In this document: positions 1 through 64,000 of the stretch, one piece after another | How the letters are laid out: every line of letters starts with the position of its first letter | How positions within the stretch are numbered: position 1 is the first letter of the stretch | Assembly: GCF_000355905.1 (NCBI RefSeq) | Contig: NZ_APLF01000001.1 | Coordinates: 62,001-126,000 of the forward strand | Direction: 5' to 3' | DNA length: 64,000 bases | Source of the DNA: Psychroflexus gondwanensis ACAM 44 | Lineage (GTDB): Bacteria > Bacteroidota > Bacteroidia > Flavobacteriales > Flavobacteriaceae | Translations under genes and position numbers: made by a program | The notes under the pieces: model-generated | Database searches by the model: none | Told to the model about the DNA's origin: nothing | Seen by the model: only the letters and a program-made list of their open reading frames with translations

Positions 1-1370
1 TTTGTTATCTTTTTGGTAAAGTGCACATTGGTAGATAAGCTAAGGTTACGTTCGTCTAAAACCTGAGCAATGTTATCCCTAGAATTGAAAAGCAATTCAT
101 GATTCACATCAGAATTATTAACCGATAAGTCAGTTTGAAAGGTGATAAAGTGATCTTCATCTATAGAATGTTTTATTTCAAAGTCATTTCTAAGATTGAG
201 GTTTTTGGTTTGAAACGCATTGTCTTCTTGAAAATTGATGGTTTCGTTTGGTAAAAAATAGGAGGTAAGATTGGTATAATCACTTTGAAATTGGTCTGCT
301 GTCACAAACAAGGAATTTCTTAGTTTACTGTCTTTCCAAATGGTCTTATTGGCCAAGAGATTATTGGATACACTCTCATTTTCCACGTAAAATTTGTCAT
401 CAATCAATATCGAGTTTGGATTTAAGTTCAAAAATGAATCTTGATCCAAACTATAGTTTTCATCAAAATCATTGAACCCCATTTGCTGGTAGACGTAATT
501 ATTGAGTTGCTCTCCTGCTGGCTTGCCAACTGAATTGATATTACCCAAATCCAGAAGTTTCACCTCGGGTCGTATAAGCCCCAGATTAAGATCTACTTCG
601 TAGCGACTATCATTGCCGATTCCTGTTTTTAAAGCTCCAAACCAAATAGATTTGGCTTTATCTTTTAATTTTAAATTGAGTACCACCGCTTCGCTATCTA
701 GAAATTGCTTCAACACTGGGTTTTCACTATAGTTATTGATGACTTCAACTTTGCTGAGTACATCGGCGCTAAGGTTTTTGGAAATGGTTTTATAATTTTT
801 GTCGGCAAGGTCATCTCCTTCTATCAATATTTTTTGAATGCTTTTGCCTTGTGCTTTTATATTTCCATCATCGTCTATTTCAATACCTGGTAAATTTTTT
901 AAGACATCTTCAACAGTTTGCTCTGTTTCGTTAATAAAAGCAGAAACTCTGTAGGCTACCGTATCCCTATTGACTTTAATTTTTTCTTCAGTTTCAAGAA
1001 CCACCGTATTAAGCTGTTCAACTTTTGGAGTTAAACTGAAATTTTGAGTAATATTTCGCCCTGCTGTAGTATTTACTAAAACGTGTTGCGACTCATAACC
1101 AAAACTACTCACCTTTAAATACAATGAATCTGCATCAGCTTTTATCGATAACTCATATTTCCCATTTTCTGTAGAATAGGTGTACCCCAAAAACTTATTT
1201 GTAGAAGAACTTATGACGATGCTAGACCCTTCGAGAGGTAAATTTGATCCAACTTCTAAGACTTGACCTTTAATATCTAGCTTTTGAGCCTGAGCCAAAA
1301 ATGGCATCAATAAGCTTAAATATATAACTATAAGTCGAATAGGTTTAAGAAGTATGCTTAGTGTGATCAA
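1..1370 (-). CDS. Outer-membrane beta-barrel receptor with carboxypeptidase-regulatory-like domain (partial, continues past left edge)
   Basis: Reading leftward from a TTG at 1370, the frame is open to the window edge, so the C-terminal barrel is missing. The N-terminus is a hydrophobic signal segment ending LLMPFLAQAQ, followed by a beta-sandwich of the CarboxypepD_reg type (KGQVLEVGSNLPLEGSSIVI, about residues 30-110). Next comes a plug-like region with VEDVLKNLPGIEIDDDGNIK, typical of TonB-dependent-receptor-like proteins of Bacteroidetes, and then the start of the barrel. An in-frame stop lies just upstream of the TTG; the first in-frame ATG (about 1307) would cut the signal peptide. The TTG is 22 bases after the stop of the GLPGLI gene at 1393, suggesting co-transcription. 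The substrate is unknown; a link to the neighbouring GLPGLI proteins or small peptide is inferred from position only. Confidence 0.8.
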   Translation of the reverse strand, partial: MITLSILLKPIRLIVIYLSLLMPFLAQAQKLDIKGQVLEVGSNLPLEGSSIVISSSTNKFLGYTYSTENGKYELSIKADADSLYLKVSSFGYESQHVLVNTTAGRNITQNFSLTPKVEQLNTVVLETEEKIKVNRDTVAYRVSAFINETEQTVEDVLKNLPGIEIDDDGNIKAQGKSIQKILIEGDDLADKNYKTISKNLSADVLSKVEVINNYSENPVLKQFLDSEAVVLNLKLKDKAKSIWFGALKTGIGNDSRYEVDLNLGLIRPEVKLLDLGNINSVGKPAGEQLNNYVYQQMGFNDFDENYSLDQDSFLNLNPNSILIDDKFYVENESVSNNLLANKTIWKDSKLRNSLFVTADQFQSDYTNLTSYFLPNETINFQEDNAFQTKNLNLRNDFEIKHSIDEDHFITFQTDLSVNNSDVNHELLFNSRDNIAQVLDERNLSLSTNVHFTKKIT

Positions 1371-1392
1371 GGATTAAGTTTAGTTTGTATTA

Positions 1393-2178
1393 CTATTCAA
1401 TTTCATAAACTTCTATATAACTATTTGTTTTCAAAACTTTCGATTTCGAGCCAGATACACCCATGTTTTCTGCTATCATCCTACCTCCCATTCTAGCATC
1501 AAGAAAAGCTTTGATTAGAAATTTTTTATGTTCCTCATAAGAAATCCACGAAGACTTAGGATTTTTTATAGGTTTGAGTAAATAAGAGTGCTTGGTAGGG
1601 TATTCTATATTTTTAAAATACCAATAGATTTCTTTATCAGTATCATAAGCTTCCAAAATTAAACCCGGCAAGCCTACTAGTTTCCATGGGCCGTAAGGCA
1701 AAGGAATTTGTGGCGTAAACCAAGCGGTATAATCTCGCCCTCTAAAGTGGGCGGTTGCTTTTTGAACTTTATAAACTCCTATCATTTTTGTTTCTTCTGC
1801 TATGTCCCAAGGAATGTCTATGGTGTTATCCTTGACGTATTTAAACCCTAAATCACGTGAATACAAGATTTTTTCTTTTGGAGTATAATAATATCGAAAA
1901 CCTTCGGGATTAGTCGCAACAGTAATAGAATGCCTTGCCTCAGGACTAACTTGGAAAGATTTTTGCTCTCTAATGTGTCCACCTTCCAAAGAATCTTTTC
2001 TAGTCACATATAAAGAATTGTCTTTGTTAAACACCAACATAGCCCTATAATCTGGGCCAATAGGCGCACCCATATCAATACTTTGGACTTCGCCGTAGTT
2101 TACTATGCCTGTTTGGGCAGAAATTTCATCAGTTAATAATATTAAGCAAATAGCTAATAGTAAAATTAAGACTTTCAT
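1393..2178 (-). CDS. GLPGLI family secreted protein, copy 1
   Basis: Member of the GLPGLI family of Bacteroidetes (named for the motif, present here as KLVGLPGLILEAYD); the biochemical function of the family is not known. It has a signal peptide (MKVLILLLAI...ISAQ) and a conserved core with FRGRDYTAWFTPQIPLPYGPWK before the motif. The reading frame can be extended to a TTG at 2196, but that overlaps a good promoter -7 box, and the ATG at 2178 aligns with the start of the third copy, so 2178 is preferred. It is the last and most diverged of three tandem copies and is followed after 22 bases by the outer-membrane barrel gene. About 261 residues, normal for the family. A periplasmic or surface location follows from the signal peptide. 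Confidence 0.88.
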   Translation of the reverse strand: MKVLILLLAICLILLTDEISAQTGIVNYGEVQSIDMGAPIGPDYRAMLVFNKDNSLYVTRKDSLEGGHIREQKSFQVSPEARHSITVATNPEGFRYYYTPKEKILYSRDLGFKYVKDNTIDIPWDIAEETKMIGVYKVQKATAHFRGRDYTAWFTPQIPLPYGPWKLVGLPGLILEAYDTDKEIYWYFKNIEYPTKHSYLLKPIKNPKSSWISYEEHKKFLIKAFLDARMGGRMIAENMGVSGSKSKVLKTNSYIEVYEIE

Positions 2179-2193
2179 ACTATTAATTTTAAC

Positions 2194-2201
2194 CAAACTT
2201 A
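2194..2201 (-). promoter_or_regulatory. Candidate -7 box of GLPGLI copy 1
   Basis: On the minus strand this reads TAAGTTTG, a full match to the Bacteroidetes -7 consensus TAnnTTTG, about 16 bases before the ATG at 2178. The same box and flanking bases occur before copy 2, so the promoter was duplicated with the gene. No clear -33 TTG is seen at the usual spacing. Confidence 0.4.
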
Positions 2202-2306
2202 ATTAAAACTAAGTACGTAGTTTTATCATTCTAAACTTTAACAGATTTAGTTTAAATAATGACTATTAATTTAAATTGTGTGTGTAAAAGGTATTTAAAG
2301 GTAATT

Positions 2307-3095
2307 TCACTTATCAATAGCAAAGGCTTCAATATAATTATCTAACCGTTCAGTCTTAGATCTTGATTTTGAAACTCCCATATTTTCAGTCATCATTCTG
2401 CCAGCTTCTCTTGCACTAACAGCATCCTTTATTAAAGAATCTTTGTATTCTTTAAAACTTATCCATGAAGCATTTGGGTTGTCAATAGATTTTAACTGAT
2501 GTGATTGCTTCGTTGGGTATTCTATATTTTTAAAATACCAATAGATTTCTTTATCAGTATCATAAGCTTCCAAAATTAAACCTGGTAAACCTACCAACTT
2601 CCATGGCCCGTAAGGCAAAGGAATTTGTGGCGTAAACCAAGCCGTATAATCCCGTCCTCTAAAGTGGGCTGTTGCTTTTTGAACTTTATAAATTCCTATC
2701 ATTTTTGTCTCTTCTGCTATGTCCCAAGGAATGTCTATGGTGTTGTCTTTTACATAATCAAACCCTAAATCGCGAGCATACAAGGTTTTGTCGTTTGGGT
2801 TATAATAATATTGAAATCCCTCAGGGTTAGTTGCCACTGTTATAGTAAAGCCTCTACCAGAAGAAGCACGATAAGATTTTTGTTCATAAATACTTTCTCC
2901 TTCCAAAGAGTCTTTTCTCGTAACGTATAAAGAATTATCTTTATCAAACACCAACATAGCTTTATAATCAGGACCAATGGGTGCACCCATTTCCATACTT
3001 TGGACTTCTCCATAATTTACGAGGCCTGTTTGGGCAGAAATTTCATCAGTTAATAATGTTGAGCAAATAGCTAATAGTAGAATTAAGAATTTCAT
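2307..3095 (-). CDS. GLPGLI family secreted protein, copy 2
   Basis: Second of three tandem paralogues, about 262 residues, with signal peptide (MKFLILLLAICSTLLTDEIS) and the same central core ending in GLPGLILEAYDTDKEIYW. A longer reading from a TTG at 3113 is rejected because that codon lies inside a promoter-like TAAGTTTG box and the ATG at 3095 matches the start of copy 3. Long stretches are identical at the DNA level to copy 3, including silent positions, whereas copy 1 differs, which suggests recent duplication or gene conversion between 2 and 3. The C-terminal third (residues about 200-262) is the most variable part among the copies. Function unknown; export expected. Confidence 0.88.
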   Translation of the reverse strand: MKFLILLLAICSTLLTDEISAQTGLVNYGEVQSMEMGAPIGPDYKAMLVFDKDNSLYVTRKDSLEGESIYEQKSYRASSGRGFTITVATNPEGFQYYYNPNDKTLYARDLGFDYVKDNTIDIPWDIAEETKMIGIYKVQKATAHFRGRDYTAWFTPQIPLPYGPWKLVGLPGLILEAYDTDKEIYWYFKNIEYPTKQSHQLKSIDNPNASWISFKEYKDSLIKDAVSAREAGRMMTENMGVSKSRSKTERLDNYIEAFAIDK

Positions 3096-3110
3096 AATAT
3101 TAATTTTAAC

Positions 3111-3118
3111 CAAACTTA
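3111..3118 (-). promoter_or_regulatory. Candidate -7 box of GLPGLI copy 2
   Basis: The minus strand reads TAAGTTTG (TAnnTTTG consensus), about 16 bases before the ATG at 3095. It is the same arrangement as before copy 1. The -33 TTG is not evident. Confidence 0.4.
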
Positions 3119-3185
3119 ATTAAAACTAAGCATATAGTTATATTGATTGTTGATTTTAACAGTATCTCTTTAGTTTATATTACTC

Positions 3186-3962
3186 TCATTCCTCAACAAT
3201 AAAGGCCTCAATATAACCATCTAGTTTTTTTAATTTAGAATTTGATTTCGATGACCCTATATTTTCAGCTATCATTTTACCAGCAGCTTTTGCGTCCAAA
3301 GATTTTTCAATTCTATTTTTTTTATAATCTTGGAAACTTATCCATGAAGCATTTGGGTTGTCAATAGGTTTTAAAAGGTATGCTTGCTTTGTTGGGTATT
3401 CTATATTTTTAAAATACCAATAGATTTCTTTATCAGTATCATAAGCTTCCAAAATTAAACCTGGTAAACCTACCAACTTCCATGGCCCGTAAGGCAAAGG
3501 TATTTGTGATGTAAACCAAGCAGTATAATCTCGCCCTCTAAAGTGGGCGGTTGCTTTTTGAACTTTATAAATTCCTATCATTTTTGTCTCTTCTGTTATG
3601 TCCCAAGGAATGTCTATAGTGTTATCCTTCACATAATCAAAACCTAAATCTCGTGAAAACAAAGTGTTTTCTTTTGTTTTATAATAATATTGAAAGCCTA
3701 TTGGGTTGGTCACTACAGTTATTGTAAAACCTCTATTAGAAGAAGCACGATAAGACTTCTGTTCTCGTATATGACCACCTTCCAAAGAGTCTTTTCTCGT
3801 AACGTATAAAGAATTATCTTTGTTAAACACCAAAATAGCCCTATAATCAGGACCAATTGGTGCACCCATTTCCATACTTTGGACTTCGCCATAATTGACT
3901 ATGCCCGTTTGGGGTAAGACATTTAGACTAGTTAAATAAATAATGATTACAAAAAATTTCAT
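3186..3962 (-). CDS. GLPGLI family secreted protein, copy 3 (promoter-proximal)
   Basis: Third tandem paralogue, 258 residues. It differs from copies 1 and 2 in its signal peptide (MKFFVIIIYLTSLNVLPQTG), which lacks the LTDEISAQ ending, while the mature N-terminus GIVNYGEVQS is shared by all. The core has WFTSQIPLPYGPWK, with Ser in place of the Pro of the other copies, then the GLPGLI motif. It starts 48 bases after the stop of the four-cysteine peptide gene, with a hairpin between them, so it is probably transcribed from the peptide gene's promoter by read-through. No TAnnTTTG box precedes it, unlike the other two copies. Function unknown; secretion inferred. Confidence 0.88.
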   Translation of the reverse strand: MKFFVIIIYLTSLNVLPQTGIVNYGEVQSMEMGAPIGPDYRAILVFNKDNSLYVTRKDSLEGGHIREQKSYRASSNRGFTITVVTNPIGFQYYYKTKENTLFSRDLGFDYVKDNTIDIPWDITEETKMIGIYKVQKATAHFRGRDYTAWFTSQIPLPYGPWKLVGLPGLILEAYDTDKEIYWYFKNIEYPTKQAYLLKPIDNPNASWISFQDYKKNRIEKSLDAKAAGKMIAENIGSSKSNSKLKKLDGYIEAFIVEE

Positions 3963-3976
3963 GTTTTAAAAATTAA

Positions 3977-3999
3977 GGCTGGAAAATAAATCTCCAGCC
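3977..3999 (-). terminator. Attenuator-like hairpin between peptide gene and GLPGLI copy 3
   Basis: Arms 3977-3983 (GGCTGGA) and 3993-3999 (TCCAGCC) pair over 7 bp with a 9-base loop. On the minus strand the stem is followed by a T-rich tract (TTAATTTTT) before the ATG at 3962. It lies inside an apparent operon, so a leaky terminator that makes the first gene more abundant than the rest is a reasonable reading; this is inference. Confidence 0.55.
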
Positions 4000-4010
4000 A
4001 TTGATTAATA

Positions 4011-4214
4011 TTAACTACAAGAATCTTCAAATTGATCACCGAGGTCTTCTGCGTATTTGCAATCTACTACCCCTTCATAGTCTGGATCACCATCGCCATT
4101 ACAATTTGTTTTAACAGTGCAACTATCACCAAGCATTTCTTCTGAGGATTCAACTGTAGAAGGATTAAACAGAAATAACGGTAACATCAAAAATGACATC
4201 AATAAAATTTTCAT
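4011..4214 (-). CDS. Small secreted four-cysteine acidic peptide
   Basis: Sixty-seven residues with a clear signal peptide (MKILLMSFLMLPLFLFNPS) and a short acidic mature part rich in Asp, Glu and Gly. It has four cysteines at residues 32, 38, 52 and 66 (spacing C-x5-C-x13-C-x13-C), enough for two disulfides. The central GDGDPDYEG is acidic enough to bind a cation, but no EF-hand is complete. It is the first gene of the run that continues with three GLPGLI genes and an outer-membrane barrel. Short Cys-containing peptides such as the NVEALA group are known in Bacteroidetes; similarity to that group is loose and not claimed. Function unknown: possibly a secreted effector, an adhesive or a processed peptide. 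Confidence 0.72.
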   Translation of the reverse strand: MKILLMSFLMLPLFLFNPSTVESSEEMLGDSCTVKTNCNGDGDPDYEGVVDCKYAEDLGDQFEDSCS

Positions 4215-4358
4215 GATTTTAAATTTTTAAAATTTAAGTGTTGCAATTTTAAATCTTGCCAGATTAGTTAACATAGGTCAACACCTAAGTAAAGATCTCA
4301 TGAAAAATACATATACTTGTAGCGTCAGCGAGTATGAAATTTTTAATGCTTGTTTTGT

Positions 4359-4392
4359 GAAATGCTTTTCTTCGGAAGGGCATTTCCTTTTT
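4359..4392 (+). terminator. Strong intrinsic terminator with UUCG tetraloop, no upstream plus-strand gene
   Basis: Arms 4359-4370 and 4375-4386 form a 12-bp stem (two G-U pairs) closed by a TTCG tetraloop and followed by CTTTTT. The T-run lies only on the plus-strand side. All annotated neighbours are on the minus strand to the left or converge from the right, so the transcript it ends is not accounted for. Confidence 0.65.
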
Positions 4393-4441
4393 AAAATTAG
4401 AAGAACATTGGCATGATTTATTAATTATTGCTCTAAACTAA

Positions 4442-4475
4442 TAAAAAAAAAACAGTTCATATATTCCTAACTGTT
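4442..4475 (-). terminator. Intrinsic terminator downstream of tadA
   Basis: Arms 4451-4457 (AACAGTT) and 4469-4475 (AACTGTT) pair over 7 bp. On the minus strand the stem is followed by about ten T. It is about 120 bases past the tadA stop and probably ends that transcript. Confidence 0.55.
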
Positions 4476-4496
4476 AAATATTAAATTAATGGTTAA

Positions 4497-4536
4497 ATTT
4501 ACGGTCAAACCGTAAATGAGCTAGGGCTTGGCCCTA
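4497..4536. repeat. Two adjacent small perfect palindromes
   Basis: The first pairs 4497-4505 with 4509-4517 (9 bp, loop CAA); the second pairs TAGGGC at 4522-4527 with GCCCTA at 4531-4536 (loop TTG). Neither is followed by a T-run. The second shares the string AGGGCTTGG with the hairpin at 24981-25017, so the two may belong to a small dispersed repeat family. Confidence 0.45.
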
Positions 4537-4560
4537 AGGATTCGCAATAAATACAAATCT

Positions 4561-4586
4561 TTTATAAGAATAACATTTCTTATAAA
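4561..4586. repeat. Perfect inverted repeat just past the tadA stop
   Basis: Arms 4561-4570 and 4577-4586 pair over 10 bp around a 6-base loop. The structure sits 5 bases downstream of the tadA stop codon (minus strand) with no strong T-run. It is probably a 3'-end stabilising or weak terminating structure. Confidence 0.45.
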
Positions 4587-4591
4587 CCACT

Positions 4592-5041
4592 TCAATTCAA
4601 ATTTCGTTTTTGAATAAAAAAGGTTTTTAAAAGTCTAGAGGCTTCTTCTTCTAAAATACCATGATCGACTTTGGTTTTAGGGTGCAGCTGTGTTCCTAGA
4701 ATTCGGTATCCGCGCCTCTGGTCGGGAGCAGCAAACACCAATCTTGATAACTGACTCCAATACAAAGCACCAGCGCACATTTGGCAGGGCTCCAGAGTGA
4801 CATACAGTGTACAACCTCTCAAATACTTGCCACCAATATGATTGGCAGCGGCGGTTATGGCCTGCATCTCGGCGTGGGCGGTCACATCGGTGAGTTGCTC
4901 GGTAAGATTGTGACTTCTAGCTATAATCCGGTTGTTGTGCGTCACCACGGCTCCCACAGGGATTTCGCCTTTATCAAAAGCCAGTTGGGCTTCTTGCAAA
5001 GCTTTCTTCATAAAATAATGGTCGTCAAAAGGAGTGAGCAT
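4592..5041 (-). CDS. tadA: tRNA-specific adenosine deaminase TadA
   Basis: Zinc-dependent deaminase that converts A34 to inosine at the wobble position of tRNA-Arg(ACG). It has 149 residues, the normal length. The catalytic signature is complete: H56-A-E58 (HAEMQAI) supplies one zinc ligand and the proton-shuttling Glu, and P85-C86-x2-C89 (PCQMCAGAL) supplies the other two ligands. The start MLTPFDDHYF is an ATG with the family's usual spacing to the EIPVGAVV strand. It is divergent from dxs, with 190 bases between them, and is followed by several hairpins on its 3' side. A general cytidine or guanine deaminase is less likely given the length and the HAEMQAI context. Confidence 0.93.
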   Translation of the reverse strand: MLTPFDDHYFMKKALQEAQLAFDKGEIPVGAVVTHNNRIIARSHNLTEQLTDVTAHAEMQAITAAANHIGGKYLRGCTLYVTLEPCQMCAGALYWSQLSRLVFAAPDQRRGYRILGTQLHPKTKVDHGILEEEASRLLKTFFIQKRNLN

Positions 5042-5113
5042 AGGATAAAAGGGGTGTTTTTATGACTTTACAATATATCTATTTGGATTCGAGTAAGAGC
5101 CTTTTGTTTTAAA

Positions 5114-5142
5114 CTTCATCTCGACTACGCTCGATGTTGAAG
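5114..5142. repeat. Interspersed palindromic repeat (flavobacterial type)
   Basis: The segment contains TCGACTACGCTCGATG within imperfect arms CTTCATC and GTTGAAG. Short intergenic palindromes of this kind, built around CTCGACTNCGCTCGA, recur in many flavobacterial genomes. Only this copy was noticed in the window. Confidence 0.4.
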
Positions 5143-5220
5143 CATAATATTCAAACTTAATTAACTTCAAATCTTTATAATCAAAAATTCATACCTATCG
5201 AAAATACAATTTCTTATTGG

Positions 5221-5228
5221 TAACTTTG
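5221..5228 (+). promoter_or_regulatory. Candidate -7 box of dxs
   Basis: TAACTTTG matches TAnnTTTG and ends only 4 bases before the dxs ATG at 5233. If used, transcription would begin at or next to the start codon, giving a leaderless mRNA. No -33 TTG is seen at 17-23 bases. Confidence 0.35.
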
Positions 5229-5232
5229 TACC

Positions 5233-7011
5233 ATGCATTTAGAATTACTTTCTAACATCAATTCGCCTAAAGACTTAAGGCAGTTGGATCCCAATCAGCT
5301 TGAGCAGTTGGCTAGAGAACTTCGAGAATTCATCATCGATATCGTTTCTACCAAAGAAGGTCACTTGGGCGCCAGTCTTGGAGTTATTGAACTCACCATC
5401 GCCTTACACTATTGTTTTGATACACCAGAGGATTTGTTGGTTTGGGATGTGGGCCACCAAGCCTACGGCCATAAAATATTAACCGGCCGCCGGGAGGTGT
5501 TTGACACCAATCGAAAACTGAATGGCATTAGCGGATTTCCCAAACGTGACGAAAGTCCGTACGACACTTTTGGCGTAGGCCATAGCTCCACTTCGATTTC
5601 TGCGGCTTTAGGGATGGCCATTTCTTCGCAACTAAAAGGAGATTTTGATAAGCAACACATTGCTGTGATAGGCGATGCTTCCATAGCTTCTGGAATCGCT
5701 TTTGAAGGCCTTAATCATGCTGGGGTGACAAATGCCAACTTACTTGTGATTCTCAACGACAATGCTATAGGAATTGATCCAAGTGTTGGAGCCCTCAAAA
5801 CCTATTTGACCAAAGCTAAAATCGGTAAAAAACCACCACAAGACAATATTATAGAAGCGCTTAACTTCAGCTACGATGGCCCTATAGATGGTCACGATTT
5901 ACCAGAGCTTCTCAAAGCTTTTGAGCGCCTTAAAACCATAAAAGGCCCTAAGCTTCTTCACATTATTACCAAAAAAGGCAAAGGCCTAAAGCAAGCTGAA
6001 GATGACCAGGTGCGCTACCATGCCCCAGGGAAATTTGACAAAACTACTGGTGAAGTTTTACCTAAGAACGATCAAAACTTACCTCCAAAATTTCAAGATG
6101 TTTTTGGACTCACTCTATTAGAACTTGCCAGAAAAGACAAGTCTATTGTAGGAATAACACCGGCTATGCCTACGGGAAGTTCCCTAAAGTTCATGATGGA
6201 AGAATTTCCAGACAGAGCTTTCGATGTGGGTATTGCCGAGCAACATGCGGTAACACTTTCAGCAGGTATGGCAACACAAGGCCATAGAGTGTTTTGCACG
6301 ATATATTCCACGTTTTTACAAAGGGCCTACGATCAAGTGATTCACGATGTGGCGCTTCAGAATTTACCAGTTATCTTTTGCATAGATAGAGCAGGTCTAG
6401 TAGGCAACGACGGCGCAACTCATCATGGAGCTTACGATTTGGCCTTCTTGCGCTGTATTCCCAATATGATCGTGGCTGCTCCAAGCAATGCTATTGACCT
6501 GCGTCAAATGCTTTATACAGCCTCAAAAGGTTTAGAACATCCTATCGCTATTCGATATCCTAGAGGTAGAGGAACGGTGAAAGAGTGGAAGCAAGACTTT
6601 AAAGCCATAGAGATAGGCAAAGGCCTGAAACTTAGAGATGGAAAAGACCTCGCTGTTTTAAGCCTTGGCAGTATTTCAAGCGAAGTTGAAGACGCCTTAA
6701 ATACCATCGATAACTCCTTCAGTATAGCACATTATGACCTTAGGTTTTTAAAACCGCTGGACGAGTCGATGCTTCAATCTGTTTTTAACCGTTTCGAAAA
6801 CATCATCACTATTGAAGATGGATGCATGAAAGGAGGGTTTGGCGATGCCGTCTTGGACTATGCTCAAACCTCTTCTTATAAAGGTCGTATTCATAAGCTC
6901 GGCATTCCAGATGAATTTATTGAACAAGGGGATACCAAAGAGCTTTACGATCTTGCAGGCATTTCTTCTGAAAAAATTAAAGACAAAATCAAAGCTATTT
7001 TGAATCCCTAA
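5233..7011 (+). CDS. dxs: 1-deoxy-D-xylulose-5-phosphate synthase
   Basis: Thiamine-diphosphate enzyme that condenses pyruvate and glyceraldehyde 3-phosphate, the first step of the MEP isoprenoid pathway. It has 592 residues. The TPP/Mg motif GDASIASGIAFEGLNHAG is near residue 145. The His for substrate binding lies in VGHQAYGHKILTGR. The transketolase pyrimidine-binding domain (VGIAEQHAVTLSAGMA, near residue 335) and the C-terminal transketolase domain (RYPRGRGTVKEW, FGDAVLDY) are intact. The ATG at 5233 is the only sensible start, as MHLELLSNINSPKDLRQL aligns with the family N-terminus. It converges on the phosphoesterase gene with a 4-base overlap of the two stop regions. Confidence 0.96.
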   Translation: MHLELLSNINSPKDLRQLDPNQLEQLARELREFIIDIVSTKEGHLGASLGVIELTIALHYCFDTPEDLLVWDVGHQAYGHKILTGRREVFDTNRKLNGISGFPKRDESPYDTFGVGHSSTSISAALGMAISSQLKGDFDKQHIAVIGDASIASGIAFEGLNHAGVTNANLLVILNDNAIGIDPSVGALKTYLTKAKIGKKPPQDNIIEALNFSYDGPIDGHDLPELLKAFERLKTIKGPKLLHIITKKGKGLKQAEDDQVRYHAPGKFDKTTGEVLPKNDQNLPPKFQDVFGLTLLELARKDKSIVGITPAMPTGSSLKFMMEEFPDRAFDVGIAEQHAVTLSAGMATQGHRVFCTIYSTFLQRAYDQVIHDVALQNLPVIFCIDRAGLVGNDGATHHGAYDLAFLRCIPNMIVAAPSNAIDLRQMLYTASKGLEHPIAIRYPRGRGTVKEWKQDFKAIEIGKGLKLRDGKDLAVLSLGSISSEVEDALNTIDNSFSIAHYDLRFLKPLDESMLQSVFNRFENIITIEDGCMKGGFGDAVLDYAQTSSYKGRIHKLGIPDEFIEQGDTKELYDLAGISSEKIKDKIKAILNP

Positions 7012-7736
7012 TTGCGGCCGGTTTCCTGAGGATATAATTCGTGTACAGGATCACTTTGCCATACTTGCTTAGATTCTATATCCACCAAGCTTATAGGGCC
7101 TTTAAAAGCTGCTCCAGTATCGATATTCCAAAGATTGGCCAGGTTCATGGGTTTAGTTTCTCCAATGCGTGTGGTGGGCGTATGGCCGATATAGATTTCA
7201 TTAAATAACTTTAAGCGATCTGGATAAATGTGGTCGCTGGGCGTTAAAGACGTATCCATAGCTAAGACCATTTCCCAGAGCGTTCTATCCCAATACACTG
7301 TATTGGCGTGAAATTCTGAGGCTGGACCGTGCATATTGGCAAACCCTGCGTGTAAAAAAAGTCGGTTTTTGCTATCGATATGGTAGTTGGTGAGGTTTTC
7401 TAGAAATCGTTGATGGAGATTTTTCAGGGTTGGATTTACGGTTTCGTAAGCTTTCATAGTGCTATCTCCTCCATGCTGTAACCATTTGGGATTGGAATTG
7501 CCTGTTTTGAACCAGTCGAGAACAAGGTCATCATGGTTGCCTCTTATGAATATACAGTCTCTCTCTTCCTTAAGCTGAATAAGGTACGAAAGAAGTTCTG
7601 GAGTTTCACTCCACCCATCGACGTAATCGCCAAGGAAAATTAATTGATCCTGACTCGTTACTTTTGCACGATCTAAGACTTGAATTAAAGCCTTAAAACC
7701 TCCGTGTATATCTCCAATCACCAGTGTCCTACTCAT
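7008..7736 (-). CDS. Calcineurin-like metallophosphoesterase (serine/threonine phosphatase type)
   Basis: Protein of 242 residues with all metallophosphoesterase motifs in order: GDIHGG (residues 8-13), GDYVDGW (about 36-42), GNHD (about 65-68), an internal His in LFLHAGF and GHTP near 180. These bind two metal ions and support phosphomonoester or diadenosine-polyphosphate hydrolysis. The closest known group is the bacterial PrpA/ApaH-like phosphatases; the substrate is not fixed by sequence. It starts one base after the stop of the AlbA_2-type gene (7738), so the two are surely co-transcribed, AlbA_2 gene first. Its 3' end overlaps the dxs end by 4 bases on the opposite strand. Confidence 0.88.
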   Translation of the reverse strand: MSRTLVIGDIHGGFKALIQVLDRAKVTSQDQLIFLGDYVDGWSETPELLSYLIQLKEERDCIFIRGNHDDLVLDWFKTGNSNPKWLQHGGDSTMKAYETVNPTLKNLHQRFLENLTNYHIDSKNRLFLHAGFANMHGPASEFHANTVYWDRTLWEMVLAMDTSLTPSDHIYPDRLKLFNEIYIGHTPTTRIGETKPMNLANLWNIDTGAAFKGPISLVDIESKQVWQSDPVHELYPQETGRN

Positions 7737-7737
7737 T

Positions 7738-8877
7738 CTAGTTATATTTGATTTTTCTTAAAATTCTTAAGTTGTCTTTTAGCCGTTGGTAAGCTTTTGG
7801 CTGAATTGCTTTTAATAAAGGCTTAGCTTCCTCCAACTTTTCTAGAGAAGAATCGAACCCATTAAGGTAAGCAATGAGGTAAATCGTAGACAAATTTACA
7901 AGCTCTCTTTTTTCTGCTGAATTTAGGTCGACCTTGTTTTTAAGCTTTTTTAAAAGACTGTCGTTGTGGTTGAGATAATGCCTTAGCGTCTTTTGGTCGT
8001 ATTGAGGAGGCTCAAACATCAGCTTTGACTCGATATCGTAATGCATATTATCTCTGAAATGAATCATCACTTTTTCTAAGGGATAATAATTGAATCGATT
8101 TTGAAGACCCAAATGTACATACTCTATAATTTGAAACTTGTCTTCGTCATATTGAATTTCAACTTCATCTAAATCAGAATAAAACAATTTAACTTGCTCA
8201 TTGATCAACTGAATGTTGACTCTAGAGTAAAAGGTTTTATCTCCAACAGTTTTTGGCTTTCCTGCCCAGCATAGGACAAAGTATTCTTTAAAGACTTTAT
8301 ATCTGGGATTGAAATCTTTACTGTTTAAAAGGAAATCGTGAAAACCGTCTAGGGTTAATTCAATATTATTCTGAGAGTTTTGTTCAATAGCAGCAACAAT
8401 TTCAGAATTGATATCTTTTATTTCAATATCGAAGACCTTGGGCTTGCTAATGCTTCCTTCTCTCATAAAAACGGTACCTCCCCAATACTTCCAGATATTT
8501 TTACGCAAAGCGCAGATACTCTGATCTCTTTTTGGACGAATGCTCACGAGCCCCACCACCTTATCGTCGGGCAAATGCGGGAATTGAATGTTTTCGTAAG
8601 ACACAATTGGTGGGTGTTCTAAATAGGCATTCACTAAGTTTTGAATTTTACTGTCATCAAAAAAGTCGACCCCAACGATTTTATTATTTTCATCTTCAAT
8701 CCCAATAACGATGTAACTATTACTTATTGGATTGGTGTTAGAAAGGGAGCACACGTGTTTTAGAAATTTAGCTTTCCCCTCTTTACTCCCTATGTTTATA
8801 AGCAATTTTTTATCATAGAAACTGTTTTCCCCATTATGGGCGAGTAGGTTTTTAATAAGAAGGCGCTTGTTAATCAT
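7738..8877 (-). CDS. AlbA_2 (Schlafen-like) domain protein
   Basis: 379 residues. The N-terminal 110 residues fit an AlbA_2 domain, the putative nucleic-acid-binding fold shared with Schlafen and divergent AAA_4 proteins. SYIVIGIEDENNKIVGVDFF is the typical nucleotide-independent core and PHLPDDKVVGLVSIRPKRD the following strand. The usual ExxxFK of the first strand is replaced by NSFYDKK. The rest (about 120-379) is not recognised; it is charged, mixed alpha/beta and ends in a basic segment (YQRLKDNLRILRKIKYN). It is the first gene of a two-gene unit with the phosphoesterase. In other bacteria such proteins occur as regulators or in defence contexts, but nothing here proves that. Confidence 0.7.
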   Translation of the reverse strand: MINKRLLIKNLLAHNGENSFYDKKLLINIGSKEGKAKFLKHVCSLSNTNPISNSYIVIGIEDENNKIVGVDFFDDSKIQNLVNAYLEHPPIVSYENIQFPHLPDDKVVGLVSIRPKRDQSICALRKNIWKYWGGTVFMREGSISKPKVFDIEIKDINSEIVAAIEQNSQNNIELTLDGFHDFLLNSKDFNPRYKVFKEYFVLCWAGKPKTVGDKTFYSRVNIQLINEQVKLFYSDLDEVEIQYDEDKFQIIEYVHLGLQNRFNYYPLEKVMIHFRDNMHYDIESKLMFEPPQYDQKTLRHYLNHNDSLLKKLKNKVDLNSAEKRELVNLSTIYLIAYLNGFDSSLEKLEEAKPLLKAIQPKAYQRLKDNLRILRKIKYN

Positions 8878-8905
8878 AGACTTGGCTAAAATTACAAGAA
8901 AAAAC

Positions 8906-8913
8906 CAAATGTA
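8906..8913 (-). promoter_or_regulatory. Candidate -7 box of the AlbA_2/phosphoesterase unit
   Basis: The minus strand reads TACATTTG (TAnnTTTG consensus), 28 bases before the ATG at 8877. It lies between that gene and the Oar-receptor terminator. The -33 TTG is not evident. Confidence 0.35.
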
Positions 8914-8940
8914 AGCACCAACAAATTTGAATTAATTGCA

Positions 8941-8972
8941 AAAAAAAGCGAGATCCAATTTGGATCTCGCTT
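8941..8972 (-). terminator. Intrinsic terminator of the Oar-like receptor gene
   Basis: Arms 8948-8957 (GCGAGATCCA) and 8961-8970 (TGGATCTCGC) form a perfect 10-bp stem, extendable by two A-T pairs, with a 3-base loop. On the minus strand it is followed by seven T. It is placed 24 bases after the receptor stop. Confidence 0.85.
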
Positions 8973-8995
8973 AAAAGATAAAGTCTTTTTAAGAG

Positions 8996-11900
8996 TTAGT
9001 TAAAGATATACCTTACACCAACTTGCATTTGCCATCTTGAAGATAGGATTCCTGAGTCATCAAAGTTTTCAACATCTGCTTCTGTAGTAAATTCTTCTAA
9101 ATTAAAACTAAACGCAGGATCTGGACCACCTTCTTCGACATTTAATATTCCTATACCACCTGGGATAAATGGTCTACGACCCCAATCCTTGTTGATGAGA
9201 TTTGTAAAGTTGAAAATATCAAAAGAGAGTTGGAACGTATGTTTCTTATCATTTAAATCCAAGCTGATATCTTGTAAGAATTTAAGATCCACAATATGAC
9301 TCCATGGCCCTCTTTCTCCATTACGCGCTGCATATTCACCTCTTCTTTCTCTTAAGTAATCGCTCGAATTAATATAACCGTTAAGCGCCTCCCACTGCTC
9401 AGCTGGAGTTGCAATTAAATTTTCATCTCTATCAAGTAAAGGAACTAAATTAATTTCCGAAGCATCCCTAGGAATATAGATTAAAGCGTTGTCTCTTGAA
9501 TCATCATTTAGAAGGTTTGATGGTCTGTTATTGTATACATATGTAAATGGACTCCCTTCTTCACCGGCATAAAATAACGAAACGGTACTTTTTACATTGT
9601 CATTCCACTCGTACTCATAGCTCATGTTAGCCGTGAATCTAGATCCTAGTGCAAAGTTAGAGCGTTGAATACCTGGATTTGCGTTTTTACCGTTTACTGT
9701 TTCTAGGTTTCTCCACTGTGATGAGTTTTGGGAAGAGGTTCCTTCAAAAACATTATAAGACTCACCATAAGTGTAAGCCAATTGACCTGCAAAACCATTT
9801 TCAAAAGGCTTCGTTAATTTAAACGTAGCATTGTAAGAATAGCCTTCACTTGTATTTGTTCCTAAAAAGACGCTAGAATAATCATCATCTATCAGGGCAC
9901 GTCTATTATAGAAAGGTCTATTGTCTGCTCCATTAAGATTTCCTACTGGACCTCTAATGTTTAAATTCTCATAAAAAATGGCATTTAATACATCGTTATA
10001 CAAAAACTCTCCAGAGGCAATTAAACCCCAAACTGGTAGTTTTTGATCTACTGCGATATTATACTTAGCCACCTGAGGTAATTTAAAGTCAGGCGAAAAG
10101 ATATCGATTTGTCCACCTCTCGCACCTGTTCCTGGCTCAGCTCCTGGCTGTACGGGCTGGTCGAAGGGGTCTGCATTAAAAAATATGTCTCCATCTATTG
10201 CTCTTTCATCAACAAATCCGGCAGTTAAACCGTTATTGTTGTAGGCTCCACCTGGCCATACTAAAGGAATTCTAGAGGTAAAGACTCCTACACCACCTCT
10301 TACTTGAGTGGATTTATTACCACCTACGTCCCAAGAAAATCCAAGTCTTGGAGAAAAGTGAACCTGGCTTTTTATAGCCTTACCTACCCTTGCTCCTTGT
10401 AGGTCTTTGCCATTAGCTTCGAGAAGCTCAACGGTTCTTGTGTTGAAGTCATCGTTAACTAAACCATCATCAAAAAATGGAACATCAATACGAAGACCTA
10501 AACTAACTTTAAAATCATCGGTTAAATCTACATCATCCTGAACGTAAAACCCTAATTGAGAATATGCAAATTCTGCAGCCCCTAAAGAGTCATCACCAAG
10601 ACCTCCAAGAAGGGAATAGCCTCTATCAAAAAATCTAGCTGGTGCTTCGTTTCCATCAACATCGTCTAAATAAGTTTCAAAATCCTCCAATGAATTAAAC
10701 GCGTACTGACCGTAATTTTGTCTAAAGAATACGTTTTTAGAATCAAAATATTCAAAGTTTGCACCGAAAGTTAACTTGTGACGCCCTCTATAAAGCTCGA
10801 AGTTATTAGTAATATTCAATACTTTTTGCTCTAGTAAGTTAGCTGTAGAAAATGCCTCTGAACCAAAGTCAATATCTGCAGGACCATCAAATATTCTAAC
10901 CCTAGGAAATGGATTTCCAGTTGGATTTCTATCATCCAATACATCGGTATAGGCCACAATCAAGTTGTTGGACATGTCCGACCCATTTGTTGTACTCCAC
11001 TCTAGTGTTGTCGAATTGGTTCTTGAAGGAAAAAATACGCCTGCATTACTATAGTTGATGTTTCTATCACTACTTTGTCTTGGATTTGTATTTTCAGCAT
11101 TTACATAACTATTCTTAAGCGTAATGCTGTTTTTATCATTTACGTTCCAGTCAATACGTGCAATTAACTTATCACTTACTAAGCTAGTTGTATTATTGTC
11201 AAAAACTCCAGGATTGTAGCCATAATTGTCAATCAAGCCTTGCTTTAAGTTAGCTAAGTCTTGAGCAGATGAAGTTCCCTGGTAACGGTCAAAGACAAAA
11301 GGTTGAGGCGTTTGCTCATCCTGTCTTTCGTAGTTGATAAAGTAGAATAATTTATCTTCTACAATCGCTCCACCTACTCTAGCTCCAAAAAGCTTTGCAG
11401 TAAAGTCTGTCAATTTCTCTCTATTGTCTTCGCTAATCCCCGTAGGTGTCTTACCTGCTAGGTCTTGATTTCTTAAGTAGTAGTATGCTGAACCTTCTGT
11501 ATTATTAGATCCAGAACGCGTAATGGCATTGATAGATCCACCAGCGAAACCAGATTGTCTCACATCAAATGGAGAAAGGTTAACCTGAAAAGATTCAATC
11601 GCATCAATGGAGATTGGGCTTACTCCAGTTTGTCCACCATTGGTTCCTGAACCGGCAAGTCCAAAAGCATCGTTATTTACCGCTCCATCAATATAAATAG
11701 CGTTGTATCTGTTGTTTTGTCCACCTAAAGAGATACTTCCATTTTCTCCTACTTGCGCTTCTGGAGTTGTTCTAATGAAATCTCCTAAAGATCGGGTTGC
11801 AGACGGAAGATTAGAAATCTGTCTTTGAGAAATGTTTGTATTAGATCCTGATTGTCCAGAATCGAAAATACCATTTCTAGAAGCCGAGATAACCACCTCA

Positions 11901-12241
11901 TCCAAGGCGTTATCGGACTCAGACATTTGTCTGCTAATTCTTTCTGAATCGCCTAATTTTAAAAAGAAATTACTTAAAGAAATTTCTTCAAAACCAACGT
12001 AAGTGATTTTCAAAGTGTAGGGTCCACCAACACGCATGTTTGGGATTCTGTAGAAACCATCAAAATCTGTCACAACACCATACTGTGTTCCAGTAGGTGT
12101 ATGCACAGCAATAATATTTGCCCCAGGAAGAGGTTGGTCATTATTGTCTGTGATCTTACCATTAATAGAGGAAGTAGTCACCCCTTGTTCATAAATACCC
12201 ACTCCCATCACTAAGAATAAGCCAAGTAGCAATTTTTTCAT
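8996..12241 (-). CDS. Oar-like TonB-dependent receptor
   Basis: 1081 residues. A signal peptide (MKKLLLGLFLVMGVG) is followed by a CarboxypepD_reg-like domain (about 25-110: INGKITDNNDQPLPGANI, FDGFYRIPNMRVGGPYTLKITYVGF). A plug domain follows (about 130-250: SATRSLGDFIRTTPEAQV, NRYNAIYIDGAVNNDAFG), then a long barrel ending in an aromatic C-terminus (VGVRYIFN). This is the architecture of Oar proteins, first described in Myxococcus outer membranes and common in Bacteroidetes, where they are thought to import or move large substrates with TonB energy. The substrate is unknown. It stands alone, without an SusD partner, flanked by a terminator. The ATG at 12241 is preceded by an AT-rich 200-base region with no other gene. 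Confidence 0.92.
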   Translation of the reverse strand: MKKLLLGLFLVMGVGIYEQGVTTSSINGKITDNNDQPLPGANIIAVHTPTGTQYGVVTDFDGFYRIPNMRVGGPYTLKITYVGFEEISLSNFFLKLGDSERISRQMSESDNALDEVVISASRNGIFDSGQSGSNTNISQRQISNLPSATRSLGDFIRTTPEAQVGENGSISLGGQNNRYNAIYIDGAVNNDAFGLAGSGTNGGQTGVSPISIDAIESFQVNLSPFDVRQSGFAGGSINAITRSGSNNTEGSAYYYLRNQDLAGKTPTGISEDNREKLTDFTAKLFGARVGGAIVEDKLFYFINYERQDEQTPQPFVFDRYQGTSSAQDLANLKQGLIDNYGYNPGVFDNNTTSLVSDKLIARIDWNVNDKNSITLKNSYVNAENTNPRQSSDRNINYSNAGVFFPSRTNSTTLEWSTTNGSDMSNNLIVAYTDVLDDRNPTGNPFPRVRIFDGPADIDFGSEAFSTANLLEQKVLNITNNFELYRGRHKLTFGANFEYFDSKNVFFRQNYGQYAFNSLEDFETYLDDVDGNEAPARFFDRGYSLLGGLGDDSLGAAEFAYSQLGFYVQDDVDLTDDFKVSLGLRIDVPFFDDGLVNDDFNTRTVELLEANGKDLQGARVGKAIKSQVHFSPRLGFSWDVGGNKSTQVRGGVGVFTSRIPLVWPGGAYNNNGLTAGFVDERAIDGDIFFNADPFDQPVQPGAEPGTGARGGQIDIFSPDFKLPQVAKYNIAVDQKLPVWGLIASGEFLYNDVLNAIFYENLNIRGPVGNLNGADNRPFYNRRALIDDDYSSVFLGTNTSEGYSYNATFKLTKPFENGFAGQLAYTYGESYNVFEGTSSQNSSQWRNLETVNGKNANPGIQRSNFALGSRFTANMSYEYEWNDNVKSTVSLFYAGEEGSPFTYVYNNRPSNLLNDDSRDNALIYIPRDASEINLVPLLDRDENLIATPAEQWEALNGYINSSDYLRERRGEYAARNGERGPWSHIVDLKFLQDISLDLNDKKHTFQLSFDIFNFTNLINKDWGRRPFIPGGIGILNVEEGGPDPAFSFNLEEFTTEADVENFDDSGILSSRWQMQVGVRYIFN

Positions 12242-12441
12242 TTGAAACGTTTTTTTTGTTTATATTTTGGTGCAAAGTAAACCCAGATTTAAAGTTCTAA
12301 TATTAAGCCAATGTTAAGAAAAACTGTTAAAAAATTAAATTTGGTTTTAAATTCGGGGGTGAAATTAATACTAAATTCCCAAACTAGTAGGTTTATTTAA
12401 AAAAAAGGGGGACTAATTTTAACAAGTTTTAAATCAACTAA

Positions 12442-13701
12442 TTATAAAATCCTTTTATAATCAACCTCATCAATTTTTATTCTCAATGGCTTGATGAATT
12501 CAAAATAGGAAGGCTTTAGAGATTCCTTCATGGGTTCTGCATCTGGTAGGTCTTGTTTGTAAGGATCTACTTGTCTTCCGTTCACCCAAAACCTATAACA
12601 GACATGAGGTCCTGTGGCTAGACCGGTTTGTCCAACATATCCAATAATCTCACCTTGCTTAACGTATTGGCCAACTTTTACAGCCCTTCTGGACATGTGA
12701 AGGTATTGTGTAGAGTATTTATTGGTGTGTCTTACCTTAACGTAATTTCCGTTGCCTCTGGTATAACTAGCTTTGGTGATAACACCATCTGCTGTAGACC
12801 AGATTGGGGTTCCTGTTCCTGCTGCATAATCTGTCCCTTTGTGAGCTTTCCACCGTCTTTGTACGGGGTGGAAACGACGTCCTGTGTATCTTGAAGAGAT
12901 ACGACTAAACTTTAGGGGAGCTTTTAAAAAGAAACTTCTAAGCGTTCCAGCTTCCTCATCAAAAAAATCTGTGCGCCCAGTAAGACTATCAATTTCAAAA
13001 TTGAAAGCGTAAAACTCTCTCCCTTTATGCTTTAAAACTGCAGCATCTATGGTCTCGAGTCCGGCATAAATGGTGTCGTCTATATATTTTTCTTTGTAAA
13101 TAAGTTTAAATTGATCTCCTTTTTGAAGTTTAAAGAAATCTACACTCCACTGATAAATATCGGCGAATCTATTGGTCAATAAATAATCTAAACCCGCTTC
13201 GTCTATAGCTGCTGAAAGCGATGAAGAAATAACTCCAGAGGTCGTCTTTTGCTTAATTGTAACTGGTTTGGACTTTGCTAGACCGTGGATACTGTCTAGG
13301 CTGACAACTGCATAATTTATGACGGACTTTTGATATATAAAATGCTCAACCTTTCTTGTAGAATCTTTACTCTTTAGAAGCATATAAGGCTTACCGTAAT
13401 TGATACGCCTAAAATTCATTACAGAATCGGGGATGGTTTGTGTAATTTGATAAACTTGACCTGGAGTGACTCCATGCCTGTCCATGATAACCCCAAAAGT
13501 TTCGCCCCGTTTTACTGTATCCAGAATAACTTCAAAATCACTCAACTTAAACCCATATACTTTTGGCTCAGGTTTTTTCTCAACTTCCAATTGAATAGTT
13601 TCCTTTTTGGATACCTTTTCGACATCTTCATTGCAAGAAGTCAGTACTAAAAAAGAAAGGATTATTATGGCAAAGTAAGGATAGTCTGTTCTCAATATCA
13701 A
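12442..13701 (-). CDS. M23 family peptidoglycan endopeptidase, lipoprotein
   Basis: About 417-419 residues. A lipoprotein signal (IIILSFLVLTSC) is followed by an N-terminal LysM/OapA-like segment (about 60-120: VKRGETFGVIMDRHGVTPGQV). A C-terminal peptidase_M23 (LytM) domain follows (about 270-370), with zinc ligands H-x3-D (KAHKGTDYA), YLHMSRR and the H of GPHVCYRFW. It cleaves peptide cross-links in peptidoglycan, or is a regulator of amidases if inactive; here the ligands are intact. No ATG precedes the signal: the start must be TTG at 13701 or, slightly better for the signal peptide, TTG at 13695. It lies downstream of atpG behind a terminator and has its own promoter. Confidence 0.88.
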   Translation of the reverse strand: MILRTDYPYFAIIILSFLVLTSCNEDVEKVSKKETIQLEVEKKPEPKVYGFKLSDFEVILDTVKRGETFGVIMDRHGVTPGQVYQITQTIPDSVMNFRRINYGKPYMLLKSKDSTRKVEHFIYQKSVINYAVVSLDSIHGLAKSKPVTIKQKTTSGVISSSLSAAIDEAGLDYLLTNRFADIYQWSVDFFKLQKGDQFKLIYKEKYIDDTIYAGLETIDAAVLKHKGREFYAFNFEIDSLTGRTDFFDEEAGTLRSFFLKAPLKFSRISSRYTGRRFHPVQRRWKAHKGTDYAAGTGTPIWSTADGVITKASYTRGNGNYVKVRHTNKYSTQYLHMSRRAVKVGQYVKQGEIIGYVGQTGLATGPHVCYRFWVNGRQVDPYKQDLPDAEPMKESLKPSYFEFIKPLRIKIDEVDYKRIL

Positions 13702-13719
13702 AATTTAAAGGTAAAACGT

Positions 13720-13749
13720 CAAAATTACATTTTATTATTAGGTCAACAA
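13720..13749 (-). promoter_or_regulatory. Bacteroidetes-type promoter of the M23 peptidase gene
   Basis: On the minus strand TTG (13747-13749) and TAATTTTG (13720-13727) are separated by 19 bases, matching the -33 TTG and -7 TAnnTTTG consensus. The expected start of transcription is about 12-18 bases before the TTG start codons. Confidence 0.55.
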
Positions 13750-13778
13750 GAAGAAAATAACTTGCTTGATTTTTATAT

Positions 13779-13810
13779 ACAACAAAACCCCTTTACAGAG
13801 GTTTTGTTGT
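13779..13810 (-). terminator. Terminator of the atp operon after atpG
   Basis: Arms 13779-13789 and 13800-13810 pair over 11 bp, and over 13 if a G-U pair is allowed, closed by a short loop. The descending arm is itself T-rich on the minus strand (GGGGTTTTGTTGT). It is 18 bases past the atpG stop. Confidence 0.65.
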
Positions 13811-13827
13811 ATTCATCTTAAAGAATA

Positions 13828-14697
13828 TTAGCTATCCGAGAGCGCTTCTGCACCTGCTACGATTTCCAAAATCTCATTAGTAATAGAAGCTTGCCTAGCT
13901 TTGTTGTAAGACAACTTAAGATCGTCTCTCAACTCTGTAGCATTGTCGGTAGCTTTATGCATCGCTGTCATCCTAGCCCCATGTTCTGAAGCTACAGAAT
14001 CTCTAATCGCTTTAAACAATTGAATCTTCAAAGACTTAGGAATTAAATCTTCTACAATTTCTGCTTTATTAGGTTCGAATATATAGTCCTTAGACATAGC
14101 TTCTCCAGCCCTTTGGCTTGCAGGTTTTATGGGTAAAAATTGTTCTGTCGTAATAATTTGGGTGGCTGCATTTTTGAAGCTGTTGTACACCAATTCAATC
14201 TTATCGAACTTATGAGTTTTAAATAAATCCATTAGGTGTTCAGCAATTTCTGCAACAGCATCATAGGAGAGATCATCATACACAGTATTGTAAGATTTCT
14301 CCATATCGAAGGATTTGCGAAGAATATCTCCCGCTTTTTTACCGATAGGAAGAATTTTAATCGACTTCCCTGGATATCCTTCAGAGGACAGATTTCTTAC
14401 GCGTTTGATAATGTTTGTATTAAACGCACCCGCCAAGCCTCTATTGGAAGAAATAGCAATAATTAATACATTATTGACTTCTCTTTCGTTAGAGTAAGGA
14501 CTATTTGTATCGCTATCTAAAGATGCGCTTAAGCTTTGCAGAAGCTCATTGAGCTTCTCAGCATAAGGACGCATGTCCTCAATTGCATTTTGTGCACGGC
14601 TCAACTTAGCAGCAGAAACCATCTTCATGGCACTTGTAATCTGCATCGTAGATGATACCGAAGTTATCCTACTCCTTAAATCCTTTAAATTAGCCAT
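13828..14697 (-). CDS. atpG: ATP synthase subunit gamma
   Basis: Central rotor shaft of F1-ATPase, 289 residues, full length. The N-terminal helix MANLKDLRSRITSVSSTMQITSAMKMVSAAKL and the C-terminal helix LSYNKARQASITNEILEIVAGAEAL, which form the coiled-coil shaft, are both intact. It is the last gene of the operon, 10 bases after atpA, and is followed by a terminator. The usual partners atpD and atpC are not next to it; in Bacteroidetes they commonly form a separate locus, so their absence here is expected. Confidence 0.96.
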   Translation of the reverse strand: MANLKDLRSRITSVSSTMQITSAMKMVSAAKLSRAQNAIEDMRPYAEKLNELLQSLSASLDSDTNSPYSNEREVNNVLIIAISSNRGLAGAFNTNIIKRVRNLSSEGYPGKSIKILPIGKKAGDILRKSFDMEKSYNTVYDDLSYDAVAEIAEHLMDLFKTHKFDKIELVYNSFKNAATQIITTEQFLPIKPASQRAGEAMSKDYIFEPNKAEIVEDLIPKSLKIQLFKAIRDSVASEHGARMTAMHKATDNATELRDDLKLSYNKARQASITNEILEIVAGAEALSDS

Positions 14698-14707
14698 AAA
14701 TTAAGCT

Positions 14708-16288
14708 TTATGCTTTATATTTTGAGGAAATTTCTTTAGCAGCACTTGTGAGTGCATCTGTAATTTCATCAGTTAGTTTACCCGCTTTCAATTGGTCTAA
14801 GACGTCACGGTACTTGCCGTTTAAGAAAGACAGATAATCTTTTTCGAATTCTTTAATCTTGTTGACAGGAACATCCCTCATCAAGTTTTTGGTTCCTGCA
14901 AAAACAATAGCGATTTGATCTTCAACAGCGTAAGGGCTGGCCTCCGATTGCTTTAGAATTTCAACGTTGCGTTTTCCTTTTTCAATCGTATTTTGAGTCG
15001 AAGCATCTAAGTCTGATCCAAACTTAGCAAAAGCTTCTAATTCTCTATATTGAGCTTGATCTAATTTTAAAGTACCAGCTACTTTTTTCATGGATTTAAT
15101 TTGAGCAGAACCTCCCACACGAGATACTGAAATCCCCACATCAATTGCCGGTCTTACCCCAGAATTAAATAAATCTGACGTTAAGAAAATCTGGCCATCT
15201 GTAATCGAAATCACATTGGTAGGAATATAAGCAGAAACATCACCAGCTTGGGTCTCAATAATAGGAAGTGCCGTTAAAGAACCGCCTCCTTTTACTTTTC
15301 CTTTTAAAGCTTCGGGTAAATCGTTCATTTGTTTTGCAATAGTATCATCATTGATAATTTTTGCAGAACGCTCCAATAATCTGGAGTGAAGATAGAAAAC
15401 ATCACCAGGATAGGCTTCACGACCTGGAGGTCTTCTCAATAGTAATGACACTTCACGGTAAGCAACAGCTTGCTTAGATAAATCATCGTATATAATCAAA
15501 GCTGGACGACCCGTATCTCTAAAATATTCACCAATTGCAGCTCCAGCTAGTGGGGCATACACCTGCATAGCAGCAGGATCTGATGCGTTGGCAGCAACAA
15601 TAGTCGTATAGGCTAATGCACCTCTTTCTTCTAGAAGATTTGCAATACCAGCCACTGTAGACGCTTTCTGTCCAATCGCTACGTAGATACAATAAACTGG
15701 CTCTCCTTTATCGTAAAATTCTTTTTGGTTAAGAATGGTATCGATACATACAGAAGTTTTACCCGTCTGTCTATCACCAATCACCAATTCTCTTTGTCCA
15801 CGACCTACAGGCACCATAGCATCTATAGATTTGATCCCCGTTTGCATTGGTTCTGTAACAGGCTCTCTATAAATAACTCCGGGCGCTTTTCTTTCGATAG
15901 GCATCAAGAAAGTTTCTCCTTCAATCTCTCCTTTACCGTCGATGGTTTCACCTAAGGTATTAACCACGCGACCTACAATACCTTCACCCACTTGGATAGA
16001 AGAAATTTTCTTAGTTCGCTTAACAGAGTCTCCTTCATTAATATCATTAGACTTTCCTAAAAGAACCACACCAACAGTGTCTTCCTCTAGGTTAAGTACC
16101 ATACCGTTAAGTCCTCCCTCAAATTCAACAAGTTCACCTAACTGTGCGTTGGCTAACCCGTACACATTGGCAATACCATCTCCAACACGAAGAACTGTTC
16201 CTACTTCGTCTAGTGAAGATTCAGATTCGAATCCAGAGATTTGTTTTTTTAAGATTGCTGAAACTTCAGCAGAGTTTACTTCAGCCAT
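14708..16288 (-). CDS. atpA: ATP synthase subunit alpha
   Basis: Non-catalytic nucleotide-binding subunit of the F1 hexamer, 526 residues. The P-loop GDRQTGKTS is near residue 170. The alpha signature [14 protein letters not shown] and the catalytic-site arginine finger region ([15 protein letters not shown]) follow. Length and domain order (beta-barrel, nucleotide-binding, C-terminal helical) are normal. The ATG at 16288 ([14 protein letters not shown]) matches the family start. It lies between atpH (41 bases upstream) and atpG (10 bases downstream). Confidence 0.97.
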
Positions 16289-16329
16289 AATTTATTGTGT
16301 GTTAAATGGTAAATCCATACCGTTTAATA

Positions 16330-16860
16330 TTATAATAATTGTCTTTTGAATCGGTTAAGACTAGTAGATACACTTGCATCAAATTGAAGATCTTTCAACC
16401 TGAGTACAAATCCACCAAGTATAGATTCATCGACTTGGTTGGTTAGATTTGCTGTATATCCGGTTATTTCTTTAATTTTATTCTGAACTTTTTCTTCGAT
16501 ATCTTTAGTCATTTCGACAGCTGTAACCACAGATGCATATTGGATATGATGCTGTGTGTTGTAAAGCGAAATATATTCTTCAGATATCTCTTCTAAAATC
16601 GCAACGCGATTGTTGGTCGCGAGTGTTTTTATGAGCTTTTGAACTAGAGGTTGAACTGATTTGAACACCTCTAAAAGAACAGATTGCTTCTTAATCACTT
16701 CGATTAGTGGACTAGATAACATCAACTTCAAGTCCTTATTCTCATCGATTGTGGAATGGATAAGCGTAAAGTCATTGAGAACTTTATCTTCTAAATTCTC
16801 CTCTTGTGCTAATTCTATAATTGCCTTGGCGTATCTTCTTCCTGCCGCTCTACTTCCCAT
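16330..16860 (-). CDS. atpH: ATP synthase subunit delta
   Basis: Peripheral-stalk (stator) protein linking F1 alpha to the b subunits, 176 residues. It opens with the typical RAAGRRYAKAIIELAQEE and has the conserved delta C-terminal segment VDESILGGFVLRLKDLQFDASVSTSLNRFKRQL. It starts 9 bases after the atpF stop. The order F-H-A-G is that of other F1 operons. Confidence 0.95.
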   Translation of the reverse strand: MGSRAAGRRYAKAIIELAQEENLEDKVLNDFTLIHSTIDENKDLKLMLSSPLIEVIKKQSVLLEVFKSVQPLVQKLIKTLATNNRVAILEEISEEYISLYNTQHHIQYASVVTAVEMTKDIEEKVQNKIKEITGYTANLTNQVDESILGGFVLRLKDLQFDASVSTSLNRFKRQLL

Positions 16861-16869
16861 AGGATATTG

Positions 16870-17364
16870 TTAGTTAAGTTTAACGTCGTCTAGCATTTTG
16901 TTAACCAAAGCCATTTGCTCTTTCTTATCGTCCAATTGCTTTTTCACAACTGTTTCTGCAATTTGAACGGATAATTCTGCAACCTGAGATTTGATTTCAA
17001 ATAAAGCCTGCTTTTTTTCACTTTGAATAGTGATTTGAGCTTTTTCAAGAATTCTCTCAGCCTTTTCATTTGCATCCTCTGTAGCTTCAGAAATGATAGA
17101 TTTTTTCATGTCTTGAGCCTCTTTCAGCATTTCATCTCTTTCTGCTCTGGCTTGCTGAAGCAATTTCTCGTTATCTGCTTTCAGATTTGCCATTTCCTCT
17201 TTTGCTTTCTCTGCGGAATCTAAGGCATCATTAATCGAAGCTTCTCTTTCTCCAACAGCCTTCATCACTGGCTTCCAAGCAAACTTAGTTAATAAGAAAA
17301 TAAGGACAATCATGACAACAACTTGCCAAACAAATAATCCGTAGTCAGGAGTAATTAAATCCAT
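16870..17364 (-). CDS. atpF: ATP synthase subunit b
   Basis: Stator stalk of F0, 164 residues. One N-terminal membrane helix (LFVWQVVVMIVLIFLLTKFAW, about 8-28) is followed by a long charged coiled coil (AEKAKEEMANLKADNEKLLQ through the C-terminus). Start ATG at 17364 with the conserved MDLITPDYGLFVWQ. It is separated from atpE by about 77 bases holding a hairpin, a spacing larger than elsewhere in the operon. Confidence 0.96.
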   Translation of the reverse strand: MDLITPDYGLFVWQVVVMIVLIFLLTKFAWKPVMKAVGEREASINDALDSAEKAKEEMANLKADNEKLLQQARAERDEMLKEAQDMKKSIISEATEDANEKAERILEKAQITIQSEKKQALFEIKSQVAELSVQIAETVVKKQLDDKKEQMALVNKMLDDVKLN

Positions 17365-17393
17365 ATATGATAAGTGTTTTAAATTCTAAAAAT

Positions 17394-17432
17394 TAAAACC
17401 CTCATCCAACCAACCGTTGGGTATGAGGGTTT
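17394..17432 (-). terminator. Intra-operon hairpin between atpE and atpF
   Basis: The outer arms AAACCCTCAT (17396-17405) and ATGAGGGTTT (17423-17432) pair perfectly. An inner CCAAC/GTTGG stem (17406-17410, 17416-17420) extends it past a 2-base bulge. On the minus strand a TTTTAATTTTT tract follows. It could end part of the transcripts or protect the 3' end of atpE mRNA, favouring the many copies of subunit c per complex. The structure is seen; the effect is inferred. Confidence 0.7.
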
Positions 17433-17441
17433 ATCATCATT

Positions 17442-17678
<237 letters not shown>

Positions 17679-17692
17679 TTAAAAATTAAAGA

Positions 17693-18781
17693 TTAATGAT
17701 GTTCATGTTCTTGCACTGCCATCCCTATAAAAAGCGCTGACAATAAGGTAAATATAAATGCTTGCAAAAATGCAACTAATAATTCTAAAACTGTAATAAA
17801 GACGGCAAAGGGGACAGATATGAACGCGACTCCCGCATTTTCTAATATAAATATCAACCCTATTAGACTTAAAATAATAATGTGACCCGCCGTTATATTC
17901 GCAAACAAACGAATCATAAGCGCGATTGGTTTTATAAAGACTCCTAGAATTTCGACAATGGCCAAAATTGGTTTTACTGCAGTTGGAATACCTGGCATCC
18001 AAAAAACGTGCTGCCAATAGTCTTTACTTCCATTCACTATAATAATTGCTAAAGTAAACAACCCTAATGCAACAGTCACAGAAATATTACCAGTGACGTT
18101 TGCTGCTCCTGGTAGTAAGCCCAATAAATTTGTAATCCAAATAAAGAAAAATACCGTTAATAAGAAGGGCATGAATTTCATGAATTTCTTTTCGCCAATC
18201 TGTGGTCGTGCAATTTCATCACGAACAAAAATAACTAAAGTTTCAAGGATATTTTTAAAGCCTTTGGGAGCCGATTTTGATTTTTTATAATGGTTTGCCA
18301 AGCCTATAAAAAGGATAAACATCAAGACTACTGTAAGAAGCATTGAAGCTACGTTTTTGGTAATTGAAATATCGAAAGTAGCATTTGCATTAAGCGCAGC
18401 GTGAGCTTCTTCATCATATTTCAAAAGTTCTTCACCCTCGTTTAAGACATAAATTTTTTCGTGGTAGTTTACAAATTTCTGACCATTAGCATCAACTACA
18501 TACTCTCCTTCGACATCATGATGAAATTCACTCGACATAAAAGTGGCAATTCCTTCATCTGTCCAAAGTATGACTGGTAATGGCAATGTAAAAGAATCTT
18601 CCCCTTCACCAAAAAAATGCCACCCATGAGAATCACCGATGTGATGCATTATCATTTCTGTTGGGTTGAAGCTTTCATCAACAACCCCCTCAGTGTCTAG
18701 CTGAGCGAATGAAGCAAAGGAATTCAGAATGAGCATTAGCATTAAAGCCACTGTAATCTTTGAAGATTTGTGTGTTGCCAT
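17693..18781 (-). CDS. atpB: ATP synthase subunit a
   Basis: F0 stator subunit with the proton half-channels, about 362 residues. The essential Arg is in IALMIRLFANITAGH, and five to six membrane helices fill the C-terminal two thirds. Like other Flavobacteriia it has a long N-terminal extension with a signal-like segment (VALMLMLILNSFASFAQ) and a His/Asp/Glu-rich external part (about 30-130). The frame can be extended to a TTG at 18802, but the ATG at 18781 (MATHKSSKITVAL) is a better start with a -7 box about 36 bases ahead. It begins the structural part of the operon after a 240-base gap. Confidence 0.95.
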   Translation of the reverse strand: MATHKSSKITVALMLMLILNSFASFAQLDTEGVVDESFNPTEMIMHHIGDSHGWHFFGEGEDSFTLPLPVILWTDEGIATFMSSEFHHDVEGEYVVDANGQKFVNYHEKIYVLNEGEELLKYDEEAHAALNANATFDISITKNVASMLLTVVLMFILFIGLANHYKKSKSAPKGFKNILETLVIFVRDEIARPQIGEKKFMKFMPFLLTVFFFIWITNLLGLLPGAANVTGNISVTVALGLFTLAIIIVNGSKDYWQHVFWMPGIPTAVKPILAIVEILGVFIKPIALMIRLFANITAGHIIILSLIGLIFILENAGVAFISVPFAVFITVLELLVAFLQAFIFTLLSALFIGMAVQEHEHH

Positions 18782-18816
18782 AAATAGTTGACTTAGTATC
18801 AATTCGAAATTTCGTG

Positions 18817-18824
18817 CAAATGTA
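18817..18824 (-). promoter_or_regulatory. Candidate -7 box before atpB
   Basis: The minus strand reads TACATTTG (TAnnTTTG) in the otherwise empty 18803-19022 interval. It suggests that atpBEFHAG has its own promoter besides any read-through from atpZ. No clear -33 TTG. Confidence 0.4.
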
Positions 18825-19022
18825 AGTTTTTACTTTTTAATTTTAAATGAAAGCTTTAAAAAAATATTTGCTCTCTTAAGAAAAGCCAACTTTTACGTAA
18901 AATCAAGACTACAAGGGCAAATTCGTAAGATTAAAATTTATAAAAAATTACAATTTCTAGCAAATCTCGGCGAAACAAACAGCAGATAAACTGATAAAAC
19001 ACTCAATGAGGAATTTAAAAAA

Positions 19023-19418
19023 TCAATTTGCTGGAGTTTCCTTTTGATTGATAAGCTTGATGACCTGAATGGCTTCAAATATCAAAAACACGAAATAAGG
19101 AATAAAGAAATTTAAAATATTGGTAAAACTTGGTTTATCATCCGATAGAAATCCTGGTAATAGAAATAAAATCGCTGCTAGCATTTTTAAAAGGCTAGTC
19201 CCCATAAAAGCAAAGCCTGCATGATCTTGGGATTTTTTATATACCAATTGAACAATCGCTGCTACTGCAAGTGCAGAAATAATATGAAATACATAAATAG
19301 AAAACAATGAGTAATAAGTGACAACCTTAAAAACTAAATCTATCGAATAATGGATCAAGAGAATAACAGCTGAAAACAGAAAAATAGAAACGTAAGGATT
19401 TTGTAATTTTTTTTTCAT
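19023..19418 (-). CDS. Four-helix membrane protein of the atp locus (AtpI-like position)
   Basis: 131 residues with about four hydrophobic helices (VSIFLFSAVILLIHYSI, SLFSIYVFHIISALAVAAIVQLV, FAFMGTSLLKMLAAILFLLPGF and FFIPYFVFLIFEAIQVIKL). I do not recognise a firm family; size, topology and position between atpZ and atpB match the AtpI/assembly-factor slot of other ATP synthase operons. It starts 7 bases after the atpZ stop. A role in c-ring assembly or Mg2+ supply is suggested only by position. Confidence 0.7.
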   Translation of the reverse strand: MKKKLQNPYVSIFLFSAVILLIHYSIDLVFKVVTYYSLFSIYVFHIISALAVAAIVQLVYKKSQDHAGFAFMGTSLLKMLAAILFLLPGFLSDDKPSFTNILNFFIPYFVFLIFEAIQVIKLINQKETPAN

Positions 19419-19425
19419 AAAAAGT

Positions 19426-19641
19426 CTAATCCTTAAAGTGTTTTAATGAAGTGATGACATGAATCATAGAAATAAATATACCTAAAAGAGATATAATAAT
19501 CGTAAACAATTTTGAAGATTCCATAAAGGTATCATCTAGCCAGATTCCCAAAAAAACGGAACCAGCAATAGTTACTGCCATTTGTAAACCTAGTCCAGAA
19601 AAATAAAGCCAAGGTTTAGGCCGATCGCTCTTTTTTGGCAT
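19426..19641 (-). CDS. atpZ: AtpZ/AtpI family protein
   Basis: 71 residues with two membrane helices (LGLQMAVTIAGSVFLGIWL and FTIIISLLGIFISMIHVI), typical of the small AtpZ proteins encoded ahead of F0F1 genes and thought to help assembly or cation supply of the complex. The conserved first-helix pattern GLGLQMAVTIAGSVFLGIWLDD is clear. Its start overlaps the end of the bactofilin gene by 26 bases, showing tight coupling with the upstream cytoskeletal gene. Confidence 0.85.
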   Translation of the reverse strand: MPKKSDRPKPWLYFSGLGLQMAVTIAGSVFLGIWLDDTFMESSKLFTIIISLLGIFISMIHVITSLKHFKD

Positions 19642-20020
19642 TTTCAGTGAAAGATTTTACAGCCCCTTTCATACTACAAGTCGCATTAAAGGTAGCTCCA
19701 GGCTCAATAGAAAGCTTGTCTGCAAATACATCCCCTTCGATCTTAGCAGTAGCTCTTAGCGTCAATAGAGATTTAACCTTTAACTGTCCTTTAAATTCGC
19801 CCTCAAAATCGGCATTCTCACAGTCTATCTCTCCTTCGATATAGCCCGTTTTACCAACGACAATTTTTCCTGGAGTTGTAATATTTCCTATGACTTTGCC
19901 CTCTATTCGAAAGCTGCCTTGGGACTCTATACTTCCTTTAAAAACGGTTCCTTGAGCAATTTTGTTCTGTTCTTTTGTTAAGTCTGAGTTATTCACGGGT
20001 TTATTTTTTTCTGAAAACAT
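19616..20020 (-). CDS. Bactofilin (polymer-forming cytoskeletal protein)
   Basis: 134 residues. The central right-handed beta-helix repeats are visible (FKGSIESQGSFRIEGKVIGNITTPGKIVVGKTGYIEGEIDCENADFEG), flanked by short disordered tails, as in bactofilins (DUF583). These polymerise without nucleotide and organise cell shape, stalks or motility structures. It starts one base after the sprE stop and overlaps atpZ by 26 bases, so the three are transcribed together. Whether it scaffolds the gliding/secretion machinery is unknown. Confidence 0.88.
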   Translation of the reverse strand: MFSEKNKPVNNSDLTKEQNKIAQGTVFKGSIESQGSFRIEGKVIGNITTPGKIVVGKTGYIEGEIDCENADFEGEFKGQLKVKSLLTLRATAKIEGDVFADKLSIEPGATFNATCSMKGAVKSFTENAKKERSA

Positions 20021-20021
20021 A

Positions 20022-22550
20022 TTAATTAGTTTTGTTTAAAAACTCGTCCAGATTTTTGTTGATCTGAGCAATTTTATAATTTTTCTGCGATATCACAAAA
20101 TAAGTGAAATTTTTGTTCACTTTAGCATTATTAATAAACTTTTCTGCTAAGCCTTGTGCCCCTAATTTACTTTTAAGACCTTTAATAGTAACTAAAGTTT
20201 GATCTTGATCATAAATTTCTTCACTTAAGGTCAATTCCAAACCGCTTTCATCCTCAATAGCTAAGGCCAAATCTGACTTGAACTCTTCGTATTTTGATTC
20301 TTCAATATTATCATTAAAAAAATTATAAACTAAAATATATTGATCTCCAGGATCTTTCTTGAAGTCAAAATCAGTCGAAAAAGGTTTTCGCTCTAGTTCC
20401 GTATATCGTTTTTGAGCATATTTCCCTTCTTTGGACTGTGGATAAGTTAAGGCCACATAATTAAGCGCTTTTTGGTATGCTAAAGCTCCTTCAAGTTTTG
20501 CAAGAATTCTAGCTTTCAGTAATTCTAGTTTTGGCAAGATGGAGTTTCCTACAAACACCTTTGTATAGGTCTCTATTTCATCCAGCGTCTGCTGATATTG
20601 ACCAGATTTATAATCTTTGTAAAGTCTAGAATAAATATTCTGTGGGTTATTCGCATCGTTTCGATAGGCTTCTGGATTTCTTAAGATACTGGCATATCTA
20701 GAATCTGAATGATTGTTTAAAATATCATTTTTCCAAGAATTTGCTTGTTTGGTATTTCCTAGATCATCATATATTTTGAAAAGATAGTATTTGGAAGGTA
20801 AGATTAAACGCTCTTCAGGATTACTTTCAAGTAAGGTCTCGAGTTTTGAAATCGCCAAGTCATATTTTTTAAACTTTTCTTTGTACATGATTCCCAGTTG
20901 ATAATAAGCAAGGTTTCTTTCGTCTGAAATGCTATCAATCACTTTTTGGTCTGTAGGGATCATCGCAATATAAGTTTGGGGATCGTACTCTGGTCGTAAG
21001 CGATCTTCCTGAACTATGTCTTCCTTAGTGTCTAAAAGTTTTTTCTGAGTAGAGTTACTTCTCCAGTCGTCTGCCAATTCTATATCTCCCCAGATTTTTC
21101 TAAAGGACTCTTCCCCTCTTTGTTTTTGAGTAATATCGTAAAAATAAAAAGTGGTCGAGTTAACTTGTCCACCGCCAATCTGACTTTTTTGCCTACCGAA
21201 CCTAGAATTAATAATCGAAGAGGAACTTTTATTGGCAAATACACTTTTTTCTTCTTCTTTGAGTTTTTCAATATAGCTTTTGAATATTGCGATGCGTTCT
21301 TCCTCGGGGGCTTTTACTAAGTTGAGGATACTATCGGTTTCTTTAGCGATTTTTTCAAAAGTGATAACGTCTTCCAAATTTTCTCGCTTTCGTTTCACTT
21401 GTCTGTATTCTCGACTACCGTTCACAAGATTGGTTAAGGTGCTATCGTAATATTTTCCTGAGGTTTCGTAGGAAGATTTATCAAAATAAATCTCTCCCAA
21501 GTTGACATAATTTTGACTTTTTAGATACTTATCGTTAGGTTGCTGCTTTAAAGATTTATTGAAGCGTTCAATTGCAAGATTAACCGAGTCCTTTGCTAAA
21601 TTGAACATCGCATTATCGTAATAAATAAAATCTAAAAAAGGTCTATTTTCTCTGTTTTCTGCTAGCTCCTGAAATGCCAACTCCGTTTCATACCAAAGTG
21701 CATTATCTAAATCTTGAAGCTTCAGTTTCTCCAACTCAGAGTGAATCATATAACGCCTTGGTGAATTTCTATTTAAAGCTATAACCTCATCAAAACTAAC
21801 TCTTGCGCTATCCTTCTGGCCTAGTAAAGAATACAGTTGCCCTTTGATATACAATAACCTTCCCTTCTTTTCGTCATCTGGAGCATTCTGTATTGCAATA
21901 CTAAGCGGCGATAGAGCTTGGCGAGTTTGGTCTTCAGCAATGAAAGCTTGGGCTAGTGTGGAGGTAGCTTCATAGCTCTCTAATGGGGTAAGCTGAGTCG
22001 TATTGACCAATTCAGTTAGATTAACGATAGCCATTTCAAAATACTCCAGTCTCAAATTTACTTTTTCAACCCAAATTTTGGCTTCGTTGATGGTAGAGCT
22101 TTCTGGATAGTGATTCAAAATAAAACTAAAAGCATCTTTAGCGGGCACAAAACGCTGATCGTAATACCGTGCTTTACCCAAAAGCAAGAAAGCCTCATCT
22201 ATTTGTGGGTTGTATTCTTTTCCTCCCATGTACATGGAGTGCTTTTGAATAGATTTAGTCGCTTTTTCTTCAGCATTTTCAAAAGAAGAATTTTCTGAGG
22301 TACTATTTTTCTTTTTAGGATTCTGTTTTGTGGCCATACGTTCAACCGGCAACACCTTCCAATAGTCTTCGATATATGCCGCTTCAACCTCCCGCTGACC
22401 TTGATCTAACTCCAGATTACCGTTATACACTATATTGTAGTAAGTCGTCATGGCATGAAAATTCTTATTCAAGAATTTATCCTTTTTTCTTGAACAAGAA
22501 ACCAGAATGAGTATTCCAACAAGGAGATATAAAGGTAGTTTTAATCGCAT
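20022..22550 (-). CDS. sprE: SprE/PorW-type TPR lipoprotein of gliding motility and type IX secretion
   Basis: About 842 residues. A lipoprotein signal (GILILVSCSRKKDKFLNK, Cys19) is followed by many tetratricopeptide-like helices (KARYYDQRFVPAKDAFSFILNHYP, GQLYSLLGQKDSARVSFDEV, YVNLGEIYFDKSSYETSGKYY). The C-terminal domain is alpha/beta (DQYILVYNFFNDNIEESKYEEF). N-terminus, length and TPR content match SprE of Flavobacterium and PorW of Porphyromonas, periplasmic lipoproteins needed for type IX secretion and, in gliders, movement. The listed reading begins with a TTG two codons upstream; ATG at 22550 (MRLKLPLYLL) is preferred. It directly precedes bactofilin and atpZ. Confidence 0.82.
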   Translation of the reverse strand: MRLKLPLYLLVGILILVSCSRKKDKFLNKNFHAMTTYYNIVYNGNLELDQGQREVEAAYIEDYWKVLPVERMATKQNPKKKNSTSENSSFENAEEKATKSIQKHSMYMGGKEYNPQIDEAFLLLGKARYYDQRFVPAKDAFSFILNHYPESSTINEAKIWVEKVNLRLEYFEMAIVNLTELVNTTQLTPLESYEATSTLAQAFIAEDQTRQALSPLSIAIQNAPDDEKKGRLLYIKGQLYSLLGQKDSARVSFDEVIALNRNSPRRYMIHSELEKLKLQDLDNALWYETELAFQELAENRENRPFLDFIYYDNAMFNLAKDSVNLAIERFNKSLKQQPNDKYLKSQNYVNLGEIYFDKSSYETSGKYYDSTLTNLVNGSREYRQVKRKRENLEDVITFEKIAKETDSILNLVKAPEEERIAIFKSYIEKLKEEEKSVFANKSSSSIINSRFGRQKSQIGGGQVNSTTFYFYDITQKQRGEESFRKIWGDIELADDWRSNSTQKKLLDTKEDIVQEDRLRPEYDPQTYIAMIPTDQKVIDSISDERNLAYYQLGIMYKEKFKKYDLAISKLETLLESNPEERLILPSKYYLFKIYDDLGNTKQANSWKNDILNNHSDSRYASILRNPEAYRNDANNPQNIYSRLYKDYKSGQYQQTLDEIETYTKVFVGNSILPKLELLKARILAKLEGALAYQKALNYVALTYPQSKEGKYAQKRYTELERKPFSTDFDFKKDPGDQYILVYNFFNDNIEESKYEEFKSDLALAIEDESGLELTLSEEIYDQDQTLVTIKGLKSKLGAQGLAEKFINNAKVNKNFTYFVISQKNYKIAQINKNLDEFLNKTN

Positions 22551-22646
22551 ATACAATTCTAAGATATTAATAACTTGATTTGCAAGAAAATCGTATGTTT
22601 TGGTAAATATAAATGCATTTTATCTCAGAAATTGAAAATAAAGAGG

Positions 22647-23351
22647 TTACCTCTCAAAGTAAAGTTCAAGCTCCTTCAAAGTGGCCTCACTGGTTTTCAT
22701 ATCTTTTACAACTTGTCCTTTATCCAGAACAACTATACGTTCACAAACGTCGGTCACATGCATCAAGTCGTGACTTGAAATAAGTACCGTAACATGATTT
22801 TGAGAAGAGAGGTCTTTGATGATTCTTTTAAGCCGAATCTGTGTTGTGGGATCTAAATTTGCAAAAGGCTCATCCAAAATCACGATCTCTGGTTGACCTA
22901 TAAGCGCTGCTACTATTCCGGCTTTCTTCTGGTTTCCCTTAGAAAGGTCTCTCAAGTATTTCTTTTGATTCAATATTTCGCCATGGAAAAAATCTTCAAA
23001 TTCACTCAAAAGTTCATCCACCTCTGCTTTAGAAGTATTTCTTAGATCTCCAATAAAATAAAAATATTCTTCAGCAGTAAGATAGCCAATCAAAAAACTC
23101 TCATCTATAAATGACGAGGTAAAAGGCTTCCATTCTTCACTTTGATTAACGATGATGCCTTTGCTTTCTATTTGTCCAGTAGTTGGTGGGATAAGGTCCA
23201 ATAGCAAACTAAAGAAAGTTGTTTTTCCTGCACCGTTGTTTCCTACCAAACCAAAACTTTGACCTTTGGGAATATCAAGGGACTCTATGTCTAATATTTT
23301 ATCTGCATTATAACTTTTGGATAAGTCTTGAACGTGGATAATGGTTTCCAT
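22647..23351 (-). CDS. ABC transporter ATP-binding protein
   Basis: 234 residues. Walker A GNNGAGKTT (about 37-45), signature-like DLSKGNQKKAG, Walker B IVILDEPFANLD and the switch His in SSHDLMH are all present, so it should hydrolyse ATP. It follows the DUF5687 membrane-protein gene by 9 bases and is clearly its motor. Such pairs export small molecules or act in membrane remodelling; the substrate is unknown. It is separated from sprE downstream by an AT-rich gap of about 95 bases. Confidence 0.92.
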   Translation of the reverse strand: METIIHVQDLSKSYNADKILDIESLDIPKGQSFGLVGNNGAGKTTFFSLLLDLIPPTTGQIESKGIIVNQSEEWKPFTSSFIDESFLIGYLTAEEYFYFIGDLRNTSKAEVDELLSEFEDFFHGEILNQKKYLRDLSKGNQKKAGIVAALIGQPEIVILDEPFANLDPTTQIRLKRIIKDLSSQNHVTVLISSHDLMHVTDVCERIVVLDKGQVVKDMKTSEATLKELELYFER

Positions 23352-23360
23352 ATATATGTT

Positions 23361-24836
23361 TTATTTTTTTTCTGAAAAAGCTGAAATAGTTTTGTATTTG
23401 GTCTTTTGATATACCTTTTCTATAAGGTTTAGAAAGTAAGACTTAAAGACTAAGCCTAAGACTCCACTCAATGCTAAAGCAATGATGCCAGCATTGAAGT
23501 TGATAAGTTTATAAGGGATGTAGAAAATAAGCATAGGGCCAAGAAGCTTAGGCAGACTCATAAGAAGTTGGGTGGGATTAAAGCCTTGGGTATTGCTAAA
23601 GGCTTTGGCTTTTTGATTAAGCTCTATAGGCACTCTGTTCAATGCTCCCCCGTAAAGGGTGATGAAAGAGTTAAGCCCAATATTAAAAGAAGCCCCCGCA
23701 GCAATCATGGCAAAAATATCCCAACCAAAATAAATATAAGGCGCACTCAACACAAAGGAAGCTGCACAAGCAAGGGCCATTAAATACCACTTGGACTCCA
23801 AGTATTTTTTGTAAGAAATATTTTGGCTCATCATCAACTTATAGTATTCACTATCCCAAGAGGGAACCAACTGACCGAATGAAATAAGAAACCCTCCCGT
23901 GACAAAAATAGAGGCAAATGCCAAAACAATAGGAAGGTCTCTGTAAGTATCTTGAGTATAAAAAATCAATCCATAAAACAAGAAGAAGAAGGACATAAGC
24001 AAGACTTGTTTAGGCCTTGCATTTCTTGTAATCATCTTTATATCGTTTTTCAAAAAGATAGACAACTTTCCGAATTTATTCAGAAATTCTAAATTGTAAT
24101 TACTGAAGCTTTCCTTTTTACCCTGAACTGCACCGTCCACATAAAAATTCTTTTTAAGCATTCTGTAATTAGCCTTGAATAGCAGAATGACCAAGAATAC
24201 GGGAATAATAAGTGTATACCCCAAACTATAAAAAGAATAAAAGACAACCCCCAAATACTGGGATATATCAAAAATTCCAAAATATTGCATTCCAGAAATT
24301 AAAGCTAGAAAGGCAATAACTCCATAAAAAATAGGATTGTTTTTATTCAGAATGAAATTTAGAAAGTTAATGCTAAAGCTTATTGAGAGGATGCTCAAAA
24401 ACCAAAGCACGACCATGAATGGAGAATAACCTTGAACGATGATTACAATGGCTAATGGAATAAAAAAAAGCAGTGGTAAAATATTAAAAAACGAAAAGGA
24501 GGTTTTTAATAATAAAAAGCGAATCACCGCATTTCTTTTTATAGGTAAAATCAACATGGGTTTGATATTCAGCACTGGTAATTGTTGAAGAAAGTACCTT
24601 AGCGCCAAGTCTCCTATAACCCAGTAGATTAAAAAGTTGTTGATCATTTTGAAAGGATCTTCTTCTGGTAAGGTTTTTTTGAAAATAAAGAAGACTCCTA
24701 CCCCTGCCAAAATCGCTATGCTGGCAAAATATAAAGCCGCGAGTAACATCAAAATTTTTATAACTAATCCTTTTTCAAAGAAAGAAGATCGTCGAAATTG
24801 CTTCCATTCTAAACTTAGGAATTGTTTTATGTTCAT
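23361..24836 (-). CDS. DUF5687-type ABC transporter membrane protein
   Basis: 491 residues with about 10-12 hydrophobic helices. It opens with MNIKQFLSLEWKQFRRSSFFEKGL, the usual N-terminus of the flavobacterial DUF5687 family of ABC exporter membrane subunits. The remainder contains paired helices (FLISFGQLVPSWDSEYYKLMM between them is a cytoplasmic segment). It is transcribed together with the ATPase gene 9 bases downstream. No accessory periplasmic component is next to it. Confidence 0.82.
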   Translation of the reverse strand: MNIKQFLSLEWKQFRRSSFFEKGLVIKILMLLAALYFASIAILAGVGVFFIFKKTLPEEDPFKMINNFLIYWVIGDLALRYFLQQLPVLNIKPMLILPIKRNAVIRFLLLKTSFSFFNILPLLFFIPLAIVIIVQGYSPFMVVLWFLSILSISFSINFLNFILNKNNPIFYGVIAFLALISGMQYFGIFDISQYLGVVFYSFYSLGYTLIIPVFLVILLFKANYRMLKKNFYVDGAVQGKKESFSNYNLEFLNKFGKLSIFLKNDIKMITRNARPKQVLLMSFFFLFYGLIFYTQDTYRDLPIVLAFASIFVTGGFLISFGQLVPSWDSEYYKLMMSQNISYKKYLESKWYLMALACAASFVLSAPYIYFGWDIFAMIAAGASFNIGLNSFITLYGGALNRVPIELNQKAKAFSNTQGFNPTQLLMSLPKLLGPMLIFYIPYKLINFNAGIIALALSGVLGLVFKSYFLNLIEKVYQKTKYKTISAFSEKK

Positions 24837-24980
24837 AGTGAAACTTTGAAGGTTAGTTGGTTAATCTGAGATTTGTTACACTCATTCAATAAACAAATAA
24901 AGTGAATTTTAGGAAAACTTTTAAGAAATAAATGAATTTACTGTAATTTTTGAATGCAAAACCTTTGTAAACTTAATGTG

Positions 24981-25017
24981 CTTTTTAAATCCCTAGCAGG
25001 GCTTGGTATTTAAAAAG
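24981..25017. repeat. Two-part hairpin in the 24837-25121 intergenic region
   Basis: Arms CTTTTTAAAT (24981-24990) and ATTTAAAAAG (25008-25017) pair perfectly, and CCCT/AGGG (24991-24994, 24998-25001) form an inner stem. It contains AGGGCTTGG, also found in the palindrome at 4522-4536. It may be a bidirectional terminator or a small dispersed repeat. Confidence 0.45.
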
Positions 25018-25051
25018 TTGAAGCTTGTTCGTTTTTAGATATTCTAAAACA

Positions 25052-25366
25052 CATCCACTACTTTAGGCTTAACTAAAGCGTGGAAATACAAGAACAAGGG
25101 ACAAATAGAGTGTTTTGAAAATTAATCCTTTAAAGACTCTAAGGCATACCAAAGCCTTTGTTGAGATTGTTGTTGGGAGCCAAATATACTTCTAAAAATT
25201 TCTAATTCTTTATCCAAAACAATCCAGTGTGGCGTCCCTTCTGCCTCAAAGTGATCGTAAACCTTTTGATGTGGATCGATGTATATTTCAAAAGGGGAAG
25301 CCTTAGTTGAAAATATGTCTAAAATTTCGACCTTGGAAAACGACTGTTTCCCAAAATTGGTATGAA
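25052..25366. repeat. Left direct repeat (315 bp) flanking the haloperoxidase/VCBS module
   Basis: Matches 30461-30775 in the same orientation with about five single-base differences and no gaps (offset 5409). It covers the last 245 bases of the thioredoxin-like gene and 70 bases beyond it. Both edges are sharp: sequences differ at once outside it. Confidence 0.9.
25122..25366 (-). pseudogene. Truncated copy of the thioredoxin-like gene (3' part only)
   Basis: The last 80 or so codons of the gene at 30531-30953, in frame to the same stop, with two conservative amino-acid changes and one silent change. It lacks the start, the signal-free N-terminus and the CxxC site, and breaks off at 25366, 21 bases from the stop of the haloperoxidase gene. 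It is not expected to make a functional protein. Confidence 0.85.
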
Positions 25367-25387
25367 ATATTGACGAATATTTTAATT

Positions 25388-26743
25388 TTACTGAGACTTA
25401 TCTTTATCGTTAAACTTCAAAAATTGAATTTTTTGATCCACAAATTTGCCTACTAAAATGCCTTGAGATTTTCCCTCGTAAACGGCAGATTCATAATGAA
25501 TACCACCAAAAACTCTACTAATAATAGCTTCATCTGCAGCAGACTTAAAGGATTTAAAAAACCTAGCGGGCAAGCCATAAGGTATTTCAGTTGTATCTAA
25601 AAATTCAAAATCATCGCCAAAAATAGTTGTTAGCACTTCAGCAGCAGAACTAGAAACCACGGAATGTCCACTTGTATATTCAGGAAATGGGGGTGTTTGT
25701 AATATTGGCAACCAATCTGGGTCTATGTATTTATTGATAAGGGTTTCAGGCCTAACTAAATTACTGCGATACTTTTCATCCCAACAACTTATAAAAGCAT
25801 CTGCTATAGCAATAGATGTTTTGGTCTGAGCGTATACGGTCTTTTTAAAATCGGTCTGATTTTTTTCACAAGCAATTTTACAAATACCAATCCAATGAGC
25901 ACCTGGAGTTATTTTTTTTTCTGCAAACATATAGTGACCCTTGTTTACAGAAACAAAAGGGTTGCAATCCCAAAAGCGAGCTATAGCAATTTCTTCGCTC
26001 TCATTACCTTTTTCTCTTATATCATTATTGATTTTATAAACTGACATTAGTTCCTTATAAAACTGACTATCGGGTTCCAATGAGAAATCGGGATGTGGAG
26101 CAGGTTTAAATTGAGAAGCTGAGTCCAAAGTAAAGGGTCTCAATTTGTTCCAGTGTGGCTCAATGCCATTCATATAGGCTGGAGGAGTGGGTTGCCAAAC
26201 GGAGGGATCATCTGAATAAATATTATAAACTGACATAGTACGAGTTTTATCGTACCTATCCTCTTTCATCCACTTGATAATTTGACTAGAAACTTCTTCG
26301 GCATAAGACCTCGCGGCTCTAAACTCTTTTTTGTTGTTGTTGTCCCAATAAGTATACAAACTATCTTTATAATTTGTAAATATTTCTTTGCTAAATACCA
26401 TCTCTTCAGAGACATTTAGATAAGCAATTAAGGCTGCTAGATTTAAGTTGATATTATCTTTGTATGAAGTAATCTGAAGGGGCTTTAAGCCATTGAGTTG
26501 AGTTGCTAAAGACAGATATTCTTCACTGTTTTGATTGAGAGTTTCATATGCCGCGATACTAGGATAGACATACAACCTACTTGCTGCTGGTGGAGAAAAT
26601 ATGTCGTGGACCATTACTTCTGTAAGTTTGTCAATGGCATTGTGATAATCTTCACTTTGGATTATAATAGGCTCATTTTCTACTTCACAAGAAGTCAAGC
26701 AAGAGAGGATAAGTAAAAATAGAAGTAAGCGTTTTACCTTCAT
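25388..26743 (-). CDS. Vanadium-dependent haloperoxidase / PAP2 family lipoprotein
   Basis: 451 residues. A lipoprotein signal (LILSCLTSC, Cys19) is followed by an all-helical PAP2/vanadium-haloperoxidase fold. The vanadate/phosphate-binding motif is complete: Lys324-x6-Arg331-Pro332 (KYRSNLVRP), Ser358-Gly359-His360 (YTSGHS) and Arg410-x5-His416 (RVFGGIH). The family oxidises halides with H2O2 or hydrolyses phosphate esters; sequence alone does not decide which. Its gene lies 28 bases after the large VCBS/UnbV lipoprotein gene, a pairing often seen in Bacteroidetes, so the two form a unit. Both sit inside a segment bounded by 315-bp direct repeats. The protein should be anchored in the periplasm or on the surface. 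Confidence 0.87.
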   Translation of the reverse strand: MKVKRLLLFLLILSCLTSCEVENEPIIIQSEDYHNAIDKLTEVMVHDIFSPPAASRLYVYPSIAAYETLNQNSEEYLSLATQLNGLKPLQITSYKDNINLNLAALIAYLNVSEEMVFSKEIFTNYKDSLYTYWDNNNKKEFRAARSYAEEVSSQIIKWMKEDRYDKTRTMSVYNIYSDDPSVWQPTPPAYMNGIEPHWNKLRPFTLDSASQFKPAPHPDFSLEPDSQFYKELMSVYKINNDIREKGNESEEIAIARFWDCNPFVSVNKGHYMFAEKKITPGAHWIGICKIACEKNQTDFKKTVYAQTKTSIAIADAFISCWDEKYRSNLVRPETLINKYIDPDWLPILQTPPFPEYTSGHSVVSSSAAEVLTTIFGDDFEFLDTTEIPYGLPARFFKSFKSAADEAIISRVFGGIHYESAVYEGKSQGILVGKFVDQKIQFLKFNDKDKSQ

Positions 26744-26771
26744 TTAGTAATTAATTTTAAATATTATAGAT

Positions 26772-29700
26772 TTAATAGGAGTAACATCTTAATGCACCGT
26801 CATTAGAAACAACTATTAGTAAGTTGAAACTTTTCATTTTCAGACTTTCAATTTTTTTAATCTGGTCATGGAATGGTTCTATACCAAATTCAGAGACAAA
26901 ATTATAGCGGTCTTTGCCCTTGACTAAAAGTCCTTTTAAAGCACTATAAGCGCCATGGTAAGTGTTTACTCTAAAGGAATTTCCACCAACAACTAGTTGA
27001 TTTTCATTTTTAAGCTGTAACTCTAAAAAACTAGTTATAGGAGCTAATTGAAAGTCTTTATCGAAAGGAATAAACTTATCAAATTTCCCATTCTCATTCA
27101 ATAAATAACCAGAAGCTAATGTCTCAACTTTATAACTTTTAGCCTGTTTTAAAGACCCTTTAGTTATGACTTCTTCAATAGTTTTTCCAGCCATACTTTT
27201 GTGGTCTGTAAAAATTTTACTGATGACATTCATTTGAGAAGAAAGTTCGTCTTTAGTGTTTAAAGGATAATATTTTCCATCATTATTATAGGCCAAAATA
27301 CTTTCCTCTACACCATTTCTATCAAAATCTGAATGATACATCATCAAAGGACCATCAAAATTGAGGTTGAATTTGGTGTTTAGTCCCCAATTTCCAAATA
27401 ATATATCTTTATCTCCATCTTTATCAAAATCATACATTGTTACAGTTTGCCACAATCCGTTGAGCTCATTTGGGAGCTTCATTTCCCTCAATTTTCCTTC
27501 CTCATTAATAAAAATATAAGGATGATCCCATTCTGTTGTTATGATTAAATCCTTTATCCCATCTTCATTAATATCATACCATTTTGCATCAGTTACTTTA
27601 GAAGTTAGTTTGAAGTTTTGATCTTTTTCAAAATGACCACTTCCGTTGTTTACTAATATGTAGGAATCTACCATCAAACCAAAATTTCCCAATTGAGAAT
27701 AATTTCCAATGAATAAATCCTGATCCCCATCAGCATCATAATCGTATGCAATTACTGTAGAGGTAATGAATTGATCTTCTGGCACTAAACCCTCTTTTTT
27801 GGTGAACTTACCGTTATTATTTAAATATAAACGATCCGTTTTATATTTAGGACTTTTATTGGCACCAGATGCTACATATAAGTCCAAATCACCATCATTA
27901 TCTACATCAACAAACAGGGCACTATTGTCTTCAAAATTAATATCTTCAATAAATTCAGGTTGGTCAGACTTTTCAAAAGACAAACCGTTATTAAGCATTA
28001 GTATTGCGGGTTTACCGACCGAATTTCCTATGTAAATATCCTCAAAACCATTATCATCTATATCTCCTAGAGCAAAAGCAGGACCTAGAGTAGACACTTT
28101 ATATGGAATAAGTTTTTCCTCAGCAAAATCGTTATAATTATCTTCCTTGTGAGTAAAGTTTATGAAGTCTTCTTTTTTAAATATAATATTTTTTTCTTTA
28201 TTTTTACTATAATCATAAATCTGACCACCTTCTTGGTAAACTACATTTAGTGCAGCATTAGCCTCGGGTTGTTTAATTACGATGTATTCATTATTAGGCC
28301 AAATTACTTTTACAGAATCAATTTTACTAGTTTTGCCAAGGCCAAAATGTAATTTAGCTTCAACAGAAGATAAAAACCCTCTTGATTTATATAGTTGCTT
28401 TAATTGAGACTTGCCATTGCTGTAAACTAGAGCCTTTGAACCAACCCCCTCTTTATTAGTTGATTTATATTCGAATTTCAAGTCAAGATAATTTGCCTTT
28501 CCGTTCGTAGTATTTTTAAAAATAGAGGCTGCTTGGTTAAAATTATTAGTCACCAGATCTAAATCACCATCAAGATCCAAATCAACGTAAATTGCCCCAT
28601 TGGAAAGCTGTGGCTCATTTTTAATCCAATTTCCAGTTTGATTCTTGAATATTTCAGAATTGCCTTCAAAAATTTCATTGGCTACTTTACCACTTGGCAT
28701 TTTGTCAATGGAATTGTATAGCCATTCTAGACCCTCACTTTCTTCTCTGCCTTTGAAAGCGCTTGAGACATATTTTTTAAAATCCAAACTATTTGGTCTT
28801 CTTAAAATACCATTTGAAATAAATAAATCTTGATGCGTATCGTTATTAAAATCAGCAAATAAAGGCGCCCAACTCCAATCTGTATCTGCAACTTTATTTA
28901 AGAGTGCAGTTTCTATAAAATAGTCTCCAGTTTGATTTATCTGCAACATATTCCTAGAGAACTGGTCTTTGTACCCCAACTTTTTTAGATGTGCCTGCAT
29001 GTTAAACATAGCATCATCGCCTTCAGTTTCCTTTAAAACACGTTCTTCTTTCGGAAGCATATCTAAGGTTATAAGATCTTGGTAACCGTTGCCGTTTATA
29101 TCTGCAGCATCGCTGCCCATAGAAAATCTACTAATAGTGGTAAAGGCTTCATCGAGACTTTCTTTGAATGTACCATCTTGGTTATTTATGTAATAATAAT
29201 CATCTTCATGAAAGTCATTACAAACATAGATATCATCCCAACCGTCATTATTGAAATCCGCAATAGAAGCACTGAGACCGTAACCGTTAATACCACCATA
29301 AATATTAGCAGAATCACTAACATCTGTAAATTTACCATTGTCATTTCTTAACAAAACATCACCAACATTGGCAGTTCTATCATTTCTTAAATCCGCTCTT
29401 CCGTGAGATAAGTTTGTATGTACAGCGTGATTCACAATATAGACGTCCAAATCACCATCTTTGTCATAATCGAAAAAGTAAGATTGGGTTGAGTAACCTT
29501 TAAAATCTAAACCATAAGATTTGGCGTCTTCTGTAAATGTACCATCGCCATTATTAATAAAAAGTTCGTTATGACCAGTAAAATCTAATAATCCTGAAAC
29601 AGCGCAAACGTAAATATCCAATAATCCATCGTTGTTAATATCTATCATGGTTACACCAGTATTCCAGCTTGCATTTCCTTGAATATTGGCTTGTTCTGAG

Positions 29701-30014
29701 ATGTCTTCAAATTCTAGATTACCTTTGTTTATAAAGAGTTTATTCTCACCTGTATTAGCAACAAAAAACAAATCTGGTAAATCATCACTATTAATATCAC
29801 CGGCTGCAACACCCCCGCCATTGTAGTAATAAATATAGTTGATAATGTTGTGTTCGGAATCCTCAGTAACCATATTACGAAAATCGAGCTTACTTTTTTC
29901 TATAGGAATTTCCTCAAATAAAAAAGATTTTTCCTCTCGATTAGTTTCATTCGTGCAACTCCAAAAAAATATAGAGAAGCACAGTAATACTATTGTGTTA
30001 ATATCTGTTTTAAT
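26772..30014 (-). CDS. VCBS/FG-GAP repeat lipoprotein with ASPIC/UnbV domain (CRTAC1-like), apparent ATT start
   Basis: About 1080 residues. Many FG-GAP/VCBS blades with DxDxDGxxD calcium motifs (DINSDDLPDLFF, DYDKDGDLDVYI, DFNNDGWDDIYV, DVDNDGDLDLYV) build one or two beta-propellers. Between the two blade sets lies an ASPIC/UnbV domain (KEGVGSKALVY, AKLHFGLGKTSKIDSVKVIW). The first ATG (29873) would remove the N-terminus. Upstream in the same frame is a perfect lipoprotein signal, KTDINTIVLLCFSIFFWSC, preceded only by ATT at 30012-30014, with AAAGGG just ahead and a stop two codons further. I therefore place the start at ATT. A start-codon mutation with expression from a later codon is the alternative. 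Probably cell-surface; ligand unknown. Confidence 0.85.
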   Translation of the reverse strand: MKTDINTIVLLCFSIFFWSCTNETNREEKSFLFEEIPIEKSKLDFRNMVTEDSEHNIINYIYYYNGGGVAAGDINSDDLPDLFFVANTGENKLFINKGNLEFEDISEQANIQGNASWNTGVTMIDINNDGLLDIYVCAVSGLLDFTGHNELFINNGDGTFTEDAKSYGLDFKGYSTQSYFFDYDKDGDLDVYIVNHAVHTNLSHGRADLRNDRTANVGDVLLRNDNGKFTDVSDSANIYGGINGYGLSASIADFNNDGWDDIYVCNDFHEDDYYYINNQDGTFKESLDEAFTTISRFSMGSDAADINGNGYQDLITLDMLPKEERVLKETEGDDAMFNMQAHLKKLGYKDQFSRNMLQINQTGDYFIETALLNKVADTDWSWAPLFADFNNDTHQDLFISNGILRRPNSLDFKKYVSSAFKGREESEGLEWLYNSIDKMPSGKVANEIFEGNSEIFKNQTGNWIKNEPQLSNGAIYVDLDLDGDLDLVTNNFNQAASIFKNTTNGKANYLDLKFEYKSTNKEGVGSKALVYSNGKSQLKQLYKSRGFLSSVEAKLHFGLGKTSKIDSVKVIWPNNEYIVIKQPEANAALNVVYQEGGQIYDYSKNKEKNIIFKKEDFINFTHKEDNYNDFAEEKLIPYKVSTLGPAFALGDIDDNGFEDIYIGNSVGKPAILMLNNGLSFEKSDQPEFIEDINFEDNSALFVDVDNDGDLDLYVASGANKSPKYKTDRLYLNNNGKFTKKEGLVPEDQFITSTVIAYDYDADGDQDLFIGNYSQLGNFGLMVDSYILVNNGSGHFEKDQNFKLTSKVTDAKWYDINEDGIKDLIITTEWDHPYIFINEEGKLREMKLPNELNGLWQTVTMYDFDKDGDKDILFGNWGLNTKFNLNFDGPLMMYHSDFDRNGVEESILAYNNDGKYYPLNTKDELSSQMNVISKIFTDHKSMAGKTIEEVITKGSLKQAKSYKVETLASGYLLNENGKFDKFIPFDKDFQLAPITSFLELQLKNENQLVVGGNSFRVNTYHGAYSALKGLLVKGKDRYNFVSEFGIEPFHDQIKKIESLKMKSFNLLIVVSNDGALRCYSY

Positions 30015-30053
30015 AGCCCTTTATATTTAATAAAATATTAATAATCTTTATGA

Positions 30054-30061
30054 CAAAATTA
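30054..30061 (-). promoter_or_regulatory. Candidate -7 box of the VCBS/haloperoxidase unit
   Basis: The minus strand reads TAATTTTG (TAnnTTTG), 40 bases before the ATT at 30014. It supports the long N-terminus, as a transcript starting here includes the signal-peptide codons. No -33 TTG at the usual distance. Confidence 0.35.
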
Positions 30062-30460
30062 GTAAATTATATCTTTTATTCCATTCTAAAAAGAGAAGAC
30101 TTGAAATAAATTTTTTGAGTGTAATAGCGAAAAGGTGAAGGAATATTTTTTCCTTCACATAAATTATATTGAAAAAACGATTTTTGTCTAAAGTGTAAAC
30201 GAATATATAAACTTCATGGATTTCAACTTATCTCTAAAAGAACAACAGACATTAAATTCGAGCCCGCAAGGAGTCTTAAGATTATTAACATCTAATAAAT
30301 CCAGTATATTGAGAATTAAGCATCGAACATTTAAATCAGACATTTTAAATGGTAAAAAATTGTTTTTAAGAAGATTTATCATAAAGCGAAAATGTGTAAG
30401 CCTAAAACTTCTTTAAAACTAATGATTGTGTTGTAAAATTTAGAAATGAAAAAAGTGAGT
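30062..30460. other. Non-coding interval with a perfect hairpin and orphan overlapping frames
   Basis: Contains a perfect 9-bp inverted repeat (30135-30143 with 30150-30158, 6-base loop, no T-run). Two overlapping frames lie here, 30216-30416 plus (66 codons) and 30188-30382 minus (64 codons). Neither has a recognised domain, a convincing promoter or a ribosome site. The plus frame is basic at its end. They may be remains of a gene carried in with the module. Confidence 0.4.
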
Positions 30461-30775
30461 CATCCACTACTTTAGGCTTAACTAGAGCGTGGAAATACAA
30501 GAACAAGAGACAAATAGAGTGTTTTGAAAATTAATCCTTTAAAGACTCTAAAGCATACCAAAGCCTTTGTTGAGATTGTTGTTGGGAGCCAAATATACTT
30601 CTAAAAATTTCTAATTCTTTATCCAAAACAATCCAGTGTGGCGTCCCTTCTGCCTTAAAGTGATCGTAAACCTTTTGATGTGGATCGATGTATATTTCAA
30701 AAGGGGAAGCCTTAGTTGTAAATATGTCTAAAATTTCGACCTTGGAAAACGACTGTTTCCCAAAATTGGTATGAA
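30461..30775. repeat. Right direct repeat (315 bp) flanking the haloperoxidase/VCBS module
   Basis: Same-orientation partner of 25052-25366, about 98% identical by eye. Here the repeat is continuous with the 5' half of the intact thioredoxin-like gene, which indicates that this junction restores the gene, as in integrations at a gene's 3' end. Confidence 0.9.
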
Positions 30776-30953
30776 TAACGATTAAATTTAGTTCTGGAAA
30801 CTGCTGAGTAAGCTCGAAGGCAAAGGGAATTGCTCTTCCTGTGCAACCTAAGCAATAGGTGTTATAGAATAAAATAAGGTTGATCTTTCCTTTTTTGGTG
30901 AGTTGAGAAAGTGTGTGTTCTTTATGATTTAGGGTAAGCAAGGCATTTTTCAT
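30531..30953 (-). CDS. Thioredoxin-fold (AhpC/TSA-like) protein
   Basis: 140 residues with no signal peptide. The fold elements are typical of redoxin proteins: NLILFYNTYCLGCTGRAIPFA (residues about 25-45, with CLGC as the likely redox pair), NLIVIHTNFGKQ and the cis-Pro loop GTPHWIVLD. A cytoplasmic thiol-disulfide or peroxide-handling role is probable, but the exact class (thioredoxin, TlpA-like or peroxiredoxin) is not certain. It is divergent from pyc. Its 3' 245 bases are duplicated at 25122-25366, leaving a truncated copy. Confidence 0.78.
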   Translation of the reverse strand: MKNALLTLNHKEHTLSQLTKKGKINLILFYNTYCLGCTGRAIPFAFELTQQFPELNLIVIHTNFGKQSFSKVEILDIFTTKASPFEIYIDPHQKVYDHFKAEGTPHWIVLDKELEIFRSIFGSQQQSQQRLWYALESLKD

Positions 30954-31075
30954 AAGGGATTTACTAAAGAATTCATCTCTTTTTTTCTAAAAAATTAATA
31001 ATAAAATAGGGCTCACCAATTTATTTAATAACTTTAAAGCCGAGCTGAATTATTTTCAAATTAAAGATAAACAGA

Positions 31076-34000
31076 ATGAACATCAAAAAAGTTTTAGTTG
31101 CTAACAGAGGCGAAATCGCTATAAGAATTTTTCGCGCTTGTACAGAAATTGGTATAAGAACTGTTGGTATTTATACGTACGAAGATAGGTATTCTTTACA
31201 CAGATATAAGGCAGATGAATCTTATCAAGTTGGAGATGATAAGGAACCTTTAAAACCTTACTTAGATATTGAGGAGATTATTCGGGTTGCTAAGGAGAAT
31301 GGCGTAGACGCTATCCACCCTGGCTATGGATTTCTTTCTGAAAATGCAAAATTTGCTCAAGCCTGTGCCGATAATGATATCATATTTGTGGGCCCTAAAG
31401 TGGATGTACTGAAGTCCTTAGGAGACAAAGTCACCGCCAAAAAAGTGGCGATTAAAAATGATGTCCCTATTATAGAAAGCAATAAAAAAGATTTAGACAC
31501 CTTAGAGATCGCAACGGAGGAAGCTGGGCGAATTGGTTTTCCTTTAATGCTCAAGGCAGCTTCTGGTGGCGGCGGACGAGGTATGAGAGTGCTGAGAAGC
31601 ATGGGGGAGCTGGAAAAAGCTTATGGTGAATCTAGAAGAGAGGCCAAAAATGCCTTTGGTGACGAAACGGTGTTTTTGGAGAAATTCATCGAAAATCCAA
31701 AGCATATTGAAATACAAATTGTCGCAGATAATTTTGGAAACACCCTCCATTTATTTGAAAGGGATTGTTCTGTGCAAAGACGCTATCAAAAAGTTATTGA
31801 ATTTGCACCTTCCAAAGACTTGGATGAAACCGTTAAGAACAAACTCTACGGCTATGCTATCAAAATTTGTAAAGCTGTAAATTATAACAACATTGGTACG
31901 GTAGAATTCCTTGTGGATGATGATGGCAGCATTTACTTTATAGAAGTGAATCCTCGGGTGCAAGTAGAGCATACAGTCACAGAAGTGGTCACAGGAGTAG
32001 ACCTCATCAAAACACAATTATACATAGCCGATAATTATAAATTATCGGATGAAGAAATAAACCTTCCTAATCAAGAATCGGTCTCCGTCAATGGTTTTGC
32101 AGTACAATGTAGAATCACAACAGAGGATCCGAAAAATGATTTTAAACCAGATTATGGAATTATCTCTACCTATAGGAGTGCTTCAGGTTTTGGGATAAGA
32201 CTAGATGCAGGGAGTGTTTACCAGGGAGTAAAGATTTCTCCGTTCTTCGATTCTATGCTGGTAAAAGTTTCGGCAAGTAGTAGAACTTTGGACGATGCGT
32301 GTAAGAAAATGCGTCGTGCCCTAGCGGAGTTTAGAGTGCGAGGTGTTAAAACCAATATGGCCTTTTTAGATAATATTCTAAAGGATGCCACTTTCCGGGA
32401 AGGAAAAGTCACGGTCAACTATATCAATAATACGCCAGAGCTTTTCGATATCAAGGAGCCGAGAAACCGAGCGACCAAAATGGTAAATTACCTAGGAGAT
32501 ATTACCGTGAATGGAAATGCAGATGTAAAGAACACGATTAAAAATCCAAGGTTCTTAATCCCAGAAGTGCCTAAGAGCTCACCAAAAAGTTCTTATCAGA
32601 AAGGAACTAAAGATTTATTAACCGAATTGGACCCTGAAGAGTTTTCTAGATGGTTAAGTAACGAAAAGAAAATTCACTATACAGATACCACCATGCGAGA
32701 TGGGCATCAAAGCTTGTTGGCTACGAGAATGCGAACCTACGATATGCAAAAAGTAGCAGCCAATTTTGCCAAAGATCATCCTGAAGTCTTCAGTATGGAA
32801 GTATGGGGAGGAGCGACCTTCGATGTGTGTATGCGGTTTTTAAAAGAAAATCCTTGGGAAAGGCTTCGTATGTTTAGGGAAGCTATGCCCAATATCTTAT
32901 TACAAATGCTACTAAGAGGTTCCAATGGGGTTGGTTACACGGCCTATCCAGACAATTTGATAGAACGTTTTGTTACTGAATCTTGGAATAATGGAGTAGA
33001 TATTTTTAGAATATTTGATTCTCAAAACTGGATGAAATCCATTGTTCCCTGTATCGAGTATGTTAGAAAAAACACAGGAGGTCTCGCAGAAGCATCCATG
33101 TGTTATACGGGAGATATCATGGATCCAAACCGAACCAAATACACGCTTAAGTACTATACACAACTAGCCAAAGATCTTGAAAATGCTGGGGCTCATATCC
33201 TTGCCATTAAAGATATGGCTGGTTTATTAAAACCAAAAGCAGCAACAGAGCTCATTTCAGCCTTAAAATCTGAAATTAAAATCCCAATTCATTTACATAC
33301 GCACGATACCTCTTCCATGCAAGCATCCACTTATATGAATGCAATTGAAGCTGGAGTAGATGTGGTTGATGTGGCGCTTGGGGGATTATCTGGGCTTACG
33401 TCTCAACCTAACTTTAACTCTCTGGTTGAGGTGATGAAATACCATCCTAGAGAAAATAAAATCAATACCCAAAAGTTAAATGAATATTCTATCTATTGGG
33501 AGCAAGTGAGAACTTATTACTACCCGTTTGAGTCTGGCCTAAAATCTGGAACTGGAGAAGTTTATACTCACGAAATCCCAGGGGGACAGTATTCCAATCT
33601 TAAACCACAGGCAGAATCTTTAGGCTTAGCAGATCGTTTCCATGAGATTACAGATATGTACGCCAAAGTAAATCTGCTTTTTGGAGACATTATTAAAGTG
33701 ACCCCAAGTTCAAAAGTGGTGGGTGATATGGCTCAATACCTTGTGAGCAATAATTTGACTATTGAAGATGTGCTGGAAAATGGTGAAAACTTATCCTTCC
33801 CTCAATCGGTTGTTAGCTTTTTCAAGGGAGACTTGGGACAACCTGTAGGTGGTTTCCCAAAGAAAATTCAGAACATAATTTTAAAAGGAGAAAAGCCTTA
33901 TACAGACCGGCCTAACGCGCATTTAGCTCCTGTAGATTTGAAAAAAGAATTTAAAGATTTCCAAGATATGTTCTCCGATGAAATGGACAGAATCTTAGAT

Positions 34001-34528
34001 TTTGAAGATTTCTTATCCTATAAACTCTATCCTAAAGTTTTCACAGACGCCTATAACCATCATACTAAGTACGGAAGTGTATTCAATATTCCAACGAAAA
34101 ATTTCTTCTACGGTATGGACCCTGGTGAAGAAATTGTGGTGGAATTGGATAGAGGAAAAACTCTATTGATTACGTTAGTTTCAATAGGTGAAACGGATGA
34201 AGACGGAATGGTGACTGTATTCTTTAAAGTTAACGGTCAAACTCGTAATATCCTCGTTAGAGATACTAGTGTTGAGGTTGATAAAGTAGTTCATCAAAAA
34301 GCCGATAAATCGGATGATAAACAGGTAGGCGCTCCGCTACAAGGTTCGTTAACTGAAGTTCTGGTGAAAAAAGGAGACAAGGTTAAAAAGAACCAACCTT
34401 TATTCATTATTGAAGCTATGAAAATGGAAACCACCGTAACTGCTAATGCCGACGGAGAAGTGAGTGACGTTATACTAAATTCTGGAATAATGGTATATTC
34501 GGATGATTTGGTGGTAAAATTGAAATAA
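31076..34528 (+). CDS. pyc: Pyruvate carboxylase
   Basis: Single-chain biotin enzyme of 1150 residues that carboxylates pyruvate to oxaloacetate (anaplerosis, gluconeogenesis). In order: biotin carboxylase domain (about 1-450, with the glycine-rich loop ASGGGGRGMR and EVNPRVQVEHTVTE), carboxyltransferase (about 530-800, DTTMRDGHQSLLATRMRTYD), conserved PYC domain, and a C-terminal biotinyl domain with EAMKMETT carrying the biotin Lys. All parts are intact and the length is normal. Start ATG at 31076 (MNIKKVLVANRGEIAIRIFRA). Pairing with the glycerol genes downstream makes sense, since growth on glycerol needs oxaloacetate refill, but it is not co-transcribed with them. Confidence 0.97.
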   Translation: MNIKKVLVANRGEIAIRIFRACTEIGIRTVGIYTYEDRYSLHRYKADESYQVGDDKEPLKPYLDIEEIIRVAKENGVDAIHPGYGFLSENAKFAQACADNDIIFVGPKVDVLKSLGDKVTAKKVAIKNDVPIIESNKKDLDTLEIATEEAGRIGFPLMLKAASGGGGRGMRVLRSMGELEKAYGESRREAKNAFGDETVFLEKFIENPKHIEIQIVADNFGNTLHLFERDCSVQRRYQKVIEFAPSKDLDETVKNKLYGYAIKICKAVNYNNIGTVEFLVDDDGSIYFIEVNPRVQVEHTVTEVVTGVDLIKTQLYIADNYKLSDEEINLPNQESVSVNGFAVQCRITTEDPKNDFKPDYGIISTYRSASGFGIRLDAGSVYQGVKISPFFDSMLVKVSASSRTLDDACKKMRRALAEFRVRGVKTNMAFLDNILKDATFREGKVTVNYINNTPELFDIKEPRNRATKMVNYLGDITVNGNADVKNTIKNPRFLIPEVPKSSPKSSYQKGTKDLLTELDPEEFSRWLSNEKKIHYTDTTMRDGHQSLLATRMRTYDMQKVAANFAKDHPEVFSMEVWGGATFDVCMRFLKENPWERLRMFREAMPNILLQMLLRGSNGVGYTAYPDNLIERFVTESWNNGVDIFRIFDSQNWMKSIVPCIEYVRKNTGGLAEASMCYTGDIMDPNRTKYTLKYYTQLAKDLENAGAHILAIKDMAGLLKPKAATELISALKSEIKIPIHLHTHDTSSMQASTYMNAIEAGVDVVDVALGGLSGLTSQPNFNSLVEVMKYHPRENKINTQKLNEYSIYWEQVRTYYYPFESGLKSGTGEVYTHEIPGGQYSNLKPQAESLGLADRFHEITDMYAKVNLLFGDIIKVTPSSKVVGDMAQYLVSNNLTIEDVLENGENLSFPQSVVSFFKGDLGQPVGGFPKKIQNIILKGEKPYTDRPNAHLAPVDLKKEFKDFQDMFSDEMDRILDFEDFLSYKLYPKVFTDAYNHHTKYGSVFNIPTKNFFYGMDPGEEIVVELDRGKTLLITLVSIGETDEDGMVTVFFKVNGQTRNILVRDTSVEVDKVVHQKADKSDDKQVGAPLQGSLTEVLVKKGDKVKKNQPLFIIEAMKMETTVTANADGEVSDVILNSGIMVYSDDLVVKLK

Positions 34529-34549
34529 ATATCTACTATTTTAAACTTT

Positions 34550-34589
34550 AAAAGTCCCTTTCAGTTAGTGAAGGTGGCTTTTATTTTTT
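34550..34589 (+). terminator. Intrinsic terminator after pyc
   Basis: AAAAG (34550-34554) and CTTTT (34578-34582) form the base of an imperfect stem that continues through CC..TTCA and TGAAGG around a short loop. It is followed by TTATTTTTT. It is 22 bases past the pyc stop. The rest of the gap to 34779 holds nothing recognised. Confidence 0.6.
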
Positions 34590-34779
34590 CATGTAGAGAC
34601 GAAAAACTGCTAAAAAATACTATTCAAATTGTTTCGTGGTGCCTTCAATTAGATCTCAAAAGCCCAGCTAAAGGTTGAAGTGAATGCTCATTTTTGAGCT
34701 AACGTATTCTGCACTTGAAATTTTTCGAAACCCAAAATCAAAAGAGATCTGACGCGATATTCTGATCTAGTGAGCTGCG

Positions 34780-35580
34780 TTAAAATAAATCAACGGCGAC
34801 TTGTAAAGCACCATAATCTTGTAAATTGTTCCACATGGCAGTAGTTGCTACAGGAAGAGTATACTTGTCTAGGATCTTTAAATTTTTGGTATAAGATAGT
34901 CCAAAATTGTTGAAACCGGTTTCATCTCCATAAAAATGAGCATCACTTACAAATGAAAATGCAGCGCCTACATACACACTTAGATTCCAGTCTTTACCAT
35001 CGGCCACAATGTAGGAAGCTTCTAGGTAATTTGTGAAAGCATTGCGTAAGTCGCCATTGGAATTGATATAGGTATCCCGGCCTTGAACTATCGTACTCCA
35101 AGTAAACTGTAATGGGATTTGTTCTAATCTATGAGTTATAGAAACATCTATAAAGTGAGAGGTTTCAGCTCTGTCGTAGTTGAAAATTTGAGCCTCTGGA
35201 AAATCAGTGGAATTATTGATATTCCAAATAGCAAACGTCCAGTTGTTGTGCTCGTAAGACAGGTAGTAGTCAAATTCAGTAAAATTTCCTGCAAATCCTA
35301 CACCTCCCCAAAGTCCAGCTTTAAATTTTCCATTCTTGGATTGGTAATAAAAATTAGCGGCGGTCATAGCTTCATCTGTCACGCGATACCCTCGCCATAA
35401 GTGCATGTTTTTTACGGTTAAATTAAATTCAAATGGGCGATAGGAGTCTTTGCTTTCTTCGGTCTCCAAACTCTCTTTAGGTAAATTTGGAATTCTCCCA
35501 TAATCTCTTTGACCGTAAGACAAAGCGGTAGTGATTAGGACTATGAAAAGTCCTACTATTTTTATAAAATTAATCATCAT
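34780..35580 (-). CDS. Putative outer-membrane beta-barrel protein of the glycerol operon
   Basis: 266 residues. The signal peptide (GLFIVLITTALSYGQ) is followed by about 12 amphipathic strands rich in alternating aromatic residues (FEFNLTVKNMHLWRGY, WTFAIWNINNSTDF, WNLSVYVGAAFSFV) and an aromatic C-terminus (LQVAVDLF), as expected of an outer-membrane barrel. No named family is recognised. It is the last gene of the glpD-glpK-glpF run, 9 bases after glpF, which suggests it lets glycerol or a glycerol phosphoester through the outer membrane; this is inferred from position. Confidence 0.7.
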   Translation of the reverse strand: MMINFIKIVGLFIVLITTALSYGQRDYGRIPNLPKESLETEESKDSYRPFEFNLTVKNMHLWRGYRVTDEAMTAANFYYQSKNGKFKAGLWGGVGFAGNFTEFDYYLSYEHNNWTFAIWNINNSTDFPEAQIFNYDRAETSHFIDVSITHRLEQIPLQFTWSTIVQGRDTYINSNGDLRNAFTNYLEASYIVADGKDWNLSVYVGAAFSFVSDAHFYGDETGFNNFGLSYTKNLKILDKYTLPVATTAMWNNLQDYGALQVAVDLF

Positions 35581-35589
35581 AAGTAGTTT

Positions 35590-36321
35590 TTAGCTGAGCA
35601 TTAAATGGAGTAAAGTAGCTAGTGCTGCGCCTATAAATGGTCCTATAATGGGGATCCATGAATATGACCAGTTGCTATGAGTCTTTCCTTTAATAGGAAG
35701 GAGGAAGTGCATAATTCTTGGCCCTAAATCTCTTGCAGGGTTTATGGCATATCCTGTAAGCCCTCCTAAGGATAAACCGATGCTCCACACCACAAACGCA
35801 ATGGGAATAGCGCCAACAGCTCCAAGTCCTACGGGAACACCATTTTCACTTTGTATTTCTGCTCCAGTGATATAAAATACAGCGATGATGAGTACAAAAG
35901 TCCCAACAATTTCACTTAATAAATTCCTGAATGTATTCGAAATCGCTGGATCTGTACAAAAGATAGCCCGTTTACCTGCAGCATCATCTGAGGCATCGAA
36001 ATGATCTTTAAAAAGGGCATAAACCGTTCCAGAGCCTATCATTGCTCCAATAAGTTGAGCTAAAATATAGACAGGCACATCTTTCCAAGGAAAGCTTCCT
36101 TCAAGAGCTAAAGCTAAAGTTACTGCTGGGTTAATATGTGCTCCGCTATAAGGAGCAGCCACAAATACTCCTATAAAAACAGCTAAAGCCCATCCTGTGG
36201 TAATAACGATCCACCCAGAACCGCTGCTTTTGGTTTCTTTTAACACGCAACTAGCAACCACTCCTCCTCCAAGAAGAATAAGTATAGCTGTTCCCAATAT
36301 TTCTGCTATAAATGGTGTCAT
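35590..36321 (-). CDS. glpF: Glycerol facilitator (aquaglyceroporin)
   Basis: MIP-family channel of 243 residues with six membrane helices and both half-helix motifs: NPAVTLALALEG after SGAHI (residues about 64-75) and NPARDLGPR (about 200-208). The Asp after NPAR is the mark of glycerol-permeable members rather than water-only aquaporins. It starts 2 bases after the glpK stop and precedes the outer-membrane barrel gene. It carries glycerol across the inner membrane, where GlpK traps it. Confidence 0.95.
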   Translation of the reverse strand: MTPFIAEILGTAILILLGGGVVASCVLKETKSSGSGWIVITTGWALAVFIGVFVAAPYSGAHINPAVTLALALEGSFPWKDVPVYILAQLIGAMIGSGTVYALFKDHFDASDDAAGKRAIFCTDPAISNTFRNLLSEIVGTFVLIIAVFYITGAEIQSENGVPVGLGAVGAIPIAFVVWSIGLSLGGLTGYAINPARDLGPRIMHFLLPIKGKTHSNWSYSWIPIIGPFIGAALATLLHLMLS

Positions 36322-36323
36322 AA

Positions 36324-37820
36324 TTACTTAGATTTACTCCAAGATTGGAGGGCATTAATCGCTCTGTACCAACCTTTGATACCCTCTTGAATTTTATCTT
36401 GGTCTTTTGTCGGTTGAAATTTGACATCTTCTTTCCAAATAGACTGAATTTCTTCCATATCTTTCCAAAAACCAACCGCCAATCCCGCTAAATAAGCAGC
36501 CCCCAAAGCAGTGGTTTCAATAACTTTTGGTCTTACAGTAGTGGTGTTTAAAACATCAGATTGAAATTGCATCAACATGTCATTAACCGTGGCGCCACCA
36601 TCCACTCTTAATTCTTCTATATCGATTTCGGAATCGGCTTCCATTGCTTTTAAGATGTCCATCGTTTGGTAAGCTATGGCTTCTAAAGAAGCTCTTGCAA
36701 TATGGGCATCGGTGGTTCCTCTTGTAATTCCAAACATAGTACCTTTCGCCTCTTGATCCCAATATGGAGCACCAATACCAGCAAATGCAGGAAGAAAATA
36801 TACACCATCTGTAGATTCTACAGAAGTCGCTAAGCTTTCAATATCCCGGGATTTTTTTATGATTCCCAAACCATCTCTTAGCCATTGGACCACGGCACCT
36901 CCTATAAAAATGCTCCCTTCTAATGCATACTCAGTTTTACCATTAATTCTCCAAGCAACTGTAGTTAACAATTTATTTTTTGAAATAATAGGTTTATCAC
37001 CAATATTCATCAGCATAAAACAGCCTGTTCCATAGGTGCTTTTCACCATTCCTTTTTCTGTACACATTTGACCGAACAAGGCAGCCATTTGATCTCCAGC
37101 AATACCCGCAATAGGAATTTTGGAGGCAAATACTGTGGTTTTGGTATGCCCATAAACTTCACTTGAATCTTTAACTTCTGGCAGCATGCTTTTGGGGATG
37201 TCAAACAATTCCAAGAGATCATCATCCCAGTCCATAGTATGAATGTTAAAAAGCATGGTCCTAGAAGCGTTGGTAACGTCTGTTACATGCAGTTCTCCTT
37301 TGGTAAAGTTCCAAATTAACCAGGAATCCATTGTTCCAAGAATAAGATCACCAGCTTTCGCTTTTTCTCTTGCTCCCTCAACATTATCGAGAATCCATTT
37401 GATCTTAGTTCCTGAAAAATATGAATCTATGACAAGACCTGTTTTTTCTTGTATCATCTTTTCTTTACCGTCTGCTTTAAGCTGGTCACAATAGTCAGAA
37501 GTCCGTTTATCTTGCCAAACAATCGCGTTATAAATAGGATCTCCAGTGTGTTTATCCCATATGACAACTGTTTCTCTTTGGTTGGTGATTCCTATGGCGG
37601 CAATATTTTTACCGTTTAGTCCTTTTTTGGTTGTTGCTTCAGCAGCAACACCCGCTTGTTTAGACCAAATTTCTAAAGGGTCGTGTTCCACCCAGCCTGG
37701 TTTTGGAAAGTATTGAGTGAATTCTTTCTGAGCAACAGAATAGATTTCACCTTTCTTGTTAAACACAATTGCTCTTGAACTTGTTGTTCCTTGATCTAAG
37801 GCCAAAATGTACTTCTCCAT
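36324..37820 (-). CDS. glpK: Glycerol kinase
   Basis: FGGY kinase of 498 residues that phosphorylates glycerol to sn-glycerol 3-phosphate. The phosphate-binding [13 protein letters not shown] is at the N-terminus; [20 protein letters not shown] and the C-terminal [18 protein letters not shown] are all present. ATG at 37820 ([11 protein letters not shown]). It lies between glpD (57 bases upstream) and glpF (2 bases downstream). Confidence 0.97.
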
Positions 37821-37877
37821 AGAATTAAATGTTTTAGGGTTATTGATTAAGGTTGGTATTTTAGATTTGCTAAAAGA

Positions 37878-39455
37878 TTACATGATGTATCCTTTAGCGA
37901 GTTGAGTATAGTCTTCAACTTGATTGGATATCCACTGCTTATCTTTATTGAGCTCTTTTGCTAAAATTTCTGCAACTTTAGGAGCCATTTCAATAGATCG
38001 CTTAGCGTCTAGAAATAAAACTCTTACTCTTCTTGCTAAGACATCTTCTACAGTTCTGGCCATTTCATGCCTTGCCGCCCATAAAACTTCCACATTTAGA
38101 AACTCTAGGTCGGGGTGAATCTTTTTACCTAGGCTAGGGTCTTCTAGTATTAAGGTTTTAAGGTGGACTTGATCGGTACCATAAACATAAAGGTGATTTC
38201 CTCTTTCCTTAGTTTCCATAGCGCCATGAATCAAAAGATGCTCTGTTACACATTCCTTCTCGGGAAGCTTATTCAAAGCGATGACTTTATCGAGTGTATC
38301 TTCTGCCATTTTTCTGTAGGTCGTCCATTTACCCCCCGTAATGGATACGAGTCCAGTATCTGAAACTAGGATTTTATGCCCCCTAGAAATCTCCTTAGAT
38401 TTTCCGTCATCATCTTCAGGTGCTGCAAGTGGTCTAAGACCGGCATATATACTTTTCACATCTGCTCGTGTCGCTTTCTTATCTATAAAACGGTTGAAGG
38501 TTTCAAGGATAAAATCAACTTCTTTTTCTGTCGCATTAGGCTCTGTGGTGTGAGAATCTACCATTTCGTCTGTAGTACCCACAATCACTTTGTCATGCCA
38601 AGGAACTGCAAAGAGAACTCTCCCGTCATCTGTTTTTGGTATCATTATAGCATCTTCTCCAGGAAGGAACTCTTTATCAAAAACTAAATGTACTCCTTGG
38701 CTAGGTTGTATTCTATTTTTGGAGCCTGGTTTGTCCATTTGCAAAATATCATCTGCAAATACTCCTGTGGCATTGATAATAGCTTTCCCTTTAAAGGTAT
38801 GTTCCTCTTTAGTTTCTTGATCGATGGCTATAACACCAGATACTTTATTATTTGAGTCTTTCGTTAAATTATTGACTTTGAAATAATTGAGTAATGAGCC
38901 TCCTTTTTCAATGGCAGTCTGTGCAATATTTACGGCGAGTCTAGAATCGTCAAATTGACCATCTTGATAACTAACACTCCCTCTCAATTTATCTCTTTTA
39001 ATTGTTTTTAACTTACGAATAGTTTCACTTTTACTCACATGCTTGGAAGCGCCTAAACTTAATTTACCAGCAAGAAAGTCGTAAGCTTTTAAGCCTAAGG
39101 TATAATAAGGACCTTCCCACCAAGTGTAGTTTGGAATTAAAAAGGTTTGATTTTTAACTAGGTGAGGCGCATTTTGCTCTAGTAAACCTCTTTCTTTTAG
39201 GGCTTCTTTAACCAAAGAAAAATTGGCTTGTGCAAGATAGCGTACACCACCATGGACAAGCTTAGTACTTCTGCTTGACGTTCCTTTGGCATAATCCAAC
39301 TGTTCAAGAAGAAGAGTTTTATAACCTCTAGTGACGCTATCTAAAGCGATCCCAAGACCAGTGGATCCTCCCCCTATGATAATAACATCCCACTCCTTTA
39401 CTTTTTTTGCGTTTTTAATGAGGTGTTTTCTGTCGAAAAGTTGTTGTTTTATCAT
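37878..39455 (-). CDS. glpD: Aerobic glycerol-3-phosphate dehydrogenase
   Basis: FAD enzyme of 525 residues that oxidises glycerol 3-phosphate to dihydroxyacetone phosphate at the inner membrane and feeds electrons to quinone. The dinucleotide fold DVIIIGGGSTGLGIALD is near residue 25. RSTKLVHGGVRYLAQ, the GlpD signature VHGGxRYL, and the C-terminal DAO_C helical domain (VLWAARHEMARTVEDVLARRVR) are intact. It is the first gene of the operon. A promoter and repeated operator-like elements lie in the 192-base region shared with the divergent DeoR-type regulator. Confidence 0.96.
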   Translation of the reverse strand: MIKQQLFDRKHLIKNAKKVKEWDVIIIGGGSTGLGIALDSVTRGYKTLLLEQLDYAKGTSSRSTKLVHGGVRYLAQANFSLVKEALKERGLLEQNAPHLVKNQTFLIPNYTWWEGPYYTLGLKAYDFLAGKLSLGASKHVSKSETIRKLKTIKRDKLRGSVSYQDGQFDDSRLAVNIAQTAIEKGGSLLNYFKVNNLTKDSNNKVSGVIAIDQETKEEHTFKGKAIINATGVFADDILQMDKPGSKNRIQPSQGVHLVFDKEFLPGEDAIMIPKTDDGRVLFAVPWHDKVIVGTTDEMVDSHTTEPNATEKEVDFILETFNRFIDKKATRADVKSIYAGLRPLAAPEDDDGKSKEISRGHKILVSDTGLVSITGGKWTTYRKMAEDTLDKVIALNKLPEKECVTEHLLIHGAMETKERGNHLYVYGTDQVHLKTLILEDPSLGKKIHPDLEFLNVEVLWAARHEMARTVEDVLARRVRVLFLDAKRSIEMAPKVAEILAKELNKDKQWISNQVEDYTQLAKGYIM

Positions 39456-39477
39456 TTTTTTTATTTCTAATACAAAC

Positions 39478-39550
39478 CAAATATAATAAAAATATAATAA
39501 AACGAAAGCATAAGTATAAAAAATAAGTATAAAACGAAACTTAATGAAAC
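39478..39550. promoter_or_regulatory. glpD promoter and candidate regulator-binding repeats
   Basis: The minus strand has TATATTTG at 39478-39485 (TAnnTTTG -7 box of glpD). Further upstream of glpD the 10-mer TAAAACGAAA occurs twice in direct orientation at 39498-39507 and 39530-39539, exactly 32 bases (three helical turns) apart, with a related TTAATGAAAC at 39541-39550. ATAAGTATAAAA-like repeats lie between. These are good candidates for binding by the adjacent DeoR-type regulator. Confidence 0.5.
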
Positions 39551-39624
39551 TATATTGGTGATAATACTGTAAGGGATTAAGCTATAAATACAAGCCTAGC
39601 GGGCATTAGTGTTTTAATATCCTT

Positions 39625-39632
39625 TATATTTG
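39625..39632 (+). promoter_or_regulatory. Candidate -7 box of the DeoR-type regulator gene
   Basis: TATATTTG matches TAnnTTTG and ends 15 bases before the ATG at 39648. The transcript leader would be about 9 bases. Confidence 0.4.
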
Positions 39633-39647
39633 TAATTTCCAAGTGAA

Positions 39648-40406
39648 ATGCAAATGAAACGACATCAAGCTATTTTAGATTTATTACAGAAGGAAGGTTA
39701 TGTGGGTGTTTCCCAACTTTGTGAAATGTTCAATGTATCCGCCGTAACGATAAGAAAGGATCTGAAACTGCTTGAAAACAAAGGCCTTCTTTTTAGGACT
39801 CACGGTGGCGCTACTTTCGAAAATCCATACATTAATGATAGGAACGTAAGTGAAAAGGAAAAAATCCATATTAAAGAAAAAAATGCAATAGCAGAGGCTG
39901 CAGTAAAATTGATCAAGCCAGAGGACTCTATCATGATAGGATCTGGGACTACCATGCAATCCTTGGCTAAAGCTATAAATATTGAGGGCAATCTCAATGT
40001 AACCACCTCTTCACTTAATGTTTCGCTAGAACTCACCAAGTCTCCTTATTACGATATCCTTCAGTTGGGAGGAAATGTAAGGCATAGCTCTTCATCGGTG
40101 ACCGGTCATTTTTCTCAGGCGATCTTGGAAAATATTTCCTGCAACCTTTTATTTCTTGGGGTAGACGGTATCGATATAAATTATGGGTGTACTACTACAA
40201 ACCTAGGCGAAGCGATGCTGAATAAGACGATGATTGAGTCGGCTCAAAAAATTATTATTCTGGCAGACTCCTCTAAATTCAACCGAAAGGGCTTTGGAAA
40301 AATTTGTGGTATCTCTGAAATTCATCACATTATCACCGATTCTGGAATCAGTAGCACCTTGGCTCAAGAACTCAGAGACCTTGGCATCCAATTGACTTTG
40401 GTATAA
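39648..40406 (+). CDS. glpR: DeoR family transcriptional regulator, probable glycerol-3-phosphate repressor
   Basis: 252 residues. The N-terminal DeoR helix-turn-helix (HQAILDLLQKEGYVGVSQLCEMFNVSAVTIRKDLKLLENKGLLFRTHGGA, residues 5-54 or so) is followed by a DeoRC sugar-phosphate sensor domain (IMIGSGTTMQSLAKAI, ILADSSKFNRKGFGKI). E. coli GlpR has the same layout and senses glycerol 3-phosphate. Its divergent placement next to glpD supports control of the glp operon. ATG at 39648; a second ATG two codons on is also possible. The symbol is assigned by context and architecture, not by effector evidence. Confidence 0.82.
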   Translation: MQMKRHQAILDLLQKEGYVGVSQLCEMFNVSAVTIRKDLKLLENKGLLFRTHGGATFENPYINDRNVSEKEKIHIKEKNAIAEAAVKLIKPEDSIMIGSGTTMQSLAKAINIEGNLNVTTSSLNVSLELTKSPYYDILQLGGNVRHSSSSVTGHFSQAILENISCNLLFLGVDGIDINYGCTTTNLGEAMLNKTMIESAQKIIILADSSKFNRKGFGKICGISEIHHIITDSGISSTLAQELRDLGIQLTLV

Positions 40407-40559
40407 AGTCTTCAGAAGAACAGCTGAATGGGCAAAGGTTGAAATTAGTTTTTCAGCCTTAAGCTCATTAACTTTAGTATAAAATAAACGATTTCTAAAT
40501 TCAGAATAAACCCTTCAAAATCTTATTTATACCCTTCTAGATATGAAATTGATTTTAAG

Positions 40560-40567
40560 TAAATTTG
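40560..40567 (+). promoter_or_regulatory. Candidate -7 box of glnS
   Basis: TAAATTTG matches TAnnTTTG, 17 bases before the ATG at 40585. No TTG is seen at 17-23 bases upstream, so support is partial. Confidence 0.35.
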
Positions 40568-40584
40568 CGATCTAATTTTTAATT

Positions 40585-42258
40585 ATGTCTGAAGAAAAAA
40601 AATCGTTGAACTTCATCGAGCAGATTATTGAAGAAGATTTGAAAACCGACTATAAAGTAAGTGATCTTAAATTCCGGTTTCCTCCGGAACCTAACGGGTT
40701 TTTGCATATAGGTCATGCTTCATCAATTTGTTTAAACTTTGGTTTGGGCTTAAAGTATAATGCGCCTGTCAACTTAAGATTTGATGATACCAATCCTATC
40801 AAAGAGGAAACGGTTTACGTAGAGTCTATTAAGTCTGATGTTAAATGGCTTGGTTTTGAATGGGCAGAGGAATGTTATGCTTCAGACTATTTTCAGAAAT
40901 TGTACGACTGGGCGGTCGAGTTAATTAAAGCGGGTGATGCTTATGTGGACAGCCAATCGTCTGAAGATATTGCGACTCAAAAAGGAACTCCAACTCAGCC
41001 AGGAACAGCCAGTCCGTATAGACAGCGTTCTGTAGAAGAAAATTTAGAGCTTTTTGAAGCTATGAAAAATGGAGAAACCCCCGAAAAAGCGCATGTAATT
41101 CGAGCTAAAATTGATATGGCTTCTCCCAATATGATTATGCGTGACCCTGTGATGTACCGCTGTTTACACAAGGCACATCACCGTACAGGAGATGATTGGA
41201 AGATTTACCCTATGTACGATTGGGCTCATGGGGAATCGGATTTTATAGAATCTATTTCTCATTCTTTTTGTACCCTAGAATTTTTACCTCACCGTGAGCT
41301 TTACAATTGGTTCATCGATCGCGTAAGTCAACCCGGTGAGCTTGTCCCAAAACAAAGAGAGTTTGCAAGACGAAACTTAAGCCATACCGTGGTTAGTAAA
41401 CGAAAGTTAGCGCAACTGGTAGAGCAAAACATCGTTAATTCTTGGGATGATCCTAGGATGCCAACTATTTCGGGCTTGCGACGACGAGGCTACACACCAG
41501 AATCTATTCGCAATTTTGCTGAGAGTATAGGGATAGGTAAGCGAGAAAATATGATAGATGTAGCGCATCTTGAATTTTGTGTGAGAGATGATCTCAACAA
41601 AAAAGCACCACGAGTAATGGGTGTGATGGATCCTTTGAAATTGATTATTACTAACTATCCAGAAGGAAAAGAAGAGTGGCTTGTTGCAGAAAACAACCAA
41701 GAAGATGAGTCTGCTGGAGAACGTGAAGTTCCTTTTTCTAGAGAACTATATATTGAACAAGAAGACTTTAAAGAGGAAGCTAACCGTAAGTTTTTCCGAT
41801 TGAAATTAGGCAAAGAGGTACGTTTGAAAAACGCTTTTATCATCAAAGCTCAAGAGGTAGTGAAAGATGAAAATGGAACTATTTTGGAGGTGCATTGTAC
41901 CTATGATCCAGACACAAAAAGCGGGAGCGGCACAGAGGCTTCTCAACGAAAAGTGAAAGGAACTCTGCACTGGGTGTCTATTCCTCATGCCAAAGAAGTA
42001 GAGGTAAGACTTTACGATAGATTGTTCTCTGTGGAAGATCCTATGGCAGATAAAGACAAAGACTTTTTAGATTTTGTGAATCCTGATTCTTTACAGGTCA
42101 GCAAAGCTTATGTAGAGCCCAGCTTAAAGTCTGCAAAAGTGGAAGACAAATTCCAATTTCAGCGCATAGGATATTTCTGTGTGGACAGAGAGTCTACAGA
42201 AGATAAGCTGGTTTTTAATAGAACGGTGACGTTGAGGGATAGCTGGAAGAATAATTAA
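40585..42258 (+). CDS. glnS: Glutamine--tRNA ligase
   Basis: Class I aminoacyl-tRNA synthetase, 557 residues. FPPEPNGFLHIGHA carries the HIGH motif (about residue 35-45) and VVSKRKLAQLV is the KMSKS equivalent (about 270). The GlnRS-specific CTLEFLPHRELYNWF and the C-terminal anticodon-binding beta-barrels (VRLKNAFIIKAQEVVKDENG) are present. The C-terminal 'YqeY' extension of some GlnRS is absent. With its own enzyme for Gln-tRNA, the cell need not rely on the amidotransferase route for this tRNA. A strong terminator follows at once. Confidence 0.97.
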   Translation: MSEEKKSLNFIEQIIEEDLKTDYKVSDLKFRFPPEPNGFLHIGHASSICLNFGLGLKYNAPVNLRFDDTNPIKEETVYVESIKSDVKWLGFEWAEECYASDYFQKLYDWAVELIKAGDAYVDSQSSEDIATQKGTPTQPGTASPYRQRSVEENLELFEAMKNGETPEKAHVIRAKIDMASPNMIMRDPVMYRCLHKAHHRTGDDWKIYPMYDWAHGESDFIESISHSFCTLEFLPHRELYNWFIDRVSQPGELVPKQREFARRNLSHTVVSKRKLAQLVEQNIVNSWDDPRMPTISGLRRRGYTPESIRNFAESIGIGKRENMIDVAHLEFCVRDDLNKKAPRVMGVMDPLKLIITNYPEGKEEWLVAENNQEDESAGEREVPFSRELYIEQEDFKEEANRKFFRLKLGKEVRLKNAFIIKAQEVVKDENGTILEVHCTYDPDTKSGSGTEASQRKVKGTLHWVSIPHAKEVEVRLYDRLFSVEDPMADKDKDFLDFVNPDSLQVSKAYVEPSLKSAKVEDKFQFQRIGYFCVDRESTEDKLVFNRTVTLRDSWKNN

Positions 42259-42261
42259 AAA

Positions 42262-42289
42262 AAAGCGAGATTTTCATCTCGCTTTTTTT
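42262..42289 (+). terminator. Intrinsic terminator of glnS
   Basis: Stem GCGAGAT (42265-42271) / ATCTCGC (42276-42282) is flanked by A-run and seven T, so it could work in both directions. It begins just after the glnS stop. The remaining gap to 42481 has no gene or clear element. Confidence 0.88.
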
Positions 42290-42481
42290 AACCGAATTTC
42301 CATCAGCAAAATCTTTTAAAACAGTTAAGTGTATCGTTATAAAACTAACTGTATGCATCTAATAGGGAGTTTTTATTTAAGAATCCCATATCCCATAGTG
42401 TTGTTAATAAGTTTGAAGGCCCTTAAACTCCCGAAGCATTGAGACAAGGTGATAAATTTATAATTTTCAAACAAATTATTT

Positions 42482-42895
42482 TTATGTGCTTGCTAAATAT
42501 TCTTTAGCCGTTAAAACGGGTAATTTTGAATTTTTAAAATCTTTTTTATTCCTGGTAATAATGATGTCAATATCATTTTCTATAGCTGAATAGTATTGAA
42601 GCCCATCTTCAAAGTCAGGAAAATTCTCATCGCTTAGAGCTAGTTCCGTTATCTTATCATCCAAAACCAAAAGCTCTACGAGGACTTTAAATTTTCTTAA
42701 AATCTCTCTTGATTCTTTCGAAGATTTCAATTTTGTAAGTATGTAATTTGTATTGGCAAAAGTTAATGATGAAATGCACAAGTTTAATTCTTTCTTATCT
42801 GCCTTCGAAAATAAATGGGCAGCATCTTCATAAAACTCTTTCCTCTTGGAAAGCAAATCTATGACGATGTTAGTGTCGATTAGCAGCCTTTTCAT
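42482..42895 (-). CDS. PIN-domain toxin (VapC-like ribonuclease)
   Basis: 137 residues, the size of VapC-type toxins. Acidic residues expected to bind Mg2+ are seen at Asp7 (LLIDTNIVIDLL), Asp94/Glu96/Asp97 (FPDFEDGLQ) and Asp119 (ITRNKKDF). The first ATG overlaps the last 4 bases of the upstream gene (42892-43134), so the two are translationally coupled, as in type II toxin-antitoxin operons. The target RNA is unknown. It might also act as a stand-alone nuclease, but the gene pair argues for toxin-antitoxin. Confidence 0.82.
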   Translation of the reverse strand: MKRLLIDTNIVIDLLSKRKEFYEDAAHLFSKADKKELNLCISSLTFANTNYILTKLKSSKESREILRKFKVLVELLVLDDKITELALSDENFPDFEDGLQYYSAIENDIDIIITRNKKDFKNSKLPVLTAKEYLAST

Positions 42896-43134
42896 TTGTA
42901 TTTATCCATCAAAAAGCTAGTATACTCTTGTTTTTCGTCAAAATCATCAGGTATGGATATAACACCACTAAGGCTTTTTACAAGTGGAGTAATTTCACTT
43001 TCTTTTCTTTCTTCAGTTATAGAATTTAAATAGGATTCAATTAATTTGGAAAGGCTGGTTTTATTTGATTTTGCATAACGTTTTGCCGTTTCAATGATAT
43101 TCTCATTAAGACTTAATGTGAGTTTTTTATCCAT
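42892..43134 (-). CDS. Antitoxin of the PIN-domain toxin (ribbon-helix-helix/DUF6364-like)
   Basis: 80 residues. The N-terminal half MDKKLTLSLNENIIETAKRYAKSNKTSLSKLIESYL fits a ribbon-helix-helix DNA-binding fold (one strand, two helices) of the DUF6364 type. The C-terminal acidic tail (SIPDDFDEKQEYTSFLMDKY) is suited to occupy the toxin's active site. It is upstream of and overlapping the toxin gene, so it probably represses its own promoter. The family name is given with moderate certainty. Confidence 0.75.
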   Translation of the reverse strand: MDKKLTLSLNENIIETAKRYAKSNKTSLSKLIESYLNSITEERKESEITPLVKSLSGVISIPDDFDEKQEYTSFLMDKYK

Positions 43135-43196
43135 GATTATAAATTTACGTACAAATATAATATTTAATTACGTAAGATATTGATTTAATATCTCTG

Positions 43197-43592
43197 TCAA
43201 TCAGTCACTTTAATATAAAATTCAAGAGTTTTACTTTCAAAAATTTGATTTCCACCTCCATCTGTTGGAGCGATGATTTCAACATAATCTTCGCCCACAA
43301 AGCCTCGACGAGGTTGGTATCTAAAGATAATTTCTCCAGTATCGGGATTTCGGTCTAGTTCACTTATCGTGTAATGCTGACCCCGAATTTGGAAAACAGC
43401 ACTTCTGTTGTCCGCAAAATTGCCTAAGCTCGTTTCTGCGACACTATCACCAGAACTCCCTATATTGATTTCAAATAAAGTGATTGGTTCCTCAGGAAAT
43501 GGATAATAAAAACCGTCATCATCGTTATTCCATAAATGCTCACAGGAGATTAAACTTAGACTAACAATTAAAAGGAGGACTATTTTTTTCAT
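43197..43592 (-). CDS. Small hypothetical lipoprotein
   Basis: 131 residues from ATG at 43592 (MKKIVLLLIVSLSLISC, lipobox LISC). A longer reading starts 12 codons earlier but would put a charged stretch before the signal, so it is rejected. The mature part is short, beta-rich (EEPITLFEINIGSSGDSV, YQPRRGFVGEDYVEII) and ends KTLEFYIKVTD, reminiscent of an immunoglobulin-like or cadherin-like domain, but no family is recognised. It lies alone between the toxin-antitoxin pair and pirin, all on the minus strand. Function unknown. Confidence 0.65.
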   Translation of the reverse strand: MKKIVLLLIVSLSLISCEHLWNNDDDGFYYPFPEEPITLFEINIGSSGDSVAETSLGNFADNRSAVFQIRGQHYTISELDRNPDTGEIIFRYQPRRGFVGEDYVEIIAPTDGGGNQIFESKTLEFYIKVTD

Positions 43593-43718
43593 AATAAATG
43601 CTTCAATTTCTCGACACCTTGATATCAAGATGCTTGTTTATCTCTCCATTGGAGAGCATGCTTTTTGCCAGTCGGGCTTGGTCAGAGCTGCTAGTTAAGG
43701 CAGTTCTGAGTCTGTTTC

Positions 43719-44732
43719 TTATTTCTCTACCAAATTTCCATCGGCAAATAAAGCAAAACGTCCTTTGTCTCCGTGCGTAAATTCTGCTTTGGGCCACGGC
43801 CAACCTCCAAATTGGGTGCGTTGGTACTCTCTTATGATGTCATGCATTTCTTCAGGAGAATTGGCCACAAAAGGGCCTTGCTGAACAACAGGTTCGTTGA
43901 TGGGCTTCCCTTGTAGCAGAAGTAGCTCAGCTTTTTTATTACCATTCACGAGCTTGAGTTCTTGAGACGCCTCAAGATCTAAGGAATGACCAGCAGGAAT
44001 CTCAAACCCTTCGGTTTTAATTTGATCGCCTTCATAAAAAAACAAAATGCGGTTACTCTCGGCTTCTCCAGTAGGAAGTATAAACTCCGCCCCCTCTTCT
44101 AAGCTAATTCTCCAGATTTGGATATCGGTATTGTCTTCTGCTGCCAGAGAATCTGGAGTGGGATCCAAAGCTTTTTCTGACTTGTATTTTCCAGCGATAA
44201 CTTTAACTCTTATGGTTTTTCCATGCTCATCTTTTTCTTCAACAATAGGAATATCTTCATGCCAAAGCATTTTGTAGTGAGGGTCTACTTTTTTGGAACG
44301 CTTGGGTAAATTCAACCAAATTTGAAATAATAAAAGAGGATTTTCTCTGTCTTGATTTATAAGTGGAAACATTTCAGAATGTAAAACGCCTTTACCTGCG
44401 GTCATCCACTGCGCATCCCCTTGCCCAAATCGCCCTTTGGCCCCCATAGAATCTGAGTGGTCTGCAAAGCCTTTTTCTACCAAAGTAATAGTTTCAAAAC
44501 CGGCATGGGGATGGTAAGGAAATCCTGGTACTTCTTTCCCGTGATACATTCGCCAACCGTCTTTCTTATGAAAATCATTTCCCAAAAACCGATCTTTTAA
44601 GCCTTCCTTGGAAGGACCAAGATTGACTTCTCCTTTCGGAAATTGATCCTGATGAAAAGCACAAAACATAAAAGGGTCTTTAGTTTCCCAATGAAAACCA
44701 AGGGCCTTAACTTTTAAAATAACATCACTCAT
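43719..44732 (-). CDS. Pirin family protein
   Basis: 337-residue bicupin. The N-terminal pirin domain has the metal ligands in PHAGFETITLVEKGFADHSDSMG and GKGVLHSEMFP. The C-terminal pirin_C domain follows (IPAGHSLDLEASQELKLV). Bacterial pirins are metal-binding cupins; some oxidise quercetin, and others regulate central metabolism. Which applies here is not shown. Start ATG at 44732, 11 bases after yraN. Confidence 0.9.
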   Translation of the reverse strand: MSDVILKVKALGFHWETKDPFMFCAFHQDQFPKGEVNLGPSKEGLKDRFLGNDFHKKDGWRMYHGKEVPGFPYHPHAGFETITLVEKGFADHSDSMGAKGRFGQGDAQWMTAGKGVLHSEMFPLINQDRENPLLLFQIWLNLPKRSKKVDPHYKMLWHEDIPIVEEKDEHGKTIRVKVIAGKYKSEKALDPTPDSLAAEDNTDIQIWRISLEEGAEFILPTGEAESNRILFFYEGDQIKTEGFEIPAGHSLDLEASQELKLVNGNKKAELLLLQGKPINEPVVQQGPFVANSPEEMHDIIREYQRTQFGGWPWPKAEFTHGDKGRFALFADGNLVEK

Positions 44733-44743
44733 CCTCTTTATAT

Positions 44744-45106
44744 TTATTCAAAGTAATAAAAAGCATCTTCCAAATGCTCTATACGTTCTCCTAATTTATT
44801 TTTAATAATGGCCACAATATCAAACCTTACTTCTAGGTCGAGGTCTTTATCATTGATGTAAAAATCAATGGCTTTTACCAATCTTTTGATTTGTGCGGGC
44901 TTTACAAAATCTTGCGGGTCTCCAAACTCGGGTGTACTTCTGGTTTTGACTTCCACAACCACTAAGGTTTCACCCGTTTTGGCAATAATGTCGACTTCTG
45001 CTTTATCGTAGACATAATTAGTTTCTAAAATAGTGTAGCCTTTTGCTCGAAGAAACTTTACCGCTTCTTTCTCTCCCTTTTTCCCAAGTTCATTGTGCTC
45101 TGCCAT
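44744..45106 (-). CDS. yraN: YraN family (UPF0102) endonuclease-like protein
   Basis: 120 residues. GKKGEKEAVKFLRAKGYTILETNYVYDKAEVDIIAKTGETLVVVEVKTRS shows the family's restriction-endonuclease-like core with E, D and E-x-K (D53, E66-V-K region). The role is unproved; nuclease activity linked to recombination is suspected. It starts 2 bases after the LD-carboxypeptidase stop and precedes pirin, so the three form one unit. Confidence 0.92.
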   Translation of the reverse strand: MAEHNELGKKGEKEAVKFLRAKGYTILETNYVYDKAEVDIIAKTGETLVVVEVKTRSTPEFGDPQDFVKPAQIKRLVKAIDFYINDKDLDLEVRFDIVAIIKNKLGERIEHLEDAFYYFE

Positions 45107-45108
45107 GA

Positions 45109-46005
45109 TTAATAGGTTAGCTGAATTTGACTCGAAGACACCTCAAGTCTTGCGACTTTACCAAAAATAAGGGGCAAATTAGCATGTGTGTGTCCTGCTG
45201 GAAAGTGAAAACAAACAGGATAATTATAATCTTGAACAGCTTCAGAAATGGTTTCTTCGGCGGTTTTCCCGAAGGGTATGGTATTATCATTCATATCTGT
45301 CATGCCCCCAACAATAAGACCTTTAATCACCTTTAAAACGCCGCTGCGTTTTAAGCTTTGCATCATTCTATCGATATGATAAAGGTATTCATCGAGATCT
45401 TCAAGGAACAAGATTTTTCCTTCAAAGCTAGGAGTAGACGAACTCCCTAATATGGAATAGAGTACAGATAAGTTTCCACCTATGATTTCACCAGAGGCTA
45501 CTCCATTCTTTTGTAAGGGATGAATATTTTTTGAGTAGATACTAGCATCATCTCCAAATAACACCTTTTGAAGCTGAATTGAGGTAGAGCTGGATTTGAT
45601 CTCAATGCCTAGCGCCATTTGGGCATGAAGACTGGCAAAGCTTAAACTTTGCAAATGCAGATGAATAGCCGTCACGTCTGAATAACCAATAATCCACTTG
45701 GGTTGTTTTTTTAAACTAGAAAAGTCAATATGGTCAATGAGTCTTACAGAACCATACCCGCCCCTTGCGCACCAAATCGCTTTGATGTCTGGATGATCCA
45801 GTTGGTCTTGAAAATCCTTAGCCCGCTCTTGGTCGCTTCCCGCAAATTGGTGCTCTTGTAGACCAATGCTAGAGCCTAAAATAGGCTTGAGCCCCCAACT
45901 TTTTAATAGGTCAATCGCAGGCTGTATCTCTGCTTTAGAAATACATCTTGCAGTGGCTATAATGGCGACTTGGTCGCCAGTTTGGAGTGGTGGTGGAAGA
46001 CTCAT
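45109..46005 (-). CDS. LD-carboxypeptidase (S66 family, LdcA/MccF type)
   Basis: 298 residues. The nucleophile Ser is in IIGYSDVTAIHL (about residue 107). CARGGYGSVRLID and the C-terminal Glu/His partners of the S66 triad (EDLDEYLYHIDRMM and FPAGHTHANLPLIFGKVARL) are present. These enzymes remove the terminal D-Ala of tetrapeptides in peptidoglycan recycling, or cleave microcin C-type compounds. Cytoplasmic location fits the lack of a signal peptide. Confidence 0.9.
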   Translation of the reverse strand: MSLPPPLQTGDQVAIIATARCISKAEIQPAIDLLKSWGLKPILGSSIGLQEHQFAGSDQERAKDFQDQLDHPDIKAIWCARGGYGSVRLIDHIDFSSLKKQPKWIIGYSDVTAIHLHLQSLSFASLHAQMALGIEIKSSSTSIQLQKVLFGDDASIYSKNIHPLQKNGVASGEIIGGNLSVLYSILGSSSTPSFEGKILFLEDLDEYLYHIDRMMQSLKRSGVLKVIKGLIVGGMTDMNDNTIPFGKTAEETISEAVQDYNYPVCFHFPAGHTHANLPLIFGKVARLEVSSSQIQLTY

Positions 46006-46111
46006 ATTCGAATTCGTAAATTGTTTATCACCTCTAGTAATTCTATGGTTTAATTGAAGCCATAAAAAAGTATCGAGAAGTTATAAATCCATCACTTAAA
46101 AGTAGTAAATT

Positions 46112-46723
46112 TTATAGATCAAATCCAATTCTTAAGTGAATGTCTGCTGTAAAATCACCAGTTCTTTCATTCCTAAATGGAAAAAACCCAGTTCTTTCTG
46201 TGTTATTCAAGAAGAAAGCGTAACCAAATCCAAAACCAGCTTCATAAGAAATATGTTTACCTAAACTTCGTCTAATTCCCCATTTGGGAACAAATCTGAT
46301 TTGATCTAAACTTCTTATCCTATCATTGGTTGTAAAAGACACACTTTCCAAGTTTAAAGAGGCTAGTAAAGCAACAAAGTTCCCGCTATTACGATCGATG
46401 TTTTTTCCTTTTTTTAGTCTTTTGTCTAAATTATAATACCATCTGGGTTCTAAGCTTAAATGGAATATTCCATAAAAGTCACTATTGGGTCCAAACGACT
46501 CAAATTCTCTAAAACCTTCTACTCTAAAATCAAAACCTACTTGACTTCTTAAGGCAAATTCATCATTAAGTCGGCTTTCGCTATACAGCCAAGCCCCTAG
46601 AAACCCAATTTGGACGCCGTAAATTGATTTTTCCACGCTTGCAGGGGCCAAGTTACTTTGATCTTGAGCGGATATTTGGTATACAAATAGGAGGCTGAAA
46701 AATGTGATAAAAATGGTTTTCAT
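46112..46723 (-). CDS. Hypothetical outer-membrane beta-barrel protein
   Basis: 203 residues. The signal peptide (TFFSLLFVYQISAQ) is followed by amphipathic strands (FALRSQVGFDFRVEGF, GIFHLSLEPRWYYNLDKRLKKGKN, HISYEAGFGFGYAFFLNN) and ends in HLRIGFDL, as in small outer-membrane barrels of the PorT/OmpW size class. No named family is recognised. It is next to a lipoprotein gene of unknown role. Function unknown. Confidence 0.65.
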   Translation of the reverse strand: MKTIFITFFSLLFVYQISAQDQSNLAPASVEKSIYGVQIGFLGAWLYSESRLNDEFALRSQVGFDFRVEGFREFESFGPNSDFYGIFHLSLEPRWYYNLDKRLKKGKNIDRNSGNFVALLASLNLESVSFTTNDRIRSLDQIRFVPKWGIRRSLGKHISYEAGFGFGYAFFLNNTERTGFFPFRNERTGDFTADIHLRIGFDL

Positions 46724-46773
46724 AATAAGTGTGGAGGGTTATTGATGAAGTTTAAAAATCAGGAAACAATAGT

Positions 46774-47316
46774 TTAATTTTCAACTAAAGTTAGAGGACC
46801 TCTAAAGTTTATCGAGATTTCATTATCCTCCTCATCAATACCCGTAAAATTAAGGACATACTCATTAGCATTTTCTACAATTTCTAGTATACCAACTTCA
46901 ATTTCAACAATCTGCCCTGTTTGGTTTTCAATATTTATATTGGATAAAATGGATGCTGCGGCAAGCGTGTTTACGCCTGGATTGGAAGCTCCTGTAAAAA
47001 TGTATTCACCAAGGTCTGGCTTAGTACTATTATCTGTATAAATTTCAAAAGAAATACCATTAACTATATTGTCTTCTGGTGTTGGCTCACCATCTATTAT
47101 ACTTACGTTGGTGTCGTATAAAATAATTCCAAAAGCATAAAGCCCATCTTCTAAGGTATCGGTTTGATATAACCCAGACTTGAGTTCAAATTCTTGATTT
47201 CCAACTTTTAAAAAGTTTTCATTTTCAATGGGAGGAGTAGCGTCGTCATCACTGCTACATGAAAAAGAGAACGTTAGGATTAGCGCCGTAAGGCAAAGTT
47301 TTGAGATAAGTTTCAT
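46774..47316 (-). CDS. Hypothetical lipoprotein
   Basis: 180 residues from ATG at 47316 (MKLISKLCLTALILTFSFSC), with a lipobox FSFSC followed by SSDDD, the acidic tail typical of Bacteroidetes lipoproteins. A longer frame of 21 codons upstream lacks sense as a signal peptide and is rejected. The mature part is a beta-sandwich-like sequence (FLKVGNQEFELKSGLYQTDTLEDG, ISFEIYTDNSTKPDLGEYIF, ISINFRGPLTLVEN). No family recognised. It is divergent from metG. Confidence 0.7.
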   Translation of the reverse strand: MKLISKLCLTALILTFSFSCSSDDDATPPIENENFLKVGNQEFELKSGLYQTDTLEDGLYAFGIILYDTNVSIIDGEPTPEDNIVNGISFEIYTDNSTKPDLGEYIFTGASNPGVNTLAAASILSNINIENQTGQIVEIEVGILEIVENANEYVLNFTGIDEEDNEISINFRGPLTLVEN

Positions 47317-47424
47317 AATTGGACGTTTTAGATTAGATTCAAATATATTTATTTCTATATAATTCAATGGCTTTTTCACTCATATTATACAATAGCCTTA
47401 GTCTTTTAATGTAAAGGGGTTTAT

Positions 47425-47432
47425 TACATTTG
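47425..47432 (+). promoter_or_regulatory. Candidate -7 box of metG
   Basis: TACATTTG matches TAnnTTTG and ends 21 bases before the ATG at 47454. It overlaps the upstream TTG at 47430, which therefore cannot be the start codon. Confidence 0.4.
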
Positions 47433-47453
47433 TGCTTTAGAAATTTTAGACTC

Positions 47454-49523
47454 ATGAAGAATCCAAAACGCTATACAGTTACCGCAGCATTACCCTACAC
47501 CAACGGGCCTATACATATAGGACACTTGGCTGGGGTTTATGTGCCAGCAGATATTTACGTTCGTTATTTGAAACTTAAGGGAGAAGATGTTGCTTTTGTT
47601 TGTGGAAGTGACGAGCATGGCGTTCCTATTACTATCAAAGCCAAAAAAGAAGGGGTAAGTCCTCAAAATGTGGTCGATAAATACAATGCTATCATCAAGC
47701 AATCGTTTCAAGATTTTGGGATACAATTTGATAATTATTCAAGAACTTCTGCTAAAATCCACCATGATACGGCGACTGAGTTTTTCAAGACCATGTACGA
47801 TAAGGGAAAGTTTATTGAAGAAACGACAGAACAACTTTACGATGCCAAAGCCAATCAATTTCTAGCCGACCGATTTGTAACAGGGACTTGCCCAAAATGT
47901 GGCAACGAAGAAGCTTATGGCGATCAATGTGAAAAATGTGGTTCTTCTTTAAATGCTACAGATTTAATAAATCCAAAATCTGCTATTACAGGAGACGTAC
48001 CTACCTTAAAGTCAACCAAGCACTGGTTTTTACCTTTAGATCAATATGATGGCTTCTTAAAAGATTGGATATTAAAAGATCACAAAAAGGATTGGAAGTC
48101 TAATGTCTACGGACAATGTAAATCTTGGATAGATGAAGGTTTACGAGCAAGAGCAGTTACTCGAGATTTAGATTGGGGTATACCAGTTCCTGTAAAAGGA
48201 GGTGAAGGTAAAGTCCTTTATGTTTGGTTCGATGCTCCAATTGGCTATATTTCTTCTACCAAAGAATGGGCAGAACGGGAAGGCAAAGATTGGGAGCCTT
48301 ATTGGAAGGATAAGGACACTAAGCTTGTTCATTTTATAGGCAAAGATAATATTGTGTTTCATTGTATTATTTTCCCTGTGATGCTGAAAGCAGAAGGCAG
48401 CTACATCTTACCGGATAATGTTCCTGCCAATGAATTTTTGAATCTAGAAGGCCGTAAACTATCCACTTCTAAAAATTGGGCAGTTTGGTTGCACGACTAT
48501 TTAAAAGATTTCCCAGGTAAAGAAGACGTGTTGAGGTATGTGCTTACAGCAAATGCTCCTGAAACCAAGGATAATGATTTTACCTGGAAGGATTTCCAAA
48601 CCCGAAACAATAGTGAGTTAGTTGCCATTTATGGGAACTTTATCAATAGAGTGGTGATTCTAACGCATAAGTATTATGAAGGAGTAGTGCCAAAAGCCTC
48701 TGACTTTAGCGAAACTGATCTCAAAGTATTTGAGGATATTAAAACATTTCCTTCACAAATTGCGGCTTCTATCGAGAAGTACCGCTTTAGGGAAGCCCAA
48801 GGGATTATGATGAATCTGGCTCGTCTTGGTAACAAATATCTAGCCGATGAAGAGCCTTGGAAACTCCAAAAGACAGACCCAGAACGCACATCTACTATTA
48901 TGTATGTGGCTTTGCAAGTTGCAAGTGCTTTAGCGGTCTTAAGTGAGCCCTTTTTACCTTTTACCGCTTTAAAATTGAAAACCATGCTCAATTTTGAAGA
49001 CTTTTCTGATCCATTACTTTGGAATGATATTTCTAAGCTAGATGAATTACTCCCTACTAATCATTACATCAATACAGCTGAATTTCTCTTTAGTAAAATT
49101 GAAGATGAGGAGATGCAAAAGCAAGTGGATAAACTTGAAGCTTCCAAAATAGCAAACGAAAAAGAAGGGTCTGAACTAGAACCTCAAAAAGAAGTAGCTA
49201 CCTTTGAAGATTTCTCCAAACTTGATCTGCGAGTAGGAACTATATTAACAGCTGAGAAAAAGGCAAAGACCAAAAAACTGATGGTGCTAACAGTAGATAC
49301 AGGTTTAGATCATAGGACTATAGTTTCTGGAATTGCAGAGCATTATAAGCCAGAAGAGCTCATTGGTCGTAGAGTAAGTGTCGTTGTCAACCTTAAACCT
49401 ATTACACTAAAAGGCACTTTAAGCGAAGGGATGATTTTAATGACAGAAGATTCTTCTGGAAAATTAACCTTCGTGAATCCAGATCCATCGGGAGAGGTTA
49501 AAAATGGTTCAACAATTAATTAA
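47454..49523 (+). CDS. metG: Methionine--tRNA ligase
   Basis: 689 residues from ATG at 47454 ([25 protein letters not shown]). An earlier TTG frame start is ruled out by the overlapping promoter box. The HIGH motif is in the first 25 residues. The zinc knuckle has two CxxC pairs (CPKCGNE, CEKCGSS; about 145-170), and [12 protein letters not shown] is the KMSKS equivalent. A C-terminal tRNA-binding (EMAP/Trbp111-like) domain ([19 protein letters not shown]) promotes dimerisation. All domains are intact. mscS follows after 31 bases. Confidence 0.97.
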
Positions 49524-49531
49524 TATATTTG
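49524..49531 (+). promoter_or_regulatory. Candidate -7 box of mscS
   Basis: TATATTTG matches TAnnTTTG, directly after the metG stop and 23 bases before the mscS ATG. It may allow expression independent of metG; no -33 TTG is seen. Confidence 0.3.
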
Positions 49532-49554
49532 ATATTAGCAAAGAATTATAAACT

Positions 49555-50397
49555 ATGGAAAACATTTCAATTGACAGTGTGGGCGAATACGCCAACTATT
49601 TTTTAGACAAGATTCTGTCTTACTTGCCTAGTATAATCGCCGCTTTGGTCATCCTGATTCTTGGGTTATGGGTTATCAAATTGATTATAGGGCGTTTAAG
49701 AAAAATAATGGAAAAACGCGAGGTAGACCCAGGTGTAAGAGGTTTTTCCTTAAGTATCTTGGGCGTAGTTCTCAATATCCTTTTGTTTATTGTCATCATT
49801 ACTAAACTTGGGGTAGAAACCACTTCGTTTGCAGCGATATTGGCAGCAGCAGCTTTGGCTATTGGTCTTGCTCTACAAGGATCGCTTTCTAACTTTGCGG
49901 GAGGAGTACTGATCATAGTTTTAAAACCTTATAGAGTTGGTGATTTTATAGAAGCACAAGGTGAATCAGGTACAGTTACCGATATCAGTATTTTTTATAC
50001 TATACTAACAACAACTAATAATCAGCGTGTTATTATTCCTAACGGTCAATTGAGTAATAATAAAGTGACCAACTATTCTTATGAGCCTACTCGGAGGAAT
50101 AACATGACCGTTGGAATCTCTTACGATAGCGATATTAAAAAATCTAGAGAAGTCTTATTAAATATTGTCAATTCTGATGAGCGCGTTTTAAAAGATCCTG
50201 CTCCCGTCGTTTATGTAGAAGGTCTAGGGGATAACTCTGTTGATCTGTCTTTGCGATTCTGGGCTAATCAAGCCGATTACTGGGGTTTGCACTTTGATAC
50301 GATCGAAAAGCTAAAAACAGAACTTGAAGATGCAGGAGTTTCCTTCCCATTTCCACAACGCGATGTACATTTATATGATATGAGTAAAGAAAAATAA
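49555..50397 (+). CDS. mscS: Small-conductance mechanosensitive channel (MscS family)
   Basis: 280 residues, the MscS size. Two or three membrane helices come first (ILSYLPSIIAALVILILGLWVI, VVLNILLFIVIITKLGV). The pore helix AAILAAAALAIGLALQGSLSNFAGGVLIIVLKPY (about 95-130) has the Gly/Ala packing typical of MscS. The cytoplasmic beta domain follows (VGDFIEAQGESGTVTDI, IPNGQLSNNKVTNYS). It opens on hypo-osmotic shock to release solutes. The end abuts tsaB tail to tail with no spacing. Confidence 0.93.
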   Translation: MENISIDSVGEYANYFLDKILSYLPSIIAALVILILGLWVIKLIIGRLRKIMEKREVDPGVRGFSLSILGVVLNILLFIVIITKLGVETTSFAAILAAAALAIGLALQGSLSNFAGGVLIIVLKPYRVGDFIEAQGESGTVTDISIFYTILTTTNNQRVIIPNGQLSNNKVTNYSYEPTRRNNMTVGISYDSDIKKSREVLLNIVNSDERVLKDPAPVVYVEGLGDNSVDLSLRFWANQADYWGLHFDTIEKLKTELEDAGVSFPFPQRDVHLYDMSKEK

Positions 50398-51057
50398 TTA
50401 GTTGCTCACAAAATCTTTAAGGTAATAAGGCTCAAAATAAGCCACATCCTCAAAAATATTATCATCAAACTTCCGTTTCGCTATAGGGTATTGCTCCTTT
50501 GCAGACGGAAGTTTTTCTTTGTGAAAAAGGGCATTGGGATGATGGCAGATTTCTTGAAATTTTTCCACTCCAGTTCCTATAAAGTGAACTTCACTAGCTT
50601 CTAATTCAATTTGAAAAGAGGTTTCCTCCAATATTTCAGCCTTAATTTCTCGCTTACTTTCAAAACTAGCATCAAAGATTTCAGAATAGACTTCCATTCT
50701 TCTAGCATCTAGCATTGGGATAATAAGTCCTTTAGTGATTTCAACCTGCTTTGCTAAACACAACAAGGTCGATACAGAAATCAAAGGAATATTTAGGGCA
50801 TAGGCTAAACCTTTCGCTGCAGAAACACCTATCCTTAAACCTGTATAAGAACCAGGCCCCTTACTTATAGAAACTGCACTAAGTTCTTTAATAGATATAT
50901 CCTCGGAGTTTAGTAGCTCCTTGATAAATGTATGTAACTGTTCAGAATGTGAAAAGTTTTTACTGTTTATTTCCTTTAAGGCTAACAGCTGTCCATCTCT
51001 TCCAATGCTTATAGAACAATTGGTTGTAGAGGTTTCAATACAAAGAATTAAACTCAA
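50398..51057 (-). CDS. tsaB: tRNA threonylcarbamoyladenosine biosynthesis protein TsaB
   Basis: 219 residues. ILCIETSTTNCSISI and the ISKGPGSYTGLRIGVSAAKGLAYAL segment are diagnostic of TsaB, the ASKHA-fold partner of TsaD and TsaE in making t6A37 of ANN-decoding tRNAs. The start is TTG at 51057 (SLILCIETS follows); no in-frame ATG is available, so a non-ATG start seems real. It is the last gene of the run after tolC, 11 bases downstream of it. Confidence 0.93.
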   Translation of the reverse strand: MSLILCIETSTTNCSISIGRDGQLLALKEINSKNFSHSEQLHTFIKELLNSEDISIKELSAVSISKGPGSYTGLRIGVSAAKGLAYALNIPLISVSTLLCLAKQVEITKGLIIPMLDARRMEVYSEIFDASFESKREIKAEILEETSFQIELEASEVHFIGTGVEKFQEICHHPNALFHKEKLPSAKEQYPIAKRKFDDNIFEDVAYFEPYYLKDFVSN

Positions 51058-51068
51058 TAGATAAAGGT

Positions 51069-52523
51069 TTAGTATTCAACAATTCGAATTCCAAAAAACA
51101 ATTCTAAGACTTTTAAGTTGAAGATATAGTCGTATTTAGAATTAATTAATCTATTCTCTGCGTTGGTTAATCTGAATTTAGACTGACTTAATTCAAACGC
51201 GTTAGATATACCCACTTCGAAGCGTTGCTGAGCATATTCAAAAGCTAATTCCTGAGACTCGACAGCTTTTAAGGCTGCCTCATAGGCCTTAGCAGATCCC
51301 TGAGCATCAACATAAGCTTGATATACATTAGATTCCAAATCCAACTCAGCTTGCTCCAACTGAAATTCTGCACGTTTGGTATTCACTTCCGCCCTCTTAA
51401 TAGAATTTCTTGTTGCAAAACCATTGAAAATGGGAATATCGAGTTGTACACCATAAGTTAAACCGTCGTTTCTCCACAATTGGTTTATAAAATCTCTTGG
51501 GCCTATCGTTTCGAATTGAAAATTTGGAGTGACTACAGCTCCTCCTGTAGACTCAACAATTCCAATTTGTCTGGTGGGATTGTTTGGATCTATACCAGCT
51601 TGAACTGTTCTTTCTCTATCTGTTTCCCTGGTGTTGTAGTTAATAAAACCGCTTAATGACGGGTAAAGCTGGGATCTAGCTATTTGAACATCTTTTATAG
51701 CTAAGTCTACATTTTGCTCTGCCACTTTAACTTCATAACGCTCTTCCCTTGATTTTGCAATAATCTCTTCAGGTGTGTTAGACATAATATCTGTGATAGG
51801 GACATTATACTCCTCATCTGCAATATCAAAATTTTTATAATTTTTTATAAGTAGTGTTTGCGCTAAGCTGATTTTTGAGATTCTTAAATTATTTTCAGCG
51901 ACAATGATTTGCTGTTCTTCGTCTGCATTTATAGCTTCAATTTCTAACAAGTCTCCCTGAGGGGCAGTCCCTATCTCTACAGTTTTTCGTGTTTGCTCAA
52001 TTTGCTCTTGAGTCACATTATTCTGCTCTATCAAAACTTCAAGTTGCTGTTTATTGACTAGGATCTGTAAATAAGCATTTGCGACAAATAAAGCAATATC
52101 ATCTTTCATCAATTGAAGTGAATACTGACTTGCTAACTGCTCTAGTTTAGCTCTCTGGAATACTCTTAAATTTCGTAAACCGTCAAATATGGTTATTCCT
52201 GAGGTTGCATTTACAGAAAAGTTACGTGTCACTTGGCTCTCCAGCACTCCTGTGGTTATATTCTGAGTTAAACCAGAGTTCCAGGTATTGTTAGAATTCC
52301 CGTTAAGTGAAGGCAGGTAGTTTCCTATAGCTTCACTTTTACTGATGTCTGCAGTTTCTAGAGCGAGCATCGATTGCTTAATGGATATATTATTATCCAT
52401 GGCATATTTTACACAAGCCTCAAGAGTCCAACTTGCAGGTATATCGGTTTGCGCTTTAAGACCAGAAAAACATCCTAAAAGTATAACGCTTAATATTGAT
52501 AAGGTAAGTTTCATTTTCATCAT
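51069..52523 (-). CDS. TolC family outer-membrane efflux protein
   Basis: 484 residues. The signal peptide (SILSVILLGCFSGLKAQ) is followed by two outer-membrane-efflux repeats rich in long helices (SWTLEACVKYAMDNNISIKQSMLALETADISKSEAIGNYLPSL; KRAEVNTKRAEFQLEQAELDLESNVYQAY). It forms the exit duct of a tripartite exporter with the adaptor, two permeases and ATPase encoded immediately upstream. An OEP-type trimer is expected. Substrate unknown. Confidence 0.92.
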   Translation of the reverse strand: MMKMKLTLSILSVILLGCFSGLKAQTDIPASWTLEACVKYAMDNNISIKQSMLALETADISKSEAIGNYLPSLNGNSNNTWNSGLTQNITTGVLESQVTRNFSVNATSGITIFDGLRNLRVFQRAKLEQLASQYSLQLMKDDIALFVANAYLQILVNKQQLEVLIEQNNVTQEQIEQTRKTVEIGTAPQGDLLEIEAINADEEQQIIVAENNLRISKISLAQTLLIKNYKNFDIADEEYNVPITDIMSNTPEEIIAKSREERYEVKVAEQNVDLAIKDVQIARSQLYPSLSGFINYNTRETDRERTVQAGIDPNNPTRQIGIVESTGGAVVTPNFQFETIGPRDFINQLWRNDGLTYGVQLDIPIFNGFATRNSIKRAEVNTKRAEFQLEQAELDLESNVYQAYVDAQGSAKAYEAALKAVESQELAFEYAQQRFEVGISNAFELSQSKFRLTNAENRLINSKYDYIFNLKVLELFFGIRIVEY

Positions 52524-52529
52524 CTTTAA

Positions 52530-53654
52530 TTATCTTCTTCTAGGGTTTCCAGCAACAGGTTCTTCAACTCTATTCCATACTTTTATTTTATCACTTTCTT
52601 CAACACCAGAAATCACTTCAACATTTATTCCATCGCTTAGTCCTAGTTCTACCATTTTTTTCTCAAACTGCTGATTCCCAACTTCGATCTCAACAAAGGG
52701 TTCTTTTGTTTCTTTTTCAAACTGCACCAAAGATTCACTTATCGCCAATACATCTGTAGATCGTTCTAATATAATAGAAGCATTTGCACTAAGCCCCGCT
52801 CTTATAAAAATCCCCTTAGTCTCTTTTAAACTACCCTCGATATCAAACTGAACAGCACCATTCTCTTCGGTTCCTTTAGGGGAAATGTAATCTAATATAG
52901 CATTGAAGGTTTCATCTTCAATAGCTCCGACAGTAATTTCTAAAGGAAGTCCTTCTTTTATTTTACCTACTTCAGATTCGTCAACTTTTCCTTGAAAGAT
53001 CATATCATCTGTTTTAGCAATAGTAGCGATTGTGGTTCCTTCATTAAAGTTGTTGGCTTCAATAACTTGGTTTCCCACTTCAACAGGTACGTCCAAGACC
53101 ATTCCAGATATTCTCGCCTTTATTTCTGTAGTAGCCGCATTTCCAGCATCCTGAGTAGTTCCTGTACTTATGATTTCAAGATTCTCCTCGGCTGCTTTTA
53201 CAGTTTGCAATGAATTGTCGTACGAATTCTTGGCAAGATCAAAATCATTTTCTGAGATGACGCCCTTTTCATATAATTCTTTTTGCCTGTTAAAAACTTT
53301 TTTCTCGTTTTCAAGATTGATTTTAGACTGTCTAACTTGGTTTTTTGCAGAGTTCAGGTTTGTAATATTGGGAACCACTTTAAGTTGAGCAATCATATCT
53401 CCAACCTCCACGTTATCTCCAGCTTTTACAAAGAGTCTGTCCACAACCCCAGAGATATTGGGTTTGATATCAACCTCTTCCCTTGGCACAAGAGTTCCCG
53501 TAGCCATTGTTTTTTTAACAATGGTTTGAGTCGTAGGAGTTTCCGTTTTAAAAACTTCCGGACTCTCTTGATTTTTTTGGTAGAGGTAATATAAAGACCC
53601 TCCAAAAAGAGCTACAATAACTAGCAATACAATAATGGTGACAACTTTTTTCAT
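52530..53654 (-). CDS. Periplasmic adaptor (MacA/HlyD-like membrane fusion protein)
   Basis: 374 residues. One N-terminal membrane anchor (VTIIVLLVIVALFGGSLYYLYQK) is followed by a lipoyl/barrel-sandwich half (IKPNISGVVDRLFVKAGDNVEVGDMIAQL), an alpha-hairpin coiled coil (about 90-160, QSKINLENEKKVFNRQKELYEKGVISENDFD), the second lipoyl half and beta-barrel/membrane-proximal domains. It links the MacB-like permeases to the TolC-like duct. It lies 6 bases upstream of tolC and 29 bases after the permease gene. Confidence 0.92.
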   Translation of the reverse strand: MKKVVTIIVLLVIVALFGGSLYYLYQKNQESPEVFKTETPTTQTIVKKTMATGTLVPREEVDIKPNISGVVDRLFVKAGDNVEVGDMIAQLKVVPNITNLNSAKNQVRQSKINLENEKKVFNRQKELYEKGVISENDFDLAKNSYDNSLQTVKAAEENLEIISTGTTQDAGNAATTEIKARISGMVLDVPVEVGNQVIEANNFNEGTTIATIAKTDDMIFQGKVDESEVGKIKEGLPLEITVGAIEDETFNAILDYISPKGTEENGAVQFDIEGSLKETKGIFIRAGLSANASIILERSTDVLAISESLVQFEKETKEPFVEIEVGNQQFEKKMVELGLSDGINVEVISGVEESDKIKVWNRVEEPVAGNPRRR

Positions 53655-53683
53655 GTTTAAATACTATTAGGTAAGTTTGTTTT

Positions 53684-54943
53684 TTATTCGGTTCTTAAGG
53701 CATCCACAGGTTTTACGCGTATTGCATTTTGAGCAGGAATAAACCCAGCTAAAAGACCTGAGACGATGAGTATACTTAATGCTATAATGACGGTAACTAA
53801 ATCTACACTAGGGTTGGCAAACGGAATATCTGCACCTTTGGGAAGGAGTGCATTAACTATTGCTAACACTCCAGTTGCGAATATTATACCCGTCATACCT
53901 GCAATAATTGTTAAGAATACAGATTCAAATAAAACCTGTCCTCTTATTTGCCAAGGGGTTGCTCCTAGGGCTCGTCTAACTCCAATTTCATTTGTTCTTT
54001 CTTTCACCACGATAAGCATTATATTACTAATCCCTATAACACCTGAAAGTAAAATAAGGATCCCTACAAAATAGGCGACAGCATTTAACGCAATGAAAAG
54101 TCCAGAAACTTTTGAATATTGTTCGAATAGGTCAAAATTTCCAATGGCTCTATCATCCTCTGGAGCGATATTATGATTTCTTTTTATAATATCAAATACC
54201 TGAGACTTTAGTTTGGTAATCGAGTTATTATCCTCTGCGGTGATAGCCATCCAACCTACTGTTTGCCCCATATTAAAGGCTTGAGAATAGGCTGTGAATG
54301 GAACATAAATTTGTTTTTGGTCCTCCTCGGCATTACCTCCTCCTAAACCTCTTTTTTTATAGACGCCTATGACCATGAAGTTCACTCCTTGTACTTTCAC
54401 ATAAGTACCTATTGGATCTTCGTCAAAATCATAAAGCCCTTTAATAACACCTTCCCCAATGACTGCTACTTTACGTTTATTTTCGATATCATTCTGGTTT
54501 AGAAATCTACCTTTTAAGATTTTCATTGGCTCTTGAAACTGGATATCTGGATAATCCCCATAAACGTTAAACGCACCACTTTTAAGGCCCCTTACAACAT
54601 TATTATCTCCGCCAAAACCTCCAAGCTGATTTCTTGGAGAAACATACTTTAGACCATTAACTTCTCTCTTAATTTCTGCAACATCATTAAGTTCAAAATT
54701 ATATCGACGTCCTTTTGGTAAGCCATTGTAGGATTTAGAAACTGTCTGAGACCACATAAACATGGAATTAGAAGAAATCCCATCAAATATCTGTTTGACT
54801 CCATTCTCTAGGCCATTCCCTGCAGCCAGTAAAATCACAAGAATAAAAATACCCCAGAATACTCCAAAGGCAGTCAGTATCGTTCTAAATAAATTAGACG
54901 TTAAGGACTCAATGACTTCATTCCATTTGTCTCTATTAAACAT
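53684..54943 (-). CDS. MacB-like ABC transporter permease (second)
   Basis: 419 residues with MacB_PCD and FtsX domains. One membrane helix comes near the N-terminus (LTAFGVFWGIFILVILLAAGNGL), then a large periplasmic domain (about 50-280), then three C-terminal helices (AVAYFVGILILLSGVIGISNIMLIVVKERTNEIGVRRALGATPWQI). The mutual similarity to the neighbouring permease (414 residues) suggests a heterodimer. ATP comes from the separate ATPase, unlike E. coli MacB where the domains are fused. Confidence 0.9.
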   Translation of the reverse strand: MFNRDKWNEVIESLTSNLFRTILTAFGVFWGIFILVILLAAGNGLENGVKQIFDGISSNSMFMWSQTVSKSYNGLPKGRRYNFELNDVAEIKREVNGLKYVSPRNQLGGFGGDNNVVRGLKSGAFNVYGDYPDIQFQEPMKILKGRFLNQNDIENKRKVAVIGEGVIKGLYDFDEDPIGTYVKVQGVNFMVIGVYKKRGLGGGNAEEDQKQIYVPFTAYSQAFNMGQTVGWMAITAEDNNSITKLKSQVFDIIKRNHNIAPEDDRAIGNFDLFEQYSKVSGLFIALNAVAYFVGILILLSGVIGISNIMLIVVKERTNEIGVRRALGATPWQIRGQVLFESVFLTIIAGMTGIIFATGVLAIVNALLPKGADIPFANPSVDLVTVIIALSILIVSGLLAGFIPAQNAIRVKPVDALRTE

Positions 54944-54944
54944 A

Positions 54945-56189
54945 TTATTCGTCTCTTAATGCATCTATCGGTTTAATTCTTGCTCCTCTCCAAGCGGGAA
55001 AGAAACCAGCAATTGCTCCGGCTGCTATTAATAATATCAATGTGGAAACTGCAATACTGAAGTTTACACTTGGGTTTCTAATAAAATCTAACTCTATATA
55101 AGGTCCTACAATTTCTAAAAGGGCAAGGCCAAATATCAATCCAAATAGACCAGACACGGAAGTAACAAATATAGACTCATGCAAAATCATACCTACTATG
55201 GAAAGGGGTTCAGCTCCAAGAGCTTTTCTAATCCCAATTTCTTTGGTACGTTCTTTTACGATAATGAGCATAATATTACTTACACCAATAATCCCAGCTA
55301 GTAAAGTGGCAATACCAACACCCCAGAAAAATATTTTCATAGCATTTATTAGCAGATATATTTCTTTAGTGTTTTCTATATTGTTGCTTATAAATAATGC
55401 ACTTTCATCTTTAGGGTCTATCTGTAGTTTAGATTTTAACATTTGTTCGATCTGGGCTGCAAAAGCATTAGATTGCTTTAAGGCTAGGTCGTAATTCTCT
55501 TCTTTAGGGAGAGTATAGCCCATAGATCTGATATCTGTTCCTGCTCCAAAAACAATTTGAGCTGTTGAAATAGGAACGTAGACTCTAGTTTCTTCTCTAT
55601 CCCCACCTGGATCCGTGAATACACCAATAACTTTAAAATTAAGTCCTGATACTTCTATGTATTCGCCTATTGGTGACTTGTCTTTAAAAAGGTCTTTTTT
55701 GGCTCTGTTTCCTATAACCGCATACTTTTCTTTAGCCTTTACATCGTTCATGTTGATAAATCGCCCTTCTATAATATCTGCTTTCTCCAAAAATTGATAA
55801 TCTGGTAAAATTCCTTCTACACGATAACTTCCTGATTCGTTTCCGTAAGATACTAAACCAGCAAAAATCTGATATAAAGAAGAGGCAAATTCAATTTCTT
55901 GATCGGTTTCTCTATTGACCAAAGCGTAGTCTTCATTTGTAAGTTGGATGCGCCGATCTTTATTAAATCCTTTATAAGCAATACTGGTTGAACCTGGATA
56001 AATATTAATAATATTCTCAGCATCATTCTGAAATTGTTTCTCAACTCCATTTTGAAATCCTACACTTACGCCTAATAATACTACTAAAATGAATATCCCA
56101 GAAGCTACAGAAACTCCTGTAAGAAAAGTTCTTAGTTTATTTTTTGAAATGGTTTCAAACACTTCTTGCCAACGTTCTAAACTAAACAT
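54945..56189 (-). CDS. MacB-like ABC transporter permease (first)
   Basis: 414 residues, same architecture as its neighbour: N-terminal helix (FLTGVSVASGIFILVVLLGVSVGF), periplasmic MacB core (about 50-270), and C-terminal FtsX block (GIIGVSNIMLIIVKERTKEIGIRKALGAEPLSIVGM). The start overlaps the ATPase gene end by 8 bases and the stop is 1 base before the next permease's ATG, so expression is tightly coupled. Confidence 0.9.
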   Translation of the reverse strand: MFSLERWQEVFETISKNKLRTFLTGVSVASGIFILVVLLGVSVGFQNGVEKQFQNDAENIINIYPGSTSIAYKGFNKDRRIQLTNEDYALVNRETDQEIEFASSLYQIFAGLVSYGNESGSYRVEGILPDYQFLEKADIIEGRFINMNDVKAKEKYAVIGNRAKKDLFKDKSPIGEYIEVSGLNFKVIGVFTDPGGDREETRVYVPISTAQIVFGAGTDIRSMGYTLPKEENYDLALKQSNAFAAQIEQMLKSKLQIDPKDESALFISNNIENTKEIYLLINAMKIFFWGVGIATLLAGIIGVSNIMLIIVKERTKEIGIRKALGAEPLSIVGMILHESIFVTSVSGLFGLIFGLALLEIVGPYIELDFIRNPSVNFSIAVSTLILLIAAGAIAGFFPAWRGARIKPIDALRDE

Positions 56190-56883
56190 CTTGCATTGCT
56201 CTTACTTGGGTTATTTTTCTATCATCTATAATGACTCCATCTTTTAGGTTCACTATTCGCTTAGTCATTTGAGCAATATCTTTCTCGTGAGTAACTATTA
56301 AAATAGTCCTACCTTCATCATTTATTTTTTGGATTAAATCCATGATTTCATAAGATGTTTTCGAATCTAAAGCTCCGGTTAACTCATCTGCAAGTAGAAC
56401 TTTTGGATCACTCGCTAATGCTCTTGCAATGGCAACTCTTTGTTTTTGCCCTCCCGAAAGTTCATTAGGCTTATGAGTCGCCCAATCTGCAAGACCTACT
56501 TTTTTAAGATAAGCCATAGACCTTTCCATCCGTTCTGCTCTTTTCATACCTTGGTAGAACAAAGGAAGAGCTACATTGTCTAAAGCAGATTTATAATTAA
56601 TCAAATTGAAAGATTGAAAGATAAATCCTAAAAACTTATTTCTATATTGAGCGGCAAGTTTCTCATTAAGGTTTTTGATTGGCACACCGTCTAACGTATA
56701 TGAACCTTGGTCTGCTTCATCAAGCATTCCAAGAATGTTAAGAAGAGTAGACTTGCCAGACCCAGAAGATCCCATGATAGCAACTAATTCTCCTTCTTCT
56801 ACGTTAAAATTTATTCCCTTCAACACGTGAAGAGAGTTCTTTCCCATTTTGTAGGACTTATGCAAATCTTTAATTTCTATCAT
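56182..56883 (-). CDS. MacB/LolD-like ABC transporter ATPase
   Basis: 233 residues. Walker A GSSGSGKST (about 38-46), Q-loop in LGFIFQSFNLINYKSALDN, signature LSGGQKQRVAIARALA, Walker B VLLADELTGALDS and the H-loop VTHEKD are complete. It is the first gene of the five-gene exporter operon and powers both permeases. The promoter region is the 122-base gap shared with folB; in it AAATGTTA occurs twice (56914-56921, 56923-56930), significance unknown. Confidence 0.94.
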   Translation of the reverse strand: MIEIKDLHKSYKMGKNSLHVLKGINFNVEEGELVAIMGSSGSGKSTLLNILGMLDEADQGSYTLDGVPIKNLNEKLAAQYRNKFLGFIFQSFNLINYKSALDNVALPLFYQGMKRAERMERSMAYLKKVGLADWATHKPNELSGGQKQRVAIARALASDPKVLLADELTGALDSKTSYEIMDLIQKINDEGRTILIVTHEKDIAQMTKRIVNLKDGVIIDDRKITQVRAMQDV

Positions 56884-57005
56884 AATTGAGTAGTTACTTC
56901 TATTAAGACATGTAAATGTTAGAAATGTTACAGAGCGGCTTGTTATTAAAGTGTTAAAATTTAAATAATATTTATGAAACTAGATACGTTTATGGTTTAG
57001 ATAAA

Positions 57006-57398
57006 TTGAAAGCAGGGTTATATTTGTTTAAAAAACCTTTGGACACAATCAATTTAAACAACATAAGAGTTTATGCCTATCACGGCTGTTTACCAGAAGA
57101 AACCAAAATAGGAAGTGATTATAGAGTGGATATAAGCGTTGATGCAAATCTGGATATATCAGCAAAATCAGACGAGCTCTCTGATACAGTAGACTATGTT
57201 CATCTCAATAAAATCGTAAAGGAAGAAATGGCTATAGCTTCTAAACTTCTGGAGCATGTCGCTAAGCGCATTATAGACAGAATATTCTCTGAACTCGAGA
57301 TGGTGAAAAAGGCAAAAGTAAAAGTTGCAAAAGTAAATCCACCATTGGGAGGCGATGTGGAGGATGTCAACATTACTTTATCTAAAAAAAGGGATTGA
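57006..57398 (+). CDS. folB: Dihydroneopterin aldolase
   Basis: Folate biosynthesis enzyme that converts dihydroneopterin to 6-hydroxymethyl-dihydropterin and glycolaldehyde. About 119-130 residues. INLNNIRVYAYHGCLPEETKIGSDYRVDISV is the FolB/FolX core, with the catalytic Lys near the C-terminus (KVAKVNPPLGGDVEDVNI). No ATG lies before the core: possible starts are TTG at 57006, 57024 or 57039. The last gives DTINLNNIRV, closest to the usual N-terminus, so 57039 may be the true start. A tRNA-Cys gene follows 63 bases later. Confidence 0.9.
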   Translation: MKAGLYLFKKPLDTINLNNIRVYAYHGCLPEETKIGSDYRVDISVDANLDISAKSDELSDTVDYVHLNKIVKEEMAIASKLLEHVAKRIIDRIFSELEMVKKAKVKVAKVNPPLGGDVEDVNITLSKKRD

Positions 57399-57418
57399 AT
57401 CTAATTCCTAGATTAGCA

Positions 57419-57447
57419 TTGGGGATAAAAAAAATTTCTTAAATTTG
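57419..57447 (+). promoter_or_regulatory. Promoter of tRNA-Cys
   Basis: TTG (57419-57421), an 18-base spacer and TAAATTTG (57440-57447) match the Bacteroidetes -33/-7 consensus in both elements and spacing. Transcription would start a few bases before the tRNA at 57462. Confidence 0.6.
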
Positions 57448-57461
57448 CAGTCTTCGAAAAA

Positions 57462-57532
57462 GGTGTCGTGGCCGAGTGGCTAGGCAGTGGTCTGCAAAAC
57501 CATCTACAGCGGTTCGAATCCGCTCGACACCT
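57462..57532 (+). tRNA. tRNA-Cys (anticodon GCA)
   Basis: 71 nt. Acceptor GGTGTCG pairs with CGACACC (57525-57531), followed by discriminator T, as expected for Cys. The D stem is GCC/GGC; the anticodon loop CTGCAAA has GCA; the T arm is GCGG-TTCGAAT-CCGC. No CCA is encoded. It has its own promoter and terminator. Confidence 0.95.
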
Positions 57533-57549
57533 CTTCTAACTGATATAAA

Positions 57550-57577
57550 AAAGCCCAATAAGTATTGGGCTTTTTTC
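57550..57577 (+). terminator. Terminator shared by tRNA-Cys and the LysE-type gene
   Basis: Stem AAGCCCAATA (57551-57560) / TATTGGGCTT (57563-57572), with T-run on the plus strand and A-run on the left side, so it can end transcripts from both directions. The LysE-type stop is at 57580. Confidence 0.85.
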
Positions 57578-57579
57578 AT

Positions 57580-58272
57580 CTAAAACTCATCGACTTTATA
57601 AGAAACGTTTTCTAAATTTTTTTCAATTTCCTCTATTTCCTTTGGAATGAGACCTCTAAGTATTAAAATCAATCCAAATATAATTAACAGAAAACTGATT
57701 CCCTTTTTAAATAATGTGATTCGCCTAGGCGTTAGCTTATTATTCAGTTTTTTAGCTAGCAGTATTTTTAAAACATCAACGAGTAAATACGTCACAATTA
57801 TGCTTGTAAAGAAAATAACTAGCCTTGATGCTTCCATTTCTAAAGAGGGGCCGAATATGATAAGCAGTCCTAGCCAAAATCCTAAAACCCCTATATTGAT
57901 AAAATTGAGCAAAAACCCTTTAGCGACAATTCCAAGATAGTCTTTGCGCTTCAGCTTTTGGACTTCAAAATCGGCTTTGGTATAGGTTGCGTTTTTAGCT
58001 TTTATATAGGCGATAAGTCCGTAAATGGTTAATACCCCTCCTCCAAATATAAACAGGCCAGGGTCGTCTTTTATACTGCGAAGTAATTGATTTGTACTAA
58101 AATAAGCGATAAATATAAAAACAATATCTGCAAGAATAACACCTATATCAAAGGCAAAAGCAGCTTTAAAACCCCTTATGGCTGCAGTCTCTAACAGAAT
58201 GAAAAAAGCGGGTCCCACCATAAAGGCTAAAAAAAAACCTAAAGGGATTCCTGAAAGTATATCTTGCAACAT
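57580..58272 (-). CDS. LysE family amino-acid exporter
   Basis: 230 residues with about six membrane helices. The N-terminus is GIPLGFFLAFMVGPAFFILLETAAIRGFKAAFAFDIGVILADIVFI, the typical LysE/RhtB core with GP in the first hairpin. Exports amino acids or related small solutes; substrate not predictable. A TAACTTTG box lies on the minus strand at 58296-58303, 24 bases before the start. Confidence 0.88.
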   Translation of the reverse strand: MLQDILSGIPLGFFLAFMVGPAFFILLETAAIRGFKAAFAFDIGVILADIVFIFIAYFSTNQLLRSIKDDPGLFIFGGGVLTIYGLIAYIKAKNATYTKADFEVQKLKRKDYLGIVAKGFLLNFINIGVLGFWLGLLIIFGPSLEMEASRLVIFFTSIIVTYLLVDVLKILLAKKLNNKLTPRRITLFKKGISFLLIIFGLILILRGLIPKEIEEIEKNLENVSYKVDEF

Positions 58273-58314
58273 TTAGTTATGTCTATAAGTTTCCTCAAAG
58301 TTAGCAAATTGTGT

Positions 58315-60009
58315 CTAACTTGGTTTTTTTATATCCTTTAGATTCAGTTGTACCGTGATGTTTCCATCCCACTCATTCTCTTCTATAGTATATACAATAT
58401 CAAATTTTTCATCTTTTTTCATCAGATCTTTTTTATCTCCCAATCCAAAACCTATCGCTGTAAATACAATTCCATTTTGAATTAAGTTCGCCTTCAAATG
58501 TAAGCCTTCTTCTCCCAAGGCCTTTACAAATCCTGTTGTTGACATATTTCTAGTGACAAATGTGGGTTTCATATTTCTTGGTCCAAAAGGGGCAAACTGC
58601 TTGAGGATTCTAATAAGTTTAGGGGTGATGTCTTCAAAAGCGATTTCAGAATCATATAAAATTTCTGGAATGAGAAGCTCAGGATCTATAGTTGATTTTA
58701 CGACCTCCTCGAATTTATTTTTGAAATTTTCAAAATGTCTCTCTTCTAGAGTTAGACCAGCGGCATACTTATGTCCACCAAACTGTTCAATAAATTCAGA
58801 AGAACTCTCTAAAGCATCATAAACATCGAAACCTTTTACAGATCTAGCGGAGGCCGCTAGTTTTTCTCCACTTTTTGTGAAAACTAATGTAGGCCTGTAA
58901 TAAGTTTCTGTGAGCCTTGAAGCGACAATACCAATCACTCCTTTGTGCCAATGGGGTTGATAAACGACTGTGGTGCTTCTTGCTTCTTCTTTTTGCTCCC
59001 TAATCATGTCGAGAGCCTCCTTGGTAATTGACTTGTCTGTCTCTTTACGGCTAGAGTTGTATAACTCAATATCTTTAGCCAAGACCTTTACTTTTTCGTA
59101 ATCGGTTTCACACAGGAGTTCGGTGGCTAAAAGACCGTGCTTCATCCTCCCCGCGGCATTTATACGAGGACCAATCATAAAAACAACATCGGTAATAGTC
59201 AGTTCCCTTTTCTTTGTGTTTTCTAAAATAGCTTTAAAAGCAGGGCGGTTTCTCGAGTTAATGATTTTTAATCCAAAATGAGCTAAAACTCTATTCTCTC
59301 CAGTTATGGGGACAATATCAGAACCTATTGCCGTAGCCACAAGATCCAAATAAATATAAATCTGTTGTTGTGGCTTATTGAGTTTTGCTTGTAAAGCTTG
59401 CACGAGTTTGAAGCCTACTCCGCAACCGCATAATTCATCGTAAGGATAATGACAATCATTTTGTTTAGGATCCAAAACAGCTATAGCGTTTGGAACAGTA
59501 GCTCCCGGCCTATGGTGGTCACAGATAATGAAATTGACGCCTATCGACTTCGCGTAATCAATTTTATCAATAGCTTTTATACCGCAGTCTAAGGCAATGA
59601 TTAGGTCTATTCCTTGTGCTTTGGCATAGTCGATTCCTTGATATGAAATACCATAACCCTCCTCGTATCTATCGGGTATATAACTTAGCACATCAAACCC
59701 TAATTTTTTGAGGTAAGTAGTCATTAAAGCAACGCTGGTAGTTCCATCCACATCGTAGTCACCAAATACCATTACAGGTTTGTTGCTTTCTAAGGTTTCT
59801 AGAATATGTGAAGTTGCTTTTTCCATACCTTTCATTAAAAAGGGATCGTGGAGGTCGTCTAAACTAGGTCTAAAAAAGGTTTTGGCTTTTTCAAAAGTTT
59901 CGACTCCTCTTTTAATGAGGAGTTCTGCGATAGGCAGACTCACACCAATAGCTTTCTGAAGGTGTTCAGCTTTCTGAAAATCGGCTTCTTGAGTTAAAGT
60001 CCAACGCAT
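58315..60009 (-). CDS. recJ: Single-stranded-DNA-specific exonuclease RecJ
   Basis: 564 residues. DHH-family motifs are in order: VFGDYDVDGTTSVAL (about 78-92), ALDCGIKAID, ICDHHRPG (DHH), then DHHA1 with GHKYAAGLTL and a C-terminal OB-like domain. Mn-dependent 5'-3' exonuclease that resects DNA in recombination and mismatch repair. It starts 12 bases after the stop of the AddB-like nuclease gene, so the two repair genes are co-transcribed. Confidence 0.95.
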   Translation of the reverse strand: MRWTLTQEADFQKAEHLQKAIGVSLPIAELLIKRGVETFEKAKTFFRPSLDDLHDPFLMKGMEKATSHILETLESNKPVMVFGDYDVDGTTSVALMTTYLKKLGFDVLSYIPDRYEEGYGISYQGIDYAKAQGIDLIIALDCGIKAIDKIDYAKSIGVNFIICDHHRPGATVPNAIAVLDPKQNDCHYPYDELCGCGVGFKLVQALQAKLNKPQQQIYIYLDLVATAIGSDIVPITGENRVLAHFGLKIINSRNRPAFKAILENTKKRELTITDVVFMIGPRINAAGRMKHGLLATELLCETDYEKVKVLAKDIELYNSSRKETDKSITKEALDMIREQKEEARSTTVVYQPHWHKGVIGIVASRLTETYYRPTLVFTKSGEKLAASARSVKGFDVYDALESSSEFIEQFGGHKYAAGLTLEERHFENFKNKFEEVVKSTIDPELLIPEILYDSEIAFEDITPKLIRILKQFAPFGPRNMKPTFVTRNMSTTGFVKALGEEGLHLKANLIQNGIVFTAIGFGLGDKKDLMKKDEKFDIVYTIEENEWDGNITVQLNLKDIKKPS

Positions 60010-60021
60010 GATAGATTTTGA

Positions 60022-62724
60022 TTAAACAAGTTTTTCTTTAAATGGGGTTTCGAGATTTAATATCTCTAAAATTAAAGATTCCAATTGAATTTTAAAATCT
60101 GGAAGAAGTGCTTTCAAGTTTAAATTTGTTTTGGTTTGAGAACACGTCATAAATCCGGATTTTAAATTCCTTAACGAAATGATTCCTGCCGTCCCGTTTT
60201 CTCCTAAGTCTTCTTCTTTCAGTAAAGAATAAAATAAGACTTGAAAGGCTTTTGAATATTTATAATCATCGACAAAATGAGTCCAATTTTCGGGGATTTT
60301 CAGATCTTTACTCTCAACTCTGCCCGTTTTATAATCGATAATCCTCAGTTGGTTGTTGCACAAATCTATTCTATCTACGGTTCCTTTCAATTTAATCGGA
60401 AAATCAATATCGTCAATCGTTATTAATTTTTTTGCTTCATTCTCTAGTTCTAAAATTTTTACTTGATTTGACTTTACAAGCTCCTTCTCTTGAACTAAAA
60501 AACGCTTGATTTGTTGTTTAGCAATTTCAAAATCAATTAAATTTTTACCGTTTTGAAGAGCCTCTTTAGGAAACTTTTTTTCAAATAAAGTCTTGATAAC
60601 GTTAGGATATGCTTTAAGCATCTGGTCAATATCCTTAGAGTCTAGAGGTTTGCCTATATAATTCCTATACAAAAGGTCCAGACAATCATGAATAACAGTC
60701 CCTTGTGTCCTGTAAGAAATATCTTCTTCGATTTGGTCTACCTCTTTAATGCCTAAAACATACCTGCGATAAAAGTCAATGGGATTCCGGATGTAAGTTG
60801 TAAGGGCAGATGGAGAAATACCATATTGAAAAAGTGACTCCAATTTCTCTATCATTTGAGGCGTTTTACGAACCTCTTTCAGAACAGTTTTCTTTTGCTC
60901 TGTGTTAGAAACTGCAGTGTGGTTCTTTACCAAATGTTGAGGGGCTTTAAAAATTTCCAATTGAGTCAGAAATCGACTTTTTTCTGCCTTTTCAATTCCT
61001 GAGGTAGCATTATTATAAATAAAATGGCACCGACTAGAGCGCTGTATAAGCCTAAAGAAGTGGTAAGCATAAATAGCATCTTTTTCTTTATAAGTAGGGA
61101 GCTTATAGGCTTTTTTCAGATCGAAAGGGATAAAGCTGTTTTGAGATTTTCCAGAAGGTAAAACGCCTTCATTTAAAGAGGTAATAATAATATTTTTGAA
61201 ATCTAATACTCGACTTTCCAGCATTCCCATTATTTGCAGCCCTTGGTATGGAGACCCTTCGAAATCTAGAGTTTCTGAGGATAATATGTCTAGATAAATG
61301 AGATGAAATACCTTAAAGTCTTTGACTAACTCTGAAGACTCCATCAAATTCTTTAATTTTGTGAATAGCTTTTTGAACCCAAATAAATATTCCATTTGAA
61401 GGACATCAGAAGAGAAATTTGGTTTCAAAATCTCAATGATTTTTAGGCAATTACTGAGAAATTCATTAACAGAGCCATCTTTTATAAAGATACTAAGCTT
61501 GAAAATTGTTAGCAAATCAGAATCAAAAGACTGGCAAGACTCTAAGAAGTCTTCTTTAGATTGAAAAATGATATTGTTTTTATGTATCCGGGTCTCAATA
61601 GATTGTAGCTCTTCTTGATATGCTTTTTTAAGAACAGGATGCCCGCATAGCTCCAACAGTGTTTTAAAATGTAATCGATCTTCATTTTGAGACCTTATTG
61701 TGAATAAGACCTCAAAAAAGGAGACCATATTGGTCTGGTGTAAAGGCAAACCCATGGTGACATTTACTTTTTTTATATTCTCTGGGAGTGAATTTAGGAT
61801 AGGCTGGAGTAAGGTCTCATCCCCTAAAATCAAAGCGGTTTCATTGAGCTCATCCTCACTCATTTTGGATAGAAGGTCACCTACAAGTTTTGCTTGTCCT
61901 ATTTTTTTAGGAACTCCATAGATATTTATTTCTTTTTTATTTAGATAGGAATTGGTTGAGGAGGCCAAACTTTCTAGAGAATAATGTGGCCACGTTTTTG
62001 AATAGTGTCTTAGAAACATGCCAGCAATATGGTTATCATAAAGATAATTGTCGATATCCCAAAAAACCTTCCCTCTATTTTGGTTGAGAATGGTCTGAAA
62101 AATGACTTCTTCGCAGGTATTTAAGGCATTGAAGCCTATTAAATAAAAATTCCTTGAAGAGTTTTTGGTATAAGCTTCTATGTTTTTGACAGCTTCAAGA
62201 TAGGCCATACCTTGGTAGGCCTTGTTTTTGGACTTTAAGTCAGCCTTTAATTCTTGGTAATACTTAGGTAATCTCTCCCAAAATTGAATATAATTTTTGA
62301 CCAATTCTGTTTTCACATCCGATTTCGACCAATGTTCAATATCTTTTATAGCTTTAAGGTTGCCAAAAAACTGATTTGCATCTATTTGATATCGATCTAT
62401 TTCATTAAAATCTTGAATAATAGATTGGCCCCAATTGTAGACTTGATCTATGGGTTCTTGATGGTTTGGGTCTGTATGGTCTTTGTAGATGTTATAAAAT
62501 TCAAATAAAGTTTCTAAATTGTTAATCAGTTTTACTTCAGAAACATCTTCAATGAATTCTTCAATACTTTGAACTGGTGGAACGATAAAGCTTTCGCCTT
62601 GATTTCTCTGTAACAATTCTTTTGAAAAAGCTTGAGCAGCCCTTCGACTGGGTAGGATAAACCGGCAATGGTCTAAGTTGACATTTTGTAATTGAGAAAC
62701 CACATGAGCTATAAAACTTTCCAT
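60022..62724 (-). CDS. PD-(D/E)XK nuclease with AddB-like (helicase-like) body
   Basis: 900 residues. The C-terminal PD-(D/E)XK nuclease (about 640-900) has YRTQGTVIHDCLDLLYRNYIG (conserved His), LKGTVDRIDLCNNQLRIIDYKTG (D and DxK) and SALTTYIRNPIDFYRRYVLG. The front part resembles the UvrD-fold of AddB/RexB, but the P-loop position reads ILPSRRAAQAF, with no GxGKT, so it should not hydrolyse ATP. In Bacteroidetes such proteins pair with an AddA-like helicase encoded elsewhere; none lies in this window. Co-transcribed with recJ. Confidence 0.85.
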   Translation of the reverse strand: MESFIAHVVSQLQNVNLDHCRFILPSRRAAQAFSKELLQRNQGESFIVPPVQSIEEFIEDVSEVKLINNLETLFEFYNIYKDHTDPNHQEPIDQVYNWGQSIIQDFNEIDRYQIDANQFFGNLKAIKDIEHWSKSDVKTELVKNYIQFWERLPKYYQELKADLKSKNKAYQGMAYLEAVKNIEAYTKNSSRNFYLIGFNALNTCEEVIFQTILNQNRGKVFWDIDNYLYDNHIAGMFLRHYSKTWPHYSLESLASSTNSYLNKKEINIYGVPKKIGQAKLVGDLLSKMSEDELNETALILGDETLLQPILNSLPENIKKVNVTMGLPLHQTNMVSFFEVLFTIRSQNEDRLHFKTLLELCGHPVLKKAYQEELQSIETRIHKNNIIFQSKEDFLESCQSFDSDLLTIFKLSIFIKDGSVNEFLSNCLKIIEILKPNFSSDVLQMEYLFGFKKLFTKLKNLMESSELVKDFKVFHLIYLDILSSETLDFEGSPYQGLQIMGMLESRVLDFKNIIITSLNEGVLPSGKSQNSFIPFDLKKAYKLPTYKEKDAIYAYHFFRLIQRSSRCHFIYNNATSGIEKAEKSRFLTQLEIFKAPQHLVKNHTAVSNTEQKKTVLKEVRKTPQMIEKLESLFQYGISPSALTTYIRNPIDFYRRYVLGIKEVDQIEEDISYRTQGTVIHDCLDLLYRNYIGKPLDSKDIDQMLKAYPNVIKTLFEKKFPKEALQNGKNLIDFEIAKQQIKRFLVQEKELVKSNQVKILELENEAKKLITIDDIDFPIKLKGTVDRIDLCNNQLRIIDYKTGRVESKDLKIPENWTHFVDDYKYSKAFQVLFYSLLKEEDLGENGTAGIISLRNLKSGFMTCSQTKTNLNLKALLPDFKIQLESLILEILNLETPFKEKLV

Positions 62725-62738
62725 AGGTTAAAAATAAA

Positions 62739-62764
62739 AAAACACCCCGATATGGGGTGTTTTT
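62739..62764 (-). terminator. Terminator of the OmpA-family gene
   Basis: Stem AAAACACCCC (62739-62748) / GGGGTGTTTT (62754-62763), loop GATAT, followed on the minus strand by a T-run. It sits between the OmpA-family stop (62787) and the nuclease start. Confidence 0.85.
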
Positions 62765-62786
62765 AAAAATTATTTTTTTAAATAAG

Positions 62787-64000
62787 TTACTTTTTCAAGT
62801 TAATTTCAACTCTTCTGTTTTCTGCTCTACCAGATCTTGTATCGTTACTTGCGACTGGTCTTTCTTCTCCAAAACCAGCAGATGATAATCTAAATTCATC
62901 TACACCATTTTCAACTAGGTAAGATTTTACAGAAAGCGCTCTAGCTTCAGAAAGTCTTTTGTTGTTTTGATCACTACCAACACTGTCAGTATGTCCTTCC
63001 ACTGTAAATTTAGCATTAGGATATTCGTCAAGAATTGAAATAATAGCAGCTAAAGCTTCTTCAGAATCTTTTGTAATTGTTGTTTTACCAGTATCGAAAT
63101 TGATGGTTTTAGCATATTCATTCAATTCTTTTTGAACTTCTTCAGTGACTTCTGGACAACCGTTATTTGCCTTAGTACCAGCAACATCTGGACACATATC
63201 ATCTTTGTCTAATACACCGTCTCCGTCAGAATCAGGATAAGGACATCCGTTGTTTGCTTTTGGTCCAGCTTCATTTGGACACTCATCATCCTTATCTGCT
63301 ATTCCATCCTTATCTGCATCTGGACATCCATTTAAAGCTTCAGAACCAGCTTCGTTTGGACAATCATCATTTGGATCTGCAATACCATCACCATCAGAAT
63401 CTGCGCAACCGTCAAATTCTTCTAATCCAGCAGTATCAGGACATTTATCATCTTTATCAACAATACCATCACCATCAGAATCTGGGCAGCCGTTAAATTC
63501 AGCTAAACCTGGTACATCTGGGCACATGTCGTCTTTATCGTAAACACCGTCTCCGTCAGAATCAGTTCCACCAAATGAGATAGTTACACCAGCAGAATGT
63601 TGAAAATAGTCGAAGTTACTATCTTCAAAAGCAGTTTTAAAAGAAGATTTAACTGTGAAAGCAATGTTGTCACTAAACCAAAAGTTAATACCTAAATCTG
63701 AATCAAATGTTGAAGCTCCGTTGTCATCTAACCAATAATATCCTGCACCAACTCCTAAAAATGGATCAATAACAGTAGTGTTTAAAAGGTTTTTGAAATT
63801 ATATTGAACGCCAGCCCCTAAGTTATAAAAACTTAAATCAGCAGCTGAAGTACCTCCTAGTCGATCTATTTGGTTTATCGAACCGTTTAATGTAGCAGAA
63901 AAACCATCTCCAACATATCTTTTTACTTCAAGGTAAGACACTGATGGCAAAAAATTCCAATTATCCTCCGCGTTAAAATATTCACTAAATAAGCTTCCAC
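62787..64000 (-). CDS. OmpA-family outer-membrane protein with five thrombospondin type-3 repeats (partial)
   Basis: The frame continues upstream past the right edge ([24 protein letters not shown] precedes the first in-frame TTG at 63950, in segments), so the start is missing. The visible part has the end of an N-terminal barrel ([38 protein letters not shown]). It continues with five acidic calcium-binding TSP3 repeats of about 27 residues (DSDGDGVxDKDDxCP...; about 63150-63564), then an OmpA peptidoglycan-binding domain ([47 protein letters not shown]). It ties the outer membrane to the cell wall and is probably abundant. A terminator follows. Confidence 0.92.
63150..63564 (-). repeat. Tandem TSP3-encoding repeats
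   Basis: Five in-frame units of about 81 bp encode DSDGDG..DKDD.CP..; each ends with a GC(P/A) pair. Units differ in codons but keep length, indicating expansion within the gene under selection for the calcium-binding loops. Confidence 0.8.

What the first reader, a model, noticed from the sequence alone, without database searches (positions are those of the whole stretch)
1..4214. Secreted four-cysteine peptide with three GLPGLI paralogues and an outer-membrane barrel: a possible peptide-centred secretion or maturation system
Seen: a 67-residue signal-peptide-bearing, acidic, four-Cys protein (C32, C38, C52, C66) is the first gene of a same-strand run. It continues with three tandem GLPGLI proteins and a CarboxypepD_reg/plug barrel protein, with short gaps and one attenuator-like hairpin after the peptide gene. 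Known: GLPGLI proteins are a Bacteroidetes family without assigned function. Inferred: abundant small peptide plus several related exported partners plus an outer-membrane barrel resembles a precursor/processing/transport layout. The role could be metal or redox handling, cell-cell interaction or peptide display.
Basis: partly seen in the sequence, partly recalled or inferred. Interest (0 to 1): 0.75.

Follow-up and report, generated by a model that had tools for sequence, protein, structure and literature searches.

The report
Variable secreted peptides with GLPGLI partners
The window begins with one copy of a repeatedly used gene module of Bacteroidota, in which a small, apparently secreted cysteine peptide that can differ between species sits in front of GLPGLI genes and an outer-membrane barrel gene; it looks like a dedicated production-and-export unit for diversifying peptides whose activity is not yet known.

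Summary
In detail: a 67-aa signal-peptide protein (C32, C38, C52, C66), a hairpin, three GLPGLI genes and a TonB-receptor-like barrel gene (cut by the window edge) form one minus-strand run in a Psychroflexus genome. It is not a one-off. Small signal-peptide ORFs with at least two Cys lie directly 5' of 29 of 123 GLPGLI genes, but of 3 of 370 other genes and 0 of 64 barrels; in a second, cluster-biased set 14 of 41, against 0 of 56 and 0 of 11. Cys number is even in 41 of these 43. A strong hairpin follows the peptide in 16 of 21 scorable gaps, against 3 of 26 before other GLPGLI genes. Against P. lacisalsi a 6-kb block is about 99% identical except the peptide (64%; dS 1.8 against 0.01-0.02); two more loci pair near-identical GLPGLI genes with different peptides. 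Best explanation: GLPGLI and barrel are machinery for diversifying disulfide peptides. Recurrence and peptide differences are shown by sequence; secretion, disulfides, export direction and activity are inferred. Counter-evidence: 94 of 123 GLPGLI genes have no such peptide, and several related loci lack it.

The parts
4011..4214 (-). Four-Cys peptide gene with signal peptide (67 aa), first gene of the run; the part that differs from P. lacisalsi
   Evidence: homologues in 3 other Psychroflexus genomes; 64% nt identity to P. lacisalsi inside a block of about 99% identity; dN 0.37, dS 1.84 in that pair
4215..4360 (-). 5' leader of the peptide gene, 95% identical to P. lacisalsi; edge of the shared block
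3977..3999 (-). Terminator/attenuator-like hairpin between the peptide gene and the first GLPGLI gene
   Evidence: -15.2 kcal/mol, none of 20 shuffles as strong
3186..3962 (-). GLPGLI protein 1 (258 aa, signal peptide)
   Evidence: TIGR01200 138.4 bits; PF09697
2307..3095 (-). GLPGLI protein 2
   Evidence: TIGR01200 145.7 bits
1393..2178 (-). GLPGLI protein 3
   Evidence: TIGR01200 145 bits
1..1370 (-). 5' part of the TonB-receptor-like barrel gene (887 aa in all; continues beyond the window's left edge)
   Evidence: CarbopepD_reg_2; family profile hits 9gbc 'TonB-linked outer membrane receptor' over profile positions 1-456

Best explanation
The run is one copy of a modular peptide system. A Sec-type signal peptide sends a small disulfide peptide to the periplasm; GLPGLI proteins, also exported, act there as binding or maturation partners; the TonB-receptor-like barrel moves the peptide out or holds it at the surface. 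The hairpin behind the peptide gene lets some transcripts end there, so that more peptide than machinery is made. The peptide is exchanged and diversified by recombination between alike leader/signal and GLPGLI sequences, as expected for a secreted product under rivalry between strains (a competition or signalling peptide). Shown from sequence: the recurrent module, the hairpin, even Cys numbers, different peptides with near-identical partner genes. Inferred: secretion, disulfides, partnership, outward direction, attenuation, selection and biological role.
For: Association: 29 of 123 GLPGLI genes against 3 of 370 other genes and 0 of 64 barrels (Fisher 5e-16); second set 14 of 41 against 0 of 56 and 0 of 11. 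Of the 29, the next gene on the strand is a barrel in 15 and a further GLPGLI in 11. Cys number after residue 22 even in 27 of 29 and 14 of 14. Residues 21 to the end carry net negative charge in 31 of 33 peptides. Hairpin in 16 of 21 peptide-GLPGLI gaps of 20-140 nt, 3 of 26 other gaps before GLPGLI, 17 of 74 before other genes. Different peptide, same machinery: window locus, C8 locus (GLPGLI 99.6%, barrel 94.8%, peptide beyond its first 48 nt 61.6%), array locus (GLPGLI 99.2% over 1049 nt with start of the barrel, mature peptides unrelated). Alike signal, unlike mature part: residues 9-20 median 75%, residues 21-32 8%. Several peptide-GLPGLI cassettes before one barrel. GLPGLI core is homologous to the N-terminal domain of PNGase F-II (E 3.9e-12), an enzyme that acts on glycopeptides (recalled). 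A TonB-dependent barrel needed for protein secretion has precedent, Oar/PopC (PMC6434023, abstract and outline).
Against: No expression, localisation or secretion data. Both structure predictions failed (mean pLDDT 36 and 31). Window-type GLPGLI and barrel without peptide in P. longus and Zunongwangia; C10 site without peptide in P. lacisalsi (L105); a GLPGLI clade of 41 rows with none by the rule: GLPGLI and barrel have some use without such a peptide. At the C8 locus the DNA upstream of the peptide and the gap behind it differ too, so a single crossover at the GLPGLI start explains it; only the window locus and the array show the difference confined to the peptide (in the array, with the gap behind it). 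Some array peptides are nearly identical in the two species (L011, L108). In P. sediminis against P. aurantiacus GLPGLI differs along with the peptide. Hairpins in peptide gaps are not richer in following T than control hairpins (at least 4 T in 8 nt: 10 of 16 against 13 of 17). TonB-type barrels are usually importers. Counts are not phylogenetically independent.
Confidence: 0.5

Rival explanations
1. Uptake system: the barrel imports a substrate and the secreted peptide is a scavenger or carrier that returns through it, with GLPGLI as periplasmic receiver; variation guards against theft by neighbours.
For: Barrel is of the TonB-receptor type; the window peptide has an acidic CNGDGDPDY stretch that resembles calcium-binding loops (resemblance recalled, no call); peptide-free GLPGLI-barrel pairs exist.
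Against: A receptor that recognises its own carrier should vary with it, yet barrel and GLPGLI are about 99% identical where the peptide differs, and in the array the same GLPGLI stands behind unrelated peptides.
Confidence: 0.2
2. Toxin and immunity: the peptide is a short-range bacteriocin and GLPGLI its periplasmic immunity protein; the barrel exports the peptide or is its target.
For: Alternating peptide-GLPGLI cassettes, GLPGLI genes without a peptide, displaced barrel 5' pieces between cassettes, divergent mature peptides, peptide and GLPGLI differing together in P. sediminis against P. aurantiacus.
Against: Strict one-to-one immunity is hard to square with 99-100% identical GLPGLI behind divergent or unrelated peptides; a clade of 41 GLPGLI genes has no such peptide gene.
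Confidence: 0.15
3. The peptide is a surface or periplasmic accessory of the barrel (for example a shield against phages or bacteriocins that use it as receptor) and varies through that arms race.
For: Small size, variation, and a barrel in the same run in most cases.
Against: The barrel, which phages would bind, is not the variable part in the window and C8 loci; several peptides per full-length barrel in arrays.
Confidence: 0.1
4. No functional link: unrelated small secreted proteins happen to be carried in a recombining region.
For: 94 of 123 GLPGLI genes lack a peptide by the rule; the region is exchanged between species.
Against: Enrichment with controls in two sets, even Cys, common position, hairpin, and recurrence in other genera, in other families of the class (L093, L098) and on a Flavobacterium and a Flammeovirga plasmid.
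Confidence: 0.03

Closest known systems
Oar/PopC secretion in Myxococcus xanthus (TonB-dependent transporter needed for protease export; PMC6434023)
   Same: TonB-receptor-type barrel proposed to move a protein cargo outwards
   Different: Cargo is a protease; abstract and outline name no GLPGLI and no small variable peptide. The barrels were not compared with each other here
Bacteriocin and lantibiotic operons (recalled)
   Same: Small product gene first, hairpin behind it, then partner and transport genes; variable product
   Different: Here a Sec-type signal peptide, GLPGLI and an outer-membrane barrel
DUF560 secretion system (PMC8406197; search listing with start of abstract only)
   Same: Outer-membrane protein proposed to export proteins
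   Different: Pfam scans of the five window proteins and of 14 barrels listed no DUF560
GLPGLI family, TIGR01200 / PF09697
   Same: The three middle genes are members over the cut-offs
   Different: A link to variable peptides was not found in the searches listed in the report; two of the three papers that name GLPGLI were seen in passages, the third as a listing
N-terminal domain of PNGase F-II (4r4z, 4r4x)
   Same: Homology with the GLPGLI core (E 3.9e-12)
   Different: Window GLPGLI proteins are 258-262 aa and have no further domain over cut-off in Pfam
Conotoxin-type gene families (recalled)
   Same: Conserved signal sequence with divergent, Cys-framed mature part
   Different: Bacterial and in gene runs with GLPGLI and barrel; activity unknown

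Membership tests
GLPGLI family (TIGR01200) | Whole-protein score over the curated cut-off of 50 bits | tested here: met
   138.4, 145.7 and 145 bits for the three window proteins
TonB-dependent receptor | N-terminal carboxypeptidase-regulatory-like domain (usual in this kind of Bacteroidota receptor; recalled) | tested here: met
   CarbopepD_reg_2 in 14 of 14 barrels scanned
TonB-dependent receptor | Plug domain and closed barrel | tested here: inconclusive
   No plug family listed by Pfam; family profile matches 9gbc over positions 1-456; OMP_b-brl_3 in 1 of 14; fold prediction failed
TonB-dependent receptor | Working TonB box | not testable with these tools
   A LxxVVL-like stretch behind the N-domain is visible in the aligned barrels; reading it as a TonB box is recalled pattern matching
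Bacteriocin | Inhibits related bacteria | not testable with these tools
   No activity data
Bacteriocin operon architecture | Product gene first, hairpin, then partner genes | tested here: met
   16 of 21 scorable gaps
Known small-peptide families (Pfam, NCBIfam) | Match over a curated cut-off | tested here: not met
   0 families at E up to 1 for the window peptide; nothing over cut-off for nine other module peptides
Toxin-immunity pair | Variants of the two genes go together | tested here: not met
   Near-identical GLPGLI with divergent or unrelated peptides in three comparisons of one species pair; the P. sediminis/P. aurantiacus pair differs in both and would fit pairing

The most novel reading that the evidence does not exclude
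A TonB-energised peptide export system of Bacteroidota: GLPGLI proteins hand disulfide peptides to a receptor-type barrel running outwards, and strains change the secreted peptide by exchanging the mature coding stretch between conserved signal and partner sequences, a bacterial counterpart of venom-peptide diversification.
Probability: 0.35. Interest if true: 0.92.

Novelty: categorically new. Interest (0 to 1): 0.78.

Why it matters
GLPGLI proteins are common in Bacteroidota (26 hits in this genome; 46 of 60 class genomes match at E 0.001 and 21 over the cut-off, own genome included), and the searches made here found no function for them. A link to changing secreted peptides gives part of the family a concrete, testable role, points to a pool of unannotated Cys peptides, and would make the question whether TonB-type barrels export peptides directly testable.

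Tried and rejected
Structure prediction of GLPGLI (11 sequences) and barrel (4 sequences): mean pLDDT 36 and 31, not used, no fold search run. The tool admits only window proteins and proteins of loci from three named tools, so deeper alignments were not sent. Pfam and NCBIfam on the peptides: nothing over cut-off. Solved structures with GLPGLI 1 alone: nothing at E 10; a 50-row profile was needed. One common peptide family: a leave-one-out profile over 13 hand-picked peptides ranked the left-out one 2nd to 8th of 2732 in 10 cases and 12th to 21st in three, with E under 0.1 in 5 of 13; suggestive for a part, not a family claim. Metal or redox role: no evidence either way. Recent positive selection was rejected as cause of the P. 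lacisalsi difference, because dS is high too (1.84); an older allele kept or brought in by recombination fits better. The C8 locus was first taken as a second case of peptide-only difference; its upstream DNA and gap differ as well, so it now counts only as 'different peptide, same machinery'. The signal conservation was partly built in by the search pattern; one search repeats it on residues outside the pattern. A paper search for the PNGase domain gave nothing relevant among the 12 listed.
Full report
1. What is there. The window lies at bases 62001-126000 of contig C1 of a 3.3-Mb genome in 62 contigs. On the minus strand come a 67-aa protein with a signal peptide and Cys 32, 38, 52 and 66 (4011-4214), a hairpin (3977-3999), GLPGLI genes (3186-3962, 2307-3095, 1393-2178) and an 887-aa barrel protein that starts at 1370 and ends outside the window. 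In some searches GLPGLI 2 and 3 of the window were given from the codon after their ATG, so the first Met is missing there.

2. Families. The three GLPGLI proteins pass the curated cut-off. A profile of 50 GLPGLI proteins matches the N-terminal part of PNGase F-II (4r4z, 4r4x; E 3.9e-12) and a chain named Glpgli family protein (7zgn; 1.4e-6). The barrel has CarbopepD_reg_2 in 14 of 14 relatives scanned and OMP_b-brl_3 in 1 of 14; its profile matches a 'TonB-linked outer membrane receptor' (9gbc, 1.4e-12, positions 1-456), a 'SusC homolog' and a 'TonB-dependent receptor', the last two over the N-terminal domain only. The peptide matches nothing. Fold predictions were too poor to use.

3. Conservation of this operon. 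A search of 60 genomes, the own one included, found the peptide in 4: the own genome and three others of the genus (G016, G024, G004). All three have the order peptide, GLPGLI (three, two and one copies), barrel. Window-type GLPGLI at E 1e-40 occurs in 5 of 27 genus genomes, own included. P. longus (L027) and Zunongwangia mangrovi (L029) have GLPGLI and barrel but no peptide gene upstream; the Zunongwangia barrel reads in several pieces.

4. The module recurs. The genome has 26 GLPGLI hits, one of them a fragment. Small signal-peptide ORFs with Cys lie before GLPGLI genes in six of the nine own stretches (window operon, C8, C3, C10, C19, C7) and not in three (C34, where the contig starts about 430 bases before the gene, C5, C6). 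I then counted with a fixed rule: ATG ORF of 35-135 aa, same strand, in the gap 5' of the gene, heuristic signal peptide, at least two Cys after residue 22. Sets: nine own stretches, and 65 others: 41 covering the non-own hits of the family search at E 1e-15, 19 from the top of the class list (lower-scoring hits were not fetched), and L022-L024, L027, L029. One stretch (L091) gave no GLPGLI row. Result, own and others: GLPGLI 11 of 25 and 18 of 98; other genes 0 of 45 and 3 of 325; barrels 0 of 10 and 0 of 54. Without the Cys condition GLPGLI counts are 11 and 22, other genes 1 and 6. The counts include orthologues (L009, L022-L024). Of the 29, the next gene is a barrel in 15, GLPGLI in 11, another gene in 2, none in 1. 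A looser look at 31 GLPGLI genes without a peptide found peptide genes before two (L064 5989, L093 5483). A second set of 11 stretches from five genus genomes, chosen mostly as multi-copy clusters and so biased, gave 14 of 41 GLPGLI, 0 of 56 other genes and 0 of 11 barrels. Cys counts are even in 27 of 29 and 14 of 14; p 2e-10 if odd and even were equally likely. Odd ones: two in the own genome; also, outside the counts, the P. lacisalsi C8 peptide and one Flavobacterium plasmid peptide.

5. Plasmids. Of 14 plasmid records matching GLPGLI 1 I looked at four. Flavobacterium sp. CBA20B-1: a TonB-dependent receptor, three signal-peptide Cys peptides, two GLPGLI genes, a fourth such peptide, the four with nearly the same signal sequence. 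Flammeovirga kamogawensis: a 58-aa four-Cys peptide (first Cys close to the signal, so it may be a lipoprotein), GLPGLI, barrel. Phocaeicola massiliensis and Prevotella nigrescens: GLPGLI and barrel, no peptide by the rule.

6. Two kinds of GLPGLI. On a quick tree of 122 GLPGLI proteins the peptide label needs 18 changes, against 26.4 on average for shuffled labels (0 of 500 as low). A 41-row clade (support 81; a 34-row clade within it 96) has none by the rule, though one member (L045 5244) follows a 118-aa signal-peptide ORF with one Cys. Near-copies add to such clustering.

7. Hairpin. In peptide-GLPGLI gaps of 20-140 nt, 16 of 21 hold a hairpin of -9 kcal/mol or stronger that none of 20 shuffles reached; other gaps before GLPGLI 3 of 26; gaps before other genes 17 of 74, of which 15 with no shuffle as strong. 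Eight of 29 peptide gaps were out of range, seven under 20 nt and one over 140. L009 and its orthologues L022-L024 make four of the 16. At least 4 T follow within 8 nt in 10 of 16, against 2 of 3 and 13 of 17 in the two controls: the hairpins are commoner, not more terminator-like. That they attenuate transcription is inferred.

8. The peptide against its surroundings. Against P. lacisalsi the stretch from the leader to about 350 nt behind the barrel (about 6 kb) is about 99% identical: leader 95.2%, GLPGLI 98.9-99.6%, barrel 99.3%. Outside it, tadA and the gene on the other side run at 0.58-0.82 in all but one 150-nt step. Inside it the peptide gene alone falls to 64% (132 of 207 columns); differences begin at codon 5 and end 18 nt before the stop codon. 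dN and dS are 0.37 and 1.84 for the peptide, 0.003 and 0.013 for GLPGLI 1, 0.004 and 0.019 for the barrel. An old peptide allele sits in freshly shared surroundings. Same pair, C8 locus: GLPGLI 99.6%, barrel 94.8%, first 48 nt of the peptide 93.8%, rest 61.6%; but the gap behind it (63%) and the DNA before it (56%, gaps counted) differ too, so one crossover near the GLPGLI start explains it. Same pair, array: leader and signal alike, GLPGLI with the start of the barrel 99.2% over 1049 nt, mature peptides unrelated; the cassettes of the two arrays are partly rearranged, and other array peptides are nearly identical (L011, L108). The C10 peptide gene is absent at the P. lacisalsi counterpart (L105). 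P. sediminis against P. aurantiacus: leader 95%, barrel 85-99% after its first step, but peptide, GLPGLI and the first barrel step about 0.6-0.83, one GLPGLI copy missing; here GLPGLI varies too.

9. Alike signal, unlike mature part. Eighteen peptides from seven Psychroflexus genomes were picked by a MKKxx(S/T)II start. Over residues 1-20 the median identity is 80%, of the rest 18% (shuffled control 15%, 150 of 153 pairs). Outside the picking pattern residues 9-20 are 75% (nt 86%) and residues 21-32, ungapped, 8% identical (all pairs). Exactly two Cys after residue 20 in 17 of 18.

10. Arrays. In the C3 array three pieces matching the barrel's first 236-244 nt at 89-94% identity lie among the peptide-GLPGLI cassettes, before one full barrel. 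This looks like cassettes inserted before the barrel by recombination.

11. Reading. Gene order, hairpin, signal peptides, even Cys and cassette arrays fit a production unit whose product is the peptide. The same GLPGLI can stand behind different peptides, and one barrel closes a run of several cassettes; this favours general machinery over strict immunity or a cognate receptor. Direction of transport and activity are open. Oar/PopC shows that a TonB-dependent barrel can be needed for protein secretion (PMC6434023; abstract and outline). The mended C8 reading did not change my odds, because the window locus and the array carry that argument.

12. Print. 'GLPGLI' occurs in three papers of the library: passages seen in PMC5771137 (a domain among proteins without assigned function) and PMC9603813 (GLPGLI genes among PhoP-regulated genes), listing only for PMC8757827. 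Searches for Porph_ging/PF09697 and NVEALA found no paper; combinations of Bacteroidota/Bacteroidetes, TonB, secreted or hypervariable peptides and bacteriocins listed nothing that describes this module in title or start of abstract. The library lacks most subscription journals, so 'not in print' is limited to these searches.

Noticed in passing
L011 4203-4440, 8962-9234, 11846-12118: Truncated copies of the barrel gene's first ~240 nt lie among peptide-GLPGLI cassettes (89-94% identity), like pieces displaced by cassette insertion.
   Followed up: partly
L120 4283-7669 (Flavobacterium sp. CBA20B-1 plasmid): Plasmid-borne module with four signal-peptide Cys peptides sharing one signal sequence, two GLPGLI genes, a TonB-dependent receptor and transposase genes nearby.
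   Followed up: partly
L121 5344-9043 (Flammeovirga kamogawensis plasmid): 58-aa four-Cys peptide, GLPGLI and barrel in Cytophagales; peptide and barrel are annotated as hypothetical.
   Followed up: partly
L013 4584-7061: At this GLPGLI site two genes for lipoprotein-like proteins (353 and 178 aa, judged by eye) precede GLPGLI instead of a small peptide.
   Followed up: no
L123 3407-9911 (Prevotella nigrescens plasmid): A GLPGLI pair and barrel follow a DUF5687 protein and an ABC transporter ATPase, without a peptide gene by the rule.
   Followed up: no
L009 6359-6544: 61-aa ORF behind the barrel, inside the block shared with P. lacisalsi (stretch 99.2% identical); may or may not be a gene.
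   Followed up: no
window 8996-12241: A separate ORF of 1081 aa on the same strand looks like another TonB receptor by eye; no family search was run on it.
   Followed up: no
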